From positions 937,501-1,001,500 of the forward strand of contig NZ_CP030280.1 in NCBI RefSeq assembly GCF_003287895.1: DNA of 64,000 bases, given 5' to 3'. Position numbers and translations under genes: made by a program. Source of the DNA: Blautia argi (GTDB lineage Bacteria > Bacillota > Clostridia > Lachnospirales > Lachnospiraceae). Below the pieces are notes generated by a model that was given only the letters and a program-made list of their open reading frames with translations, was not told where the DNA came from and made no database searches. How positions within the stretch are numbered: the stretch's first letter is position 1; every line of letters begins with the position of its first letter. Positions 1-64,000 of the stretch are shown here, piece after piece.

Positions 1-1776
1 GTTCGTACTCCAATGCACATTTCCGAAATGGAACAGAAATTCCCGGAAGCATTTGCACAGTTCAAAGAAGTTTGCAAAACTCTGGAAACACATTACAGAG
101 ATATGCAGGATATGGAATTTACGGTGGAACACGGTAAACTGTACATGCTGCAGACACGTAACGGTAAGAGAACAGCTCAGGCTGCTCTGAAAATCGCTTG
201 TGACCTTGTAGATGAAGGCATGAGAACAGAAGAAGAAGCAGTTGCAATGATCGACCCACGTAACTTAGATACACTGCTTCACCCACAGTTTGATGCTGCT
301 GCTTTAAAAGCTGCAACACCAATGTCCAAAGCACTTGGAGCATCTCCGGGAGCTGCTTGCGGTAAAATCGTATTCACAGCAGATGACGCTGTTGAATGGG
401 CTGCAAGAGGAGAAAAAGTTATCCTTGTTCGTCTGGAAACATCACCAGAAGATATTACAGGTATGAAGAGCGCTCAGGGTATCCTGACAGTTCGTGGTGG
501 TATGACATCTCACGCTGCTGTAGTTGCTCGTGGTATGGGAACCTGCTGTGTATCCGGTTGTGGTGATATCACAATGGACGAAGCTAACAAGAGATTTACA
601 TTAGGCGGAAAAGAATTCCATGAAGGAGATAGCATTTCTCTGGATGGTTCTACAGGTGCTATCTATGATGGAATTATCCCAACTGTAGACGCTACAATCG
701 CCGGCGAATTTGGAAGAATTATGGGATGGGCTGACAAATACAGAACAATGAAAGTTCGTACAAACGCTGATACTCCAGCAGACGCTATCAAAGCTCGTGA
801 GCTTGGTGCAGAAGGTATTGGTCTTTGCCGTACAGAGCATATGTTCTTCGAAGGTAACAGAATTGATGCATTCCGTGAAATGATTTGTTCTGAAACAGTA
901 GAAGAAAGAGAAGCTGCTCTTGAAAAAATCCTTCCAGAACAGCAGGGAGATTTCGAAAAATTATACGAAGCTCTTGAAGGTAACCCGGTTACTATTCGTT
1001 TCCTGGATCCGCCGTTACATGAGTTCGTTCCTACAACAGAAGAAGATATCAAGAAATTAGCAGATGCTCAGGGCAAAACAGTTGAACAGATTAAAGCAAT
1101 CATCGATTCTCTTCATGAGTTCAACCCAATGATGGGACATCGTGGATGCCGTCTTGCAGTTACTTATCCAGAAATTGCCAAGATGCAGACAAAAGCTGTT
1201 ATCCGTGCAGCAATCAACGTACAGAAAGCTCATGCTGACTGGAACGTTTGCCCAGAAATCATGATCCCACTTGTTGGCGATACAAAAGAATTAGCATACG
1301 TTAAGAAATTCGTTGTTGAAACAGCTGACGCTGAAATCGCAGCAGCCGGTGTTGAATTACACTACGAAGTTGGTACAATGATCGAAATCCCAAGAGCTGC
1401 ATTAACAGCTGACGAAATCGCTAAAAATGCTGACTTCTTCTGCTTTGGTACAAACGACTTAACACAGATGACTTATGGATTCTCTCGTGATGATGCTGGT
1501 AAGTTCTTAGAAGCTTACTATGATGCAAAAATCTTTGAAAACGATCCATTTGCTAAATTAGACCAGATCGGTGTTGGTAAATTAATGGAAACAGCTATCA
1601 AATTAGGTAAACCTGTAAATCCAAACTTACACATCGGTATCTGTGGAGAACACGGCGGTGATCCAAGTTCTGTAGAATTCTGCCATAAGATTGGTTTAGA
1701 CTACGTTTCCTGCTCACCATTCCGTGTGCCAATTGCGAGACTCGCTGCTGCGCAGGCTGCAATCAATAATAAGTAA
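1..1776 (+). CDS. ppdK: pyruvate, phosphate dikinase, C-terminal part (5' end outside window)
   Basis: The reading frame is open from base 1, so the gene begins upstream; about 590 residues are visible. The enzyme interconverts pyruvate + ATP + Pi and PEP + AMP + PPi in the cytoplasm and is a usual glycolytic/gluconeogenic enzyme of anaerobic clostridia. Visible are the phosphohistidine swivel motif (GGMTSHAAVVARGMG, with the catalytic His) and the PEP/pyruvate-binding TIM barrel, with IGLCRTEHMF, GHRGCRLA, FGTNDLTQMTYG and, near the end, GICGEHGGDP followed by SCSPFRVPIARLAAAQA. These barrel motifs and the ending are typical of PPDK rather than PEP synthase or PTS enzyme I. A strong hairpin follows the stop, so this is the end of its transcript. 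Confidence 0.97.
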   Translation, partial: VRTPMHISEMEQKFPEAFAQFKEVCKTLETHYRDMQDMEFTVEHGKLYMLQTRNGKRTAQAALKIACDLVDEGMRTEEEAVAMIDPRNLDTLLHPQFDAAALKAATPMSKALGASPGAACGKIVFTADDAVEWAARGEKVILVRLETSPEDITGMKSAQGILTVRGGMTSHAAVVARGMGTCCVSGCGDITMDEANKRFTLGGKEFHEGDSISLDGSTGAIYDGIIPTVDATIAGEFGRIMGWADKYRTMKVRTNADTPADAIKARELGAEGIGLCRTEHMFFEGNRIDAFREMICSETVEEREAALEKILPEQQGDFEKLYEALEGNPVTIRFLDPPLHEFVPTTEEDIKKLADAQGKTVEQIKAIIDSLHEFNPMMGHRGCRLAVTYPEIAKMQTKAVIRAAINVQKAHADWNVCPEIMIPLVGDTKELAYVKKFVVETADAEIAAAGVELHYEVGTMIEIPRAALTADEIAKNADFFCFGTNDLTQMTYGFSRDDAGKFLEAYYDAKIFENDPFAKLDQIGVGKLMETAIKLGKPVNPNLHIGICGEHGGDPSSVEFCHKIGLDYVSCSPFRVPIARLAAAQAAINNK

Positions 1777-1800
1777 TAAATTGTTTTATATGTAGGAAAG

Positions 1801-1840
1801 AAGCCCCATGAAGCTTATGTACAAGCTCCGTGGGGCTTTT
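1801..1840 (+). terminator. rho-independent terminator after ppdK
   Basis: AAGCCCCA pairs with TGGGGCTT, an inner AGCTT/AAGCT pair extends the stem, and a short T run follows. It lies 24 bases after the ppdK stop. Confidence 0.85.
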
Positions 1841-1957
1841 CTATGCCATAAATCCTCTTATCTTTGTTTTAAACAGGAGATTTTCTTGCGGAAATATTAA
1901 GAATATGTTACATTTAATGAGATAATCAGAGAATTTGAACAGAGAAAGGGGAAACGA

Positions 1958-4318
1958 ATGAGAAAGGGAAAATTGCTGGCCTGGGGGCTGGCATTTTGTC
2001 TGGGTGTTTCGGGAGTCTGGTATTTTTCGGATTCTGCTCTGGCAGCAGAGCCTCAGACAGATAAATTACAAAATGAGTATGTATCAGGGCAAGACCATAT
2101 TACTTCTATGGACGATGAGGGAAATATCACAGATGCGGACAGTTCGGCAAAGTTGATTGAAAATCCTGCAGGACCCAAGAAAACCAGGAGCGGAGAACCT
2201 CAGGTAGTGAATTTTCGGACAAAAAATAATGAAATTACAGAGTTTATTGAGCAGGAAACTGCAAATCCCGGTTATACCAATGGGGCTTATGGCGCCGATG
2301 CGGTGTATCTGGGGTCTGCCAATGGCAAATATAAATTTATGCTTTCCGGCGTAGTGGGCTGGGTAAAAGAAGACGAGGTGCAGGTGGTAAATCTGTCCCA
2401 GGTAAAGGCAGTCAGTTGTTATGAGGTAAAGGACGGAAAATTATTGCATCATATTGTGCAGGATATGACAACTCCGGGATATGCCACAAGCCTGAATAAT
2501 GGTCCGGCGCCATCATATTTAGAACCCGGTACAGTATATTACAGCTATGATGGACATTATTTTTATACACATTATGGTGTTATGGTACAGGATTACCGTG
2601 CAGACCAGCGCACAAATTCTGTAAATCCACAGGAAGCTTATTACAATTACTTCCAATATCTGCCTATGCGAAGCAAATCTGCGTATACGGCAGAAGAACT
2701 GAATAAAGCACTGGATACCATTGTGAAACCGGATTCCAAGATGAAAAGTATCGGAGAAGCTCTTGTGAAAAATCAGAATACATATGGAGTGCAGGGGCTT
2801 CTTATGGCAGGAATTGCAGCCAATGAAAGTAACTGGGGGAAAAGTAGTATCAGTCAGAAAAAAAACAACTTATTTGGTTTGAATGCCACCGATGCAGCGC
2901 CGGGAGAAAATGCCAGCCAATATAGCAGTGTGGAGGCATGCATCAAGGACTTTGCAAAGGGCTGGATTTCCGAAGGGTATCTTTATCCGGAGGATTATCG
3001 GTATCATGGAGGATTTTTAGGAAATAAAGCCAGTGGTTTGAATGTGAAATATGCCTCTGACCCTTATTGGGGAGAAAAGGCGGCAAATATTGTGTGGCGT
3101 CTGGATAGTGCTATGGGAGAAAAAGATGCAAATGCCCATACACTGGCTGTAAAGGAAATGATTCCGGGAAAGCACTTATCTGTAAACGTTCGAAAAGAAC
3201 GAAACGCCTCCTCAACACGCCTTTACAAGACAGGAAAGGCGGCAAACTATGTGGTTTTGCTGCGAGAGGAGGAGCCTCAAGAGGGATTTTATGAAATCCA
3301 GAGTGATGCAGTGTTAGATAAGGGCAGAAATACAGTAGTAAAGAAAAATGGAGCCTATCATTTTGATGCCATGTATGCATATATGTCTGCCGATTATCTG
3401 ACAGTGGTCAGTACGAAACAGACGGGGGAAGAGCAGCAGGAGCAACCGCCTCAGAAGCCGGAAACCGAGGGGGAAAATATACCCGCAGAGAAAACTCTGG
3501 ACTCCATAAAAATTGTAAATCCACCTGTGAAAACTGTTTATACAGAGGGAGAAGCTTTTGAAGCAGAGGGAATAAAGGTCATGGCAAAATGGAGCGATGG
3601 CACAGAAAATGACATAAGTACAGAAATCATGTATTCGCAAAAGCCTTTACAGCTTTCAGATACAGAATTGCGGATTCAATATACTTATGGAGTTGTAACA
3701 AAGGAAACAATACAGAAAATAACAGTTTCCCCAAAAGAAGAAATAAAGCCGGCAGCACTTTTTGTAACGCCGGATACCGTGGAATTAAAACCGGGAGAAA
3801 GTCAGCAGTTTCAGGCGGAGATAAAGAATCAGGAAATGTCTGAATTATTGTGGGAGGTTTTGGGAAAACAGAGTGCGCAGACAGTGGTTGACAGCAATGG
3901 AAAACTGACTTTGGGGCAGGACGAAACAGCAGATAAATTGCTGGTAAGAGTTTCGTTAAAAGCAGATGCCAGCATAACGGCAGACGCTATGATTACTCTT
4001 ATGAAAAGCCCGGAACTGGAAGGAAGCGGAGAAGACAGCCGGGTAGAGAATTCGGAGGTGCCGCAACAGGAACAAACCGAAACGGGAGAAGAAACGCCGG
4101 AAGCGCCCCGGTCAGAGGAATCAAAGGAGCCTTATGTGAAAGGACAGAAAATAGAAGGGCAAAAAGCGGAGAAACAATCTGTACAGAAAGATTCTGAAAA
4201 GGTGAACGGGAGAAGTGTAAAAACAGGAGATAATTTGCAGACAGGCTTCTGGATTTTACTTTTAAGCGTATCCGGTCTGATTGGCGCAGGTGCATATCAG
4301 AGCAGAAAGAAAAAATAG
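1958..4318 (+). CDS. secreted cell-wall hydrolase (GH73-type glucosaminidase) with Ig-like domains and a sortase-like tail
   Basis: 786 aa. Residues 1-30 form a signal peptide (hydrophobic core, then ALAAEP). Residues about 260-385 resemble the mannosyl-glycoprotein endo-beta-N-acetylglucosaminidase/GH73 family, with GIAANESNWGKS giving a likely catalytic Glu290 and NNLFGL downstream. An SH3-like segment precedes it (around YLGSANGKYKFML...GWVKEDEV). After a Pro/Gln/Glu-rich linker comes a bacterial Ig-like (Big_3 type) module starting near LDSIKIVNPP, then a second Ig-like module. A highly charged linker leads to SVKTGD, a hydrophobic helix and RKKK, which is a sorting-signal layout with VKTGD in place of LPXTG. 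The ribosome-binding site AGAAAGGGG lies 8 bases before ATG. It probably trims peptidoglycan at the surface. It appears to be a single-gene transcript. Confidence 0.85.
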   Translation: MRKGKLLAWGLAFCLGVSGVWYFSDSALAAEPQTDKLQNEYVSGQDHITSMDDEGNITDADSSAKLIENPAGPKKTRSGEPQVVNFRTKNNEITEFIEQETANPGYTNGAYGADAVYLGSANGKYKFMLSGVVGWVKEDEVQVVNLSQVKAVSCYEVKDGKLLHHIVQDMTTPGYATSLNNGPAPSYLEPGTVYYSYDGHYFYTHYGVMVQDYRADQRTNSVNPQEAYYNYFQYLPMRSKSAYTAEELNKALDTIVKPDSKMKSIGEALVKNQNTYGVQGLLMAGIAANESNWGKSSISQKKNNLFGLNATDAAPGENASQYSSVEACIKDFAKGWISEGYLYPEDYRYHGGFLGNKASGLNVKYASDPYWGEKAANIVWRLDSAMGEKDANAHTLAVKEMIPGKHLSVNVRKERNASSTRLYKTGKAANYVVLLREEEPQEGFYEIQSDAVLDKGRNTVVKKNGAYHFDAMYAYMSADYLTVVSTKQTGEEQQEQPPQKPETEGENIPAEKTLDSIKIVNPPVKTVYTEGEAFEAEGIKVMAKWSDGTENDISTEIMYSQKPLQLSDTELRIQYTYGVVTKETIQKITVSPKEEIKPAALFVTPDTVELKPGESQQFQAEIKNQEMSELLWEVLGKQSAQTVVDSNGKLTLGQDETADKLLVRVSLKADASITADAMITLMKSPELEGSGEDSRVENSEVPQQEQTETGEETPEAPRSEESKEPYVKGQKIEGQKAEKQSVQKDSEKVNGRSVKTGDNLQTGFWILLLSVSGLIGAGAYQSRKKK

Positions 4319-4328
4319 TGATAAAACA

Positions 4329-4390
4329 AGCCTCGCAAAAGGAATGAAACAGCAAAAAAGCTGAAAAATTCTTTTTGCGGGGCTGTTTTT
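4329..4390 (+). terminator. bidirectional terminator between the convergent hydrolase and permease genes
   Basis: AGCCTCGCAAAAGGAAT pairs, with G-T wobbles, with ATTCTTTTTGCGGGGCT, and GTTTTT follows. It lies between two convergent stops and can serve both strands. Confidence 0.7.
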
Positions 4391-4442
4391 CAGTTCGGCT
4401 CATTGCGCGATTTGCGGCAGCCTGTGCAGCTGTCAACAACCG

Positions 4443-5765
4443 TTAAGACGCTTTTTCATCCTTTGGAAGAATAAGATTCAGCAGGATTGCTGTCAAAGTT
4501 GCAATTACAACCGGAGATTTTCCGAAAATGGTTGTCACCCATGCAGGGAAAGTTGCAAGAGAATCAGCAGCCTGTGTAATGCCCATACCCAGAGCTACGG
4601 AAAGTCCTACGATAGAAGAATTGCGGAAATTCATTTCCTGGCGCATAATCAGCTTGATTCCGGTCATGGCAATGGAGGCAAAGACAGAAATCGTTGCACC
4701 TCCCAGAACGCACTGCGGAATTGTGGTTAAAAGGGCTGAAAATTTCGGAACAAATCCGGCAATCATAAGAATTACGGCAGCAAGTCCCAGAACACAGCGG
4801 TTAATTACCTTTGTAGTTGTAACAATTCCCACATTCTGACTAAAGGTAGCGGTTGGAAGACCGCCAAAAAGAGCGCCGGTAATGTTGCTGATACCATACA
4901 TTACAATACCACCCTGAAGTTCTTTTGTTTCAGGTTCCCGGTTCATACTGCCCACCGTTGTGGCAGAAAAGTCGCCAATTGCCTGAATGGAGTTGATTCC
5001 GAAAAGCACGCCAATGGCAATGCAGGCAGAAGGCTCGAAATTCAGGCCAAAGTGAAGTGGTTTGGGAAGCTGGAAAAATCCTGCGGAAGAAACGTCCGAG
5101 AAATTTACCAGTCCAAAGCAGGCTGCCAGAATATAGCCGGCGATAATACCCACTAAAATAGACGCAAGCTTTAAAGTACCTTTGGCAAAATGGTTTAAGC
5201 CAATTACCACAGCCAGAGTGAAAAAGGCAACCAGCCAGTTTTTCCAGGAACCGTAGTCCGGGCTGGAAGCGCCGCCTGCCATATATTTTACGGCTGTGGG
5301 GTATAGGGATAAACCAATGGTAAATACTACAGTTCCTGTGACAATAGGTGGGAAAAATACCCGGATTTTGCGAATCGTAAAGCCTACGAAAATAGCCACA
5401 AGTCCGCCTATCACCTGGGCGCCCAGAATGGTTCCCACGTCATAGGATTCCGCAATGGCCTGCATACTGGGAACATAGGCAAAGCTGATACCCATAATAA
5501 CAGGAAGCCGGGAACCTAACTGAAAGTTCTTCCCCTTGAAAATAGGAAAGAGTTGAAGCAGGGTACTGATGGCTGATACAAATAATGCTGCCTGGACAAG
5601 AATCACTTTATTTCTCTCGTCCAGACCGGCAACATCAGAGATGAGAATTGCCGGAGTGACACAACCTACAATCATGGCAACCACATGCTGCAGAGCCAGA
5701 GGCAGGGCCTTGGAAAATGCAGGTATGCCGTCAGATTCAAAAATAGATGCTTTTGTCTGTGACAT
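4443..5765 (-). CDS. NCS2 family nucleobase permease (xanthine/uracil type)
   Basis: 440 aa polytopic membrane protein with about 12-14 hydrophobic segments, the usual length of the NCS2/NAT family of nucleobase:cation symporters. The NAT signature appears as QNVGIVTTTK, fitting the Q-N-x-G-x4-T-[RKG] pattern of xanthine and urate carriers, so xanthine uptake (PbuX-like) is more likely than uracil. Other marks are the N-terminal LQHVVAMIVG, and GINSIQAIGDFSATT with the acidic residue of the substrate site. AGGAGG lies just before ATG on the minus strand. I saw no purine riboswitch core in the 150 bases upstream, although such genes often carry one. It is transcribed divergently from the YcxB-like gene. 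Confidence 0.9.
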   Translation of the reverse strand: MSQTKASIFESDGIPAFSKALPLALQHVVAMIVGCVTPAILISDVAGLDERNKVILVQAALFVSAISTLLQLFPIFKGKNFQLGSRLPVIMGISFAYVPSMQAIAESYDVGTILGAQVIGGLVAIFVGFTIRKIRVFFPPIVTGTVVFTIGLSLYPTAVKYMAGGASSPDYGSWKNWLVAFFTLAVVIGLNHFAKGTLKLASILVGIIAGYILAACFGLVNFSDVSSAGFFQLPKPLHFGLNFEPSACIAIGVLFGINSIQAIGDFSATTVGSMNREPETKELQGGIVMYGISNITGALFGGLPTATFSQNVGIVTTTKVINRCVLGLAAVILMIAGFVPKFSALLTTIPQCVLGGATISVFASIAMTGIKLIMRQEMNFRNSSIVGLSVALGMGITQAADSLATFPAWVTTIFGKSPVVIATLTAILLNLILPKDEKAS

Positions 5766-5853
5766 TTGATATCCTCCTGAGTGTATAAGACATTTTTTTC
5801 AATTTTACTTTACACAATTTTTGTCGTGGCGTAAAGAAAAAAATGCAGATACA

Positions 5854-5882
5854 TTGAAAAAAACAGGAGAATATTATATGAT
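5854..5882 (+). promoter_or_regulatory. sigma-A-type promoter for the YcxB-like gene
   Basis: TTGAAA (5854-5859), a 17-base spacer and TATGAT (5877-5882), ending 35 bases before the ATG. Five of six consensus bases match at each box. Confidence 0.65.
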
Positions 5883-5917
5883 AGAGCAGAAAAGGCACGA
5901 AAAAAGGGGAAAAAGCT

Positions 5918-6448
5918 ATGAAGAGGAAAAATAATAAGACGCAGAATACGGTTCTGCTGCAGATAGAAACTCAGGCAAATGCTAGATTGATTGCTAAAAC
6001 AAGCAAAAGCATGCTGGCAATTTTTGCCCGTTATTTTGGATTGGGAGCAGGGTTTTGCCTGTTGATTTGGAGTTTTATTGAAAAACCGGTTTTTCTTACC
6101 GGAGTGGAAATCGGAATTGTGCTTTTGCTGGCCAGCTTTCTGATTCCATGGGCTATGGAAATCAGAGCGAAAAAACAGTTGGAGAAACGACTAAATAAGG
6201 GCAGTATAAAGCTGGAGTACAAATGGTATGAGGATTTTCTGGAAATTTATTCCAGAGAAGGAGGAAGGGTAAATCTCAGTAAAATTTTCTATACAGATAT
6301 TCGGGCAATGAAAAAAGTATCCTTTGGGCTGTCTATACAACTGCAGAACAGAGGTGTTTATTATCTGTTTCTGGATAAAGAACAAAAAGAAGAGGTTATA
6401 AGGCTTTGGGAAGCAAAGCGGGAGAAGAAAACAAAAGATGCTGTATAA
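5918..6448 (+). CDS. small membrane protein with YcxB-like C-terminal domain
   Basis: 176 aa. A basic N-terminus is followed by two adjacent membrane helices (about residues 35-55 and 60-78), then a cytoplasmic domain of about 90 residues with the pattern LEYKWYEDFLEIYS...VNLSKIFYTDIRAMK...YYLFLDKEQ. That is how YcxB-like (pfam YcxB) proteins look: a short PH-like domain behind two helices. Function is unknown. A good promoter and an AAAAGGGG-type ribosome-binding site precede the ATG. It stands alone between the divergent permease and the nrd operon. A weak imperfect hairpin lies at about 6461-6513, without an adjacent T run. Confidence 0.65.
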   Translation: MKRKNNKTQNTVLLQIETQANARLIAKTSKSMLAIFARYFGLGAGFCLLIWSFIEKPVFLTGVEIGIVLLLASFLIPWAMEIRAKKQLEKRLNKGSIKLEYKWYEDFLEIYSREGGRVNLSKIFYTDIRAMKKVSFGLSIQLQNRGVYYLFLDKEQKEEVIRLWEAKREKKTKDAV

Positions 6449-6559
6449 AAACAGATTTGGGACGGCCTGGAAAATGGAGGGCGTAAGAGCTGCCATTTTT
6501 CAGGGAAGGCCGGAATTGTTTTGTACAGCAGTTTTTATTTTTAAATACTGAACTAAAAA

Positions 6560-6615
6560 ACTCTAGTATTAATATATGAAGTATGATATGATGACAGAAA
6601 CACTAGATATAGTAT
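6560..6615 (+). promoter_or_regulatory. candidate pair of NrdR boxes upstream of the nrd operon
   Basis: ACACTAGATATAGTAT (6600-6615) is very close to the NrdR box consensus acaCwAtATaTwGtgt. A weaker copy, ACTCTAGTATTAATAT, starts 40 bases earlier at 6560, about four helical turns, as expected for paired boxes. Overlapping TATGAT hexamers at 6582-6592 and 6613-6618 could be -10 elements, with ATGACA (6591-6596) 16 bases before the last one. NrdR is the ATP/dATP-sensing repressor of ribonucleotide reductase genes. The downstream box is convincing; the upstream one is weak. Confidence 0.55.
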
Positions 6616-6636
6616 GATGAAAAGGGAGAACGAAGA

Positions 6637-8901
6637 ATGGACAGAGTAGATTGGAGAACATGGTTTTCGGACAATACAAGACTGGAAACTGTATTAGAGA
6701 ATATAGAAAGAGAATTTCCACAAAAGGAGTATGCATTAGAGCGATTGTTGGAGCGCTTTGCAAGTTTGGCAGGCGACGGCATGACAGAGAATCAGAAGCT
6801 GGAACTTCTGATTCGGGCCGCTGTGGAGTTGACAGAGGAAATTGCACCGAAATGGGAATTTATTGGCGCACGGCTTTTGCTGTTCCAATTTCACGAAGAG
6901 CTGGAACGGGAAATGAGGCATAGAAAAATTAAGAATTTTTATGAAAAGCTTCAATATCTCACAAAAGAAAAACTATATGGTTCTTATATTCTGGAAAGCT
7001 ATACCAGAGAACAGGTATTGCAGGCAGAGGCTATGCTGAAGCCGGAGCGGGATAAACTTTTTAATTTTTCAGGATTAAAGCTTTTGCTGGAAAGATATGT
7101 AATCCGCAGCAGAGGACATGTTCCGCTGGAAACACCTCAGGAAATGTATCTGGGCATTGCCCTTCATCTTGCCATGAAGGAAAAGCAGGCGCAGGCAAAG
7201 GGAAGCAGTCGCATGGAATGGGTACAGCGGTTTTACGACATGCTGAGCAGGCAGGAGGTTACTATGGCAACCCCTACACTTTCCAATGCCAGAAAGCCTT
7301 ATCACCAGCTTTCCAGTTGCTTTATTGATGCAGTGCCGGACAGTTTGGAGGGTATTTACAGAAGTCTGGACAATTTTGCCCAGGTTAGCAAATTCGGTGG
7401 GGGCATGGGCCTGTATTTTGGAAAAGTAAGGGCAAGCGGCAGCAGTATCCGTGGATTTCAGGGAGCAGCAGGCGGTGTGATTCGCTGGCTGCGTTTGGTA
7501 AACGATACGGCAGTGGCAGTGGATCAGCTTGGTATGCGGCAGGGAGCTGCTGCTGTTTATCTGGATGCGTGGCACAGAGATTTACCGGAATTTTTACAGA
7601 TACGAACCAATAACGGAGATGAGAGAATGAAGGCTCATGATATTTTTCCCGCGGTCTGCTATCCGGATTTATTCTGGAAAAAAGCCAGAGAGGATATGGG
7701 GCAGATCTGGCATCTCATGTGCCCTCATGAAATTTTTCAGGTTAAGGGCTGGCATCTGGAGGATTTTTATGGGGAAGAATGGGAACACAGGTATGAAGCG
7801 TGTGTACGGGACAGCAGAATTGCCAAAAGAAGCATGAGCATTCGCGAACTTGTACGCCTGATTCTGAAATCTGCGGCAGAAACAGGAACGCCCTTTGCCT
7901 TTAACCGGGATCTTGTGAATCAGGCAAATCCCAATGGCCATAAGGGGATGATTTACTGTTCCAATCTCTGTACAGAAATTGCGCAAAACCTGTCTTCCAT
8001 GGAATCTGTATCCAGGGAAATCCAGACCAGAGAGGGAGATACCGTGGTGGTTTCTGTCACAAGACCGGGAGATTTTGTAGTCTGTAATCTGGCGAGCCTT
8101 TCTCTTGGCAGAATTCCGGTAGAAAATGACGCCTATATGGAGAATCTGGTTCAGACCGCTGTACGGGCGCTTGACAATGTGATTGATTTGAATTTTTATC
8201 CGCTACCCTATGCAAAGATTACAAATGAAAAGTACAGGGGAATTGGTCTGGGCGTCAGTGGCTATCATCATATGCTGGCAAAAAGAGGGATTTCCTGGGA
8301 AAGTGAGGAGCATCTACGCTTTGTAGATGAGATTTTTGAGAAAATAAATTATTTTGCCATTTCTGCGAGCGTCAATCTGGCGGAAGAAAAGGGGGTTTAT
8401 CCGTATTTTGAGGGAAGTGACTGGCAGAATGGCGCTTACTTTTTAAAGCGGGGCTATACCTCAGAAAAGTGGGAAACACTGGCAAAAAGAGCAGCAGAAG
8501 GAGGCATGAGAAACGGCTATCTCCTGGCAGCAGCGCCAACCAGCAGCACCAGTATTCTGGCAGGAACCACTGCGGGTCTTGACCCGGTGATGAAGAAGTT
8601 CTTTATAGAAGAGAAAAAAGGAAGCATGCTCCCTCGGGTGGCGCCGGAATTGTCTGTGGATACGTATTATTACTACAAAAGCGCCCATGAAATAGACCAG
8701 CGCTTCAGTGTCCGCGCCTGCGGAGTGCGGCAAAGACATATTGACCAGGCACAGAGCATGAACCTTTACATTACAAATCAATATACTCTGCGACAGCTTT
8801 TTCATCTTTATCTGGAAGCATGGGAGCAGGGAGTGAAAACAATTTATTATGTGCGGAGTAAATCCTTGGAGGTAAAGGAATGTGAAAGCTGTGCGTCCTG
8901 A
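6637..8901 (+). CDS. nrdA: class I ribonucleoside-diphosphate reductase, alpha (catalytic) subunit
   Basis: 754 aa. Reduces ribonucleoside diphosphates to deoxyribonucleotides using the radical supplied by the beta subunit. The active site is intact: Cys228 (QLSSCF), Asn443/Cys445/Glu447 (SNLCTEI) and Cys483 (VVCNLAS). The barrel motifs SKFGGGMG, DQLGMRQGAAAVYLD and APTSSTSILAGTTAG are present. Tyr737/Tyr738 (YYVRS) match the radical-transfer tyrosines, and the C-terminus carries the redox pair CESC (749-752). There is no N-terminal ATP-cone: the protein begins with the reductase N-terminal domain, so dATP inhibition through a cone is not expected. ATG follows AAAGGGAG. The beta subunit gene follows closely. 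NrdA or NrdE naming is open; the C-terminus and the partner resemble Firmicutes class Ia. Confidence 0.95.
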   Translation: MDRVDWRTWFSDNTRLETVLENIEREFPQKEYALERLLERFASLAGDGMTENQKLELLIRAAVELTEEIAPKWEFIGARLLLFQFHEELEREMRHRKIKNFYEKLQYLTKEKLYGSYILESYTREQVLQAEAMLKPERDKLFNFSGLKLLLERYVIRSRGHVPLETPQEMYLGIALHLAMKEKQAQAKGSSRMEWVQRFYDMLSRQEVTMATPTLSNARKPYHQLSSCFIDAVPDSLEGIYRSLDNFAQVSKFGGGMGLYFGKVRASGSSIRGFQGAAGGVIRWLRLVNDTAVAVDQLGMRQGAAAVYLDAWHRDLPEFLQIRTNNGDERMKAHDIFPAVCYPDLFWKKAREDMGQIWHLMCPHEIFQVKGWHLEDFYGEEWEHRYEACVRDSRIAKRSMSIRELVRLILKSAAETGTPFAFNRDLVNQANPNGHKGMIYCSNLCTEIAQNLSSMESVSREIQTREGDTVVVSVTRPGDFVVCNLASLSLGRIPVENDAYMENLVQTAVRALDNVIDLNFYPLPYAKITNEKYRGIGLGVSGYHHMLAKRGISWESEEHLRFVDEIFEKINYFAISASVNLAEEKGVYPYFEGSDWQNGAYFLKRGYTSEKWETLAKRAAEGGMRNGYLLAAAPTSSTSILAGTTAGLDPVMKKFFIEEKKGSMLPRVAPELSVDTYYYYKSAHEIDQRFSVRACGVRQRHIDQAQSMNLYITNQYTLRQLFHLYLEAWEQGVKTIYYVRSKSLEVKECESCAS

Positions 8902-8984
8902 CTGGGATATCTGTAGAAACAGAGACAGAAAGGCTATTGAGCGAACAGAAAACCTATATTATAATGAAAGAAGCGGAGAAAAAT

Positions 8985-10028
8985 ATGACAAAATTAAAGA
9001 AAAAACCATTGTTTAATCCAAACGGCGATACAGAAGTGCAGCAAAGGCGTATGATTGGAGGAAATACCACGAATCTGAATGATTTTAATCATATGCGTTA
9101 TACCTGGGTCAGCGACTGGTACCGACAGGCAATGAATAATTTCTGGATACCGGAGGAAATCAATCTTTCTCAGGACAAAAAGGATTACGAGAGGCTGACT
9201 CTAAAAGAAAGACAGGCATATGATAAAATTTTAAGTTTTCTGGTGTTTCTGGATTCCATACAGTCCGCAAACCTGCCCTGCATCAGTGAATATATTACAG
9301 CAAACGAGATAAATCTCTGTCTTTCCATACAGGCATTTCAAGAATGTGTCCACAGTCAGAGCTACAGCTACATGCTGGATAGTATCTGCAGTCCGGAAAA
9401 GAGAAATGAAATTTTGTATCAGTGGAAGTCTGATGAACATCTGCTGCAGCGGAACACCTTTATCGGAAGTTTATACAATGAGTTTCAGGAAAAACAGGAC
9501 TCCCTTACCCTTTTAAAGGTGATGACTGCAAATTATATTCTGGAAGGGATTTATTTTTACAGTGGATTTATGGTTTTTTATAACCTCAGCCGCAATGGAA
9601 AAATGCCGGGGTCTGCACAGGAAATCCGTTATATTAACCGGGACGAAAACACCCATTTGTGGCTGTTTCGGAACATGATTCTGGAACTGAAAAAAGAAGA
9701 ACCACAGCTTTTTACAGAGGAAAATATAAAACTTATAGAAGAAATGATAAAAGAAGGCGCCAGGCAGGAGATTGCATGGGGGCATTATGTTATTGGCGAT
9801 GGGATTTCAGGTCTTTCCAAGGACATGATAACCGCCTATGTGAAATATCTGGCAAATCTTCGCGCCACAGGAATCGGACTTCAGCCTGTTTATCCGGGGT
9901 ATGAAAAAGAACCGGAAAGTATGCGCTGGGTCAGCCGTTATTCCAATGCCAATATGGTAAAGACAGATTTCTTTGAGGCGAAAAGTACCGCCTATGCAAA
10001 AAGCACGGCGCTGATAGACGATTTATAA
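8985..10028 (+). CDS. nrdB: class I ribonucleoside-diphosphate reductase, beta (radical) subunit
   Basis: 347 aa from ATG 8985, preceded by GGAGA at 5 bases. A TTG 48 bases upstream (8937) is in frame but adds residues unlike the family start, so I prefer 8985. This ferritin-like subunit holds the dinuclear metal site and stable tyrosyl radical. All ligands can be seen: Asp90 (FLDS), Glu120 and His123 (QECVHSQSY), Glu187 (ILEGIY), Glu221 and His224 (RDENTH). Radical Tyr127 sits four residues after His123, as in E. coli NrdB. Assembly of this cofactor needs oxygen (or superoxide for Mn forms), which is notable in a presumed anaerobe. It is co-transcribed with the alpha subunit and a DUF362 gene. 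Confidence 0.95.
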   Translation: MTKLKKKPLFNPNGDTEVQQRRMIGGNTTNLNDFNHMRYTWVSDWYRQAMNNFWIPEEINLSQDKKDYERLTLKERQAYDKILSFLVFLDSIQSANLPCISEYITANEINLCLSIQAFQECVHSQSYSYMLDSICSPEKRNEILYQWKSDEHLLQRNTFIGSLYNEFQEKQDSLTLLKVMTANYILEGIYFYSGFMVFYNLSRNGKMPGSAQEIRYINRDENTHLWLFRNMILELKKEEPQLFTEENIKLIEEMIKEGARQEIAWGHYVIGDGISGLSKDMITAYVKYLANLRATGIGLQPVYPGYEKEPESMRWVSRYSNANMVKTDFFEAKSTAYAKSTALIDDL

Positions 10029-10058
10029 AACAGTGTAAATTAGGAAAAGGAAAAAGAA

Positions 10059-11162
10059 ATGAGAGAAAACGAAATTCTGGCGATTTATGGAACAAATTAC
10101 AAAGAAATGACAAAACAGCTTTTGGAAGAGGCCAATTTGTGGGGGGAGATTCCCCATAGGGAGTGTCGTATTGGAATCAAGCCCAATCTGGTAGCACCTA
10201 CAGAACCGTCCCAGGGGGCAACTACTCACCCGGAAATCGTGGCAGGGATTCTGGAATACCTGCAGGAACACGGCTTTGGGAATCTTGTGATGTTGGAAGG
10301 TTCCTGGGTGGGAGATAAAACAGAAGATGCAGCTCGTCTTTGCGGATACTACGATTTAGCGGAAAAATATCAGGTGGAATTTCTGGATTTGCAAAAAGAT
10401 GACTGGGAAGTCTTTGACTGTGCCGGGCTGGATCTGAAAGTCTGTGAGGAGGCGATAAGGCTGGATTTCCTTATTAATGTTCCGGTAATGAAGGGGCATT
10501 GCCAGACTAAAATCACCTGCGCCCTGAAAAATATGAAGGGACTTCTACCAAATGTAGAAAAGCGTCGTTTTCATGCCATGGGGCTGCATAAGCCCATCGC
10601 CCATTTAAGCGCAGGGATTCGTCAGGATTTTGTTGTGGTAGATAACATCTGCGGGGACTGGGACTTTGAAGATGGAGGAAATCCTGTGGTGTTGAATCGG
10701 ATTATGGCGGCTGCAGACCCGGTTTTGTGTGATGCCTATGTGTGTCATCTCATGGGATATGAAGTAGAACAAGTGCCTTATATTACCATGGCCGATGAAT
10801 TGGGCGTAGGACTTTCTGACTGGCATCTGGCAGAGTTTCGGGAATTGAACCAGCCTGTGCAGGGAGAGTATCACCCAAAAGAGCGAAAAGTGGTAGAACT
10901 GGCAGACGCGGTGGAGGAAGTAGAATCCTGCAGCGCCTGCTATGGATATTTGCTGCCTGCTCTGCAAAAACTGAAGGAGGAAGGGCTTCTTGAAAGGCTG
11001 GAGGAGAAAATCTGTATCGGACAGGGTTACAGAGGACAGGCCGGGGAACTGGGGATTGGAAATTGTACCAGAGGATTTCGGTGTTCGTTGGAGGGGTGTC
11101 CGCCTACGGAAGGGGCGGTGTATGAGTTTTTGAAGGGGTATATTATGAAAAACATTTTGTAA
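10059..11162 (+). CDS. DUF362 domain-containing protein
   Basis: 367 aa, 30 bases after nrdB and probably in the same operon. It matches the DUF362 pattern: GIKPNLVAP near the start, then EGSWVGD, INVPVMKGHCQTKIT, ALKNMKGLLP, and AAADPVLCDAYVCHLMGY. The C-terminal third has two cysteine groups, CSACYGYLLPAL and GNCTRGFRCSLEGCPPTE, which look able to bind metal or an Fe-S cluster. The biochemical role is not established. Some family members are fused to ferredoxin domains; this one is not. Position after nrdAB suggests, but does not prove, a link to redox or cofactor supply. Confidence 0.8.
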   Translation: MRENEILAIYGTNYKEMTKQLLEEANLWGEIPHRECRIGIKPNLVAPTEPSQGATTHPEIVAGILEYLQEHGFGNLVMLEGSWVGDKTEDAARLCGYYDLAEKYQVEFLDLQKDDWEVFDCAGLDLKVCEEAIRLDFLINVPVMKGHCQTKITCALKNMKGLLPNVEKRRFHAMGLHKPIAHLSAGIRQDFVVVDNICGDWDFEDGGNPVVLNRIMAAADPVLCDAYVCHLMGYEVEQVPYITMADELGVGLSDWHLAEFRELNQPVQGEYHPKERKVVELADAVEEVESCSACYGYLLPALQKLKEEGLLERLEEKICIGQGYRGQAGELGIGNCTRGFRCSLEGCPPTEGAVYEFLKGYIMKNIL

Positions 11163-11166
11163 TGGC

Positions 11167-11194
11167 TTGCTTTTATGAAAAAACAGGGTATAAT
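11167..11194 (+). promoter_or_regulatory. promoter of the polysaccharide locus
   Basis: TTGCTT (11167-11172), a 16-base spacer and a perfect TATAAT (11189-11194), leaving a leader of about 50 bases before the first gene. No clear promoter was seen between the following genes, whose gaps are mostly under 50 bases, so this may drive a very long transcript. Confidence 0.6.
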
Positions 11195-11250
11195 AAAGTT
11201 GACGTTAAATGCAGTTTAATAGAAAATTATAAAATTGGAGATTTTGATAG

Positions 11251-12453
11251 ATGAAAGTATTGTTTTCCCCTCCGGATATCACGGAAGAAGAAATTGCAGA
11301 AGTTATAGATACTCTGAAAAGCGGCTGGATTACAACCGGTCCGAAGACGAAAAAGTTTGAAAGCATAATTGCAGAGTATTGTCACACAAAAAGAGCAGCC
11401 TGCTTAAATTCAGCGACCGCAAGCTTGGAGATGAGCCTTCGTATTATGGAAATCGGTCCCGGAGATGAAGTAATCACTACAGCTTATACCTACACAGCGT
11501 CCTGTAGTGTGATTTGCCATGTGGGAGCTATCCCTGTGCTTGTGGATACGATTCCTGGTTCCTATGATATGGATCCGGAACAGGTGCGCGAAGCGGTCAC
11601 AGAGAGGACGAAGGCAATCATTGCTGTAGATTTGGCAGGTATTGTGTATCCGTATTATAAAGAACTGTTTCAGATAGCAGAAGAGAAGAAGGCTCTTTAT
11701 CACCCGGCAAATGAAAGACAGGAGGCATTGGGAAGAATTGCAGTTCTGGCAGATGCTGCCCATGCCTTTGGCGCCTCCAGGGAAGGGAAAATGGCGGGAG
11801 AAATTGCAGATTTTACCGGATTTTCTTTTCATGCAGTGAAGAATCTGACTACTGCAGAAGGTGGTGCAGCAGTTTGGAGAACGATTCCCGGGATTTCTGA
11901 TGACGAGATTTATCAGCAGTACATGGATTTATCTCTGCATGGGCAAAATAAAGATGCATTGGCAAAGACCAGACTGGGGAATTGGGAATACGATATTGTG
12001 GCGCCTTATTATAAGTGCAATATGACCGATATTATGGCTTCTTTGGGTTTGGCACAGTTTCGGCGTTATCCCCAGCTTTTACAGAGAAGAAAAGAAATTA
12101 TTGAGAAGTATAATGAAGGCCTAAAAGACCTGGACATAGAGGTTCTGGAACATTATGGTGAACACCATACTTCCAGCGGACATTTGTATCTGACACGTTT
12201 AAATGGAAGAAATCGTCAGGAATGTAATGAGGTAATCGCAAAAATGGCAGAAGTAGAAATTGCCACAAACGTGCATTACAAACCGTTACCTATGATGACA
12301 GCCTATAAGAATCTGGGATTTGACATCAAAGATTTTCCAAATGCGTACCATATGTTTGAAAATGAAATTACACTGCCGCTGTACACGCGTCTGACAGATG
12401 AGCAGATAGAATTTGTCATTTCGACCTTCAGAAAAATTGTAAAGGAACTGTAA
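11251..12453 (+). CDS. DegT/DnrJ/EryC1/StrS family sugar aminotransferase
   Basis: 400 aa, the normal length of this PLP-dependent family that transaminates nucleotide-linked keto-sugars. Visible are SGWITTGPKTKKFE near the start, AACLNSATASLEM, TAYTYTASCSVICHVGAIP, the PLP-binding DAAHAFGAS, and the Schiff-base lysine in FHAVKNLTTAEGG. The C-terminal VHYKPLPMM is also typical. Three bases separate it from a PglC-like phosphoglycosyl transferase, and that pairing is common in loci whose first sugar is an amino-dideoxy sugar such as UDP-4-amino-4,6-dideoxy-GlcNAc (PglE-type). The matching 4,6-dehydratase and acetyltransferase are not in this window, so the exact product is inference. Confidence 0.88.
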   Translation: MKVLFSPPDITEEEIAEVIDTLKSGWITTGPKTKKFESIIAEYCHTKRAACLNSATASLEMSLRIMEIGPGDEVITTAYTYTASCSVICHVGAIPVLVDTIPGSYDMDPEQVREAVTERTKAIIAVDLAGIVYPYYKELFQIAEEKKALYHPANERQEALGRIAVLADAAHAFGASREGKMAGEIADFTGFSFHAVKNLTTAEGGAAVWRTIPGISDDEIYQQYMDLSLHGQNKDALAKTRLGNWEYDIVAPYYKCNMTDIMASLGLAQFRRYPQLLQRRKEIIEKYNEGLKDLDIEVLEHYGEHHTSSGHLYLTRLNGRNRQECNEVIAKMAEVEIATNVHYKPLPMMTAYKNLGFDIKDFPNAYHMFENEITLPLYTRLTDEQIEFVISTFRKIVKEL

Positions 12454-12456
12454 GCC

Positions 12457-13155
12457 ATGTTAAAAAATTGGGACAGTCTTCCGAAGAAAATGCAACAGGA
12501 AGAAGTAAAAAAATATTATACAGAACTTTCCAAAAAACGTGGGGCTCTTGGTGCCAAACGTTTTTTGGACGTGGTTCTGGCGGCTTGTATGACCGTTCTT
12601 TTGTCACCGGTAATGCTGATACTGGCAGTATGCATTAAACTGGATAGCAAAGGACCGGTTTTTTATCGTCAGGAGAGAATTACACAGTACGGGAAAACTT
12701 ATCGGATTTTTAAATTCCGTACCATGGTAACAGATGCAGATAAAAAAGGTCCTTTGGTGACAACGGGACAGGATTCCAGAATCACAAAAATGGGAAGTAA
12801 ACTGCGAAAGTGTCGTTTAGACGAGCTGCCGCAGCTGTTTAATGTACTGACCGGAGATATGAGCTTTGTAGGGACAAGACCGGAAGTAAAGAAATATGTG
12901 GATTGTTATACACCGGAAATGATGGCTACCTTGCTTCTTCCGGCAGGAATCACTTCCAGAACCAGTATTGTTTACAAAGACGAAGACGAAATTTTGGATA
13001 AATACAGCCGGAGTACAGGGAAGACTACAGATGAGATTTATGTGGAATATATTCTTCCGGAGAAAATGAAATACAATTTAAAGTATTTGAAATCTTTTGG
13101 CGTTTTGGAAGACTTTAAGGTTATGATAGATACGGTACTGGCAGTAATAAAATAG
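12457..13155 (+). CDS. small monotopic phosphoglycosyl transferase (bacterial sugar transferase, PglC-like)
   Basis: 232 aa. One hydrophobic segment (residues about 30-50, FLDVVLAACMTVLLSPVML) enters the membrane and is followed by the conserved core: SKGPVFYRQERI, FKFRTM, a basic stretch, RLDELPQLFNVLTGDMSFVGTRPE. This is the small form without the WbaP N-terminal membrane domain. It should transfer a sugar-1-phosphate from a UDP-sugar to undecaprenyl phosphate, the first membrane step of a repeat unit. Its immediate neighbour is the sugar aminotransferase, which suggests an amino sugar as substrate. The tail after the core (about 50 residues, EILDKYSRSTGK...) resembles the extended EPS/LPS sugar transferases. 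Confidence 0.92.
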   Translation: MLKNWDSLPKKMQQEEVKKYYTELSKKRGALGAKRFLDVVLAACMTVLLSPVMLILAVCIKLDSKGPVFYRQERITQYGKTYRIFKFRTMVTDADKKGPLVTTGQDSRITKMGSKLRKCRLDELPQLFNVLTGDMSFVGTRPEVKKYVDCYTPEMMATLLLPAGITSRTSIVYKDEDEILDKYSRSTGKTTDEIYVEYILPEKMKYNLKYLKSFGVLEDFKVMIDTVLAVIK

Positions 13156-13168
13156 ACAGGAGATGACT

Positions 13169-14392
13169 ATGAAAAAGATAGCGGTAATTTCTATGGGCGT
13201 AAAACTGGATAATGAAAAAGGTTACAGCCGTTTTCGGTATATCGGAGATTTTCTTTCTGATGCAGGATATCAGGTGGATTTGATTACAACTACTTTTCAG
13301 CATTGGGAAAAAGCCCAGAGAAAGCTTGATGAAATAAAAAAAGAGGATTATAAATTTAATTTGAAATTTATCTATGAGCCGGGATATAAGAAAAATATTG
13401 ATTTGCGAAGAATCCACAGTCACCGGATTGCAGCAAAGAATCTGACAAAGCTGCTGGAACAAGAAGGGGACTATGATTTGATTTACTGTGAGATTCCTCC
13501 AAATGATGTAGCGCTGGCAGCGGCAGAATATGCGAAGAAAAAGGGGATTCCTTTTGTACCGGACGTAAACGATTTGTGGCCTGAAGCCATGCACATGGTA
13601 CTGGATATTCCGGTTATAAGCAATATTCTCTTTTATCCCCTGCAAAGAGATGCAGAAAAGGTCTATTCTCTGGTTTCCGGTATTATCGGAACTTCTGATG
13701 AGTACAGGGACAGACCGCTGAAAAACCAGATGCTGCATGTACCGAAGAAAACGGTTTATGTGGGAAATGAGATTACAGAGTTTGATGCCGGTGTAAAAGA
13801 ATACAGCTCTGAGATAGAAAAGAAAGAGGGAGAATTCTGGATTTCTTATGCGGGAACCATTGGAACAAGCTATGATATCAAAACCATGGTGCTGGCAGGA
13901 AAAGAGCTTTTAAATCGGGGAAAAGACCAGATGAAAATAAAAATTCTGGGAGGAGGTCCTTTAAAAGAAGAACTGGAAACTCTGGCAAAAGAACAGGATT
14001 GTACAAATGTAGAGTTTGTGGGCTATGCTCCTTATCCGAAAATGGCGGCTTATCTGGCAAAATCAGATATTCTGGTAAACTCTTTTGTGAAAAAAGCGCC
14101 CCAGAGCATTGTTACGAAAATCGGAGATTATCTGGCAGCCGGCAGACCTATGATTAATACCTGTATGAGCCCTGAATTCAGAGAAAAGGTAGAGAAGGAT
14201 GGCTTTGGCATTAATATTATGCCGGAAGATGTGACAATTCTGGCAGATGCCATCGAAAAGTTGTATGAGGACAATGCTGGCAGAGAAGAGATGGGAAGAA
14301 AAGCAAGAAAAATCGCAGAAGAGCAATTTGACCGTCCTGAGTCTTATAAGAAAATCATTGAACTGATTGAGGAGTTGACAGGAGATGAATAA
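13169..14392 (+). CDS. glycosyltransferase, GT4-like (GT-B fold)
   Basis: 407 aa. Start chosen at ATG 13169: AGGAG (13158-13162) ends 6 bases before it but directly abuts the alternative ATG at 13163. The C-terminal half has the GT4 donor-site pattern: ISYAGTIGTSYDIKTM, KILGGGPLKEEL, NVEFVGYAPY, then LAAGRPMINTC and EFREKVEKDGFGI. The N-terminal domain has PDVNDLWPEAM, seen in WbuB/WsaF-like members. It probably adds a sugar to the undecaprenyl-linked intermediate on the inner membrane face. It overlaps the next gene by 8 bases, indicating translational coupling. Donor and acceptor cannot be read from sequence. Confidence 0.85.
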   Translation: MKKIAVISMGVKLDNEKGYSRFRYIGDFLSDAGYQVDLITTTFQHWEKAQRKLDEIKKEDYKFNLKFIYEPGYKKNIDLRRIHSHRIAAKNLTKLLEQEGDYDLIYCEIPPNDVALAAAEYAKKKGIPFVPDVNDLWPEAMHMVLDIPVISNILFYPLQRDAEKVYSLVSGIIGTSDEYRDRPLKNQMLHVPKKTVYVGNEITEFDAGVKEYSSEIEKKEGEFWISYAGTIGTSYDIKTMVLAGKELLNRGKDQMKIKILGGGPLKEELETLAKEQDCTNVEFVGYAPYPKMAAYLAKSDILVNSFVKKAPQSIVTKIGDYLAAGRPMINTCMSPEFREKVEKDGFGINIMPEDVTILADAIEKLYEDNAGREEMGRKARKIAEEQFDRPESYKKIIELIEELTGDE

Positions 14393-15455
14393 ACCATTTT
14401 TCAGTGTGGTTATGCCAGCCTATGGAGTAGAAAAATATCTGGAAAAGGCAGTAAAAAGTATAGAAGCACAGACCTTTTCTGACTGGGAACTTTTGATTGT
14501 AGAAGACGGTTCTCCTGATAGAACGGGAGAACTGGCAGAAGAACTGGCAAAAGAAAATGACAGAATCCGTGTGTTTCATCATGAGAAAAACAGGGGATTA
14601 AGCCCTGCCAGAAATACTGGAATGAGCCATGCAAAGGGGCAGTATATCTGGTTTATGGATCCGGACGACTGGGTAGAAGCTGATGTGTTGCAAAAGGTTT
14701 ATGATGCCTTGTGGGAAAATCCGGCAGAACTGACAATCATAGGGCATACAGAGGAATATTATGATCGTGATGGAAAGCTGAGCTATACTCACGAAATTTG
14801 TCCGAAAAGACAGTACCTGTCCGGTCAGCAGAAAATGAGGGAACAGGTTATCCGTCTGGAACAGGAAACTATTTACGGATATGCCTGGAATAAGTTTTAC
14901 AGTCTGGAACATATACGAAGAGAAGGCTTACAGTATGAAACCGTTCGTCTGATTGAGGATATTGTATTTAATATTCAGTTCTGCAATGATATAAAATCCA
15001 TGAATGTTCTGGATATTGTACCTTATCACTATGCAAAGCGTATGGAAGGCAGTCTGACTACCAAATTTGTACCGGATTATTATCCTCTTCACAGAAGAAG
15101 AATTGCCATGCTCTATGAGCAGCAGCAGCTTTGGCACACCGATACAGAGGAAACCTGTGCGATTCTGGGAAGTCTTTATGGCAGATATATTTTGTCAGCT
15201 CTGGAGAGGAACTGTGACAAGAGAGCAGAAATGAACCACAGGGACAGAAAGGCATTTTGCAAAACTGTTTTTGCGGACAGGCTTTTTGTAAAACTGATGC
15301 CCAAGGCAAGAGCAAGAGATAGCAAAGCGTTGAAGTTTGCACTCTTTTGCATGAAGCGAAAATCCGTATTTTTATGCACCACCCTTGCAAGAGCAGTACA
15401 TATCATAAGAAGCGGACTTCCCATGGTCTATTCTAAGGTAAAGTCTAACAGATAA
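14385..15455 (+). CDS. glycosyltransferase family 2
   Basis: 356 aa. The N-terminal GT-A domain shows FSVVMPAYGVEKYLEKAV, LLIVEDGSPDRTGE, NRGLSPARNTGM and the metal-binding DPDD in WFMDPDDWVEAD. A C-terminal region of about 120 residues is basic and unassigned (KLMPKARARDSKALK and onwards) with no clear membrane span. It is a cytoplasmic or membrane-associated enzyme adding one sugar of the repeat unit. Its start overlaps the preceding GT4 gene, and UDP-galactopyranose mutase follows after 47 bases. Confidence 0.88.
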   Translation: MNKPFFSVVMPAYGVEKYLEKAVKSIEAQTFSDWELLIVEDGSPDRTGELAEELAKENDRIRVFHHEKNRGLSPARNTGMSHAKGQYIWFMDPDDWVEADVLQKVYDALWENPAELTIIGHTEEYYDRDGKLSYTHEICPKRQYLSGQQKMREQVIRLEQETIYGYAWNKFYSLEHIRREGLQYETVRLIEDIVFNIQFCNDIKSMNVLDIVPYHYAKRMEGSLTTKFVPDYYPLHRRRIAMLYEQQQLWHTDTEETCAILGSLYGRYILSALERNCDKRAEMNHRDRKAFCKTVFADRLFVKLMPKARARDSKALKFALFCMKRKSVFLCTTLARAVHIIRSGLPMVYSKVKSNR

Positions 15456-15502
15456 ATTCAGAAAAGAAATTCAGTTATAGAACAATAGAAGGGGAAAGAT
15501 TT

Positions 15503-16600
15503 ATGAGAAAATATGATTATATTTTAGTAGGAAGCGGATTGTTTTCAGGCGTATTTGCATATCATGCCATGAAAGCAGGCAAAAAATGTCTGGTAGTAGA
15601 AAAGAGAGATACCATTGGAGGAAATCTCTATTGTGAAGATATGGAAGATATTCATGTTCATAAATACGGCGCGCATATTTTTCATACCAGTAATAAAAAA
15701 GTATGGCAATTTGTCAATTCGTTGGTGGAGTTTAACCGCTATACCAATTCTCCGGTGGCAAATTTTCACGGGGAAATGTATAATATGCCCTTTAATATGA
15801 ATACCTTCAGCAAAATGTGGAATATCAGCACACCGGAGGAAGCGAAAGCGATTATTGAAAAACAGAAAGCCAGTGTAAAGGGAGAGCCAAAAAATCTGGA
15901 GGAACAGGCCATCAGTCTGGTAGGCGAGGATATTTACAAAAAACTTATCAAAGGATATACAGAAAAACAGTGGGGAAGAGATTGTAAAGATTTACCGTCT
16001 TTCATTATTAAAAGACTTCCTGTAAGATATACCTATGACAACAATTATTTTAATGATTTATACCAGGGGATTCCTATCGGCGGCTACAATGTGCTGATTG
16101 ACAAGCTGTTTGCGGGCTGTGATATGGAAACAGGTGTGGATTATAATGAAAACAGAGAAAAGTATAACGCTCTGGGGGAAAAAGTCTTATACACAGGAAC
16201 CATTGACTCCTATTATGATTACTGCTTTGGAAAGCTGGAATACAGAAGTCTGAAATTTGAAACCGAAACTCTGGATAAAGAGAATTATCAGGGAGTGGCT
16301 GTGGTAAATTATACGGACAGGGAAACACCTTATACCAGAATTATTGAACATAAGCATTTTGAATTCGGCACACAGCCGAAGACTGTCATTACAAGGGAGT
16401 ATCCGGCAGACTGGCAGGAGGGTATGGAACCTTACTATCCCATTAACGATGAGAAGAACCAGAGTCTGTATCAGAAATACAAAGAACTGGCGGAGAAAGA
16501 AACAAAGGTTCTGTTTGGAGGAAGACTGGCAGAATATAAATACTATGATATGGACAAGGTAATTGAGTCTGCATTTAAACTGGTGGAAAAAGAATTATAA
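15503..16600 (+). CDS. glf: UDP-galactopyranose mutase
   Basis: 365 aa FAD flavoenzyme that converts UDP-galactopyranose to UDP-galactofuranose. Seen directly: the Rossmann FAD motif near the start (ILVGSGLFSGVFA), EKRDTIGGNLYCED, KYGAHIFHTSNKKVW, NSPVANFHGEMYNMPFNM, GYTEKQWGRD and SLKFETE near the C-terminal third. Length is normal for bacterial Glf. AGAAGGGGAAAG precedes the ATG. It implies galactofuranose in the polymer. A probable galactofuranosyltransferase lies 13 kb downstream (29685), which suggests blocks A and B contribute to one product or share a precursor. Confidence 0.96.
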   Translation: MRKYDYILVGSGLFSGVFAYHAMKAGKKCLVVEKRDTIGGNLYCEDMEDIHVHKYGAHIFHTSNKKVWQFVNSLVEFNRYTNSPVANFHGEMYNMPFNMNTFSKMWNISTPEEAKAIIEKQKASVKGEPKNLEEQAISLVGEDIYKKLIKGYTEKQWGRDCKDLPSFIIKRLPVRYTYDNNYFNDLYQGIPIGGYNVLIDKLFAGCDMETGVDYNENREKYNALGEKVLYTGTIDSYYDYCFGKLEYRSLKFETETLDKENYQGVAVVNYTDRETPYTRIIEHKHFEFGTQPKTVITREYPADWQEGMEPYYPINDEKNQSLYQKYKELAEKETKVLFGGRLAEYKYYDMDKVIESAFKLVEKEL

Positions 16601-16623
16601 GAAGAAAAGACAAGGGGATTATA

Positions 16624-18051
16624 ATGAAGTTTGTGAAAAAGGAGTATATTCGATATCTGGAATGGGCATTTAAGCTGAGCTATCTGCTTTTGGGACTCGT
16701 GACATTTAACTCCTTTCTGTATGATTCTCCAGTGCAGCCGTTTTTGGTAAAAGCGTGTTTGGTATTGGGTGTACTGACTCTGTTGGGAAGAATCATTTAC
16801 TGGAAGGATTATATAAAAACGCCGTATTTAGCAGTGTTATCTCTGTTTTGTGTAAGTTTCTTTGTCACTATTCTGGCAAATAGGGAATATGGACAGGTAA
16901 GTGGGGATATTAAGTGGCTGATATGGACAGGAATTCTGTTTTTTCTTTTATATATGTGTGATACAAAAAGAAACACAGAAGCATATAAAAAAGAGTTTAT
17001 TCTTTTTTCTCATATATTAATTGTATGGAATGCAATTTCTTCAGCAGCGAGTTTATTCCTTATGAGTCAGTTGTACCATGAAAAGTGGTTTACTGCTTCA
17101 GGAGAATTGATGCTGGCCGGCTTCCAATGGGGAAGGCTGTGGGGAGTGTATACAGACCCCAATTACGGAAGCGTATTTAGTGTGGTAGTTATTTTATTGT
17201 GTGTGTTTTACATTAGAAGATATAAAACCTGGAAAAAGATTCCGTACGCAGGAGTTGTTGTCTTAAGCTATCTGTATATTGTATTCAGCGATTCAAGAAC
17301 AGCAGAAGTGGCAATGATTATATCTGCGGTTTTCTGGATTCTTTTGAATACTGTTTACAAGAAGAAAGCTGTGAAAGAATTCCTGGTAAGAATGATAATT
17401 GCAGTGTTTTTTTCCGTTGTCTTTCTTGCAGGAACCTCTGGTATTAAAAAAGAATATAATACGGAAATACAGCGACAGATTAATGAAATAGAAGCGAAAA
17501 AGAACACCGTCCAAAATGGAGTTCAGAATCATGCTGACAAAAATAAGACAAACGGTAAAAAACAACAGCAGGTTGGCCGGGCGCAGGATCTGGAAAAAGA
17601 TGTTACGAATGGACGTATTGCTTTGTGGGAAAGTGGAGTGGAGGTCTGGAAAACCAGTCCAGTGTTAGGTGTTGGTTACAATTCCTTTATTCCATATGTT
17701 TTGAAAAATTTGCCGGAAACATATGCGGTTCATAATTCTCAGGGAACGAATTACGTCAGTCTGCATAATGAATTTATCAATATTCTGGCGTATCAGGGGA
17801 TTTTAGGAATTGGAGTTTTCCTGATATTTATCCTATTGCTGTTCCTGCTGTGGGCAAAAGTAATAAGAAAAATAGAAGAAAAAGATCGGGATTACATAGC
17901 AGTTTTAAGCGCATGTGTGTTAGCCATTGGTGTATCCATGGTGTTTTTATTAGAAGGATTATACACAAATTCTCCGGGGACTTTTATTTTATGGAGTTTT
18001 GCCGGATATATTGCACATTATTGCAGAAAGACAGGAAAGGCGGAGCCATAG
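16624..18051 (+). CDS. O-antigen ligase/polymerase family membrane protein (Wzy-like)
   Basis: 475 aa with about 10-12 membrane segments and a large hydrophilic loop around residues 275-360. The loop contains NGRIALWESGVEVWKTSPVLGVGYNSF and HNEFINILAYQGILG, the pattern of the Wzy_C/O-antigen ligase family. In a Wzx/Wzy locus this polymerises repeat units outside the membrane. The loop also has an odd Lys/Asn/Gln-rich insert near residues 285-325. Only 2 bases separate it from the next glycosyltransferase. A second candidate polymerase lies at 30746. Confidence 0.85.
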   Translation: MKFVKKEYIRYLEWAFKLSYLLLGLVTFNSFLYDSPVQPFLVKACLVLGVLTLLGRIIYWKDYIKTPYLAVLSLFCVSFFVTILANREYGQVSGDIKWLIWTGILFFLLYMCDTKRNTEAYKKEFILFSHILIVWNAISSAASLFLMSQLYHEKWFTASGELMLAGFQWGRLWGVYTDPNYGSVFSVVVILLCVFYIRRYKTWKKIPYAGVVVLSYLYIVFSDSRTAEVAMIISAVFWILLNTVYKKKAVKEFLVRMIIAVFFSVVFLAGTSGIKKEYNTEIQRQINEIEAKKNTVQNGVQNHADKNKTNGKKQQQVGRAQDLEKDVTNGRIALWESGVEVWKTSPVLGVGYNSFIPYVLKNLPETYAVHNSQGTNYVSLHNEFINILAYQGILGIGVFLIFILLLFLLWAKVIRKIEEKDRDYIAVLSACVLAIGVSMVFLLEGLYTNSPGTFILWSFAGYIAHYCRKTGKAEP

Positions 18052-18053
18052 AG

Positions 18054-19160
18054 ATGAAAAAAATGCTGGTTGGGTTTATTATGGATGGAAATGGCGGAGG
18101 AGTGGATAAGTATCTGTTGAATTTTCTTGAGAATACAGCAGGTGAAGAGGTAGAAATAGACTTCCTGACAAATGAAATAGATGCTGATTTGGAAGAATAT
18201 TTAAAGAAATACCATTCCCGTATTTTTGCTATTGCAAATTTAAAACATCCAATAACCCAGTACCGCCAGGTCTGCAGGATTATAAAAGAACAGAAATACG
18301 ATATGGTATATCTGAATATTTCGACAGCAATTGATTGCATAGCAGCTTTGGCAGCAAAAAGCTGTAAGGTAAAACGGATTATGATTCACAGTCATTCCAG
18401 TGGAAATGACTGTGAGAATCACATAAAGAGAATGATTTTTAACGGGATACATAGAATTTGCAGAACATTTTTGTACAGAATAGCTACAGAATATTATGGC
18501 TGTTCTAAAAAGGCGGGAGTCTGGTTGTTTCCGAAGAAGATTGTGGAAAGCAATAGATTTCAAACCATTTTTAATGCAGTGGATTTAGAAAAGTATACAT
18601 ATAATGAAGAACTCAGAAAGCAAGTAAGAAAAGAACTGAATTTAGAAGATAAATTTGTAGTAGGCCATGTGGGAAATTTTTCTTATCCCAAAAACCACTA
18701 CTTTTTGATTGATATATTTGAAAAATTGAAAGCAAAATGTCCGGAGTCTGTTTTAGTGCTGGCAGGACAGGGGGAACGCCTGGAAATGGTAAAAAATATA
18801 GTGAAGGACAGGGGTATGGAAGACAGTGTGAGAATTCTGGGATTCCGGAAAGATGTGAACAGGCTGTTTCAGGGAATGGATTTTTTTGTCCTTCCTTCTT
18901 ATTTTGAAGGTTTACCGACCGTCAGTATAGAAGCACAATGTACAGGACTGCCCTGTCTTATGAGCGAAAATGTAACGCAGGAAGCAGCAATTACAGGAAA
19001 TTGTTGGTTTTTACCGTTGCATGATACACCGGAAAAGTGGGCTGATTTTATTTTACAACATAGAAACATGGACAGAACTTCTGTTTCCTGGATAGAGAAA
19101 ACGAAAAAATACAGCCTGGAAGATTTGAAAGAACAACAGATACAGTTAATAAGAGGATAA
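18054..19160 (+). CDS. glycosyltransferase, GT4-like
   Basis: 368 aa from ATG 18054, 2 bases after the polymerase stop. A longer in-frame extension back to 17850 overlaps the polymerase and is not credible. The start MKKMLVGFIMDGNGGGVDKYL is the usual glycine-rich acceptor-side loop. The C-terminal domain has VGHVGNFSYPKNHYFLI, VLVLAGQGERLEMV, VRILGFRKDVNRLFQGMD, FVLPSYFEGLPTVSIEAQCTGLPCL, with the EGLP and E residues that hold the nucleotide sugar. It resembles EpsF-type transferases of gut Firmicutes. Specificity is unknown. Confidence 0.88.
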   Translation: MKKMLVGFIMDGNGGGVDKYLLNFLENTAGEEVEIDFLTNEIDADLEEYLKKYHSRIFAIANLKHPITQYRQVCRIIKEQKYDMVYLNISTAIDCIAALAAKSCKVKRIMIHSHSSGNDCENHIKRMIFNGIHRICRTFLYRIATEYYGCSKKAGVWLFPKKIVESNRFQTIFNAVDLEKYTYNEELRKQVRKELNLEDKFVVGHVGNFSYPKNHYFLIDIFEKLKAKCPESVLVLAGQGERLEMVKNIVKDRGMEDSVRILGFRKDVNRLFQGMDFFVLPSYFEGLPTVSIEAQCTGLPCLMSENVTQEAAITGNCWFLPLHDTPEKWADFILQHRNMDRTSVSWIEKTKKYSLEDLKEQQIQLIRG

Positions 19161-19168
19161 GGTGAAAA

Positions 19169-20167
19169 ATGAAGCTGGCCAGTATTGTTGTACCTGTGTA
19201 CAATATAGAAAAATATATAAAGAATTGTATAGAAAGTCTGTGTGTACAGACGTATCAGAATTTGGAAATTATTCTGGTAGATGATGGAACTTTGGATAAC
19301 AGTGGCAAGATCTGCGACGAGTATGCAAAGAGGGACAGCAGAATCAGAGTGATTCATAAAGAAAACGGAGGTCTGAGTGATGCAAGAAACAAAGGCGCTC
19401 AGACTGCGTCTGGGGAATATCTGTTCTTTGTAGATGGAGATGACCGTGTGGCTCCGGATTTGGTGGAGAAAACCGTTTTGTGTGCAGAAATACAAAATGC
19501 AGATATGGTTATTTTTGATTTTGAATCTGTAGAAGAGGATACCGGACGGAGAGATTTGTATCATTTTGATTTGCCGGAAAGTACGAATGTCAAAACAACC
19601 CCTGAACTGATTCTTAAGACACCGGCTGCCTGGTGCAGAATGTATAAAAAAGAATTTTGGGATTGCTCAGGTATCCGTTATCCTGAGAAAATTCAATATG
19701 AAGATTTGGCAACAACTCCGCGCTTGATTTTGAAGGCAAAGAAGATTGCATATGTAGGGGACAAACCATTATATTTTTATATGCTGAGAGAAGGTTCCAT
19801 TATGCGAAGTAATAATTTTGAAAGAAGTTATCAGGATAGAAAATATGTTTTGAGTTATTTGAAAGAATATTTTCAGGAACAGGGAGAGGAACAGCGCTAT
19901 GAAAAAGAAATGGAATATTTATTTTTCGAACACGGATATTTTGTTCCCTCCAAAGAGATTATTCTGGCAGATACAGGAAGTATGTGGCTAAAGGAATTCA
20001 GAAGCTTTGCTTTGAAGAACTATCCGGAAATGTTTAAGAATCCTTACATAAAACAAATGTCAGGTAAAGATAAAATTTTGCTGTTTCTTATGCGGAGAAA
20101 ATGGTACAGAATTATGAATCTGCTATCCGGCGCCAGAAAGCAAAAAGACAGTTGGAAAAAGGAGTAA
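19169..20167 (+). CDS. glycosyltransferase family 2
   Basis: 332 aa. GT-A domain with SIVVPVYNIEKYIKNCI, EIILVDDGTLDNSGKIC, KENGGLSDARNKG and DGDD in FFVDGDDRVAPDLV. The C-terminal part is mixed and ends with a basic amphipathic stretch (MRRKWYRIMNLLSG), likely membrane association. Eight bases follow the previous stop. One of two GT2 genes in tandem, but the next one is only distantly similar, so it is not a recent duplication. Confidence 0.88.
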   Translation: MKLASIVVPVYNIEKYIKNCIESLCVQTYQNLEIILVDDGTLDNSGKICDEYAKRDSRIRVIHKENGGLSDARNKGAQTASGEYLFFVDGDDRVAPDLVEKTVLCAEIQNADMVIFDFESVEEDTGRRDLYHFDLPESTNVKTTPELILKTPAAWCRMYKKEFWDCSGIRYPEKIQYEDLATTPRLILKAKKIAYVGDKPLYFYMLREGSIMRSNNFERSYQDRKYVLSYLKEYFQEQGEEQRYEKEMEYLFFEHGYFVPSKEIILADTGSMWLKEFRSFALKNYPEMFKNPYIKQMSGKDKILLFLMRRKWYRIMNLLSGARKQKDSWKKE

Positions 20168-20176
20168 TGAGAAACT

Positions 20177-21184
20177 ATGGAAAAAATACTGACAATTACA
20201 ATTCCTTCTTATAATGTGGAAAAGTATTTACAGCAGACCCTGGATTCTTTTATAGATGATGAGATTTTAAATGACATAGAGGTACTTGTTGTAGATGACG
20301 GTTCAAAAGACAGAACAGCAACGATAGGAAAAGCATATGAAGAGAAATATCCGGATACTTTTCGCGTGATATCCAAAGAAAACGGAGGACATGGTTCTAC
20401 CATTAACAGGGGAATACAGGAGGCAAAAGGAAAGTATTTCAAGGTTGTAGATGGAGATGACTGGGTATATACAGAAGACTTCATAAAGTTGGTAAAGGCT
20501 TTAAAAACCTGTAATGCAGACTATATTGTCACAAATTATTATGAAGTAAATGATAAAACCGGAGAAAAAACTCCAAGGGAATATCGGGAATTTCAAAAAA
20601 AGGATATCTGGAAATTTTCAGAAGCAGCCCAGGTAAAGCAAATAGGAATGCACCCTTTGGTAATCAAAACAGAAATTTTAAAAAAGAATCAGATTCGTTT
20701 AGATGAACACTGCTTTTATGTGGACGTTGAATATATTTTATATCCAGTGCCTTATGTGGAAACCGTACAGTATCTGAATTTGTTTGTGTATATGTATCGT
20801 CTGGCTGTTACAACCCAGAGTGTGAGTCTGGCAGGATATCAGAAACATATGCAGAATCATATAGATGTTATTTTGCACCTGACAGAATTTTTTAATAAAT
20901 ATCAGAAATATGGTGAAAAAGAAAAAATAGATTATATTGGAAAAAGAATTGCTCAGATGGTGGGAGATCAGATTACGATTTTCATGAGTTTCTCAGAGAA
21001 AGATAAAGAGATGAAAAAGAAATTTATGGAATTTGACAGAGCATTAAAAGCAGCCAGCCCGGAGATTTACCATCGTTCTGGTGAAGAAAGCGGGACGCTT
21101 CGCTTATTTCGGAAGATGAATTTTAAATGCTATCCGTGGATTGCAAAAATGTGTAAAAAACGGAATCACATAGGAGAAGATTAG
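20177..21184 (+). CDS. glycosyltransferase family 2
   Basis: 335 aa. Motifs: LTITIPSYNVEKYLQQTL, EVLVVDDGSKDRTATI, KENGGHGSTINRGI, and DGDDW in FKVVDGDDWVYTED. The GHGSTIN version of the usual LSxARN motif marks a distinct GT2 subgroup common in Firmicutes glycan loci. No transmembrane segments are evident. It lies directly before the flippase gene with a 2-base gap. Confidence 0.87.
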   Translation: MEKILTITIPSYNVEKYLQQTLDSFIDDEILNDIEVLVVDDGSKDRTATIGKAYEEKYPDTFRVISKENGGHGSTINRGIQEAKGKYFKVVDGDDWVYTEDFIKLVKALKTCNADYIVTNYYEVNDKTGEKTPREYREFQKKDIWKFSEAAQVKQIGMHPLVIKTEILKKNQIRLDEHCFYVDVEYILYPVPYVETVQYLNLFVYMYRLAVTTQSVSLAGYQKHMQNHIDVILHLTEFFNKYQKYGEKEKIDYIGKRIAQMVGDQITIFMSFSEKDKEMKKKFMEFDRALKAASPEIYHRSGEESGTLRLFRKMNFKCYPWIAKMCKKRNHIGED

Positions 21185-21186
21185 AT

Positions 21187-22658
21187 ATGAAGACACATTC
21201 TATTAAATTCAATTTTATTATGAATGCTTTGCTGACTTTATCGTCTGTTATTTTTCCTATTATTACATTCCCATACATATCGAGAGTGTTAGGAGTAAGA
21301 GGAAGCGGAGATGTAGCGGCAGCATTATCAACAGTTTCCTACTTTACGATGTTTGCTTCATTGGGAGTGCCTACATATGGTATTCGAGCTTGTGCACGGG
21401 TAAGAGACGATAAAGCAAAGTTATCGCAGACCGTCCAGGAACTTTTGATCATTAATGCAGTAACAACAGCAGCTATATATCTGATTTTTTTTGGCTGTCT
21501 TGCAGTTGTACCAAAATTCAATGGGCAGAAAGAGCTCTTAATGGTAGTCAGTATATCTATTATATTAAACACCATGGGAATGCAATGGTTGTATAATGCA
21601 CTGGAACAGTATAGTTATATTACAGTCTGTTCGTTGAGTTTTAAGGTTTTGGGAATCATATTGATGTTCGCCATGATTCATTCACCTGATGATTATTTAA
21701 AATATGGGGCAATTAGTGCAATTTCCAGCTACGGATCTGGCATTATGAATTTTATTAATATGAGAAAATATGTGTCATTAAAAAAGACAGAATTTTACGA
21801 TTTTAAAAGACACATGAAACCGCTGTTTACATTTTTCTTTATGTCTGCAGCAACCAGTATTTATTTGAATCTGGACATGGTTATGCTCTGGCTGATGAAG
21901 ACAAATTGGGATACTGGTATCTATAATGCAGCAATTAAAATTAAGACGGTGTTGGTAAACTTAGTTACCTCTCTGGGCACAGTTTTGCTTCCAAGAATGT
22001 CTTTTTACATAGAAAAAGGAGAGCAGGAAGCCTTTAAGATACTGTGACAAAAGCTTTTCGGTTTGTTACAGTAGCAGCAACAGGAATGATGATTTTCTTT
22101 ATGATTTTTGCAAAAGAATCCATTCTGATTTTATCAGGAGATGCATTTTTACCGGCAATTTTGCCTATGCAGCTGCTAATGATAACACTTTTGCTTATTG
22201 GACTGTCTAATATTACAGGGATGCAGATTCTTACCCCTATGGGGCAGGAGGATAAAGTATTGAAGTCAATCGTAGCCGGAGCAGTTGTGGATTTTACATT
22301 GAATCTGGTATTGATTCCCAGATATGCGTCTACAGGAGCTGCATTTGCAACAGTTATGGCAGAAACTATAGTTGTGATTGTACAATTCATATATTTAAGA
22401 GATATATTGAAAGGATTATTGAAGAATATCCAGTATTTCAAAATTATAGCAGCACTAATTTTAGGAAGCGCGGGGGCTATTTTGTTAAAAGTAAATATGA
22501 ATTTTGATGGAAGCTCCACCTTTATGCGTTTAGTAATTATGGCAGCGGAGGCAATCGTATTTTTTGCTCTTTATGGAGGAAGCCTTCTTTTGATGAAAGA
22601 GCCTTTGATTATGGAAATGAAGGAAATGGGGATTAATATGCTGAAAAGAAAAAAATAG
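21187..22658 (+). pseudogene. repeat-unit flippase (Wzx/MATE-like), split by a one-base frameshift
   Basis: Two adjoining frames make one polysaccharide flippase. Bases 21187-22047 give 286 residues (start MKTHSIKFNFIMNALLTLSS, FPYISRVLGVRGSGDVA), ending EAFKIL-stop. Bases from 22044 give 204 residues (VTKAFRFVTV...GDAFLPAILPMQLLM...). The sum, about 490 aa with roughly 12-14 helices, is normal for Wzx. Restoring one A at TTTAAGATACTG (about 22034-22045) reads EAFKDTVTKAFRF, as expected in homologues. No slippery heptamer is present. The second frame can start at a GTG overlapping the TGA (GTGA), so coupled translation of two halves cannot be excluded. A second, intact Wzx lies at 39621. Confidence 0.82.
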
Positions 22659-22670
22659 AGGAGGAAAAAT

Positions 22671-24080
22671 ATGTATCAGACAGAGAAAAGCAGCTGGTGG
22701 AAACACTGGGATTTTATTGTCTTAGATATTATATGTCTTCAGATCGCCTATGTGATTTCTTTTATGATTAGACATGGGTGGATTTTTCCTTATAAATTGG
22801 AAGCATATAAAGATTTGGGAGTTATTTTGGCCCTGATAGAATTATGTGCAGGATTCTTTTTAGAAAGTTATAAAGATGTTATCAGAAGAGGATATTTTGA
22901 AGAGGCAAAAAGAGTTGTATTGCAGATTACAGTAGTTCTGGGTATTGTGATTGCAAGTTTGTTTATGACAAAGTCTTCTGAGGTTTTTTCCAGAGCAGTT
23001 TTTTTAAGACTCTGGATACTTGCTATAATGATTACATATATGGGAAGAGTCTTATTAAAATTGTGGGTTAGAAAAGTCTTAAGGAATAAAGAAAAATTGC
23101 AGAAATTGATTCTTGTTTCTACAGGGCGGGAAGTAAAAACAACCATTGAAGAGCTGGAAAAACAAAAGTATAAAAATTACTATATTAGCGGGATTATATT
23201 ATTAGAGAAAACAGATATAGAAAAAATATTAGGAATTCCGGTGATTTCCTGTGGAGAAGATGCAATTTTGGGGATTCAAAACAGTATTGTAGATGAAGTG
23301 TTTCTGGATTGCAGCACACGAAATCCTTTAGTAAAGAGAATTCTGTCTGCCTGCAGGGAGATGGGATTGACAACACATTATAATCTGGGAAACAATGATA
23401 TGCTTTCTGAAACATCCATGGTGGAAAATTTTGGTGGATTTGCTGTTCTTACCTCCAGTATTAAATTTGCAGACTCCAGACAGCTGTTTCTTAAGAGGCT
23501 GATGGATATCGCAGGTGGAATTATTGGAATGATATTAACCGGAATTTTAACCATTATTCTTGCTCCTATTATTTATATCCAGAGTCCTGGACCTGTGTTC
23601 TTTTCTCAGGAAAGAGTAGGACGGAATGGAAGAAAATTTAAGATTTACAAATTCCGTTCTATGTATCCAGATGCAGAAGAGCGAAAAAAAGAACTGATGG
23701 AAAAAAATAAAATGCAGGGACTGATGTTTAAAATGGACGATGATCCCAGAATTATTCCGATTGGAAAATTTATTCGAAAAACATCACTGGACGAGTTCCC
23801 ACAGTTTTTCAATGTATTGAAAGGCGATATGAGCCTGGTAGGAACCAGACCGCCCACAGTAGACGAATATGAACAGTATGAAACACACCATAGAGTTCGT
23901 CTGGCTGCAAAACCAGGATTAACAGGAATGTGGCAGGTCAGTGGAAGAAGTGATATTGTGGATTTTGAAGAAGTAGTAGCCTTAGATAAAAAATATATTG
24001 AAGAGTGGAATATAGGATTGGATATCAGAATTCTTTTGGAAACAGTAAAAGTAGTTTTGACTGGAAAAGGGTCTGTGTAA
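22671..24080 (+). CDS. polyprenyl glycosylphosphotransferase (WbaP/CpsE-like initiating transferase)
   Basis: 469 aa. Four or five N-terminal membrane helices (to about residue 125), a central nucleotide-binding-like domain (LQKLILVSTGREVKTTIEEL... through about 260), another helix (about 278-305, LKRLMDIAGGIIGM) and the C-terminal catalytic domain with SPGPVFFSQERVGRNG, KIYKFRSM, KTSLDEFPQFFNVLKGDMSLVGTRPPT and GLTGMWQVSGRS. This large form usually transfers glucose-1-phosphate (or galactose-1-phosphate) to undecaprenyl phosphate. The next gene resembles WchF, which acts on Glc-PP-Und in pneumococcal loci, so glucose is favoured. It is the second initiating enzyme in the locus; AGAGGAGG precedes its ATG. 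Confidence 0.93.
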   Translation: MYQTEKSSWWKHWDFIVLDIICLQIAYVISFMIRHGWIFPYKLEAYKDLGVILALIELCAGFFLESYKDVIRRGYFEEAKRVVLQITVVLGIVIASLFMTKSSEVFSRAVFLRLWILAIMITYMGRVLLKLWVRKVLRNKEKLQKLILVSTGREVKTTIEELEKQKYKNYYISGIILLEKTDIEKILGIPVISCGEDAILGIQNSIVDEVFLDCSTRNPLVKRILSACREMGLTTHYNLGNNDMLSETSMVENFGGFAVLTSSIKFADSRQLFLKRLMDIAGGIIGMILTGILTIILAPIIYIQSPGPVFFSQERVGRNGRKFKIYKFRSMYPDAEERKKELMEKNKMQGLMFKMDDDPRIIPIGKFIRKTSLDEFPQFFNVLKGDMSLVGTRPPTVDEYEQYETHHRVRLAAKPGLTGMWQVSGRSDIVDFEEVVALDKKYIEEWNIGLDIRILLETVKVVLTGKGSV

Positions 24081-24094
24081 AGGGAGAAAAAAAG

Positions 24095-25279
24095 ATGGAA
24101 AATAAGAAAAAACATGTGTTTATTATCGGTTCTAAAGGAATCCCCGCACAATATGGCGGATTTGAATCTTTTGTGGAGAATCTGACAAAATATAGAAAAG
24201 ATAAAGAAATACAATATTATGTATCTTGTATTCCCACAAAAGAAGTGTATGATACAATGCCCAGGACTTTTAAATATAATGATGCAAACTGTTTTTATGT
24301 AACACCGAGAAATATCGGACCGGCAAAAGCTGTTGTTTATGATATTGAGGCATTGAGGTATTGTATTCGCTATATTAGAAAGAAAGGATTAGAAGATGTA
24401 ATTATCTATATTTTAGCATGCAGAATAGGACCGTTTATTGGCTATTATAAAAAACAGTTGCAAAAGCTGGGAGTTACTTTGTATGTAAATCCGGACGGAC
24501 ATGAGTGGAAACGGGCAAAATGGAGTCTTCCTGTAAGAAAATACTGGAAAATATCTGAAAAATATATGGTAAAACATGCAGATTTGCTCATCTGCGACAG
24601 TAAGAATATAGAAAAATATATACAGGAAGATTACAGAAAATTTCAGCCAAAGACCACTTTTATTGCATATGGTTCGGAAACCAAGCAATCCAAATTAGAA
24701 GATCAGGATAAAAAATGGATATCCTGGTGCCGGGAAAAACAGGTAAAACCGGGCAAGTATTATTTGGTAGTGGGAAGATTTGTACCGGAAAATAATTATG
24801 AAACTATGGTCAGAGAATTTATGTGTTCTAAAACGGATAAAGATTTTGTGATTATCACAGGCGTGGAACATAATAAATTTTATCAGAAGTTAAAAGAAAC
24901 TACTCATTTTGATAAAGATAAAAGAATCAAGTTTGTGGGAACCGTATATGACAGTGAATTATTGAAGAAAATACGTGAAAATGCGTATGGTTATTTTCAT
25001 GGACATGAAGTTGGCGGTACAAACCCCAGTTTGTTAGAAGCTCTTGGGAGTACAAAGCTGAATTTACTTCTGGATGTGGGATTTAACAGAGAAGTAGGAG
25101 AAGATGGCGCTTTATACTGGAGCAAGGAAATAGGAAATCTGGCAAAAGTAATAGAAGAGGCAGATAAGATGAAAGAGCAGGAAATCCTAGAACTGGAGAA
25201 AAAAGCAAAAGAAAGAGTTGAACAGGAATATAGTTGGGATATTATTGTGGACAGATATGAGAAAGTGTTTAAAAGGTAG
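24095..25279 (+). CDS. WchF/Cps2T-like rhamnosyltransferase (DUF1972 + GT4)
   Basis: 394 aa from ATG 24095 (GGGAG 8 bases upstream); the open frame to 24005 overlaps the previous gene and is rejected. The N-terminus KHVFIIGSKGIPAQYGGFESF and VNPDGHEWKRAKWS are hallmarks of the DUF1972 glycosyltransferase family, whose known members include the beta-1,4-rhamnosyltransferase that adds L-rhamnose to Glc-PP-undecaprenol. C-terminal GT4 features: YLVVGRFVPENNYETM, KFVGTVYDSELL, HGHEVGGTNPSLLEAL. It directly follows a CpsE-like gene, the order seen in streptococcal capsule loci. No rmlABCD genes are in the window. Confidence 0.85.
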   Translation: MENKKKHVFIIGSKGIPAQYGGFESFVENLTKYRKDKEIQYYVSCIPTKEVYDTMPRTFKYNDANCFYVTPRNIGPAKAVVYDIEALRYCIRYIRKKGLEDVIIYILACRIGPFIGYYKKQLQKLGVTLYVNPDGHEWKRAKWSLPVRKYWKISEKYMVKHADLLICDSKNIEKYIQEDYRKFQPKTTFIAYGSETKQSKLEDQDKKWISWCREKQVKPGKYYLVVGRFVPENNYETMVREFMCSKTDKDFVIITGVEHNKFYQKLKETTHFDKDKRIKFVGTVYDSELLKKIRENAYGYFHGHEVGGTNPSLLEALGSTKLNLLLDVGFNREVGEDGALYWSKEIGNLAKVIEEADKMKEQEILELEKKAKERVEQEYSWDIIVDRYEKVFKR

Positions 25280-25288
25280 ATAGAATAG

Positions 25289-26502
25289 ATGAAAATATTA
25301 GTTGTACATAATCTTCACAGAACCGGTTCTGCCAGTGGAGATGATCAGGTATTTAAAAATGAAACAAAGCTATTGCAGCAAAAGGGGATAGAGGTTATCC
25401 CCTATACTGTTATTAATGATAAATTTGATCAGGCTGGGGCAGTCGGGAAAATATTAATGACACTTGGCATGATGTGGTCATTTGAAAATTATAAAAAAAT
25501 AGAAGAACTTATAAAACGTGAGAAGCCGGATATTATGCATGTGCATACTTTTTTTCCACTGCTTTCTCCGTCTATTTTGTATGCAGCAAAGAAATATCAG
25601 GTAAAAGTAGTGGCGACGCTGCATGACACCAGATTTATCTGTCCTTGCGCAACGTCTTTAAGGAATGGAAAAATATGTAATCTTTGCGGCGATGGAAAAT
25701 ATTTCAGAATGGTCAAGTATGGCTGTTTTAAAAATTCCAGGTTTATGTCTTTAGTAGTGGCAACTATTTTTAAATATCATAGGATCAAAAAATCCTTTTA
25801 TAAACAAATTGATAAATATATTTGTCTGAATGACGAGCAGATTGAATTGCTGGAGAATATTGGTTTTGATAAAGAGAAAATTGTCAAAAAATACAACTTT
25901 GTATCCGACGCAGGACTCTCTGTAGCAGAAATACCAAAAAACTATACGCTTCCTGAACATTTTGCCGTATTTTACGGGAGAATAGGGGAAGAAAAAGGCA
26001 TTCGGATACTTCAAAAGGTTTGGGATACAATCGAAGATATTCCCCCTCGTAGTGATGGGCGGGGGACCATTAGAAGAAGAGTTTAGAGTGTGGGCAGACA
26101 AGAAAGCAAATGTATTTTATCTTGGGTATGTACCTCATGAGGTGTGTATGGCTATAGCAGAGAGAGCAGATTTTGCTCTGATGCCCTCTATTTGGTATGA
26201 AGGCTGCTCCATGGTGGCAATAGAAACAGAAAGTCTGGGAATTCCTTTAATTACAACAGACATTGGTTTTTTCAAAGAGGCGATTCAAAACGGAAAGAAT
26301 GGAATAAAAATCCCTTTGGGTGATATTCAGGGCTTCAGAGAAGCTATAATGAATTTTTGGGAAAATCCTGAAAAAGTGCAGGAAATGGGACAAAATGCCA
26401 GGACTGATTATGAAAAAAAAATATGTACCCGAAGATAATGTGAAACAGTTATTAGAAATATATGTCGGGGTACTGGGGGAAGACGGAAAATGGAGCAAAT
26501 AG
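25289..26502 (+). pseudogene. glycosyltransferase, GT4-like, with two homopolymer frameshifts
   Basis: The N-terminal part (25289 to about 26045) begins MKILVVHNLHRTGSASGDD and has KPDIMHVHTFFPLLSPSI, KVVATLHDTRFICP and two Cys pairs. Reading breaks at a run of five C (26042-26046): with four C it continues DIPLVVMGGGPLEEEF, the GT4 donor loop. The middle part (to about 26412) has FYLGYVPHEVC, MPSIWYEGCSMVAIE. A second break falls at nine A (26413-26421): with eight it reads YEKKYVPEDNVKQLL and ends at TAG 26500-26502, overlapping the next gene by 13 bases. The repaired product is 403 aa, a normal GT4 length. As written, it would be truncated before its donor site and probably inactive. Confidence 0.85.
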
Positions 26503-27446
26503 AAAAAGATTTGATAAGTGTTATCATACCTGTATATAATGCAGAAAAAGAACTGGGAAGATGTATAGAAAGTATTTTAAAACAAAGCTATATAAATTTG
26601 CAGATTCTTATAATAGATGATGGTTCAGAGGATAGCTCCCTTTCCATTGCCAGAAGTTATGAGAAAGAAGACAATCGAATCTTTGTTTTTCATCAGATGA
26701 ACCAAGGGGTATCGTCTGCCCGAAATCTGGGGATTGAAAAGGCAGAAGGGAAATATCTGGTTTTTGTAGATGGCGATGACTTTATAAGCGATGATATGAT
26801 AGAACGCTTGTTTCTAAATATGGCGAGAGAAGAACAAATTGATGTTTCTATATGCAATTATAAAAGAAATGGTTTACAGGAAAATGAAATAGAAGGGGAA
26901 TGCGAAGTTCTAAACAAAGAAGAGGCTATCTGCAGGCTTTTTTATCGTGATTCTTATCAGGGCTTTCTGTGCAATAAGATGTTTCGGACAGAGGTGATCA
27001 AAGGAGAAAGACTGTTGCTGAATCCTGAGATTTCTATATGTGAAGACTTGTTGTTTTGTTCTCTGTACTTTTCGCATATAAGAAAAGCTGTATATGATTC
27101 CAGGGTTTGTTATTTCTATGAGGAAACAGGCTTTGGCGCGACCAGATCAGATCAGTATAATCCGCGAAGATATACTATGTTGAAATCCTTTGATGAGATA
27201 GAAAAAGCATGGGATACTTTTGCTAGCGAAAGAATAAAGAAAGCTGCATATAACTATTTGGCAACTGTATGTATGCTGTTATTTAAAATGACAGTAAAAT
27301 ATCATAAAGAGGCAGATAAAAATGCTATGAATCAGATCATCGGCCACCTGAAAAAGACTGGCTGGTATTATCTGAACTCAGAATGGCAGACAAAATTTAA
27401 GATTGCATATGTTCCTTTAAAACTGGTGAGTTATTTTAGAAAGTGA
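26490..27446 (+). CDS. glycosyltransferase family 2
   Basis: 318 aa. SVIIPVYNAEKELGRCI, LIIDDGSEDSS, NQGVSSARNLGIEKA and DGDD in FVDGDDFISDDM. The C-terminal half is less conserved and lacks membrane helices apart from a mildly hydrophobic basic tail. Its start lies inside the end of the frameshifted GT4 gene; that overlap supports the repaired reading of the upstream gene. Likely one repeat-unit sugar addition; donor unknown. Confidence 0.88.
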   Translation: MEQIEKDLISVIIPVYNAEKELGRCIESILKQSYINLQILIIDDGSEDSSLSIARSYEKEDNRIFVFHQMNQGVSSARNLGIEKAEGKYLVFVDGDDFISDDMIERLFLNMAREEQIDVSICNYKRNGLQENEIEGECEVLNKEEAICRLFYRDSYQGFLCNKMFRTEVIKGERLLLNPEISICEDLLFCSLYFSHIRKAVYDSRVCYFYEETGFGATRSDQYNPRRYTMLKSFDEIEKAWDTFASERIKKAAYNYLATVCMLLFKMTVKYHKEADKNAMNQIIGHLKKTGWYYLNSEWQTKFKIAYVPLKLVSYFRK

Positions 27447-27453
27447 TGAAAGT

Positions 27454-28491
27454 ATGACAAACGAAAACAAACGAAACAAACTAATTCTGGTGTTGGATCG
27501 GGAAGAATATATACAAAAGGAAAAAAAAATAAAAGAATATCTTCAGGAAAATTATGCAGATATTGAAGTGGTATATACGACTTATGAAAATAAATTAATT
27601 CGTCGTGTGAGAAGCTGGAAATTTATAGGAAAGGCACTTCAGCATCTTTTATATTGGGGATTGTCCTATCAGTTTGCAGGCAAAATTTATAAAAAAGCAG
27701 AAAATTGTGATGTATTATGTATTAATCCTATTGTTGCAATTTTTCTGGGAAATAAGAATAAAAAGAAAAAATATAACCTGACTATGTGTGGATTTCTGTT
27801 CGAAGAAAAGAAAAACAAACTTTATTATAATATGAGAAAAAAGTTTACTTTAAAAGCAATGGAAGGCATGAATCGGATTGTAGTGTATGGTTCTCGGGAA
27901 GTAAACTATTACAGTGAACTTTTTGGGGTGAAAAATAAATTTTATTTTGTACCTTTTGGTATGGATTATTTTGAAAACCAGCAATATTATGGGAAACTGC
28001 CGGAAGAATATCTTTTCTCAGGCGGCGGAAGCAACAGAGATTATAAGACGCTGTTAGATGCCTATGAAATTATGAAAGATAATCAAAAGCTGCCATTATG
28101 TATAGCAACAAATCCTTTATTACTTCCAGATAAGCTGCCAAAACATGTGAAATTGATTTCTGATGTGGTTGTGGAAAATTTTGGAATGGTTTTGGGAAAG
28201 GCCAAATGTTTGATTTTATCTTTAAAAAACATAGAATTGTCTGCGGGTCATATGGTTATGCTTCAGGCATTGGCAGAAAATGTTCCTGTGATTGTAAACA
28301 GAATCAGTGCGGTAGAGGACTATGTAACGGAAAAAGAAGTTCTTTTTTTTGAGAGCGGAAATTCCCAGGATCTGGCTGAAAAAATAGACAGCTTCCTGTC
28401 AGGAAAATGGAAACCTGAACATACCAGAGCATTTTATGAAAGAAATTATACTTTCAGTGCTATGCTTAAGAGAATTGTTGAGTTGGAGTAA
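27454..28491 (+). CDS. probable GT-B fold glycosyltransferase
   Basis: 345 aa. Very Lys-rich N-terminal half without a clear glycine loop; no signal peptide or membrane span. The C-terminal half looks like a GT4/GT1 donor domain: YFVPFGMDYF, LFSGGGSNRDYKTLLDAYEIM, LISDVVVENFGMVLGKAKCLIL, AGHMVMLQALAENVPVIVNRISAVEDYV. The Gly-Gly-Gly and AGHMVM...E pattern are the nucleotide-sugar contacts. Assignment rests on this half and on position between two other glycosyltransferases (gaps of 7 and 12 bases). Specificity unknown. Confidence 0.75.
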   Translation: MTNENKRNKLILVLDREEYIQKEKKIKEYLQENYADIEVVYTTYENKLIRRVRSWKFIGKALQHLLYWGLSYQFAGKIYKKAENCDVLCINPIVAIFLGNKNKKKKYNLTMCGFLFEEKKNKLYYNMRKKFTLKAMEGMNRIVVYGSREVNYYSELFGVKNKFYFVPFGMDYFENQQYYGKLPEEYLFSGGGSNRDYKTLLDAYEIMKDNQKLPLCIATNPLLLPDKLPKHVKLISDVVVENFGMVLGKAKCLILSLKNIELSAGHMVMLQALAENVPVIVNRISAVEDYVTEKEVLFFESGNSQDLAEKIDSFLSGKWKPEHTRAFYERNYTFSAMLKRIVELE

Positions 28492-28503
28492 AGAGGGCAG
28501 AAT

Positions 28504-29682
28504 ATGATAAAGGTATTAATATTAACCAATTCTTTTGCTATAGGGGGAACAGAAGCAGCCTTAAACTCTCTTCTTAAAATGATGAACCCGGAAGAATATC
28601 AGATTACAGTTTTGGCGATTACAAAGGAAGGACCGCTGTTAAAAGAAGTACCTGGAACCGTTAAGATCAAACAACTTTTATTTACGAAAAGCAAGTACAG
28701 AATTTTTGTCAGTGGGAGAAAGGAAAAAACAGACAGTATAAAAACATTGGCTGCAAAGATTGAAAAAAAATATTATTATTTTAAATATAAGCAGAATGCA
28801 GAAAAAAATCATCTTTATGAAAAAATATTGGAGTATACATCTCCTCTTGAAGGAGAATATGATTTGCTGTTGGACTTTCATGGATATGGTTATTTTTTGA
28901 CTGCATATGGAGCAGAGTGCATAAAAGCAAAGAAAAAGGCTATGTGGATTCATGATGAAAATATTTGGTGGCTGTATAAAGTAGTAAGCTACCTTGGAAA
29001 ATATGATAAAATATTCTGTGTTTCTCAGGCAGTGAAGACAAGCCTTTTGAAAAACTTCCCTGAGTACAAAGAAAAAGCGGAAGTTTTTTATAATGTGACA
29101 GATACAGAGAGAATCAAAAGAATGGCGGATGATGCATTAAATGATGAGAGATACAGAGGAAATCGGAAAATTCTTACCATAGGGAGAATGGAGGAACAAA
29201 AGGGGTATGATGTAGCAATTGAAGCAGCAGAAATATTGAAAAATCGAAACATAGCGTTTCAATGGTTTTTTATGGGGGACGGAAATCTCAGACAGGAACT
29301 TGAAAAATTTGTAAAAAAGAAAGGGCTTGAAAAAAATATTATTTTTTTAGGTAAAAAATCGAATCCGTATCCCTATATAAAGAATTGCAATCTTTATGTT
29401 CAGCCATCCAGACATGAGGGGTATGCAACAACCATTTTTGAGGCAAGAGTTTTGAAAAAAATAATCGTGGCATCTGATATTCCCAGCAACCGAGAGCAGA
29501 TCAAAACAGGAATCAACGGATATTTGGAGATATTGAAGGGAGAAGCCTTTGCTGAGAGAATAGAAGGGATTCTTCAGGGAAAGGAACACACAGAAAAAAT
29601 AATAGGAAATCTGGAAAATGAAAATCTGGATTTTGCAGGAGAAATGAAGAAATTAGACAAGCTGTTAAAGGAAAGGAAGTAG
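28504..29682 (+). CDS. glycosyltransferase, GT4-like
   Basis: 392 aa. Start IKVLILTNSFAIGGTEAALNSLL is the usual GT4 acceptor loop; LLLDFHGYG and WIHDENIWWLYK follow. Donor domain: ILTIGRMEEQKGYDVAIEAAEIL, WFFMGDGNLRQEL, IIFLGKKSNPYPYIKNCN, YVQPSRHEGYATTIFEA with the conserved Glu pair. A cytoplasmic enzyme of repeat-unit assembly. Its stop is 2 bases before the next start, so translation is probably coupled. Confidence 0.88.
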   Translation: MIKVLILTNSFAIGGTEAALNSLLKMMNPEEYQITVLAITKEGPLLKEVPGTVKIKQLLFTKSKYRIFVSGRKEKTDSIKTLAAKIEKKYYYFKYKQNAEKNHLYEKILEYTSPLEGEYDLLLDFHGYGYFLTAYGAECIKAKKKAMWIHDENIWWLYKVVSYLGKYDKIFCVSQAVKTSLLKNFPEYKEKAEVFYNVTDTERIKRMADDALNDERYRGNRKILTIGRMEEQKGYDVAIEAAEILKNRNIAFQWFFMGDGNLRQELEKFVKKKGLEKNIIFLGKKSNPYPYIKNCNLYVQPSRHEGYATTIFEARVLKKIIVASDIPSNREQIKTGINGYLEILKGEAFAERIEGILQGKEHTEKIIGNLENENLDFAGEMKKLDKLLKERK

Positions 29683-29684
29683 GT

Positions 29685-30737
29685 ATGGCCAGGTTTTTAT
29701 TACATTTAGATATAGGGGAAGATTTTCATGCAGGCTCAAAGGCAATGAAAGACTGTGAAACAGTTTTAACAAAAAAGAATTATAGACTGCTGAGAATTCA
29801 TCGCTGTGAGAAAGCAAAGGGGATCTTAGGCAAGATTCAGAATGAGCTGCAATTTTTTAAATTTTTTTCCTTGAAAAAAGAAGATACTTTAGTAGTTCAG
29901 CATCCACTGTATATTGGAACGCGATATATGAAATGGATGCACAACGCAAAAAAATGGAAAGGCTATAAAGTCATATTTATTATACATGACCTGGAATCTC
30001 TGAGAAAGATGTTTAAAGAGTTTGGAGAGTTATTTCAAAAGCTGGATCACCTTATGTACGAAACAGGCGATGTGTTTATTGTACATAATTCCAAAATGGC
30101 AGAGTATCTTATAGAACAAAATGGAGTAGACAGAAAGAAGATAGTATGTCTGGAAGTATTCGATTATTTGACAGATGCAAAACCGGAACCAGAAAAAGAA
30201 AAGGAAGCTGCAGATATTGTGATTGCCGGAAATCTGGACGAAAAGAAATCAGGATATATATACGGACTGGCACAAGTATGTCCGAACCTGAAAATAAATC
30301 TTTATGGAATTCATTATAAGTCAGAAAAGACAGTAGAAAATCTTCAGCATCAGGGCGCATATCCTCCAGACATTCTTCCGGGCAAGATGTCTGGAAAGTT
30401 TGGTTTAGTATGGGACGGACAGAAAACAGAAACCTGTGCCGGTTCTACGGGAGAATATGTCAAGTACAATAATCCGCATAAAGTATCTTTATATATTGCA
30501 TCAGAGAAACCTATTCTGATATGGAAAGAAGCGGCATTAGCCGGATTTGTGGAAGAAAACAAGATAGGGATTTCTATTGAAAATCTGGCAGACCTGGAAG
30601 CGGTTCTTGGAAGAATCACAGAAGAACAGTATGCAGATATGAAAGAAAATATCAGAAAAATGGCAGAAGCCGTAAGAACCGGAGACTTTATGAGAAGGGC
30701 AATTGAAAAAGCAGAACAAATACAGAGTCAGGGATAG
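29685..30737 (+). CDS. probable galactofuranosyltransferase-like glycosyltransferase
   Basis: 350 aa. The pattern QHPLYIGTRYMKWMHNAKKWKGYKV, IFIIHDLESLR, VFIVHNSKMAEYL, IVIAGNLDEKKSGYIYGL, NLYGIHYK, GKFGLVWDG, YVKYNNPHKVSLYIASEKPIL and EENKIGISIENLADLE is what I associate with the beta-1,6-galactofuranosyltransferase-like family of lactobacilli and clostridia. That family call is from memory. It fits the presence of Glf at 15503. No membrane helix. Alternative: another GT-B transferase of unknown donor. Spacing of 2 and 8 bases places it firmly in the operon. Confidence 0.65.
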   Translation: MARFLLHLDIGEDFHAGSKAMKDCETVLTKKNYRLLRIHRCEKAKGILGKIQNELQFFKFFSLKKEDTLVVQHPLYIGTRYMKWMHNAKKWKGYKVIFIIHDLESLRKMFKEFGELFQKLDHLMYETGDVFIVHNSKMAEYLIEQNGVDRKKIVCLEVFDYLTDAKPEPEKEKEAADIVIAGNLDEKKSGYIYGLAQVCPNLKINLYGIHYKSEKTVENLQHQGAYPPDILPGKMSGKFGLVWDGQKTETCAGSTGEYVKYNNPHKVSLYIASEKPILIWKEAALAGFVEENKIGISIENLADLEAVLGRITEEQYADMKENIRKMAEAVRTGDFMRRAIEKAEQIQSQG

Positions 30738-30745
30738 GAAGATAA

Positions 30746-31966
30746 ATGGAAGAAAAGATTATTAGAAGAGAAAAGATAGAAGAGATTTTAGAAAATCTAT
30801 ATTTAATGGTTTTTGCTGCATACATTGCATTTTTTTTTCTGGGAACAACCATGTTTCAGATAACATGGCCGGAACATTTTTATACAGATTTATATACAGC
30901 GCTCACGGGATTTATTTTAGTCCGTCTTGCATATTCAAAAAGGTGTAAGATTCAGGATATAGTATTTATTCTAGGCTTATATGTTCTTTTTGAAATGGCG
31001 TTTAAAAGAAACGGGTATGAAGAATATATTTATCTTTTAGTGCTTATGATAGGGGCAAAAGATATTTCCTTTAGAAAAATTATCAAAGTATATACAGCCA
31101 TGATATTGGTATTACTGCTTGGAACTGTTATCTGTTCCCTTACAGGGCATGTAGAGAACCTGAGTTATATTCAGGAAGGAAGAAGAACACGGTATGCTTT
31201 CGGTATTAATTATCCTACAGATTTTTCTGCACATATTTTTTATTTGATTTTGTGCTGGGGATTTTTAAGGGGGAAGAGAATTACTTATATAGAATTAGGA
31301 GTTTTTGGCCTTTTAGGAGGAGTTGTATACTGGTTTTGTGACGCGCGACTGAACACGATATGTATATTGGGTAGTGCAGTGATTTTTGCTGTTCATAAAT
31401 GCTTGGAAAACAGCGCTGAAAAGAAGGGAAAATCATATCATATGCATAGAGGGATTTCTGCACTGCTTATGGGATCCGGAACAATCTGTGCAGCTGTTAT
31501 GATTTGGCTGACCATGCTGTATTCTCCGGATAATGCAGTCATATCATTTCTTGATAGAGCTTTGAGCAGCAGGCTGAGGCTGGGTAAGAAAGGAATTGAT
31601 ATTTTCGGATTTACGCTGTGGGGACAGGATATTCCTATGATAGGACTGGGAAGCACCACAGAAGATGTAGATTACTATTTCTTTTTGGATAGTTCTTATC
31701 TGTATATACTGCTTCAGTTCGGACTGTTGATGCTAATTGTACTTTTATTTGTCTGGCTGTGTATAGGAATTAAAAGTTATAGAAATCACCAGTGGGTATT
31801 GTTATGGATTATTGCCCTTGTTGCAGTTCAGTGTATGGTAGAACATCATATGGTAAGTATTGCATATAACCCGTTTTGGTTGGTATTGCTGGCAGATTTA
31901 TCTATAAAAGGGACAACGAGAAAAAGCAGGAGGCTGGAAGATGAAAATACAATGGAACGACTATAA
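30746..31966 (+). CDS. polytopic membrane protein, probable polysaccharide polymerase (Wzy-like)
   Basis: 406 aa with about 10 hydrophobic segments beginning near residue 20 (LYLMVFAAYIAFFFLGT). A hydrophilic stretch with RALSSRLRLGKKGIDIFGFTLWGQDIPMIGLGST near residues 270-310 resembles the outer loop of Wzy polymerases from Gram-positive capsule loci. These diverge so much that topology and position are the main evidence. It is the second polymerase candidate in the cluster and closes block B. Its last 26 bases overlap the next gene. Confidence 0.65.
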   Translation: MEEKIIRREKIEEILENLYLMVFAAYIAFFFLGTTMFQITWPEHFYTDLYTALTGFILVRLAYSKRCKIQDIVFILGLYVLFEMAFKRNGYEEYIYLLVLMIGAKDISFRKIIKVYTAMILVLLLGTVICSLTGHVENLSYIQEGRRTRYAFGINYPTDFSAHIFYLILCWGFLRGKRITYIELGVFGLLGGVVYWFCDARLNTICILGSAVIFAVHKCLENSAEKKGKSYHMHRGISALLMGSGTICAAVMIWLTMLYSPDNAVISFLDRALSSRLRLGKKGIDIFGFTLWGQDIPMIGLGSTTEDVDYYFFLDSSYLYILLQFGLLMLIVLLFVWLCIGIKSYRNHQWVLLWIIALVAVQCMVEHHMVSIAYNPFWLVLLADLSIKGTTRKSRRLEDENTMERL

Positions 31967-33287
31967 AAAACATAGTTATATCATAGGTGTTGGTATTTTT
32001 TTTCTGTTCTTTCTACTGATTTTGGGAGGGAGTATTGCTGGGTATAAAATTCTGGCTTCCAGAGAGCAGGTGGTGAATGATATCCAGACAGCGGAGTTAC
32101 AGAAGGAATCAAATGTAGAAGGCATTACAGATACAGAAAATATTGTAAAATATTTTTTTCAGGCAGTAGAAAATCAAGATTTGGATAAGGCATTGAGAGG
32201 ATTTCCTATTGATGAATTGGGGACAAAGGCAGATGTGATAAAACTATTGGAAAATCAGAAAACAGTTTCTAATGATACTATGATAGCACCAGCAAAACAG
32301 TATGCAGACTACTTTCCTCTGGCATCGGCTGAACTGACTGTTTACTATACGCAAATGTTCGAAGATTTTGCAGAAGAGTACCAAAAAGCAGGAGGAGGAA
32401 AAGTTACAGGTGTAGAATATGCACAGGCATCAGAGCAGTTGAAACCTTCTTATGAGGTAAAAAAACAGAATATCTGCGAAAGTACAGGAGCTGAAGCTGT
32501 ATGTGAAATGCAGGTGAATCTTAAGAATGATGAGGGAAATTATATATCAGGAATTACATTAGCGAAATACTATGGATACTGGAAAGTATTAAAGGTTACT
32601 TCCGGATTGACAGGGACATCAGAGGAGGCTTATTTCCTGGCTTCTGAATCCAGTACAGAAGAAAGCTCTGATAAAAGTACAATTAATAAGTTAGAAAAAA
32701 AATTGTATGATAAGAATTATAAAACAGAATACAAGCAAAGAGAAAAAAATAAGAAAAAAATCGAAAATTTGCTTGATACAGAAGAAGTGGTTCTTCCGGC
32801 AAATTACAGAGTCAGCAATAATGCCTATGGAGAAAATCCCAGAGATTTAATGGAAGGATTCATAAAAAACATTGAAAAAGGAGATGTCAGTACTGTTATG
32901 AATTATTACTGCACAGATGTATTGCAGGAGGGAGATTCACTGACAGCAGAGAAAATTCAGCAGCAGGGAGCAGCAGCAAAGAATATTCAATATTTTTATT
33001 ATACAATTCTGAACAAAGGAAAAGAACTCACAGGAACTTTGGGAGAAATAGGGAAGACAGCCGATCAGATTGTCACACAGATCAACCCACAAAACATGTT
33101 TTATCTTGATTTGATGAAGGTCGTGGAATGGAATCAGGAATCCTGCACAGGCTATTTTTGGCTGGCTAAGAAAATTTATGCTGTAGATTTTAAATTAAAA
33201 GAAAGTGAAAATGGCTGGCAGATTGAGAAAATAAAAGATGTTAAAGTCGTTAGTCAGGAAGAGTATGATGAAAAAACAAAAGGATAG
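31941..33287 (+). CDS. unrecognised membrane-anchored extracytoplasmic protein with two similar NTF2-like halves
   Basis: 448 aa. One N-terminal helix (about residues 14-38, IIGVGIFFLFFLLILGG) after a basic start anchors the rest outside. Two segments look alike: about residues 65-215 begin ENIVKYFFQAVENQDLDKAL and end GYWKVLKV; about residues 290-440 begin RDLMEGFIKNIEKGDVSTVM and end NGWQIEKIKDVKVV. A Ser/Glu/Lys-rich linker joins them. The helix-rich start and the closing W-x-[VI]-x-K strand resemble NTF2-like/DUF4878-type lipid or wall-associated domains, but I do not recognise the family. It starts inside the polymerase gene, so a role with the polymerase, or in attachment or control of the polymer, is plausible. 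It is the last gene before a strong terminator. Confidence 0.6.
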   Translation: MKIQWNDYKKHSYIIGVGIFFLFFLLILGGSIAGYKILASREQVVNDIQTAELQKESNVEGITDTENIVKYFFQAVENQDLDKALRGFPIDELGTKADVIKLLENQKTVSNDTMIAPAKQYADYFPLASAELTVYYTQMFEDFAEEYQKAGGGKVTGVEYAQASEQLKPSYEVKKQNICESTGAEAVCEMQVNLKNDEGNYISGITLAKYYGYWKVLKVTSGLTGTSEEAYFLASESSTEESSDKSTINKLEKKLYDKNYKTEYKQREKNKKKIENLLDTEEVVLPANYRVSNNAYGENPRDLMEGFIKNIEKGDVSTVMNYYCTDVLQEGDSLTAEKIQQQGAAAKNIQYFYYTILNKGKELTGTLGEIGKTADQIVTQINPQNMFYLDLMKVVEWNQESCTGYFWLAKKIYAVDFKLKESENGWQIEKIKDVKVVSQEEYDEKTKG

Positions 33288-33291
33288 ATAA

Positions 33292-33343
33292 AATAGTAGA
33301 AGGAGAATAATTTTAGTCCAAGAATTCTCCTTCTACTATTTTT
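33292..33343 (+). terminator. strong bidirectional terminator closing block B
   Basis: A perfect 17-base stem (33292-33308 with 33324-33340; outer arm AATAGTAGAAGGAGAAT), 15-base loop, then TTTTTAT on the plus strand and ATTTTATC on the minus strand. It sits between convergent genes and can stop both transcripts. Confidence 0.92.
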
Positions 33344-35075
33344 ATGGATTACTAGCAGAATAATCAGATAAAGTACTTTGAACTGGAACAAATAAGTAAA
33401 AATAAGCGCCAGTAGCAATATTACAAAATTTTGATCTATCAATAGGCTCTTCTAAAAGATGAATGACGTAGTAATCACCTTCTGCAGAATCTAAATCGTC
33501 ATAAGTAATACGTTTAATATTTTTTTCAGGAAGAAGGAACTGAATACGTTCGGCATTCCAATTATCTCCATAAAAATTTTCATTATAAATAAAATATATA
33601 GGATAATTATTATCTGTTTCCCGAATGGCAGAAGTAATATTAGTTAATTCTGATGCGGCTTTTTGCCAAACCATAACCCAGTTTTCAAATACATTATTAG
33701 CAGATAAAACCCAAAAGATAATACAGGGGATAAATGCTAAAAAACGAATATATTTTACTTTAATTATATTTTTAAATATAATTATAATACTTCCTAAAGT
33801 CAGTGGGACGATTACTGCATACCGGACCATGAACAGATCTGTTTTTATATTATAAAATAAGCTAGTCCCTACACTCATAGCTCCTAAATAGTCACTGCCC
33901 TCGTGGAGATAATCTTTAATAAAAAAAGCTATGAGGAACATGAATATAGTAAAAGCAGGAATGTATTTCCAAGAAATTTTGGTGTTTAGTAAAAATAAAA
34001 TGCCAAATAGAAGGAAGGGACCAACGAGAAATTCTGTATAACGTCCATATAAAATGGCATCGATTCGTAAGGTTTTTACTGAAAATACTGTATTAATTCC
34101 TAATGTAAAAAGAAGACTAAGCAGGCAAAACATACCTAAGAGTAAATTTCGCGAATGTTTTCTTGAGTTTCTTATAAAATAAAACATTCCAAAAACAAAA
34201 ATTAAGCAAGAAGAAGAAACAAGGTAAAACAGTTTACTCAAAAAACCCTTTGTAGCATATAAAAAAGTTTCAAAATCTGTTAAAATAGAAAAAATTTTAT
34301 GAAACTGCCCACTGTATTCATTGGCTTTTGCCAAATCAGCAGATACAAAAGACCAAACATTGCTTTTAAAGTCAGTTTTTATTAATATTGCAAGTAGAAA
34401 ACAAATTACAAAGGGAATAGAAAAATAAAATAAATTTGTTAAAGATATTTTTTTGGACACTTTGCATATAAGTAGACTGAGAATTAAAGCAATTAAAACA
34501 CCTACAGTACGTTGATGAACAGTGTACATATATATACTGACTACAGCAGTTGAAACAAAGTATAAGGGTTTGGGATTTCTTTCAATTTGTAAAATTAAAT
34601 AGAAAAGAATCCAAAAGCAAAGGTATAAAAGAGCTTCCGTCCATGTGAAATGAGCTTGTAAAAGATTGTTGCTATAAAGAGCAGGAATCATACAAATCAA
34701 AGCAAGCATGGAGGGTGATAGATTCTCAACAAGTTGTTTAGCACATTTATAAGATATTAGATAACTGAAAATATAAAAAAAAGCATTTAAAATAAGAGCA
34801 AGCTGATACATGAGGCTTGGAGAATCTAATATAAAAAAGGGCGTTAGTAATAAACTATATCCATAGGAGTAATATGGAGACATAGAGGCAACCCCAGACC
34901 AATCATATCCAAAAAGATGAGCAGCGTTTGCCCAATATCCAAATTCGTCATTAAGCACAGAAGGTTGAATTAAATCTGAAATTCTGTATGTTGACAGAAA
35001 AAAAATGACGATACTACAAATAAACAGAAGACAATATGGAGAGAGTAAAAACTTTTTGATATTTATACGTTGCAT
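33342..35075 (-). CDS. GT-C-type multi-spanning membrane protein, probable polyprenyl-phosphate-sugar-dependent glycosyltransferase
   Basis: 577 aa from ATG at 35075, preceded on the minus strand by AAAGGAG at 7 bases; the longer frame to 35156 lacks a ribosome site. About 12 membrane helices. The first outer loop has NDEFGYWANAAHLFGYDWSG, with the acidic pair expected for GT-C enzymes, then YYSYGYSLLLTPFFIL. The C-terminal ~100 residues form an outer domain (NVFENWVMVWQKAASE...YVIHLLEEP). The loop resembles that of the plus-strand protein at 41137 (ADEVGTLAGTAYLAGFDWSD), so the two are relatives. It is the only minus-strand gene after 5.8 kb, and the A+T-rich composition begins here. Substrate unknown. 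Confidence 0.7.
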   Translation of the reverse strand: MQRINIKKFLLSPYCLLFICSIVIFFLSTYRISDLIQPSVLNDEFGYWANAAHLFGYDWSGVASMSPYYSYGYSLLLTPFFILDSPSLMYQLALILNAFFYIFSYLISYKCAKQLVENLSPSMLALICMIPALYSNNLLQAHFTWTEALLYLCFWILFYLILQIERNPKPLYFVSTAVVSIYMYTVHQRTVGVLIALILSLLICKVSKKISLTNLFYFSIPFVICFLLAILIKTDFKSNVWSFVSADLAKANEYSGQFHKIFSILTDFETFLYATKGFLSKLFYLVSSSCLIFVFGMFYFIRNSRKHSRNLLLGMFCLLSLLFTLGINTVFSVKTLRIDAILYGRYTEFLVGPFLLFGILFLLNTKISWKYIPAFTIFMFLIAFFIKDYLHEGSDYLGAMSVGTSLFYNIKTDLFMVRYAVIVPLTLGSIIIIFKNIIKVKYIRFLAFIPCIIFWVLSANNVFENWVMVWQKAASELTNITSAIRETDNNYPIYFIYNENFYGDNWNAERIQFLLPEKNIKRITYDDLDSAEGDYYVIHLLEEPIDRSKFCNIATGAYFYLFVPVQSTLSDYSASNP

Positions 35076-35100
35076 GAAAATACTCCTTTGATTTTTTATT

Positions 35101-35130
35101 ACTATAACATATCTATGGGAAAAAGAGCAA
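35101..35130 (-). promoter_or_regulatory. possible promoter for the inverted GT-C gene
   Basis: On the minus strand TTGCTC, 18 bases, TATAGT; the -10 ends 26 bases upstream of the ATG at 35075. A matching promoter for the plus-strand ugd gene is not clear, though a TATGAT lies at 35203. Confidence 0.4.
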
Positions 35131-35269
35131 TAGAAACAATAGGAATAAATACACAAAAAGTATGTTGAAAAATAGGAGAGAATGTAGATTTATAAAGAAA
35201 AATATGATAAACTAAAAAAGTGGGTATTTGTGCTCATGAGTAAAAAAGAAAAAGGAAGAATGTAAGATT

Positions 35270-36589
35270 ATGAAAATAGCAGTTGCAGGTACTGGATATG
35301 TAGGGCTTGTTACAGGGGTATGTCTGGCAAGTAAAGGACATCAGGTTACGTGTGTAGATGTAGATGAGAAAAAAGTGGAGAAAATGAAAAGGGGAGAAAC
35401 TCCTATCTATGAGCCTGGTCTTCAAGAATTGATGGCACAGAGTGTGAAAAACTTAAGTTTTACAACAGATTATAAAGAAGCTTACAGAGATGCAGATGTG
35501 ATTTTTATAGGGGTGGGAACACCGGAAAAATATGATGGTTCTGCAAATTTGGCCTATGTGTATGAAGTGGCAAAACAGATAGCACAAAATGCGGAAAAAC
35601 ATTGTGTAGTTGTGCTGAAATCTACTGTTCCGATTGGCACAAATGATAAAATAGAGTCTTATATTCATGATAAGCAGATAAATGATGTGAAAATTTATGT
35701 GGCGTCAAATCCAGAATTTTTATCTCAGGGAACAGCCGTACATGATACTCTTCATGCTTCCAGGATTGTAATTGGTGTGACTGAAGAATATCCGGCAAAG
35801 GTTCTCCAAAAAGTATATGAAGATTTTGATGCACCTAAACTTGTAGTGGAACGAAGAAGTGCAGAAATGATAAAATATGCTTCTAATGATTTCCTTGCTC
35901 TTAAAATATCCTATATTAACGAGATTGCAAATTTGTGCGAAGTTGTAGGGGCAGATATTGAAGAAGTGACAGAAGGAATGGGATTTGACGGTAGAATTGG
36001 GAATCGTTTTCTGAAGGCAGGAATTGGATATGGTGGTTCCTGTTTTCCAAAAGATACAAAGGCATTGAACTGGTTAGCAAATTTTAATGATAATGAAATA
36101 AGAACAATTCGTGCGGCTATAGAGGTGAATGAGAATCAAAAATTTAAATTGATAAAGAAAGCAAAAAAATACTATCATGATTTTCTGTTTTTGAATGTTG
36201 CGATTCTGGGGTGTACTTTTAAACCCGGAACAGATGATTTGAGAGAGGCCCCATCTCTGGTTAATGTTCCTTTACTTTTAGAGGATGGAGCTCATGTTCG
36301 TATCTGGGATCCAGTAGGCACAGCGAATTTTAAGAAAAGGTTTCCTGATAAAATCCAGTATTGTGATAGTATAGAACAAGCCATTGAAGGTGCAGATATT
36401 TGTTTGATATTGACTGAGTGGGAGAGTGTGAAAAACTTTGAAGTGGAGAAATTTCAAAAATTGATGAAGTGTCCAATTGTTTTGGATGGAAGAAATTGCT
36501 ATTCTTTAAGTGCTTTTGAAAATACAAAGATTACATATGATTCTATTGGTAGAAAAACAATAAATCCAAATTTATATAAGGAAAACTAA
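35270..36589 (+). CDS. ugd: UDP-glucose 6-dehydrogenase
   Basis: 439 aa. Oxidises UDP-glucose to UDP-glucuronate with two NAD+. NAD-binding KIAVAGTGYVGLVTGVCLA at the N-terminus, GVGTPEKYDGSANL, KSTVPIGT, SNPEFLSQGTAVHD, the central EMIKYASNDFLALKISYINE, and the catalytic cysteine in GIGYGGSCFPKDT. The C-terminal NAD/UDP domain has GCTFKPGTDDLREAPS and LTEWESV. It opens the plus-strand part of region 3 and would supply glucuronic acid (or a derived pentose or uronic sugar) for this cassette's polymer. Gap to the next gene is 22 bases. Confidence 0.96.
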   Translation: MKIAVAGTGYVGLVTGVCLASKGHQVTCVDVDEKKVEKMKRGETPIYEPGLQELMAQSVKNLSFTTDYKEAYRDADVIFIGVGTPEKYDGSANLAYVYEVAKQIAQNAEKHCVVVLKSTVPIGTNDKIESYIHDKQINDVKIYVASNPEFLSQGTAVHDTLHASRIVIGVTEEYPAKVLQKVYEDFDAPKLVVERRSAEMIKYASNDFLALKISYINEIANLCEVVGADIEEVTEGMGFDGRIGNRFLKAGIGYGGSCFPKDTKALNWLANFNDNEIRTIRAAIEVNENQKFKLIKKAKKYYHDFLFLNVAILGCTFKPGTDDLREAPSLVNVPLLLEDGAHVRIWDPVGTANFKKRFPDKIQYCDSIEQAIEGADICLILTEWESVKNFEVEKFQKLMKCPIVLDGRNCYSLSAFENTKITYDSIGRKTINPNLYKEN

Positions 36590-36611
36590 AGAGGGAAAGA
36601 GAGAAAAATAT

Positions 36612-37616
36612 ATGAAACTGATTATTCAGATACCTTGCTATAATGAAGCAGAAACATTAGAAGTAGCTTTAAATGATTTGCCAAAACATATAGACGGTAT
36701 AGATGTTATTGAATATCTGATTATTAATGACGGAAGTAAAGATAATACTGTAGAAGTAGCTAGAAATTGGGGAGTTAATTATATTGTAAGCTTTCGTAAT
36801 AATAAAGGACTGGCAAGAGGATTTATGGCAGGCTTGGATGCATGTCTGAGGAACGGAGCGGATATTATTGTCAATACAGATGCGGATAATCAGTATTGCG
36901 GAGCGGATATTGAAAAATTAATTCAGCCAATTTTAAGGGGAGAAGCTGGTATGGTTGTAGGGGAACGCCCTATTGACCAGACAGAACATTTTTCGCCTTT
37001 GAAGAAAAAGCTGCAACATCTAGGCAGTTGGGTAGTGAGAAAGGCATCAAAGACAGATATTCCTGATGCACCAAGTGGATTTCGGGCTTATAGCAGACAT
37101 ACCGCTATGCGTCTGAACGTTATTAATGAGTATACATACACGTTGGAAACGATTGTACAGGCAGGAAGACAGAAAATGGCAGTTACTTCGATACCTATTA
37201 GAACGAATGCTGAGTTAAGACCTTCCAGATTATTTAGTAGTATGTTTGGATATGTGAAAAAATCTATGTTGACGATTGGACGAGCGTTGATGATGTATAA
37301 GCCATTATATTGTTTTTCATGTATAGCGGGTGTTTTTGGCATTACAGGTATTGCTTTGGGAATTCGTTTTCTTATATATTATTTTAATGGCAATGGAGCA
37401 GGGCATGTACAATCTCTTTTATTATGCACCATGCTGATTATTATTGCGGTGGTGACAGAATCTATTGGGTTATTGGGTGATGTGATTTCAGCGAACAGAA
37501 AATTATTAGAGGATATTCAATTTGAACTGAGAAAAATGGATTATGGTAAGGGTCATGAAGAGTTGAGGAAAAACAAAGATAATGATAAAAAGGAAAAGAT
37601 GCCTGATGAGAAATGA
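36612..37616 (+). CDS. family 2 glycosyltransferase with two C-terminal membrane helices (polyprenyl-phosphate sugar synthase-like)
   Basis: 334 aa. GT-A domain: LIIQIPCYNEAETLEVALNDL, EYLIINDGSKDNTVEVA, NNKGLARGFMAGLDA, and DAD in VNTDADNQY. The pattern DAPSGFRAYSRHTAMRL and the two helices near residues 235-300 are typical of the DPM/DPG synthase subgroup that makes polyprenyl-phosphate sugars. These are the donors used by GT-C enzymes, and two GT-C-like genes lie in this cassette (33342 and 41137). That functional link is inference. A Lys/Glu-rich tail overlaps the next gene. Confidence 0.85.
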   Translation: MKLIIQIPCYNEAETLEVALNDLPKHIDGIDVIEYLIINDGSKDNTVEVARNWGVNYIVSFRNNKGLARGFMAGLDACLRNGADIIVNTDADNQYCGADIEKLIQPILRGEAGMVVGERPIDQTEHFSPLKKKLQHLGSWVVRKASKTDIPDAPSGFRAYSRHTAMRLNVINEYTYTLETIVQAGRQKMAVTSIPIRTNAELRPSRLFSSMFGYVKKSMLTIGRALMMYKPLYCFSCIAGVFGITGIALGIRFLIYYFNGNGAGHVQSLLLCTMLIIIAVVTESIGLLGDVISANRKLLEDIQFELRKMDYGKGHEELRKNKDNDKKEKMPDEK

Positions 37617-38601
37617 AGCAGATTTGAATAATTATTTAAAAGGGAAGAAAGTGTTGTATATAGCAACAAAAAATCTTGATTATATAAGGGTTAATCAAGA
37701 AATAGAAATCATAAAAAATAAGGCTTCGTATACAAATGTGATTGCTAGCCAAAATAAAAAATATTTTAAACGTATTGTAGACGTAGCTAAAGAACTATTG
37801 AAAGTTCAAAGCAAGGAATACGATATAATTTTTGTCGGATTTATGGCGCAAATGATTTTTCTTTTATTTCCCTGGAAATTTAGAAAGAATATTGTCATTA
37901 CTGACTTTTTTATTTCAATTTATGATACCTTGGTATTTGATAGAAAAAAAATAAAAAAAGATTCTATTCTAGCCAAATTTTGTAAAATGATAGATATATA
38001 TACTGTAAAGAAATCAGATTATCTTGTAGCAGATACGAAAACGCACGCAAGTTATTTTGCTGAAGAATTCAATGCAAATGAAAAAAATATATTTGTATGT
38101 TATTTGAAAGCGGATAAAAATATTTATTATCCAAGACTTGTGGAAAAACCCGAAGAATATAAAGATAAATATGTAGTGTTGTATTTTGGTTCAATTTTAC
38201 CCGTTCAAGGTGTAGATGTTGTAATGGAAGCTATACAATACTTAAACAAAGAAAAGTCTATACAATTTATTATTATAGGTCCCACTAATAAAAATTTTTC
38301 TCGAGTAGAGTTAGACACTGTTACATATATAGAGTGGTTATCACAGGAAACTCTTTCAGAATATATTGCTTTTAGCGACTTGTGCTTAGCGGGACATTTT
38401 TCAGCAACAGTAAATAAAGCAAATAGAACAATACCGGGAAAAGCATATATATATCAAGCAATGAAGAAAGAAATGATTTTAGGGACTAGCGAGGCAAATA
38501 AAGAATTGTTTGATGAAACATATAGTTTTGTTAGTAGAGGTGATTCAAAAGAACTTGCTAGATGTATACGGGAACATTATAAAAAATGGAAGTTGGGTTA
38601 A
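37582..38601 (+). CDS. probable GT4-like glycosyltransferase
   Basis: 339 aa; an internal ATG at 37606 with AGGAAAAG about 8 bases upstream would give 331 aa and is at least as likely. GT-B features: VLYIATKNLDYIRVNQEIE at the start, YLVADTKTHASYFAEEF, then VVLYFGSILPVQGVDVVMEAI, FIIIGPTNKNFSRV, VTYIEWLSQETLSEYIAFSDLCLAGHF, IPGKAYIYQAMKKEMILGTSEANKELF. The donor domain is recognisable though diverged. Strongly A+T-rich codon use (AAA, AAT, TTA, ATA) compared with block A. Overlaps the gene before. Confidence 0.75.
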   Translation: MIKRKRCLMRNEADLNNYLKGKKVLYIATKNLDYIRVNQEIEIIKNKASYTNVIASQNKKYFKRIVDVAKELLKVQSKEYDIIFVGFMAQMIFLLFPWKFRKNIVITDFFISIYDTLVFDRKKIKKDSILAKFCKMIDIYTVKKSDYLVADTKTHASYFAEEFNANEKNIFVCYLKADKNIYYPRLVEKPEEYKDKYVVLYFGSILPVQGVDVVMEAIQYLNKEKSIQFIIIGPTNKNFSRVELDTVTYIEWLSQETLSEYIAFSDLCLAGHFSATVNKANRTIPGKAYIYQAMKKEMILGTSEANKELFDETYSFVSRGDSKELARCIREHYKKWKLG

Positions 38602-38608
38602 AATTAGT

Positions 38609-39574
38609 ATGAAAACAGATTTAATTAGTGTAGTTATACCTGTATATAATGTTGAAAAATATTTAGAGAGATGTTTAGATTCTATATTAAATCAAAGTTA
38701 CAGTAATTTGCAAATTATTATAGTAGATGATGGTTCTACTGATACTTCAGGGAAAATATGTGATAGGTATGCAATGAAGGATAGTAGGATACAAGTTTTT
38801 CATAAAGAAAATGGAGGTTTATCAGATGCGAGAAATTTTGGCCTTGAACATATTTGCGGTAAATATGTAAGCTTTATTGATAGCGATGATTATGTTTCAA
38901 AGGATTATATTAAATATTTGTATGGACTGATAGAAACCGTAGATGCAGATATTTCTGCATGTAAGCATTTAGAATCAAACAAAGAGAATTATGAATTTGA
39001 ATTGACCAAACCATGTGGAATTTGTATATACAGTAGAGAAGAGGCGTTAGAAAGATTATGTTATCAGAAAGGCGTTACTACAAGCGCATGGGCTAAACTT
39101 TATAAAACACAATTATTTAAAAGTATACGGTTTCCAAATGGAAAGTTATACGAAGATGAAAGTACATTTTATAAATTATTAGAAAACTCTGAGAAAATGG
39201 TGTGTGGTGGACAAATACATTATTTGTATTTTTATAGGAGCGATGGAATTGTTAGAAGTCAATTTAATAAAAGAAAAATGGATTATGTTCAACAATCATT
39301 AGAATTTTCTATATATATTAAGCATAACTACCCTCAGTTGTATAATGGAGCAATATCCAAATTACTATGGAGTTGTTTGCACCTTTGGGTTCAAATCGAT
39401 TCTTCCAAGGAAAATCCAAAAGAATATAGCGAATTGAAAAATCTAATTTGTAAATATAGAATACGTGTAATTCTTGATAGAAAAGTAAGAATGAGAAATA
39501 AAATTTTGCTTGTGGGTACTTTTGGAGGCCATATTATCCTTAGAAAAATTTATATGATAAGTAAAAAACGATAG
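38609..39574 (+). CDS. glycosyltransferase family 2
   Basis: 321 aa from ATG 38609, where the family's usual start (LISVVIPVYNVEKYLERCLDS) lies. The frame is open back to 38510 but that part overlaps the previous gene. Motifs: IIIVDDGSTDTSGKICD, KENGGLSDARNFG, SDD in FIDSDDYVSKDY. C-terminal half is helical and basic with no span. Ribosome-binding site is weak. A+T-rich like its neighbours. Confidence 0.86.
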   Translation: MKTDLISVVIPVYNVEKYLERCLDSILNQSYSNLQIIIVDDGSTDTSGKICDRYAMKDSRIQVFHKENGGLSDARNFGLEHICGKYVSFIDSDDYVSKDYIKYLYGLIETVDADISACKHLESNKENYEFELTKPCGICIYSREEALERLCYQKGVTTSAWAKLYKTQLFKSIRFPNGKLYEDESTFYKLLENSEKMVCGGQIHYLYFYRSDGIVRSQFNKRKMDYVQQSLEFSIYIKHNYPQLYNGAISKLLWSCLHLWVQIDSSKENPKEYSELKNLICKYRIRVILDRKVRMRNKILLVGTFGGHIILRKIYMISKKR

Positions 39575-39620
39575 ATGAAAATTTTTATTATAAAATACAA
39601 AGATGTTTTGAGGAAATACA

Positions 39621-41153
39621 ATGAATGTGAAACAAATGAGGTTAAATTTACTTTTTACTAGTATATCCTTTATATTATCATTAGGATTAAACTTTTATAT
39701 TACTCCAGTGTTAAGTGAGCATCTGGGGGATGCAGCATATGGATTTGTGGGAATGTCAAATGATTTCGTTTCATATGCCTCTACAATTGCGGCTGTTTTA
39801 AATTCTGTTGCAGCTCGATTTATAACTATAGAAATGTATCAAAAAAACTACAAAAAAGCAAATAAATATTATGTGTCACTATTAGTTGCGAATAGCATAT
39901 TAGCAGTTGTTTTAGCTATAATTGGTGCGAGTTTTGTAGCTAAAATGGAAAGTATTTTGGTCATTCCAGAATCCTTAAATTCTAGTGTGAAAATAACATT
40001 TATATTAACTTTTTTGAATTATATTATTATATTGATAACTACTGTATTTTCTATATGTACATATGTAACTAATAGATTGGATATAGCTGGTTTTAGAAAT
40101 AGTATATCATATATTATTCGGTTTTTGATTATCGTAGTATTGTTTCACTGCGTTGGTGTTAAAATGTATTATATTGCATTTGCGACAATTATTTCCACTA
40201 TTTTTTTGGCGATAACTAATATAAAACTTACGAAAAAGTTAGTACCAGAGTTTTCTTTTGATATCAAAAATTTTGATGTTGGTTGTGTTAGAGTGTTGGC
40301 TTTATCAGGAATATGGATGGCAATTTCTAATTTGAGTCAGATTTTAATGACTGGTTTAGATTCAGTTATTACAAATAAGATGTTAGGCGCAGATGCAATG
40401 GGAATCTTAGGTATTGCAAGGACTATTCCGAATGCAATAATATTGGCTATTTCAACATTAGGAGTAATTTTTACTCCTAATTTTGTGAAGTTATATGCAG
40501 AAGGAAAACGAAAAGAGTTGATATTAGCATGTAATAAATCTATTCAGGTTATGGCAATGGTTTTAGGTGTACCAATTGTTGGGGTAATGATTTTTGGTAG
40601 CCATTTCTATTCTTTATGGTTACCATATAAAACAATAAATGAAATTGAAATGATACAGATTTTATCCGTGTTGATGATGATGCAATCAGTTTTCAATATG
40701 TTGACAATTTCTATTGCTCAGTTAAGCGTAGTTACAAACAAATTAAAAACACCAGTTTTTGTGAGTCTATTTTTAGGGTTTATTAATATTATTATAGTTG
40801 TTATTTTAATTAAATATACTAATTTGGGATTGTATGCAGTAGCGGGGGTTAGTTCAATATTGTTTATAGTTCGTTATTTAATCTTTAATCCAGTTTATGC
40901 AGCTTATGTTTTAAAAACGAAATGGTATACTTTTTATGGTACGATAGGAAAGAATATTTTATGCTTGCTGCTTCTTACAGTTATTTACAAATTAATAAGT
41001 AAATATGTGATATTAATGAATTGGCAAATATTTATTCCTACTATGGCGTTTATAGGAGTAGTAGGTTATATAATTGTTATTTTGCTAAATAAAATTTTAG
41101 GAAAAAAGCGTTGTTTTAGTAGAAAGGACAGTGAAAATGTGGGGGAAAATTAA
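39621..41153 (+). CDS. polysaccharide flippase (Wzx/MurJ-like MOP superfamily)
   Basis: 510 aa with about 14 membrane helices. Start NLLFTSISFILSLGLNFYITPVL, then GDAAYGFVGMSNDFVSY, and LALSGIWMAISNLSQILMTGLDSVITNKMLG in the middle, a pattern of Gram-positive polysaccharide export proteins. It moves undecaprenyl-linked repeat units outward. It is intact, unlike the flippase at 21187, and might serve both loci. It overlaps the next gene by 17 bases. A+T-rich. Confidence 0.87.
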   Translation: MNVKQMRLNLLFTSISFILSLGLNFYITPVLSEHLGDAAYGFVGMSNDFVSYASTIAAVLNSVAARFITIEMYQKNYKKANKYYVSLLVANSILAVVLAIIGASFVAKMESILVIPESLNSSVKITFILTFLNYIIILITTVFSICTYVTNRLDIAGFRNSISYIIRFLIIVVLFHCVGVKMYYIAFATIISTIFLAITNIKLTKKLVPEFSFDIKNFDVGCVRVLALSGIWMAISNLSQILMTGLDSVITNKMLGADAMGILGIARTIPNAIILAISTLGVIFTPNFVKLYAEGKRKELILACNKSIQVMAMVLGVPIVGVMIFGSHFYSLWLPYKTINEIEMIQILSVLMMMQSVFNMLTISIAQLSVVTNKLKTPVFVSLFLGFINIIIVVILIKYTNLGLYAVAGVSSILFIVRYLIFNPVYAAYVLKTKWYTFYGTIGKNILCLLLLTVIYKLISKYVILMNWQIFIPTMAFIGVVGYIIVILLNKILGKKRCFSRKDSENVGEN

Positions 41154-42975
41154 GCGAAAAAAATATTATTTAATTATGCTGGCAATATGTGTGATTCCAC
41201 GTATTATTCTTTCAAGCCAGGCACTACCTTTCCGTACTCGTGCTGATGAAGTAGGGACACTTGCAGGGACGGCTTATTTGGCAGGTTTTGATTGGTCTGA
41301 TTTAGTAGGAGAAACTGCCTATTATGGTTTTGGCGCTACGATATTGTTTACTCCTCTATTTTATATTTTTTCAAATCCGATATTAATATATAAACTTATG
41401 ATAGGGGTATGGGGAATTCTTCAAGCCATGGTTGGTTGTATTGCTTGGAAACTGGGAAGGAAATACTTCAGGATAGAACAAGAACAAAATCTGATGTTTT
41501 TATCTATCATTGCATCATATACAGTTGTCACAAGAAATACAGCGTTATTTAATGAAACACCTATTATTGTAGTAATGTGGTTACTAATTTGGTGCCTACT
41601 TGAGTTGCTCAATTGTGAGTTTGATTATCATAAAAAAAGAATGATTACGGTCATATTTACATTAATTTTAATATATAGCTTAACTCTGCATACACGTACT
41701 TTGATATTCTGGTTAAGTGCAGCAGTTATACAAATAGTTTATTTGGTTACTAAAAAAAGAACATTGTTTTCTATGAGAATATTTTTGATATTAGGAATTC
41801 CGGGATATTTATGTGTGAAAAAATTGGTAGATATTCTACAAGATATTATATGGCTGGCAGATAAAAAGACAGGGCTTCCTAATACACAAATTGCAGTTAA
41901 CGGGATAGAATTGATTTTTTTTCCGGAAAGTTGGCAAGCGTGGCTTAATATTATTATAGGACAGTTAAACACTTTTTCGCTGGTAACAGGTACCGTTGTT
42001 TTAGTTGGGTGCGTTTGGATATGTAGAGAGTATTTGCGAGTTATAAAGAATAGGTTTCGAATCGATGCGAAAAAAGTTTCCTATTTTTATGTTTTGAGCT
42101 TTGCAGCATGCTGTTTTTTAGGAACTATTTTGGGACAATCTATTTCAGAATGGTTAGGATATGCTGTTGAGGGAATGAAGAATGGAATGGATAATCAAGC
42201 ATATGGATTAAAGGTATTTACTTATATTCGTTATGCAGGTCCATATTTAGGCGTTATTATATGGGGAATTTTATCTTATATAATAAAGTATAGAGAAGAT
42301 ATAATGAATATTAAAACAGCAACAATTGTAACGTGTTTTGTTACTCATATATATTGGATAGTGTGTATTTTACCATATATATATCATAACCAAGTTACGA
42401 ATGAGGCTTATTTGCCATTTGGATTTATTAATAATTTAGAGGATTCAACAAGACTAAGAACCTACTTGGCAGGCACAATAGTTATTATTTTTTCAGTAAT
42501 ATTTTTTTGGAATATGATCAGTAGAAAAAAAACAAAATATTTTCTAGGATTTTATATGTGCTTTTTGATTTATCAATATTGTTATGATGGATATTATCAA
42601 GACATTATGCAAATGAAGCAGAGTTTTAGTGAAGTAGAAAATACATATGCTGCATTGCAAATCCTAGATAGGAAAAATGAATTACCTGCGAATATTTTGA
42701 TATGTGACTCGAAAAATTCATCTCATCAAACATCTTATGTTTATCAGTTCTGCTTTTTTGATAAAAAAATTATAACTTTATCAGATATAAATGATAAAAA
42801 GATGAGTTATGACAAGGGAATTATTGTTGTTAATAGTGTAGAAATGGCGGATTTGTTAAAACAGAGGGGATACGAAGTGTATACAATCAACTCTGATACA
42901 GAAGAGTATCTTGCGACGAATACAGAGGATATTGAGAAAATATTAATAAAAGCTAATTATTCAGTATTGAAATAA
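41137..42975 (+). CDS. GT-C-type multi-spanning membrane protein, relative of the inverted gene at 33342
   Basis: 612 aa from ATG 41137 (AAAGGA 9 bases upstream); GTG 41131 is possible but too close to the ribosome site. About 11-12 membrane helices. First loop: RTRADEVGTLAGTAYLAGFDWSDLVGETAYYGFGATILFTPLFYIF, laid out like the loop of the inverted gene, including the acidic pair (DE). The C-terminal ~110 residues form an extracytoplasmic domain (MKQSFSEVENTYAALQIL...). Probably a GT-C transferase using a polyprenyl-phosphate sugar, or alternatively a polymerase-like protein, since region 3 has no other Wzy candidate. Confidence 0.65.
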   Translation: MWGKIKRKKYYLIMLAICVIPRIILSSQALPFRTRADEVGTLAGTAYLAGFDWSDLVGETAYYGFGATILFTPLFYIFSNPILIYKLMIGVWGILQAMVGCIAWKLGRKYFRIEQEQNLMFLSIIASYTVVTRNTALFNETPIIVVMWLLIWCLLELLNCEFDYHKKRMITVIFTLILIYSLTLHTRTLIFWLSAAVIQIVYLVTKKRTLFSMRIFLILGIPGYLCVKKLVDILQDIIWLADKKTGLPNTQIAVNGIELIFFPESWQAWLNIIIGQLNTFSLVTGTVVLVGCVWICREYLRVIKNRFRIDAKKVSYFYVLSFAACCFLGTILGQSISEWLGYAVEGMKNGMDNQAYGLKVFTYIRYAGPYLGVIIWGILSYIIKYREDIMNIKTATIVTCFVTHIYWIVCILPYIYHNQVTNEAYLPFGFINNLEDSTRLRTYLAGTIVIIFSVIFFWNMISRKKTKYFLGFYMCFLIYQYCYDGYYQDIMQMKQSFSEVENTYAALQILDRKNELPANILICDSKNSSHQTSYVYQFCFFDKKIITLSDINDKKMSYDKGIIVVNSVEMADLLKQRGYEVYTINSDTEEYLATNTEDIEKILIKANYSVLK

Positions 42976-43002
42976 GGATAAATTTTGGAGGAGGGAGTGT
43001 TC

Positions 43003-44040
43003 ATGAGTTCAAATGTTATTTTGTCAATAATAGTTCCATGCTATAATATTGAACAATATATTTCGAAATGTGTTGAAAGTCTTGTTAATATATCTATAAA
43101 AAAGATAGAATTTATATTTGTTGACGATGGATCTTCAGATAAAACATATGATATTTTACTAAAACATAAAGATTCAAGGTTGCATGTATATAGAAAAGAA
43201 AATGGAGGACCGAGTTCAGCAAGAAATTATGGTTTGGAAAAAGCTAAGGGCGATTTTATCATGTTTGTTGATGGAGATGATTATGTTTTCCCTCAAAACA
43301 TTGAGAAAATAATTCAGAAACTGGATTCTTCGAGAGAGTTGGTTTGTTTTAGATATATACGAAAAGAGAAAGATAACATTTTTGAAAATATACAAGATAA
43401 TATTAATGTATGTAGTGTAAAGAAAATTAGAAATGGAATATTGAATGTAGATTCGACTTATATAAAAAAACTAATTAAAGAAGGATACCAGTTTCATGGT
43501 CCATGGGTAAAGTGTTATTCAAAAAAAATCATAGATGACTTTACCATTAGATTTCCGAATGATTTGAAATGGGGAGAGGATATATGTTTTAATTTGAAAT
43601 ACCTTTCTCATATTAGTCAAATATGTTTAGTTCCATTGGTAGGATATTTTTACAGAACTAATGAAAGTTCATTGATTTTGTCATATTATCCAGGTAAAGG
43701 GGAGCAAATGAAAAAATTGGTTGAAAACGTGTGGGAGATAGTAGAAAAAACAGAATTAGAGGAAAAATACAAATATTTTGCTGCACGGCAATATTTGTAT
43801 ATATTGCAAGAAGAAATATGTCACCCTATGAATAAAGAGAAGTATTCGGTAAAAAGAAAAAAAGCTTGGGAAATAATACAAGAAAATAATCTTTTTAAAG
43901 ATGCAATATATACGCTTAAATTGAATGAAATGGATAAAAAACCAGCAATTTTAGTGTTACTATTGAGGATAAAATGTTTTTTTCTGATATATATCTTGTT
44001 CAATTTTAAGTTTTACATTGCGTCTAAAAGAAAAAAATGA
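43003..44040 (+). CDS. glycosyltransferase family 2
   Basis: 345 aa from ATG 43003, directly after GGAGGAGGGAG; an in-frame TTG at 42985 is inside that ribosome site and rejected. Motifs: LSIIVPCYNIEQYISKCVESL, FIFVDDGSSDKTYDIL, KENGGPSSARNYGLEKA, DGDD in FVDGDDYVFPQN. The C-terminus ends with a hydrophobic segment (FFLIYILFNFKFYI) and Arg/Lys tail, consistent with peripheral membrane attachment. A+T-rich. Confidence 0.87.
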   Translation: MSSNVILSIIVPCYNIEQYISKCVESLVNISIKKIEFIFVDDGSSDKTYDILLKHKDSRLHVYRKENGGPSSARNYGLEKAKGDFIMFVDGDDYVFPQNIEKIIQKLDSSRELVCFRYIRKEKDNIFENIQDNINVCSVKKIRNGILNVDSTYIKKLIKEGYQFHGPWVKCYSKKIIDDFTIRFPNDLKWGEDICFNLKYLSHISQICLVPLVGYFYRTNESSLILSYYPGKGEQMKKLVENVWEIVEKTELEEKYKYFAARQYLYILQEEICHPMNKEKYSVKRKKAWEIIQENNLFKDAIYTLKLNEMDKKPAILVLLLRIKCFFLIYILFNFKFYIASKRKK

Positions 44041-44102
44041 ATTACAGCAAATTTAAAACTATTATTTAACTAAATAAAAGAAAGGTTAAAAAGAAATAGA
44101 TT

Positions 44103-45205
44103 ATGAAGATTATTACATTTTATTTACCGCAATTCCATACGTTTCCCGAAAATGATGAGTGGTGGGAAAAGGATTTACTGAATGGAAGAATGTAAAAGGT
44201 GCATTTCCGCAATATAAGGGACATTATCAACCAAGAATACCTTTGAATGATAATTATTATGATTTGACAGATACAAATGTATTGAAGTGGCAAGCTAAAT
44301 TGGCGAGAGAAAATGGAGTGTATGGTTTTTGTTTTTATCATTATTGGTTTGATGGAAAATTGTTAATGGAGAAGCCAATGGAAAATTTATTAAATGATCC
44401 GACGATTGAAATTAATTATTGTATTTGCTGGGCTAACGAAACATGGACAAAGGCATGGGCACAACATAGTAAAGAGATTTTAATTCAGCAAACTTACAGT
44501 AATGAAAAGGAGTGGGATAGACATTTTAATTATCTTCTACCTTTTTTTAAAGATAAAAGATATATTCGTATGAATTCTAAACCCATTATGGTTATTTATC
44601 GACCAGAACAGATAGAAAATTTAGAAAACATGCTTACATATTGGAATAATAAAGCAAAGGCTGAAGGTCTGGAAGGATTATGCTTTATATCTCAACAAAG
44701 TGAATATAATATAGAAACAGATTCCGCAGGGTATTTATTTGATTATGGAATAGAATATCAGCCAGATAGAGCAATGAAAAGTTTACAGGTACAACTACCA
44801 ATGTTAATAAAAAGAGGATTAAATAGGGCATTTATTAAATTTGGATTTAAAAGAACTAAATACTCTACATATACATTTAATTATGATAAGGTATGGAAAA
44901 CAGTTTTACATACACTTCCTCAAAATGAAAAATCAATTCCTGGAGCATTTGTAGATTGGGATAATACTCCTCGGTATAAAGAGTATGCAAGAATATTTGA
45001 TGGATATACACCAGAGAAATTTGAAAAATACTTAGAACAACAAATTATACATGCTAGAAATGAATATAAAAAAGATATGATTTTTATGTTTGCATGGAAT
45101 GAATGGGGAGAGGGTGGATACTTGGAGCCTGATGAGAAATACGGAGAAAAAACACTAAAAGCAATTAAAACGGCGTTAATTAATACAAATGAATTTCCAT
45201 ATTAA
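44103..45205 (+). pseudogene. WbsX/GH99-like glycan-processing protein with an early frameshift
   Basis: ATG 44103 opens MKIITFYLPQFHTFPENDEWW, the classical WbsX start, but the frame stops after about 30 codons. Reading resumes one base earlier as GKGFTEWKNVKGAFPQYKGHYQPRIPL and continues to 45205. The lost base lies near GGTGGGAAAAGG (44161-44172). Repaired, the product is about 367 aa, normal for the family. Other motifs: FCFYHYWFDGKLLMEKP, CICWANETWTKAW, KPIMVIYRPEQI, FMFAWNEWGEGGYLEPD. The family (glycoside hydrolase 99-like, WbsX) is common in O-antigen and rhamnan loci and its role is not fully settled. As written the N-terminus is missing unless a GTG at 44159 is used. Confidence 0.83.
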
Positions 45206-45222
45206 AAAGGAGTATCTGGAAA

Positions 45223-46389
45223 ATGAAATATTATTTATATACACATATAGGAAGTGGCAATAGAGGATGTGAAGCTACTGCGAAATCTTTATATCAAATA
45301 TTAAACACTTCAAAAGAAGATTATTATATTTTTTCTGAAAATTATGATGAGGAGCAAGTTTGTAAAACGGAACAGTATGCATCAGTCTTTTATACGCCTA
45401 ATATATCTGGAATAAAACCTATAGGATCCCTTTTTCCTAGGATTTTAACAAAATTTAAAATAGATAAATTAGGAAGTGTAAAATATAGGTATAAAAAATT
45501 ATTGAGAGAAGTGGATAAGAATAGTATTGGGCTTTCAACGGGAGGAGATGTATTTTGCTATGAACAAGAACTTGCAAAAAAAATAGAGTATTTAACAGAT
45601 GAAATGAGAAAAAAAGGGACGAAATGTTTTCTTATGGCGTGTTCTATTGATAAAGCACATTTGACTGAAGATACAATTAATATTTTACGAAAGTTTAACT
45701 ATATTTTTCCGAGAGAAAGTTACACTGAAAGATATTTGATAGAGAAAGGTTTTACAAATATTAAACGTTTTCCAGACCCAGCTTTTGCATTACCTATTGA
45801 ATATGTAAAAGAGTTAGAGCTTTCACAGGAAAAAGAATATATTGGAATTAATTATAGTAGTTATACAAACCAAGGCTTAGAGGTGAATGATAATTTCAGA
45901 ACCATAGTTAGATTTATTAGAAATATAATGGATAGTACAGAAATGGACGTTGTATTAATACCACATGTATATTGGAATGAAGAAAATGATGTACAACTAT
46001 TAAAAAAGATAAAACAAGAATTTTTTGATGAAAATAGAGTCATTGTAATAGAAAAAAAATACAATAGTTCACAACTGAAATTTTTGATTTCTCAATGTAG
46101 ATTTTTTATTGGTTCAAGAACACATTCCGTAATAGCAGCATATTCTTCTGGTGTTCCAACACTGGCACTAGGCTATTCTATTAAATCGAAAGGAATTGCT
46201 CAAGATATTTTTGGTGAATATGAAACATATGTATTTGATTCTAAAAAGTTGTCTTGCTATGAGAATTTTTATGATAAATTTAAAGGGGTAGTTAAAAATG
46301 AAGAAACTATTAGAGGAATATTGCAGAAGAAAAATGAGAAATTTATAACTCAACTTAAAGAACAGTTAGAGTTTTTAAAGAAAATATAA
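45223..46389 (+). CDS. polysaccharide pyruvyl transferase family protein
   Basis: 388 aa. MKYYLYTHIGSGNRGCEATAKSLYQIL is the family's opening (G-x-G-N-x-G), followed by LSTGGDVFCYE, KCFLMACSID, FPRESYTERYLIEKG, FPDPAFALP, VLIPHVYW, and FFIGSRTHSVIAAYSSGVPTLALGYSIKSKGIAQDIFG, with the conserved S-R-x-H. These enzymes add pyruvate ketals from PEP to sugars, although many homologues near nitroreductase-like genes are uncharacterised. A+T-rich. It is the last intact gene before the insertion-sequence remnant. Confidence 0.88.
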   Translation: MKYYLYTHIGSGNRGCEATAKSLYQILNTSKEDYYIFSENYDEEQVCKTEQYASVFYTPNISGIKPIGSLFPRILTKFKIDKLGSVKYRYKKLLREVDKNSIGLSTGGDVFCYEQELAKKIEYLTDEMRKKGTKCFLMACSIDKAHLTEDTINILRKFNYIFPRESYTERYLIEKGFTNIKRFPDPAFALPIEYVKELELSQEKEYIGINYSSYTNQGLEVNDNFRTIVRFIRNIMDSTEMDVVLIPHVYWNEENDVQLLKKIKQEFFDENRVIVIEKKYNSSQLKFLISQCRFFIGSRTHSVIAAYSSGVPTLALGYSIKSKGIAQDIFGEYETYVFDSKKLSCYENFYDKFKGVVKNEETIRGILQKKNEKFITQLKEQLEFLKKI

Positions 46390-47246
46390 AGGGGAAAAGG
46401 TTGAAAACGAAAAGTAGAGGATATCCATTCTCTTAATTACATCACAAACAAGCCATCTTTCGGTGACTACTTTAAAAATTGAATATTAAGTATGTTAAGG
46501 TTGGGCAGTTATTGACTTGAGCTTGTAACCTTGATTCCGTGCTATGACAAGAGCCTGCTCTATTGTGATTTCACGATTCATGGGTGGCCAATTTGATTTT
46601 CGGTAAAGTTCCGTATTATAGTTTTCGCCATTCTCAAGCATGTGGTATAGTGGAGTGAGAAGCATTTTTGCTATGGCAATGATTACTTTCTTGTCACTGT
46701 AACGTTTTTGAAACGGAGATAGTGGTTAAGAATCTCAGGATGCTTATTACTTTTAGCGATAGCGCACTGTACTAAAAGTGGTTTGATATAGCATCCAGCA
46801 TTGGAAACCTGGACAGATTTTTTCTTTCATGCGTTTTCATTGTTGGTTGGGGTAAGACCAGACTATGAATATAAGTGTTTCGCCAAAGGAAAAGCCTCCA
46901 TCGATGCCACAGCAGATTTTGTAAATGATTTTAAAAGCCATAAGGACTCCTTTCAGATTCAGAATCGGTAGGTTGCTAAAATTATAGGGAGAAACGGCAT
47001 TGATTGGACGCCTAAGCCATAAACGGGATTGTTTATACAAAGATAAGGTTTCATGCTCTTACGGACGTACTTATTTGTGATTGAAAAGGTGTGATATGTA
47101 TATGGTCATCCCAAGTTGGACAGTCTATTTACTGCCCCGTGATTTGTAGTATACCGAGTTCCCTATAACAAGAATTATAAAGAAAAAATAGGCTCAGGAA
47201 AACACTTTCATAATGTTTTGTGCCTAAGCGAAAGGAATGGATATAT
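46390..47246. other. 857-base gap holding the IS110 remnant and its flanks
   Basis: No intact gene. Besides the transposase remnant, 46942-47200 corresponds to the upstream non-coding end of such an element, where IS110-group elements encode a bridge RNA. I cannot define element ends: no terminal inverted repeats are evident, as expected for this family. No terminator or tRNA seen. Confidence 0.6.
46495..46941 (-). pseudogene. IS110-family transposase remnant (internal deletion and frameshifts)
   Basis: On the minus strand ATG at 46941 gives MAFKIIYKICCGID, the start of IS110-type transposases (the Asp of the DEDD site), then the reading leaves the family. The C-terminal part returns as VQVSNAGCYIKPLLVQCA, shifts frame, then KKVIIAIAKMLLTPLYHML, ENGENYNTELYRKSNW, ending at TAA 46497-46495. 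About 250 residues between the two parts are missing. The element cannot encode an active enzyme. It lies between the pyruvyl transferase and the nitroreductase-domain gene and may mark how the cassette was joined to region 4. Confidence 0.75.
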
Positions 47247-48215
47247 ATGAAAAAAAGGTTAGGTCAGTGGAAACGTGATATTTTAATGCTTTTAGACTAT
47301 TTAAGTGATTTTAAAAATTATCAAAAAAGTAATTTTGGTAATTATAAAAACACTGATATTATAGCTATGGAGGCAAAAATACATAGGCAGATGCATATTA
47401 TAGAGAAGGGAATGTCATTATCAAATCCTAGGGTGGGATTTGGACAAGAAAAAATAAAAATATTACTTGAATATATAGATGAATATATAAAATTAGGATA
47501 CGGAAATAAATCTAAAATTATTTCTCAAGCAGTGGGAACCTTAAAAGCATATTTGGATTTTTTTAAAACGCAAGGATATAAAAACGAGCAGCTTGCTCAA
47601 AAAATAGAAACGTATAATGTATATAGTGATAAACAAAATTGCGGTGTTAAAGTTTTAACATTAGAAGAATTAAAAAAAGCACAACATAGTGAATTTCCAG
47701 AGTTCTTTTTATCTCGTCATTCAGTAAGACAATTTTTAGATAAAGATGTAGATGTATCTGTTATTAGAAAAGCTGTAGCCATGGCAATGAATTCACCATC
47801 AGCATGTAATCGCCAATCTGCAAAAGTTTATGTATATTTAAATAAAGAAATAAATGATATAATTGGAAAAGATTTGTTAGAAGGAAGCGGAGGATTTAGT
47901 CAAGAGGTTAATAAGTATCTTGTAATTACAGGAAATTATGCAGCATTCACAGATAGTTATGAAAGGAATCAGTGTATTGTTGATGCATCATTATTTGCTA
48001 TGAATTTAGTATTGGCATTACATTATTACGGAGTGGGAAGTTGTCTTCTACAAGCTTCTGAGAGAAAAGAATTAGATAAAAAAAGACATGAGTTATTAGA
48101 GATACCAAGTAATGAAAAAATTGTTTTATTTCTTGCTATAGGATATTATAAAGATGAATTTAGAGTAGCTCAATCTCAACGTAAGGATATACAAGATTAT
48201 TTGATTATTAAATGA
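47247..48215 (+). CDS. nitroreductase-domain protein with N-terminal extension
   Basis: 322 aa from ATG 47247, with AAAGGAA 9 bases upstream; GTG 47220 is in frame but lacks a ribosome site. Residues about 155-322 form the FMN-binding nitroreductase domain: FFLSRHSVRQFLDKDVD, AMNSPSACNRQSAKVYVY, DASLFAMNLVLALHYYGVGSCLLQ, FLAIGYYKDEF. The first ~150 residues (HRQMHIIEKGMSLSNPRVGFGQEK) are a helical extension found in nitroreductase-like proteins of polysaccharide loci, often beside pyruvyl transferase family genes. Here the two are separated only by the IS remnant. The redox role in glycan synthesis is unknown. Confidence 0.82.
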   Translation: MKKRLGQWKRDILMLLDYLSDFKNYQKSNFGNYKNTDIIAMEAKIHRQMHIIEKGMSLSNPRVGFGQEKIKILLEYIDEYIKLGYGNKSKIISQAVGTLKAYLDFFKTQGYKNEQLAQKIETYNVYSDKQNCGVKVLTLEELKKAQHSEFPEFFLSRHSVRQFLDKDVDVSVIRKAVAMAMNSPSACNRQSAKVYVYLNKEINDIIGKDLLEGSGGFSQEVNKYLVITGNYAAFTDSYERNQCIVDASLFAMNLVLALHYYGVGSCLLQASERKELDKKRHELLEIPSNEKIVLFLAIGYYKDEFRVAQSQRKDIQDYLIIK

Positions 48216-48364
48216 TAGGCAGTGTAGTTTTACATAAAAACACAATAAAAATCTGATTATCCGATAAAACAGTAAGCACTTAATTTTGGGGTGAATTTTA
48301 GTTTATCTTTTTATCTTTCATAATATAAACCTATTTGGCATTTACGTTGAAGCAGAGAGGAGTA

Positions 48365-49930
48365 ATGATAAAAGAAAAAGTTAGACACATAAAACTTTTA
48401 ATTATAAGTATATTAGTATTGCTTTTAGGAAAGAATTTGATATCTTTTGACTCAATCCCTATATATGCATCATCAACACAAATTCAATATCAAACCCATA
48501 TTCAAGACTATGGCTGGCAGGACTGGAAATCAGAGGGAGGAATGAGCGGTACACAGGGAGAATGTAAACGCCTGGAAGGAATTCGGATAAAACTGTCTAA
48601 TCAGCCTTATTCAGGCGGTATTGAGTATCGTACCCATGTGCAGGATTATGGCTGGCAGAACTTTGTGGGGAACGGTCAGATGTCAGGAACAAGCGGAGAG
48701 TGCAAACGGCTTGAGGCAATTCAGATACGTCTGACCGGAGAAGTGGCAGAACACTATGATATATATTACAGGGTTCATGCAGAAGAATTTGGGTGGTTAG
48801 CGTGGACAAGAAATGGAAAAAGTGCAGGGACAGAGGGGTTTAGCTATCGCCTGGAAGGAATAGAAATACGTCTGATAGACAAGAATAATCCTGCTCCGGG
48901 AAATACAAGAGGGGCTTATAAAGTACCCATGATTCAGTATACAACCCATGTACAGGATTACGGGTGGCAGGCAGCATTAGTAGATGGACAGACAAGTGGA
49001 ACAGAAGGAGAATCAAAACGTTTAGAGGGTGTGAAAATAAAACTGGTGAATCAGCCATATACAGGTGGTATCGAATATGCAACCCATGTACAGGATTACG
49101 GGTGGCAGAATTTTGTGGGGAACGACAGTTTGGCGGGAACTTCCGGAGAGTGTAAAAGATTGGAAGCTATTAAAATACGTCTGACGGGAAGTATGGCTCA
49201 ATATTATGATGTGTATTACAGGGTTCATGTAGAAAATCTGGGCTGGCAGGACTGGGTAAAGAATGGAGAAGCAGCAGGAACAGAAGGTCTTTCTTATCGC
49301 CTGGAGGGGCTGGAAATTAAATTAGTGGATAAGGGAAATGACTTGTGGATAAAAGAATTGGACGCAGCGAAAAGTAGTTCTCAGTTGGTTGTAGCTTCTG
49401 TCTATGACGGAACCTATGCATCTGTAACTATGTACAGTAAAGATGGTGATAGATGGAAGGAAGATTTTGCGACAATCGGAAGGACTGGTTCAAAAGGAAT
49501 ACAAAAAGAAAAAGAAGGAGATAAAAAGAGTCCTTCTGGTATTTACGGATTACATACTCCATTTGGGATTAGAACAAATCCGGGCTGTCCTATGGCATAT
49601 CTTCAGGTCACAGAAAACCATTACTGGGGTGGAAGCCCGGATAAATATTATAATACAATGGTAGATATTTCCGAATCTCCTGATTATATTGCAGGAACAG
49701 GAGAACATATTATAGATTACGGAAGTGTATATAATTATTGTGTTGCTATAGACTATAATCCAGAAGGTGTTGTGGGGAAGGGCAGCGCTATTTTTCTGCA
49801 TTGTCAGGGAAAGGGTACAACAGCAGGCTGCATATCCATTCCAGAAAGCAATATGGTTTATTTGCTTCAGCATTTGAGAAGCGATGCAAAAATTATTATT
49901 GATTATGAAACCAATATTGGGTTATATTGA
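48365..49930 (+). CDS. secreted L,D-transpeptidase with six ChW repeats
   Basis: 521 aa from ATG 48365 (GAGAGGAG immediately upstream). Basic N-terminus and hydrophobic core (LLIISILVLLLG) form a signal peptide, likely cut near YASS. Residues about 38-325 are six clostridial hydrophobic (ChW) repeats in two sets of three, each with a G-W core such as QDYGWQNF and a R-L-E-[AG]-[IV] end. Residues about 340-521 are a YkuD-type L,D-transpeptidase domain: SPSGIYGLH, and the catalytic HCQGKGTTAGCISIP with His479 and Cys489. It probably makes 3-3 cross-links or anchors proteins in peptidoglycan, with the repeats holding it to the envelope. The lysozyme downstream uses the same repeat. Confidence 0.92.
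   Translation: MIKEKVRHIKLLIISILVLLLGKNLISFDSIPIYASSTQIQYQTHIQDYGWQDWKSEGGMSGTQGECKRLEGIRIKLSNQPYSGGIEYRTHVQDYGWQNFVGNGQMSGTSGECKRLEAIQIRLTGEVAEHYDIYYRVHAEEFGWLAWTRNGKSAGTEGFSYRLEGIEIRLIDKNNPAPGNTRGAYKVPMIQYTTHVQDYGWQAALVDGQTSGTEGESKRLEGVKIKLVNQPYTGGIEYATHVQDYGWQNFVGNDSLAGTSGECKRLEAIKIRLTGSMAQYYDVYYRVHVENLGWQDWVKNGEAAGTEGLSYRLEGLEIKLVDKGNDLWIKELDAAKSSSQLVVASVYDGTYASVTMYSKDGDRWKEDFATIGRTGSKGIQKEKEGDKKSPSGIYGLHTPFGIRTNPGCPMAYLQVTENHYWGGSPDKYYNTMVDISESPDYIAGTGEHIIDYGSVYNYCVAIDYNPEGVVGKGSAIFLHCQGKGTTAGCISIPESNMVYLLQHLRSDAKIIIDYETNIGLY
48480..49330 (+). repeat. ChW repeat array (2 x 3) in the L,D-transpeptidase gene
   Basis: Six units of about 34 conserved residues. Units 1 and 4 (THIQDYGWQ/THVQDYGWQ...RLEG), 2 and 5 (QNFVGN...RLEAI), and 3 and 6 (YRVH...GW...SYRLEG) match best, so the evolutionary unit is a triplet. 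Confidence 0.9.
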
Positions 49931-49944
49931 GGTTTCTTCAAGAG

Positions 49945-49973
49945 TTGAAAAGCCGAAAAGCTTATGATAAAAT
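49945..49973 (+). promoter_or_regulatory. promoter of the lysozyme gene
   Basis: TTGAAA (49945-49950), 17 bases, TAAAAT (49968-49973), 57 bases before ATG 50031 and just after the preceding stop. Confidence 0.55.
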
Positions 49974-50030
49974 AAGAACGGAAATTTGAAGGAAGTTTAT
50001 GCGGACGTTAAGAAGAAAAGGATAGTACAC

Positions 50031-52259
50031 ATGAAGAGAAATGTAAAAAAGAAGTTATTGTCCCTGCTTGTTTGTGCAACAGTTTTGAATGTAAGTTTAG
50101 ACTGGAGTTCTATGGAAATTTATGCGGCACAAAAGGAAAGCATACAGTCAGAGGAAAATGATGTCAGAGAAAACAGTTGGCGTTATTCAGAGGGAGAACC
50201 TGTATATAGGAATGAGATCAGCAGAAATGCCCGTACTGCAATTTCTAATGCCTGGAGTAAGGTGGATGGTTACTATGTAAACAATAAGGGAGAGCAAATT
50301 AAGGGCGCTGTTAAAAAAGGAATTGATGTCAGTGAGCATAATGGGAAGATTGATTGGGCTAAGGTAAAGGCAGACGGAATTGATTTTGCTGTCATCAGAT
50401 GCGGATACGGAACCGATCTTAAAAATCAGGACGATAAATACTGGGAATATAATATATCAGAATGTGAGCGTCTGGGTATTCCTTATGGTGTTTATCTTTA
50501 TTCATATGCCAATACGAAGGAAAAAGCCAAAAGCGAGGCTGAACATGTTCTCAGACTTTTAAAGGGACATTCACCAGCTTATCCAGTATATTATGATTTA
50601 GAAGATGAGAAAGTAAAGCCTTTGTCAAGCCGTGAAAAGGGAGAACTTGCTTCTGTTTTTTGCGATAGAGTATCTAAAGCCGGATATAAAACAGGTATTT
50701 ATGCAAATTTGGACTGGTGGGAAAATCAACTTACAGATGCAGCTTTTAATAATACTTCGTGGTCCAAGTGGATTGCACAGTATAATTCTTCCTGCCAGTA
50801 TAAAGGACAATATGATATCTGGCAATGTACTTCTACTGGAAGTGTAAAGGGAATCAATGGAAATGTGGATGTGAATTTTCTCATGAATACAGTTGATATG
50901 AATCAGGTAGTATATCAGGGAAATGTAGAAGGACAGGGTTGGCAGTCAGGCGTGAGAAATGGAGCTATCAGTGGGACAGAGGGGCAATCCAAACAACTGG
51001 AAGGCGTAAAAATCAGACTGGAAAATTATGGAATACCAACACCGGGAATTGAATATAGAACACATATCCAGGATAAAGGCTGGGAGAATACCTGGAAAAA
51101 GGACGGACAGGTCAGCGGTGTGGAAGGAAAAAGAATGGAAGCGCTGCAGATACGTTTGACTGGACAGTATGCCAGAAATTATGATTTGTATTATCGTGTT
51201 CATGTACAGGATTTAGGCTGGCTTGACTGGGCAAAAAATGGTGATACAGCAGGAACGGTTGGATATGGGAAATATGTACAGGCATATCAGATTGTATTGG
51301 TGGAGAAGGGAGGTACAGCGCCAGGAAATACGGCAAATCCATGGAGACAGCCGTATTTGCAATACAGCACCCATGTACAGGATTATGGCTGGCAGTCTTC
51401 CAGTTTTGATGGGGATTTATCTGGTACATCAGGAGAATCCAAGCGTCTGGAGGGGATTAAGATCCAGTTGGTAAATCAGAAATATTCAGGCGGAATTACA
51501 TACAGTACCCATGTACAGGATTATGGCTGGCAAAACTTTGTTTCTAATGGGGCGATGTCAGGGACTTCGGGAGAATTAAAAAGACTGGAGGCTATACAGA
51601 TTAAGCTGACAGGAGAAATGGCTAAGCATTATGATATTTATTACAGAGTACACGCAGAAACCTTTGGCTGGCTTGACTGGGCGAAGAATGGTGAAAATGC
51701 AGGTACAGCCGGATATAGCTATCGCCTGGAGGGAATTCAGATTCAGTTAGTAGAAAAGGGCAAGTCAGCTCCCGGATCTACGAATGTACCTTTTCGGCAG
51801 GCAGTAGTACAATATAGTACCCATGTACAGGATTATGGCTGGCAGAGTTTTGTGGCAGATGGTCAGATGGCGGGAACTTCCGGTGAGTCAAAACGCTTGG
51901 AAGGAATTCGTATACAGCTGGCAAACCAAAAGTATACGGGAGATATAGAGTATAATACTCATGTACAAGATTATGGTTGGCTGAAAAATGTAAAAAATGG
52001 ACAGGTTTCCGGAACTTCTGGCGAGTTGAAACGTTTGGAAGCCATACAGATTAAGCTAACAGGAGAAATGGCAAAGCATTATGATATTTATTATAGAGTG
52101 CATGCAGAAACCTTTGGCTGGCTTGGCTGGGCAAAAAATGGGGAACCGGCAGGAACCAGTGGATATTCTTATCGATTAGAAGGAATTGAGATACAATTGG
52201 TAAATAAAGGAGCTGCCGCACCTGGAAGTACAGAGGACAGTTATATTCCTTATTATTAG
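50031..52259 (+). CDS. secreted GH25 lysozyme with nine ChW repeats
   Basis: 742 aa from ATG 50031 (AAAAGGA 8 bases upstream); an upstream in-frame start at 49986 would spoil the signal peptide, which runs to about residue 32. Residues about 96-285 are a GH25 muramidase: KKGIDVSEHNGKIDW with Asp99, FAVIRCGYG, YGVYLYSYA, YPVYYDLED with Asp189 and Glu191, and a final DIWQCTSTG...VDVNFLM. Nine ChW repeats (residues about 293-730) follow in three triplets. It should cut the MurNAc-GlcNAc bond of peptidoglycan. No phage genes lie nearby, so it is more likely a housekeeping or secreted wall enzyme than a phage lysin. It shares its repeat design with the L,D-transpeptidase upstream. Confidence 0.93.
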   Translation: MKRNVKKKLLSLLVCATVLNVSLDWSSMEIYAAQKESIQSEENDVRENSWRYSEGEPVYRNEISRNARTAISNAWSKVDGYYVNNKGEQIKGAVKKGIDVSEHNGKIDWAKVKADGIDFAVIRCGYGTDLKNQDDKYWEYNISECERLGIPYGVYLYSYANTKEKAKSEAEHVLRLLKGHSPAYPVYYDLEDEKVKPLSSREKGELASVFCDRVSKAGYKTGIYANLDWWENQLTDAAFNNTSWSKWIAQYNSSCQYKGQYDIWQCTSTGSVKGINGNVDVNFLMNTVDMNQVVYQGNVEGQGWQSGVRNGAISGTEGQSKQLEGVKIRLENYGIPTPGIEYRTHIQDKGWENTWKKDGQVSGVEGKRMEALQIRLTGQYARNYDLYYRVHVQDLGWLDWAKNGDTAGTVGYGKYVQAYQIVLVEKGGTAPGNTANPWRQPYLQYSTHVQDYGWQSSSFDGDLSGTSGESKRLEGIKIQLVNQKYSGGITYSTHVQDYGWQNFVSNGAMSGTSGELKRLEAIQIKLTGEMAKHYDIYYRVHAETFGWLDWAKNGENAGTAGYSYRLEGIQIQLVEKGKSAPGSTNVPFRQAVVQYSTHVQDYGWQSFVADGQMAGTSGESKRLEGIRIQLANQKYTGDIEYNTHVQDYGWLKNVKNGQVSGTSGELKRLEAIQIKLTGEMAKHYDIYYRVHAETFGWLGWAKNGEPAGTSGYSYRLEGIEIQLVNKGAAAPGSTEDSYIPYY
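50908..52206 (+). repeat. ChW repeat array (3 x 3) in the lysozyme gene
   Basis: Nine units. The first triplet is the most diverged (for example QGQGW-type and QDKGWENT cores). Triplets 2 and 3 are near copies, including long shared segments such as SGTSGELKRLEAIQIKL and YRVHAETFGWL, which suggests recent internal duplication. Confidence 0.9.
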
Positions 52260-52263
52260 AAAG

Positions 52264-52300
52264 GATAGCCAGTGGAATTTATTTTCGCTGGCTATTTCTA
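52264..52300 (+). terminator. probable terminator after the lysozyme gene
   Basis: ATAGCCAGTG pairs with CGCTGGCTAT around an 11-base loop, followed by TTCTA. The T tract is weak, so read-through into the next operon is possible. Confidence 0.5.
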
Positions 52301-52371
52301 ATGCTTTAAACAAAAACAGAGGGAACAGGAATGGAATTTTAAGAGTTTTGGATATGGAAGGAAATAGTTTC

Positions 52372-53466
52372 GTGAGAAAAGAGAAAAACATGGGAATAGA
52401 ATTGCTTAGAATTATATCTATGTTTATGGTTATCTTTTTGCATATTCTCAATTTTGGAATTAATTATCAAGGATTAGAATCATTTTCAGCAAATTGGTAC
52501 ATAAGTTGGTTCCTTGAAGGATTTTGCTATTGTGCTGTTAATATATATGCTATGATTAGCGGCTATGTAATGCTGAATAGCAGATGTAGAGCCAGTCGTA
52601 TTATAGAACTATGGTTACAGGTGTTTTGTTATTCAGTAATAAGTATATTAGTTTTGAATAAATTGCAGCCTGAATTAGTTAGTAGAATGGATATATGGAA
52701 ATCATGTTTTCCGGTTTTAAGTCAGCGTTTTTGGTATTTTACTGCATATTTTGCAATTTTTTGGTTTATTCCGTTTTTTAATTGGATAGTAGATAAATTA
52801 TCGTATATCCAAATGAGAAAATTAATATATCGATTGATTCTTATATTTGGAATTATGCCCTGGATAGCAGAACTATGGGGAACATGGGCTTTTGGATTAA
52901 CAGGAGGATATACAGCACTTTGGCTTTCGATTATGTATTTAGTGGGAGCAGGGATTAGAAAGTATGGATATTCTGTTATTTCTTTCAAAAGGAAGGAACA
53001 TTCAAAGCAATATTTTTTGAGAATGGCAGTATGTTGCGGTATTCTTATTTATTTAACAAAATTAGTATTGACAATTTTGAATAGGACGGTATTTGAATAT
53101 GAAGTTCGTACAGATATATTTTACAGCTATTTGTCCCCATTAGTGATAATGGAAGCCGTATTTTTACTCTGCTTTTTTTGTAAGATAAAAATTAAACAGG
53201 GAAGTTTTTGGCTGAAATCGTCGGGCTTGACTTTTGGGATATATTTGATACATTTAAGTCCTTTATTTGGAGAATATGTATGGAAAAGGTTTTCTTCTGT
53301 CGGTAATAAAACACCTTTGATATTTACAGGAGTTGTGATTTTGGGAACTCTTTTAATCTATGCAGGCTGTGCAGGGATAGAATACTGTCGAGTAAAGATA
53401 TTTAGTATTTGTAAAATATCACCAATAATTGAAAGTATTTTAAAAAATATGAAAAAGAGAGGGTAG
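52372..53466 (+). CDS. acyltransferase family 3 (AT3) membrane protein
   Basis: 364 aa if started at GTG 52372, with AAGGAAA 8 bases upstream. The result, RKEKNMGIELLRIISMFMVIFLHI, has the family's usual beginning; ATG 52354 is an alternative. About 10 membrane helices, with the His in IFLHI that is conserved in OafA-like O-acyltransferases. Such enzymes move acetyl or similar groups from the cytoplasm to sugars outside. It begins an operon of membrane glycan-modifying genes (3 bases before yfhO). Confidence 0.82.
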   Translation: MRKEKNMGIELLRIISMFMVIFLHILNFGINYQGLESFSANWYISWFLEGFCYCAVNIYAMISGYVMLNSRCRASRIIELWLQVFCYSVISILVLNKLQPELVSRMDIWKSCFPVLSQRFWYFTAYFAIFWFIPFFNWIVDKLSYIQMRKLIYRLILIFGIMPWIAELWGTWAFGLTGGYTALWLSIMYLVGAGIRKYGYSVISFKRKEHSKQYFLRMAVCCGILIYLTKLVLTILNRTVFEYEVRTDIFYSYLSPLVIMEAVFLLCFFCKIKIKQGSFWLKSSGLTFGIYLIHLSPLFGEYVWKRFSSVGNKTPLIFTGVVILGTLLIYAGCAGIEYCRVKIFSICKISPIIESILKNMKKRG

Positions 53467-53469
53467 TAT

Positions 53470-55986
53470 GTGTTTATGTTCAAATTGAAAAAAAACAAAG
53501 AATTTTTATATGGAATCGGCAGTATGGGAATTGTATTGCTGATTTTGGGAATGGTGTTTTGGAAGCAGGGTATATATCCTCTGGGCGATAAAACCTTAAT
53601 ATACAACGATATGCAATATCAGTATTTGGACTTTTTTATGTGGTTTAGAGGCGTTTTACATGGAGAAGATAGTGCGTCTTATTCTTTCTTTATGGGACAG
53701 GGAGGGAATACAGTTTCTTTAGTTGCTTATTATTTAGCCTCCCCATTGAATTTATTATGTTACTTTGTTAAAGAGGAATACATGGCAGAATTTTTAACAC
53801 TCTTAATTGTATTGAAATTGATGCTTTGCAGTATGACAACATATATATATTTAAACAGAAGATTTGAATTAAAGATGTTTTATAGTTGTATTATTTCAGT
53901 AAGCTATGGGCTTATGGGGTATAATATATTGCAATGCAGCAATATTATGTGGTTAGACGGTGTTCTGATTTTGCCTTTGGTAGCTTTAGGAATTTATGAA
54001 TACACATACAAAAGGAAAACAGGACTTTATTATATAGCTCTGTTTTATGCTGTTTTTACAAACTGGTATATTGGTTATATGTTGTGCCTTTTTGCAGTTT
54101 TGTATTTTTTGTTTGAATTGATATATTCTGGTTTAAAGACCAGAATTAAGATAAAAGAGGTTATAAAATCCATATTTGGTTTTGCCTTTGTATCAATATT
54201 GGCTGTGGGAAGTACCAGTGTATTGTTTTTACCGCAGACGCTTCATATGATGAATGACGGAGAAGCCTTTGACTGGTCTATTTTCACTCCTAAATTTGGC
54301 TTTTCTGTTTTAGAAGGATTTAAAGATTTCTTTTTAGAACCGGATAAACTAACCTGGAGTGAGGGGTATCCTCCTATTTATATCGGAAGTTTTGTATTGG
54401 TATCCGCAACGGTCTTTTTTGTATCAAAGAAGATAGAAGTGAAGAAAAAATATGTAGCAGCAGCATACTTAGGCGGATTTATGCTTATATTTAATTTCAG
54501 ACCACTGAATTATATGTTCACATTATTTAAGATACCGTCTTCACATACCTATAGATATGCTTTTATTTTTTCGTTTTTTATGGTCGTCATTGCTGCCTTA
54601 TGTCTGCAGGAACTGGGAGAACTGAATGGCAAAGAAGTTAGAAATGCGCTTCTTATGATAATAGGAATCTTATTGTTGCTGGATGTTACGAAAGGCTACA
54701 GTATTAGAGAAAAAGCTTATCTAAGTGCAGTACTGGCTGTGATTACAGGTGTAGGACTCTTAGAAAAAGTAAGAAAAAAGCAGAAATTTATTTTTCTTGC
54801 CAATGCATTAATTTTGGTTTGCACGATGACAGAATTTTACCAGAAAGCAGATATGGAATTTGAAGGTCATAATATTTATGCGTCATCTTGCAGTGAATAT
54901 AATAAAATTATGCAGGAGTCTGTTGATATATTGAAGCAGCAGGATAATGATTATTACCGTATAGACAAAACATTTACGCGTCAACTGACAGGGGGCTGTA
55001 ACAATGAAGGAATGGCTTTTGGATACAGTTCTATATCCAATTACAGCTCTACGAATAATGTGAAAATTGCAGAATTATTGAAAAAATGCGGGTATACGGG
55101 AGATACTACATTAGTTACTTATTCGCCGATTCTTGCGATAGATGCTCTTATGGGAGTCAAATACATATATTCAGATAAGAGTATAACAGAAGGGGAGCGA
55201 ATACAGGAAAATCTTATGGATGGAAGAAACTTGTATAAAAATCCATATGCATTGTCAGTTGGATACAGAGCGGAGAATTTAGAATCAGATATTGTATGGG
55301 AAGAGAGTCCTTTGAGAAACCATGAAATACTCTATGAAAAAATTTTAGGGAAGCCGGTATCGCTCTATGTTTTGCCAGAAACTCTTTCAGAGCAAACAGA
55401 TGGGAGCAGTTATACACAGTGGGAAATCAAAGTGAAAAAGACGGGACCATTGTATGTATACTTTGAAAATGGTCAGGAAGGAATGGAAATTTATGTAAAT
55501 GACCAATATGTGTCAGGAAATACATGGTATAATAATCAGGTGGAGTATCTGGGAACTTACCAAAAAGATGATACTGTGATGATAAAGGTTATGGCAGGAA
55601 GCGGGCAGTACCAAAAAGAGTATGGAATTACTGCAGGAACCTTGGATATGGGAGTTTTCAAAAGTGCTATTGAAGATATAAAGCTTGATCAGTTGAAAGT
55701 AAAAACAGTAAGGAAAGAAAACATTGTATTAGAAAAAAGTAGCGGGGAAGCAGAAACTGCGGTATTAACAATTCCATACGAAAAGGGATGGAATATAAAA
55801 GTCAATGGAGAAAAAATAGAATATTTTAAGGCTCTGGATTCCTTTATTGGATTGAATCTGCCTTCTGGCTTATGTGAAATTGAAATGGAATATGAAGTAC
55901 CGGGAAAAATAGAAGGAATTTTGCTGTCCATTAGTTGTTTAACTGTTTATCTGTTTTTTAGGAGGAAAAGGAAATGTTATCAATAG
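53470..55986 (+). CDS. yfhO: YfhO family membrane glycosyltransferase
   Basis: 838 aa. GTG 53470 fits best (GAGAGGG 6 bases upstream); ATG 53476 is possible. About 13 membrane helices followed by a large outer C-terminal domain (residues about 470-805) and a last helix. Motifs: PLGDKTLIYNDMQYQYLDFF, FFMGQGGNTVSL, YYLASPLNLLCYF, SNIMWLDGVLILPL, NWYIGYMLCLF, SYGLMGYN. In Bacillus and Staphylococcus YfhO uses undecaprenyl-phosphate GlcNAc, made by CsbB and flipped by GtcA, to glycosylate lipoteichoic acid outside the cell. The CsbB-like gene overlaps its end by 13 bases and a GtrA/GtcA-like gene follows. Confidence 0.9.
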   Translation: MFMFKLKKNKEFLYGIGSMGIVLLILGMVFWKQGIYPLGDKTLIYNDMQYQYLDFFMWFRGVLHGEDSASYSFFMGQGGNTVSLVAYYLASPLNLLCYFVKEEYMAEFLTLLIVLKLMLCSMTTYIYLNRRFELKMFYSCIISVSYGLMGYNILQCSNIMWLDGVLILPLVALGIYEYTYKRKTGLYYIALFYAVFTNWYIGYMLCLFAVLYFLFELIYSGLKTRIKIKEVIKSIFGFAFVSILAVGSTSVLFLPQTLHMMNDGEAFDWSIFTPKFGFSVLEGFKDFFLEPDKLTWSEGYPPIYIGSFVLVSATVFFVSKKIEVKKKYVAAAYLGGFMLIFNFRPLNYMFTLFKIPSSHTYRYAFIFSFFMVVIAALCLQELGELNGKEVRNALLMIIGILLLLDVTKGYSIREKAYLSAVLAVITGVGLLEKVRKKQKFIFLANALILVCTMTEFYQKADMEFEGHNIYASSCSEYNKIMQESVDILKQQDNDYYRIDKTFTRQLTGGCNNEGMAFGYSSISNYSSTNNVKIAELLKKCGYTGDTTLVTYSPILAIDALMGVKYIYSDKSITEGERIQENLMDGRNLYKNPYALSVGYRAENLESDIVWEESPLRNHEILYEKILGKPVSLYVLPETLSEQTDGSSYTQWEIKVKKTGPLYVYFENGQEGMEIYVNDQYVSGNTWYNNQVEYLGTYQKDDTVMIKVMAGSGQYQKEYGITAGTLDMGVFKSAIEDIKLDQLKVKTVRKENIVLEKSSGEAETAVLTIPYEKGWNIKVNGEKIEYFKALDSFIGLNLPSGLCEIEMEYEVPGKIEGILLSISCLTVYLFFRRKRKCYQ

Positions 55987-56909
55987 TCTTACCGGCTTAT
56001 AATGAAAATGTGAATATCATGAAAGCCTATCATGCAATAAAAAAAATCATGGAAAACGCCGAAATTCCAGCAGAACTGGTATATGTGAATGACGGATCAA
56101 AAGATAATACCTGGGAAGAAATTTGTACAGCTGCCAAATTGGCAAAGAAAGAAAAAAGCGATGCCATACAGGTAAAAGGAATTAATTTTTCCCGTAATTT
56201 TGGTAAAGAGGCAGCTGTTCTGGCAGGCCTTGCCAACGCATCAGGGGAGGCTTGCGTTGTTATGGACTGCGATTTGCAGCATCCACCGGAAACTCTGGTG
56301 GAAATGTACAGCCTTTGGCAGCAGGGATATGAGGTAGTAGAAGGTGTAAAGAGAAGCAGAGGTAAGGAAAATCCTATTTATAAAACCGGGGCAAAGTTAT
56401 TTTACAGATTGATGACAAAGGCAACGAAAATAGATATGTCCAGAGCTTCAGACTTTAAACTTCTGGATAAAAAGGTAGTGAAAAGTATTTTGAGTATGCC
56501 GGAGAGAAATATGTTTTTCAGAGGTCTTTCTGCATGGGTGGGATTTAAAAAGACAGAGATAGAATTTGATGTACAGGAAAGAGAGGCAGGGGAATCCAAG
56601 TGGTCTAAATGGTCGCTTGTGAAATATGCAGTGAAGAATATAGCTGCGTTTTCCACTGCTCCTATGCAGCTGGTGACCATAGCAGGAGGTCTTACCTTTT
56701 TCGGAGCTGTGATTCTTGCAATTCAAACGCTGGTTCAGTATTTTATGGGACATGCGGTGCAGGGCTTTACAACTGTGATATTGCTGCTTCTGATTATCGG
56801 AAGCGTGATTATGATGAGCCTTGGTATTGTCGGATATTATATCGCAAAAATATATGAAGAAGTAAAGAGAAGACCTGTGTATATCATTTCTGAGGTGATA
56901 CATAATTAG
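55974..56909 (+). CDS. polyprenyl-phosphate glycosyltransferase (GtrB/CsbB-like)
   Basis: 311 aa. GT-A domain: SIVLPAYNENVNIMKAY, LVYVNDGSKDNTWEEI, NFSRNFGKEAAVLAGLANA, DCD in VVMDCDLQHPPE, then SRASDFKLLDKKVV, NMFFRGLSAWVGF and REAGESKWSKWSL, all typical of GtrB/CsbB. Two C-terminal helices (about 230-255, 262-290) end with YYIAKIYEEVKRRPVYII. It loads a sugar from a nucleotide onto undecaprenyl phosphate. Flanked by YfhO and GtrA, it forms the classical three-component set. Confidence 0.94.
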   Translation: MLSIVLPAYNENVNIMKAYHAIKKIMENAEIPAELVYVNDGSKDNTWEEICTAAKLAKKEKSDAIQVKGINFSRNFGKEAAVLAGLANASGEACVVMDCDLQHPPETLVEMYSLWQQGYEVVEGVKRSRGKENPIYKTGAKLFYRLMTKATKIDMSRASDFKLLDKKVVKSILSMPERNMFFRGLSAWVGFKKTEIEFDVQEREAGESKWSKWSLVKYAVKNIAAFSTAPMQLVTIAGGLTFFGAVILAIQTLVQYFMGHAVQGFTTVILLLLIIGSVIMMSLGIVGYYIAKIYEEVKRRPVYIISEVIHN

Positions 56910-56940
56910 AAGGAAAACAGTCGCTGAAAGAGAGGGTACG

Positions 56941-57354
56941 ATGATAGATAAAATAAAAAAATATGTCGATATTACAACCATTAAGTTTTTAATAGTAGGC
57001 GTGATTAATACAATTGTGGGAACAGGACTTATGTTTATCCTGTACAATATTTTTTCTGTAAATTACTGGATTTCTTCTGCCTCAAATTATGTTGTAGGAA
57101 GCATTGTGAGTTATTTTTTAAACAAATATTTTACATTCCGGAATAAGGAGAAATCCTGGAAACAGATAGGGCTATTTGTCTTAAATATTACAGTCTGTTA
57201 TTTACTGGCATATGGATTGGCAAAGCCAATTGTATCTTTTGCATTAGGAGGATTTAGCGAAAAAGTTCAGGGGAATGTTTCTATGTTGGCAGGAATGGGA
57301 CTTTTTGTTATATTGAATTATCTGGGGCAGAGAATGCTGGTGTTTAAAAAGTAG
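56941..57354 (+). CDS. GtrA/GtcA-like flippase
   Basis: 137 aa with four membrane helices. Features: IKFLIVGVINTIVGTGLMFILY, NYVVGSIVSYFLNKYFTF, and near the end ILNYLGQRMLVFK, all standard for GtrA. It is thought to flip the undecaprenyl-phosphate sugar made by GtrB to the outer face. GAGAGGG precedes the ATG. Its place between GtrB and a GtrII-like protein matches serotype-conversion and teichoic-acid glycosylation operons. Confidence 0.92.
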   Translation: MIDKIKKYVDITTIKFLIVGVINTIVGTGLMFILYNIFSVNYWISSASNYVVGSIVSYFLNKYFTFRNKEKSWKQIGLFVLNITVCYLLAYGLAKPIVSFALGGFSEKVQGNVSMLAGMGLFVILNYLGQRMLVFKK

Positions 57355-57367
57355 ATGGGGTAAAGAA

Positions 57368-58843
57368 ATGGAAGAGAAAAGAAGAAAAAGAATCTTGTTA
57401 TTGGCAGTGTTTGCAATACTTAATTTATGCTTTTACGGTATTTTTTGCGTAGAGCATTTCGCAGCGGATACATATTTAACAGAAGTGTGGGGCTGGGAAA
57501 AAATTTCTAAGCTGTATTGGCAGAATGGCAGATGGCTTATGACCCTTTTGTGCGAAATATGTCAGGCGTTTCATATTGGATTTCATGCAGAAAAGACAAT
57601 ATCATGGGTTTTAGCAATCTCTTTTTTATCTTTGGCGGAACTGCTTTTATATGAAATCATAAAGAGAAGAATTCATGTAAAAGAAACTCTGAATATTAAA
57701 CATATATTGGTTTTTCTTTCTTCATTTATGATGATTTCCAATCTTTTTGTTTTAGAATATTTTATTTTTGCCGAGTATACCGGAGCAATCTGCGTAGGAA
57801 TTTTCTTTAATATTTTGGAAGTGAGATTGGTACTTAAGTTTTTGGAAAGAGGAGAGATAAAAGATTATATTTTGGGACTGGTCTGCGGCATTTTTGGGAT
57901 TATGGGGCATCAGGGAGCCTTTGGAATTACAGCGGTACTTCTTATTCTTTTGGCAGAGAATACCTTTCTCAATGTGAAAAACTTTATAAAAAACAGTATC
58001 ATAATCGGAATGGCATATTTGGTTCCGGCTTTAACAAATACGCTTCAGACAAAGTTGGCAGGTTCGGCTCGCGTAGCAGGAAGTCTGGATGTTGTCGGAG
58101 CATTGAAAACGGCTATGGAGCAAATTGGGGATTTGCTGATTTCTACAGCTAATTTTATGCCAAAATCCTTGTATCTGGTACTATGCGGAGTAGCAGGAAT
58201 GGTTGTTTTAGTCATGATTATAGTAAAACGAAAAGGAAAGGCGTTGCTGCATGCTGCATATGTATTTTTGGTGTTTATTTTAGCAGGAGTAGCTCCTTTT
58301 TTAATGACGGATACGGCATATATCAGTGTTGTCCCTCGGACAGTGTATGTCTTGGGAGCGGGTTTTCCAGTGCTTTTAATTTTGTTGTTGCTCTTGGAGA
58401 ATTTATCAAAGAAATTACTGCAGGGAGTTGTTCTATATGCAGGGATTTTTTTAGGAACTCAATATTTCAATACTTGCCAGATAGAAACCAGCCATTATGT
58501 TTCCAACGGTATTGACTATTATGATGTTAATTATATTGAACAACAGGTATGGATATATGAAAATGAAACGGGCAATCAAATTTCTAAAATTAAAATTTAT
58601 ACAGATGAAAGTCCGTTAGGAATTTATTATAATCTGACAGGATATGGTGCAGTAAATGAAAGGGTAATGTCTAATTCATGGGCAGCAGCAGATGCTTATC
58701 GGATTTTTACCGGAAGAGAGATGACTGTAGAGGAAAGCGATGCAGAGGTTTATGAGAAATATTTTAAGGGGAAAAACTGGCATTATTTAGATGACGAGCA
58801 GATTGTTTTAATAGGGGATACGCTGCATTTGTGTCTTTATTAG
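57368..58843 (+). CDS. GtrII-like membrane glucosyltransferase
   Basis: 491 aa, about 10-11 membrane helices. The first outer loop has EVWGWEKISKLYWQNGRWLMTLLCEI, with the acidic residue and the G-R-W that mark GtrII/GtrC-type (glucosyltransferase GtrII) proteins. The C-terminal ~100 residues (QIETSHYVSNGIDYYDVNYIEQQVW...) form an outer domain. Such proteins transfer the sugar from the polyprenyl carrier to a surface polymer. With YfhO already present, the operon has two possible end transferases for one or two carriers. Confidence 0.75.
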   Translation: MEEKRRKRILLLAVFAILNLCFYGIFCVEHFAADTYLTEVWGWEKISKLYWQNGRWLMTLLCEICQAFHIGFHAEKTISWVLAISFLSLAELLLYEIIKRRIHVKETLNIKHILVFLSSFMMISNLFVLEYFIFAEYTGAICVGIFFNILEVRLVLKFLERGEIKDYILGLVCGIFGIMGHQGAFGITAVLLILLAENTFLNVKNFIKNSIIIGMAYLVPALTNTLQTKLAGSARVAGSLDVVGALKTAMEQIGDLLISTANFMPKSLYLVLCGVAGMVVLVMIIVKRKGKALLHAAYVFLVFILAGVAPFLMTDTAYISVVPRTVYVLGAGFPVLLILLLLLENLSKKLLQGVVLYAGIFLGTQYFNTCQIETSHYVSNGIDYYDVNYIEQQVWIYENETGNQISKIKIYTDESPLGIYYNLTGYGAVNERVMSNSWAAADAYRIFTGREMTVEESDAEVYEKYFKGKNWHYLDDEQIVLIGDTLHLCLY

Positions 58844-58873
58844 GAAATATACACCAAGGAAAAGGGAGAAGGA

Positions 58874-59896
58874 ATGAAGAAGAAAAGAATCATCTATTTT
58901 GATATATTAAATATTATGGCCTGTATAGCTGTAGTAGCGCTGCATTGCCACGGCTCATTTTTTGAGTATGAAGACAGTCCGGCATGGAAGGTAACAGAGG
59001 CTGTACAGATTCTGGCACATTGGGCAGTGCCGATTTTCTTTATGCTGACCGGTGCGACTTTAATGGGATACCGTGAAAAGTATGATACAAAAAAATTATT
59101 TTCCAGAAGGATACAGAGGGTATTGGTTCCGTTTTTGATTTGGAGTACTATTTTTCTGATACGAGGTCTTGTAACCGGAATTCATCAATATCTGGGAGGA
59201 CGGGACTTGATTGGAAAGTATTTAAGCGGAGGTATTCTTGGAATTTATTGGTTTTTTTATCCGTTATTCGCAGTATATCTTTCTTTACCTGTTCTTTCTG
59301 TATTGGCAGAAGGAAAGAATAGAAAAATTTTAAAATATGCTATAGGTGTTGGATTTTTGTGTTATTCGGTTTTGCCAGTGTGCAGCATTTTGACACAGAT
59401 TCCGTATAATGATACTTTACTTCTGCCGGTAACAGGAGGGTATGTCTTGTATGTCCTGACTGGATACTATATGAGTCATACAGTGTTTTCAAGGAAAGTG
59501 CGCTATCTCATCTATGCAGGAGGAATTACAGGAGCTGTTTTTATGTGGATACTGACAGATTGGTATACAGTGAGAGATGGAGTTGCCAGTGAGGTGTTTT
59601 TGGATTATAAATATTGCTTTTCTTTCTGTATGGCTATTGGATTGTTTGAACTATGCAAAAATATTCCATGGGAAAAGTTTTGCCATGAACGAGGTCAGAA
59701 GATTCTCGGAATGATAGCTCAGTACAGTTTCGGGGTGTACTTAATACATATTTATTTTGTGGAAAAATTTTTTCAGTTTGTTCAGGACGACAGTATTCCA
59801 GGTATGGCGGTCGGAACAATACTGATATATGCTGTGTGTGTATTGCTTGTATTGGCAGTGAAAAAAATACCGGGAGGAAAGATACTATTCCCGTAA
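58874..59896 (+). CDS. acyltransferase family 3 (AT3) membrane protein
   Basis: 340 aa, about 10 membrane helices. YFDILNIMACIAVVALHCHGSFF carries the conserved His, followed by PIFFMLTGATLMGY, FSRRIQRVLVPFLIWS, and near the end YSFGVYLIHIYFVEKFF, the standard AT3 layout. Probably an O-acetyltransferase for an exported glycan. It is only distantly similar to the AT3 at 52372. A 55-base gap follows, without a clear terminator. Confidence 0.87.
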   Translation: MKKKRIIYFDILNIMACIAVVALHCHGSFFEYEDSPAWKVTEAVQILAHWAVPIFFMLTGATLMGYREKYDTKKLFSRRIQRVLVPFLIWSTIFLIRGLVTGIHQYLGGRDLIGKYLSGGILGIYWFFYPLFAVYLSLPVLSVLAEGKNRKILKYAIGVGFLCYSVLPVCSILTQIPYNDTLLLPVTGGYVLYVLTGYYMSHTVFSRKVRYLIYAGGITGAVFMWILTDWYTVRDGVASEVFLDYKYCFSFCMAIGLFELCKNIPWEKFCHERGQKILGMIAQYSFGVYLIHIYFVEKFFQFVQDDSIPGMAVGTILIYAVCVLLVLAVKKIPGGKILFP

Positions 59897-59951
59897 ATTA
59901 GCCATTTAGCTGCCCGAGGCAGGAATAAAGAAGAGAGAAGGAGATTACATT

Positions 59952-61178
59952 ATGGCTACGATTAAACCGTTTTGTGCTGTAAGACCAGAAAGCAGTCTGG
60001 TTCATAAAATTGCAGCGCTTCCCTATGATGTGTATAACAGAATGGAAGCAAGAAAAGAAGTGAAAAAAAATCCACAATCCTTTCTAAAAGTGGATCGTGC
60101 GGAGACATTGCTGGCAGAGGATATTGACATTTATAGTCATGAGGTTTATGCGAAGGCAGCATGTACGTTAGAGGAAATGATACATAACCACGAATTTATA
60201 AAGGATACACAGCCTGGCTATTATATTTATGAACTGACAATGGAAGGGCGTTCTCAGACAGGCATTGTCGGCTGTGCTGCTATTGATGATTATTTAAACA
60301 AAATTATTATGAAACATGAGAATACGCGTTCTGATAAAGAACTGGACAGGATAAATCACATTGATGTGTGTAATGCACAAACGGGACCTATTTTTCTGAC
60401 GTACAGAGCAAATGCGTCTATCAATGATATTGTGGAAAAAAAGAAAACAGAAGCGCCAATTTATGATTTTACAGCAGAAGATGGAGTGGGACATCGCGTA
60501 TGGAAAATTGAAAATAAAAAGGATATGGAAGGTATAAAAGAAACCTTTGCAGGCATTAATCAGATTTATATTGCAGATGGTCATCACAGAGCTGCTTCAG
60601 CTGTCAAAGTGGGACAGATGAGAAGAGAAACCTGTCCGGATTATACAGGTGACGAAGACTTTAATTATTTTCTGTCAGTATTGTTTCCAAGTGAAGAACT
60701 ATATGTCATGGATTATAACCGTGTGGTTAAGGATTTGAATGGATATACAGCAGAGGAATTTAAGAAAAAAATCAGAGAAGTATTTGAGCTGGAGTTATAT
60801 GGCAAAGAACCGTACAAACCGGAAGAAAAGGGTACATTTGGTATGTTTTTAGAGGGAGTCTGGTATAAATTGAAAATAAGAGAAACAGATACTTCAGATC
60901 CGGTGAGCAGATTAGATGTTTCTATTCTTCAGAATAAGGTGTTGGAACCGATTTTGGGAATAACAGACCCCAGGACAGATCAGAGAATTCAGTTTGTGGG
61001 AGGAATCAGAGGATTAAAAGTATTAGAAAAAGATGCTGTAAATGGCGTGGCTTTTTCTATGTATCCGACAGCAATCGAAGAGCTGTTTGCAGTTTCTGAT
61101 GCAGGTATGCTTATGCCGCCAAAATCCACATGGTTTGAACCCAAGTTAAGAAGCGGATTATTTATCCATCAAATTTAG
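59952..61178 (+). CDS. DUF1015 family protein
   Basis: 408 aa cytoplasmic protein. The family's marks are present: IKPFCAVRPE...KIAALPYDVYN at the start, NPQSFLKVDRAE, YIYELTMEGRSQTGIVGCAAIDDYL, KHENTRSDKE (about 121-130), and ADGHHRAASA with Asp209-Gly-His-His-Arg213. That motif recalls the ParB/Srx-like fold of free-serine kinases (SbnI, archaeal SerK), and DUF1015 genes often neighbour serC/serA in clostridia. From this I infer, without proof, that it phosphorylates serine. It lies 11 bases before a nucleotidyltransferase-PLP enzyme gene, which could use phosphoserine. Family call is secure; function is not. Confidence 0.88.
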   Translation: MATIKPFCAVRPESSLVHKIAALPYDVYNRMEARKEVKKNPQSFLKVDRAETLLAEDIDIYSHEVYAKAACTLEEMIHNHEFIKDTQPGYYIYELTMEGRSQTGIVGCAAIDDYLNKIIMKHENTRSDKELDRINHIDVCNAQTGPIFLTYRANASINDIVEKKKTEAPIYDFTAEDGVGHRVWKIENKKDMEGIKETFAGINQIYIADGHHRAASAVKVGQMRRETCPDYTGDEDFNYFLSVLFPSEELYVMDYNRVVKDLNGYTAEEFKKKIREVFELELYGKEPYKPEEKGTFGMFLEGVWYKLKIRETDTSDPVSRLDVSILQNKVLEPILGITDPRTDQRIQFVGGIRGLKVLEKDAVNGVAFSMYPTAIEELFAVSDAGMLMPPKSTWFEPKLRSGLFIHQI

Positions 61179-61189
61179 AGGAGGAAAAA

Positions 61190-63005
61190 ATGCAGGCGAT
61201 TATTTTAGCAGCAGGAATGGGAAAAAGATTAAAGGAATTAACAAGCAATGCAACAAAGTGTATGGTTGAAGTGAATGGTGTAACTATGATTGAGAGAACC
61301 CTTTCTCAATTAGATGCATTAAATCTGGAAAGAATTGTAGTAGTGGTAGGCTATGAAGGTCAGAAGTTAATGGAGTATATTGGAACATTAGATATACAAA
61401 CACCGGTGGAATATGTAAATAATGATGTTTATTATAAGACAAATAATATTTATTCTTTGTATCTGGCAAAAGATTATCTTTTAGAAGATGATACTTTGCT
61501 TTTGGAATCGGATATTATCTTTGAGAGCGCTGTGCTGCAGAGATTATTGGACAACCCTTATCCCAGCCTTGCTTTAGTAGCCAAATATGAAAGCTGGATG
61601 GATGGAACGGTTGTGACATTAGATGAAGAAGATAATATTGTTGGCTTTTTAGGAAAAAAGGATTTCAAATTCAGTGATATTTCAAATTACTATAAGACAG
61701 TGAACATTTATAAGTTTGGTAAGGAGTTTTCAAACAGCCATTATGTTCCCTTTTTGGAGGCATATAGCAAAGCACTCGGAAATAATGAATACTATGAGCA
61801 GGTATTAAAGGTCATCACATTGCTGGATAAACCGGAAATTAAAGCAGAACGGTTGGAAAATGAAGCCTGGTATGAGGTTGATGATGTGCAGGATTTGGAT
61901 ATTGCAGAATCTATTTTTGCTGAAAAAGGAGAAAAGCTGGAACGGTTTAACAAAAGATTCGGTGGGTATTGGAGATTATCCCCGTCTGATAGATTTCTGT
62001 TATCTGGTAAATCCATTTTATCCAAATCAGAAATTAATAGATGAAATGCAGGCGAATTTCGGCAGGCTATTATGTGATTATCCGTCGGGTATGAATGTGA
62101 ATAGCCTTCTGGGAGCCAAGTATTATGGACTCCGCAGAGAACAGGTTTGTGTCGGAAACGGCGCTGCAGAATTGATTAAAGCTTTAATGGAGAGGTTAGA
62201 GGGAAAAGTAGGAATGATTTATCCTACTTTTGAGGAATATCCCCATCGTAGAAAAGAAGAGGATATTGTTCCGTATCAGATACAGGACAGAGATTTCAGA
62301 TATACAGCAGATGAATTGATGAATTATTATGAAGATAAAGAAATTCAAATTCTGGTTTTGATTAATCCCGATAACCCTTCCGGAAACTATATTGAAAAGA
62401 GAGAGGTGCTTCGTATTGCTCAATGGGCAGAGCGCAGAAATATCAGATTTGTTGTAGATGAATCTTTTGTGGATTTTGCAGATACAGAAGAAAATCCTAC
62501 TTTACTGGAAGAAGATATTATCAAAAAATATAGGAATTTAATCGTGATAAAGAGTATTTCCAAATCCTTTGGCGTACCAGGTTTAAGGTTAGGGCTTCTG
62601 GTGTCTGACGATTTAGATTTGATTGCAAAAATGAAGAAAGATGTTTCTATCTGGAATATTAATTCTTTTGCAGAATTTTATATGCAGATTTTTGAAAAAT
62701 ATAAAGCCAATTATGACGATGCTATGAAGAAGTTCCGCGTTGTCCGTAAAGAATATGTGGAAATGTTGAATCAGATTTCTGACTTAAGAGTGATTCCTTC
62801 ACAGGCCAATTACCTGATGTGTGAACTTACCGGTGCTATGACCAGTAAAGAACTCGCGGAAGAATTATTGGATAAATACAGCATTTTGATTAAAGATTTA
62901 TCAAACAAAAATGGGTTTGATGGAAAATCTTATATACGTGTTGCAGTAAAACGTCCGGAAGAGAATCAGAAACTGGTTGATGCAATAAAAGAAGTATTAA
63001 AATAA
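61190..63005 (+). pseudogene. nucleotidyltransferase fused to a class I/II PLP enzyme, interrupted by one frameshift
   Basis: First frame (61190-62044) encodes a LicC-like nucleotidyltransferase: QAIILAAGMGKRLKELTSNATKCMVEVNG, LLLESDIIFE, YYKTVNIYKF, EVDDVQDLDIAE. It leaves homology after NKRFGGYWR. Removing one T at 61976-61977 joins WR to YPRLIDFCYLVNPFYPN in the second frame, which runs to 63005 as a fold-type I PLP enzyme: VCVGNGAAELIKAL, LINPDNPSGNY, VDESFVDFA, and the Schiff-base Lys in IKSISKSFGVPGLRLG. The repaired protein is 604 aa. The PLP part resembles CobD/HisC-like decarboxylases and aminotransferases. Together they may make a CDP-amino-alcohol. As written, the second half could only be translated by re-initiation. 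Confidence 0.82.
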
Positions 63006-63020
63006 AACAAAAGAAAAAGT

Positions 63021-63527
63021 ATGAAAAAATATATCATTTATCTCCCTGTTTTATTAGTGCCTCTGCTTAACCTGATGCTGTATGAATGGAAGTTTTCCGT
63101 AAAAGAATTTTTTATGATGGCAGGTATTGCTTTTTCGGAAGAAGTTTTTTTCAGAGGATTTCTGCTGTCAAAACTGACAGGGAATTTTAGATATCGAGTA
63201 TTCAGAGGAATCCTGATTACAAGTTTTGTATTTTCAGGTATGCATTTTATAAATCTGTTTTCCGGAGCCTCACCCGGCTATGTGCTTGCACAGTGCATAA
63301 GTGCAGGGTGCATAGGGTTTTGCTTTGCCGTTATTGTTTACAGGGAAAGGAGTATTTTCTTTTGTGTGCTGTTTCATTTGTTGATTAATCTTACATCAAC
63401 AGAAGCAAATCTGGAATTATCAGAAATTCAATGGCTGATTTATGGCGCTGCGGCTGTTTTTTATGCAGGGTATGGGATATGGATGTATCGAAGGAAAAAG
63501 AAAGTGAACAAGCAAGGAGAAAGATAA
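63021..63527 (+). CDS. CPBP family intramembrane protease-like protein
   Basis: 168 aa, about five membrane helices. The signature EEVFFRGFLL (Glu40, Glu41, Arg45) and two later helices with a conserved His (FVFSGMHFINLF and CVLFHLLINLTS) define the CPBP/CAAX protease-like (Abi) family. In Gram-positive bacteria some members mature peptides or act as immunity proteins; others have no known substrate. No bacteriocin gene is near. One base separates it from the next gene, so it belongs to that operon. Length is at the short end of the family. Confidence 0.85.
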   Translation: MKKYIIYLPVLLVPLLNLMLYEWKFSVKEFFMMAGIAFSEEVFFRGFLLSKLTGNFRYRVFRGILITSFVFSGMHFINLFSGASPGYVLAQCISAGCIGFCFAVIVYRERSIFFCVLFHLLINLTSTEANLELSEIQWLIYGAAAVFYAGYGIWMYRRKKKVNKQGER

Positions 63528-63528
63528 G

Positions 63529-64000
63529 ATGAAACTCTATATTGATCCAGGTACAGGAAGTATGCTGTTTGCAATTCTTATAGGAATTCTGGGTGCAGCA
63601 AATTATTTATTAAAAGATTGGATTGTAAAAATAAGGTTTCTTTTAAGCGGAGGAAGACAAAAGGCAGACGTGAATGAAAAAAAGATACCAATTGTAATTT
63701 TTTCAGATGATAAGAGATATTGGACAGTATTTGAACCTCTTTGCCGGGAATTTGATAGGAGGGGAGTAGATATTGTTTATATGACAGCTTCTCCGGACGA
63801 CCCGGCTTTAAAGAATCCGTATGAACATATAAAAGGAGAGTTTATAGGAGAAAATAATAAGGCATTCGCAAAGCTGAATTTTTTAAATGCAACCTTGGTG
63901 CTTTCCACAACACCGGGCTTAGATGTGTATCAGTGGAAACGCTCAAAAAAAGTACAGTATTATGTACATATGCTTCATGCGGCAAATGAAATTGCGGGAT
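63529..64000 (+). CDS. CDP-glycerol glycerophosphotransferase family protein, N-terminal part (runs off window)
   Basis: ATG 63529, 1 base after the previous stop, with AAGGAGA upstream. The 157 visible residues start KLYIDPGTGSMLFAILIGILG, one hydrophobic segment that could anchor the protein, then a GT-B-like N-terminal domain: KIPIVIFSDDKRYWTVFEPLCREFDRRG, VDIVYMTASPDDPAL, LVLSTTPGLDVYQWKRSKKVQYYVHMLHAANE. That pattern is usual in TagB/TagF-related CDP-glycerol:poly(glycerophosphate) transferases, and the DPGTGS start is common in clostridial versions. It would transfer a phospho-alcohol from a CDP carrier, matching the cytidylyltransferase-like gene upstream. Confidence 0.82.
   Translation, partial: MKLYIDPGTGSMLFAILIGILGAANYLLKDWIVKIRFLLSGGRQKADVNEKKIPIVIFSDDKRYWTVFEPLCREFDRRGVDIVYMTASPDDPALKNPYEHIKGEFIGENNKAFAKLNFLNATLVLSTTPGLDVYQWKRSKKVQYYVHMLHAANEIAG

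Follow-up and report, generated by a model that had tools for sequence, protein, structure and literature searches.

A gene row in Blautia argi that may build a serine-derived phosphoethanolamine head group and attach it to a surface glycan

The EptA-type phosphoethanolamine transferases known from bacteria draw on phosphatidylethanolamine. The Lic pathway (LicA-LicC-LicD) supplies its head group, phosphocholine, in a CDP-activated form. The L-serine phosphate decarboxylase of the Campylobacter capsule reportedly converts phosphoserine to phosphoethanolamine, and we know of no cytidylyltransferase fused to it. Two solved structures are relevant here: 6oux, which we take to be SMUL_1544, the L-serine-O-phosphate decarboxylase of norcobamide synthesis, and 6pd1/6pd2, presumably PntC of Treponema denticola, a fusion of an AEP cytidylyltransferase with an aminotransferase. 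In the open-licence literature, nothing that we recognised as relevant was among the papers listed for serine phosphate decarboxylase in connection with capsules or CDP-ethanolamine, for norcobamide, for LicD with CDP-ethanolamine, for N-(2-hydroxyethyl)alanine O-antigens or, in the 20 listed of 606 papers, for free serine kinase, phosphoserine and pyrophosphate. Two of the papers listed mention DUF1015, and none mentions it together with serine kinase.

Here we describe a gene row at the end of the window, by which we mean the whole 64,000-nucleotide stretch of Blautia argi DNA that was analysed. Going by the domains and key residues of the proteins, the folds predicted for them, and the order and linkage of the genes, the cluster on balance probably makes a serine-derived phosphoethanolamine head group and attaches it to a surface glycan. 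In the proposed route a DUF1015 protein, related to SerK and SbnI through its predicted ParB/Srx fold, would interconvert L-serine and O-phospho-L-serine, the latter being also available from SerA-SerC. The PLP half of a fusion protein would then decarboxylate O-phosphoserine to phosphoethanolamine, which the LicC/PntC-like half would join with CTP to give CDP-ethanolamine. Finally, a CDP-alcohol-type transferase, here a PF04464 protein and elsewhere LicD or a YidC-PF04464 fusion, would move phosphoethanolamine onto a membrane-linked glycan, and a YidC-sulfatase protein, acting outside, would take part in its transfer or export.

A preliminary description of the locus had suggested that four adjacent genes could form one pathway, and Pfam matches and coordinates placed the DUF1015 gene, both halves of the fusion and the PF04464 gene where it had put them. 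The DUF1015 gene (59952..61178, + strand; 408 aa; PF06245, E 3.7e-116) is followed after 11 nt by the cytidylyltransferase half of the fusion (61190..62044, +, upstream frame; ORF of 284 aa; PF12804, E 1.1e-13, and PF00483) and the CobD-like PLP half (61860..63005, +; ORF of 381 aa, its first part non-homologous; PF00155, E 8.3e-34). After a further 15 nt comes a CPBP-family membrane protein (63021..63527, +; 168 aa; PF02517, E 2.2e-15), and 1 nt beyond it starts the PF04464 gene (63529..64000, +), which encodes a 417-aa protein with a DPGTGS N-terminus, runs beyond the window end and is present at full length in L002:6030-7283. The next gene lies another 1 nt away, and all of these genes point in the same direction. 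The single gene row was thus confirmed and the strict adjacency was not, since the CPBP gene intervenes between the fusion and PF04464; a CPBP gene was seen near only one of 68 fusions, the window's own. Further glycan-type genes in the window encode GT2, YfhO, GtrA and an acyltransferase.

The predicted structure of the DUF1015 protein has the ParB/Srx-type fold of the free serine kinases, and SerK and SbnI match it far above all else, which lends support from modelling to the earlier view of a serine-kinase-like enzyme; we predict a free serine kinase or phosphoserine enzyme. The DGHHR motif was confirmed at residues 209-213. It is invariant throughout an alignment of 14 DUF1015 sequences, even in the divergent ones from Erysipelothrix, and is also present in 1vk1, the one SerK relative that the DUF1015 sequence profile reaches, weakly (E 0.17). 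His122-Glu123 is likewise invariant in the alignment and is a candidate counterpart of the catalytic Glu30 of SerK. 'DU1015' is counted among ParB-fold fusions in PMC12704722, and the portion of that paper available to us makes no serine-kinase claim for it.

The best PDB sequence match of the PLP half is 6oux (E 2.9e-47), with 165 bits against 93 for Salmonella CobD. The best matches are decarboxylases by sequence and by structure; the structure model of the fusion is middling (pLDDT 78.7, pTM 0.64) and the structural matches cover the PLP half only. NPDNPSG, DESF, KSISKSF and PGLRLG are all present; fold and PLP-binding motifs are those of a SMUL_1544-like L-serine-O-phosphate decarboxylase. 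This supports decarboxylation of phosphoserine, as proposed earlier, as its predicted activity. On the CobD model TIGR01140 the PLP half scores 188.2 bits, under the cut-off of 290.55 and equal to the genome's HisC (188.2); the genome's CobD-like gene between CobQ and CbiB, with 279.0 bits, is likewise under the cut-off. Since the genome has this CobD-like gene and also an above-cut-off HisC beside HisB, the PLP half is unlikely to be either the cobalamin CobD or HisC.

For the cytidylyltransferase half the best PDB sequence match is 6pd1 (E 9e-16), with LicC (1jyk) next. The position of the amine-facing Glu104 of PntC, taken from PMC6697681, is Glu in 68 of 68 aligned fusions, that of the window among them. 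This discriminating residue favours the activity predicted earlier, formation of CDP-ethanolamine. A phosphonate (AEP) route was rejected for the window because its genome has no match to PEP mutase (PF13714), in a search whose control matched in 11 of 14.

In the window, the part of the PF04464 gene that is present has no Pfam match alone. The full 417-aa protein matches PF04464 (E 2.3e-13; 50.3 bits, cut-off 22.1) over profile positions 148-364 of 367 only; its earlier assignment to the CDP-glycerol glycerophosphotransferase family therefore stands for the complete protein and not for the in-window piece. Its nearest solved chain is the TagF-like Cps3D (E 0.0054), and the one LicD of the genome is far from the locus. 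Directly after PF04464, outside the window, a gene encodes a 920-aa protein with a YidC domain and a sulfatase-superfamily domain (PF00884, 32.7 bits, cut-off 25); neither LtaS nor EptA is among the sequence matches listed for it. It was rejected as a fusion-specific marker: among 250 family genomes we found the gene in 14, of which only two also have the fusion. In other genomes of the family the PF04464/YidC-sulfatase pair adjoins choline-type or phosphonate-type makers. PF04464 in L173 and L185 was missed by a greedy ORF script and recovered by tblastn. With less than even confidence, we also entertain a broader scheme of plug-in surface tailoring, in which interchangeable head-group makers (DUF1015 with the decarboxylase-cytidylyltransferase fusion for serine to CDP-ethanolamine, choline kinase with LicC, or PEP mutase with PntC) would feed one shared PF04464/YidC/sulfatase-superfamily phosphotransferase output and, separately, the DUF1015 proteins would be reversible serine kinases by which many Clostridia complete the synthesis of serine.

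The distribution of the fusion is patchy but broad: it was found in 11 of 293 class genomes and 30 of 250 family genomes, and also in Bacteroidales, Akkermansia and Erysipelothrix records. From 79 fusion loci, three with no usable fusion ORF (L041, L042 and L043) were dropped, and the remaining 76 were reduced to 68 at 90% identity. These vary in length, some stop at contig ends, they are not phylogenetically independent, and 40 named loci, retrieved with peptides of one fusion (P0014), are biased to near relatives; p-values on them are accordingly descriptive. Neighbours were labelled with self-built profiles, the one for PF04464 resting on a single sequence, the window's protein. Of the six PF04464-like loci, five were upheld by Pfam and the sixth is the window, treated above; Pfam also upheld a subset of the other labels (five LicD proteins, three Octopine_DH and two OCD). 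A LicD or PF04464-like transferase lies within five genes of the fusion in 35 of the 68 loci (LicD in 29), and in three of these 35 the transferase is itself fused to a YidC domain; the other 33 have neither within five genes, some of them stopping at contig ends. This linkage supports the predicted transfer step. The co-occurrence survey that the preliminary description had called for bore out the link between fusion and transferase, but not a DUF1015-fusion unit, since no more than 4 of the 68 loci have DUF1015 next to it.

Several other explanations have to be weighed against this route. DUF1015 was found in 234 of the 293 sampled class genomes, and such near-universal presence is uninformative as a pathway marker. 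We examined 19 DUF1015 loci, hand-picked from the 234 genomes (11 of 12 same-family genomes besides our own, plus eight others), and serC and serA accompany DUF1015 in 12; among the rest, DUF1015 was not called by the ORF script in L110; L107, L109 and L111 show just a shorter SerA-like neighbour, and L104, L106 and L112 show neither. In the genome of the window the serC-serA locus lacks DUF1015, whose sole copy is the one described here. Being rarely beside the fusion and often with serC-serA, DUF1015 may mainly serve serine metabolism. It is possible, if doubtful, that it stands here by chance, running for example phosphoserine to serine as the final step of serine synthesis, and that the fusion, supplied with phosphoserine by SerC, makes CDP-ethanolamine all the same. 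Against chance speak the spacing of only 11 nt and the recurrence of the DUF1015-fusion neighbourhood in two lineages, the window with Faecalimonas L020 and Erysipelothrix L031 with L035, where DUF1015 is very divergent yet retains DGHHR. The fusion itself is broken in this assembly, because its halves occupy different frames, and might be a dead gene, the pathway being lost in this strain. We give this limited credence: a near-identical database copy, P0001, is continuous across the frame change, and other genes of the genome also appear split (a flippase at 21187-22658 and a PLP gene at C1:2463959-2464985), which is consistent with assembly errors. That the PLP half is an aminotransferase, leading for instance to CDP-serinol or another CDP-linked amino alcohol, is improbable given the decarboxylases at the top of both sequence and structure matches; moreover, it prefers the CobD model over the hisC model (188.2 against 159.5 bits), the opposite of the genome's HisC.

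The identity and destination of the product raise two further alternatives. An opine-dehydrogenase-like (ODH) or ornithine-cyclodeaminase-like (OCD) gene accompanies the fusion in 27 of the 68 loci, so the product there may differ. The CDP-linked compound could be another amino alcohol, either 1-aminopropan-2-ol from phosphothreonine or, in the ODH-/OCD-like loci, an N-(1-carboxyethyl) derivative of ethanolamine formed by reductive condensation with pyruvate and then transferred by LicD. We find this rather unlikely. The PLP half matches 6oux better than CobD, and in the window's gene row no ODH-like or OCD-like gene was seen; Octopine_DH gave no match in the genome either, but the control matched no genome, so its absence is unproven. 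Alternatively, CDP-ethanolamine might feed phosphatidylethanolamine synthesis via a CDP-alcohol phosphatidyltransferase. In favour of such a role, the genome has two PF01066 proteins and no match to phosphatidylserine decarboxylase, but the glycan-type neighbours in the window, PF04464 included, and the LicD and PF04464 genes linked with the fusion elsewhere make it very improbable. Decoration of a glycan with serine-derived phosphoethanolamine remains our preferred reading. Each enzyme assignment of the one-pathway claim has gained support, while the four-gene unit is not conserved; the claim is only partly supported because of the placement of DUF1015 and because the ODH-/OCD-like genes could alter the product.

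If correct, the pathway would lead from serine, independently of lipid, to a common bacterial surface decoration and would be a new way of making it, and the widespread DUF1015 family would gain a testable role in phosphoserine chemistry. If one transferase/YidC/sulfatase set serves several head-group makers, surface chemistry would become predictable from gene order.

Compared with the described systems, DUF1015 resembles SerK of Thermococcus kodakarensis and SbnI of Staphylococcus in its predicted ParB/Srx-type fold, its linkage to phosphoserine metabolism and the DGHHR shared with 1vk1, but is longer (408 against about 240 aa) and matches neither of them significantly by sequence. The PLP half shares fold, PLP motifs and best sequence match with SMUL_1544 and CobD; unlike them it is fused to a cytidylyltransferase and lies among glycan genes, and the genome has another CobD-like gene between CobQ and CbiB. 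With PntC the fusion has in common the order of cytidylyltransferase then PLP enzyme and the amine-facing Glu, and it differs in that its PLP half is CobD-like, of class I/II, and not an AEP transaminase, in a genome lacking a PEP mutase match. The step predicted for the PLP half is that of the Campylobacter capsule enzyme. As in the Lic pathway, the head group would be CDP-activated, and LicD is a frequent neighbour of the fusion; the predicted source, however, is serine and not choline, and the transferase in the window is PF04464.

Near the end of the window, which spans G000:C1:937501-1001500 of a one-contig genome of 3.30 Mb, ORF reading and domain search identified a row of forward-strand genes: a DUF1015 gene (59952-61178), a LicC-like ORF (61190-62044), a CobD-like ORF (61860-63005), a CPBP-family gene (63021-63527) and a PF04464 gene that begins at 63529 and continues past the window end, with a full product of 417 aa in the genome. 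One nucleotide separates the PF04464 gene from a gene just past the window end, which encodes a 920 aa protein with YidC (PF02096) and sulfatase-superfamily (PF00884) domains (7285-10047 of L002, the own-genome locus). YfhO, GT2, GtrA and acyltransferase genes were found by domain search 5' of the row, and upstream two proteins carry many HVQDYGWQ-type repeats (48335-52259), presumably ChW repeats.

In relatives the LicC-like and CobD-like parts form a single protein of about 600 aa, whereas in the window they lie in different frames. ORF reading also displayed a flippase as two ORFs (21187-22658) and a glycosyltransferase that apparently ends early (25289-26086), anomalies which suggest that the region may hold further frame breaks or assembly errors. 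Since a near-identical fusion copy (P0001) is unbroken across the same region, and the flippase and a PLP gene of this genome (C1:2463959-2464985) also appear split, it is plausible that the frame change in the fusion is an assembly error.

With an intact fusion (P0014) as query, a scan of named genomes returned 40 loci; they belong to Clostridia, Bacteroidales, Akkermansia, Erysipelothrix, Methanobrevibacter and other taxa. A genome search (E 1e-60) detected the fusion in 11/293 class and 30/250 family genomes. Of 79 fusion loci, three lacked a usable fusion ORF; collapsing the other 76 at 90% identity left 68. The preliminary description had proposed a pathway of a DUF1015 serine kinase, a PLP decarboxylase, a LicC-like cytidylyltransferase and a PF04464 transferase acting on a glycan. 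As predicted functions these assignments hold in silico. The survey of co-occurrence upheld the link to a transferase, with LicD (29 loci) or a PF04464-like gene (6 loci), never together, within five genes of the fusion in 35/68 loci and neither in 33. LicD occupied 26/253 slots at distances 1-2 vs 5/431 at 3-7 (p 6e-8), and PF04464-like genes 6 vs 0 (p 0.002), these p-values being descriptive for loci that are not phylogenetically independent. Pfam confirmed LicD, Octopine_DH and OCD_Mu_crystall in representative neighbours, and PF04464 in L120, L131, L133, L135 and L150. At three loci adjoining the fusion a YidC domain (PF02096) precedes PF04464 in one protein (L131:7910-9820, L133:8785-10704, L135:4090-5991). 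The four genes as an obligatory unit did not stand: DUF1015 lies within two genes of the fusion in only 4/68 loci, namely the window, Faecalimonas L020 and Erysipelothrix L031 and L035, the last two very divergent (19-22% identity) with DGHHR kept. Named near relatives of the window DUF1015 protein are mostly from Lachnospiraceae. DUF1015 was also seen within serC-serA neighbourhoods (L094-L103, L105, L108).

The YidC-sulfatase protein occurs in 14/250 family genomes (E 1e-60), together with the fusion only in the window's genome and one other, G329. We looked at 17 of its loci: the window, L120, L187 (from the same genome as L150) and fourteen others (L173-L186). A PF04464 gene is present in 14 and absent at L180 (a contig end), L183 and L184. 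A recognisable head-group maker lies nearby in 11/17. It is the fusion in the window, L120 and L187; a cytidylyltransferase accompanied by a choline-kinase-family partner or domain in L173, L174, L182 and L185 (by Pfam; the L185 kinase by tblastn); a choline-kinase-family gene in L181; and a cytidylyltransferase with no partner seen in L176 (truncated where the retrieved sequence stops) and L179. L177 (5685-10006) carries a cytidylyltransferase-PEP mutase fusion, a TPP enzyme and an iron alcohol dehydrogenase beside the YidC-sulfatase and PF04464 genes, and is probably a phosphonate version of the window-type cluster. No such maker was recognised in L175, L178, L180, L183, L184 and L186. On the simplest interpretation, the fusion stands in for enzymes that activate choline or phosphonates, and its expected product is therefore a small amino alcohol phosphate linked to CMP.

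Further modification of the head group may occur in other genomes. An opine-dehydrogenase-like gene lies near the fusion in 13/68 loci and an ornithine-cyclodeaminase-like gene in 14/68 (within L004-L040 and L113-L150). The two never share a locus (P of no overlap 0.035), and LicD accompanies one or the other in 18 of the 27 loci. Since both families perform reductive chemistry on amines, ethanolamine may be N-carboxyethylated there. Proteus O-antigens contain an N-(2-hydroxyethyl)alanine phosphate; our search of open-licence papers did not find it. A LicD adjoining the fusion in L138 (7820-9541) bears a methyltransferase domain, which would fit N-methylation. The gene row in the window lacks all three gene types.

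Phosphatidylserine decarboxylase gave no match in the own genome (99.96% complete; control positive in 6/14 genomes), which encodes two PF01066 proteins and one LicD, far from the cluster. Attachment to a glycan via PF04464 is a likelier fate of the product than PE synthesis. We consider it quite probable that the fusion makes CDP-ethanolamine from phosphoserine, and the complete reading, DUF1015 included, somewhat less so while still favoured.

The closest solved relatives of the cytidylyltransferase half are LicC and 6pd1, which we take to be T. denticola PntC. AEP is unlikely to be the substrate in this genome, since PEP mutase gave no match there (the same search was positive in 11/14 control genomes). 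In PntC (PMC6697681), Glu104 and Glu196 lie close to the primary amine of AEP, and LicC, which has Asp at both positions, favours phosphocholine 2700-fold over phosphoethanolamine. The position of PntC Glu196 is ambiguous by one residue in the fusion alignment. At that of Glu104, the residue is Glu once, Ser three times, and Cys and His once each among six LicC-/PntC-like neighbours of YidC-sulfatase genes; all 68 fusions have Glu, as does PntC.
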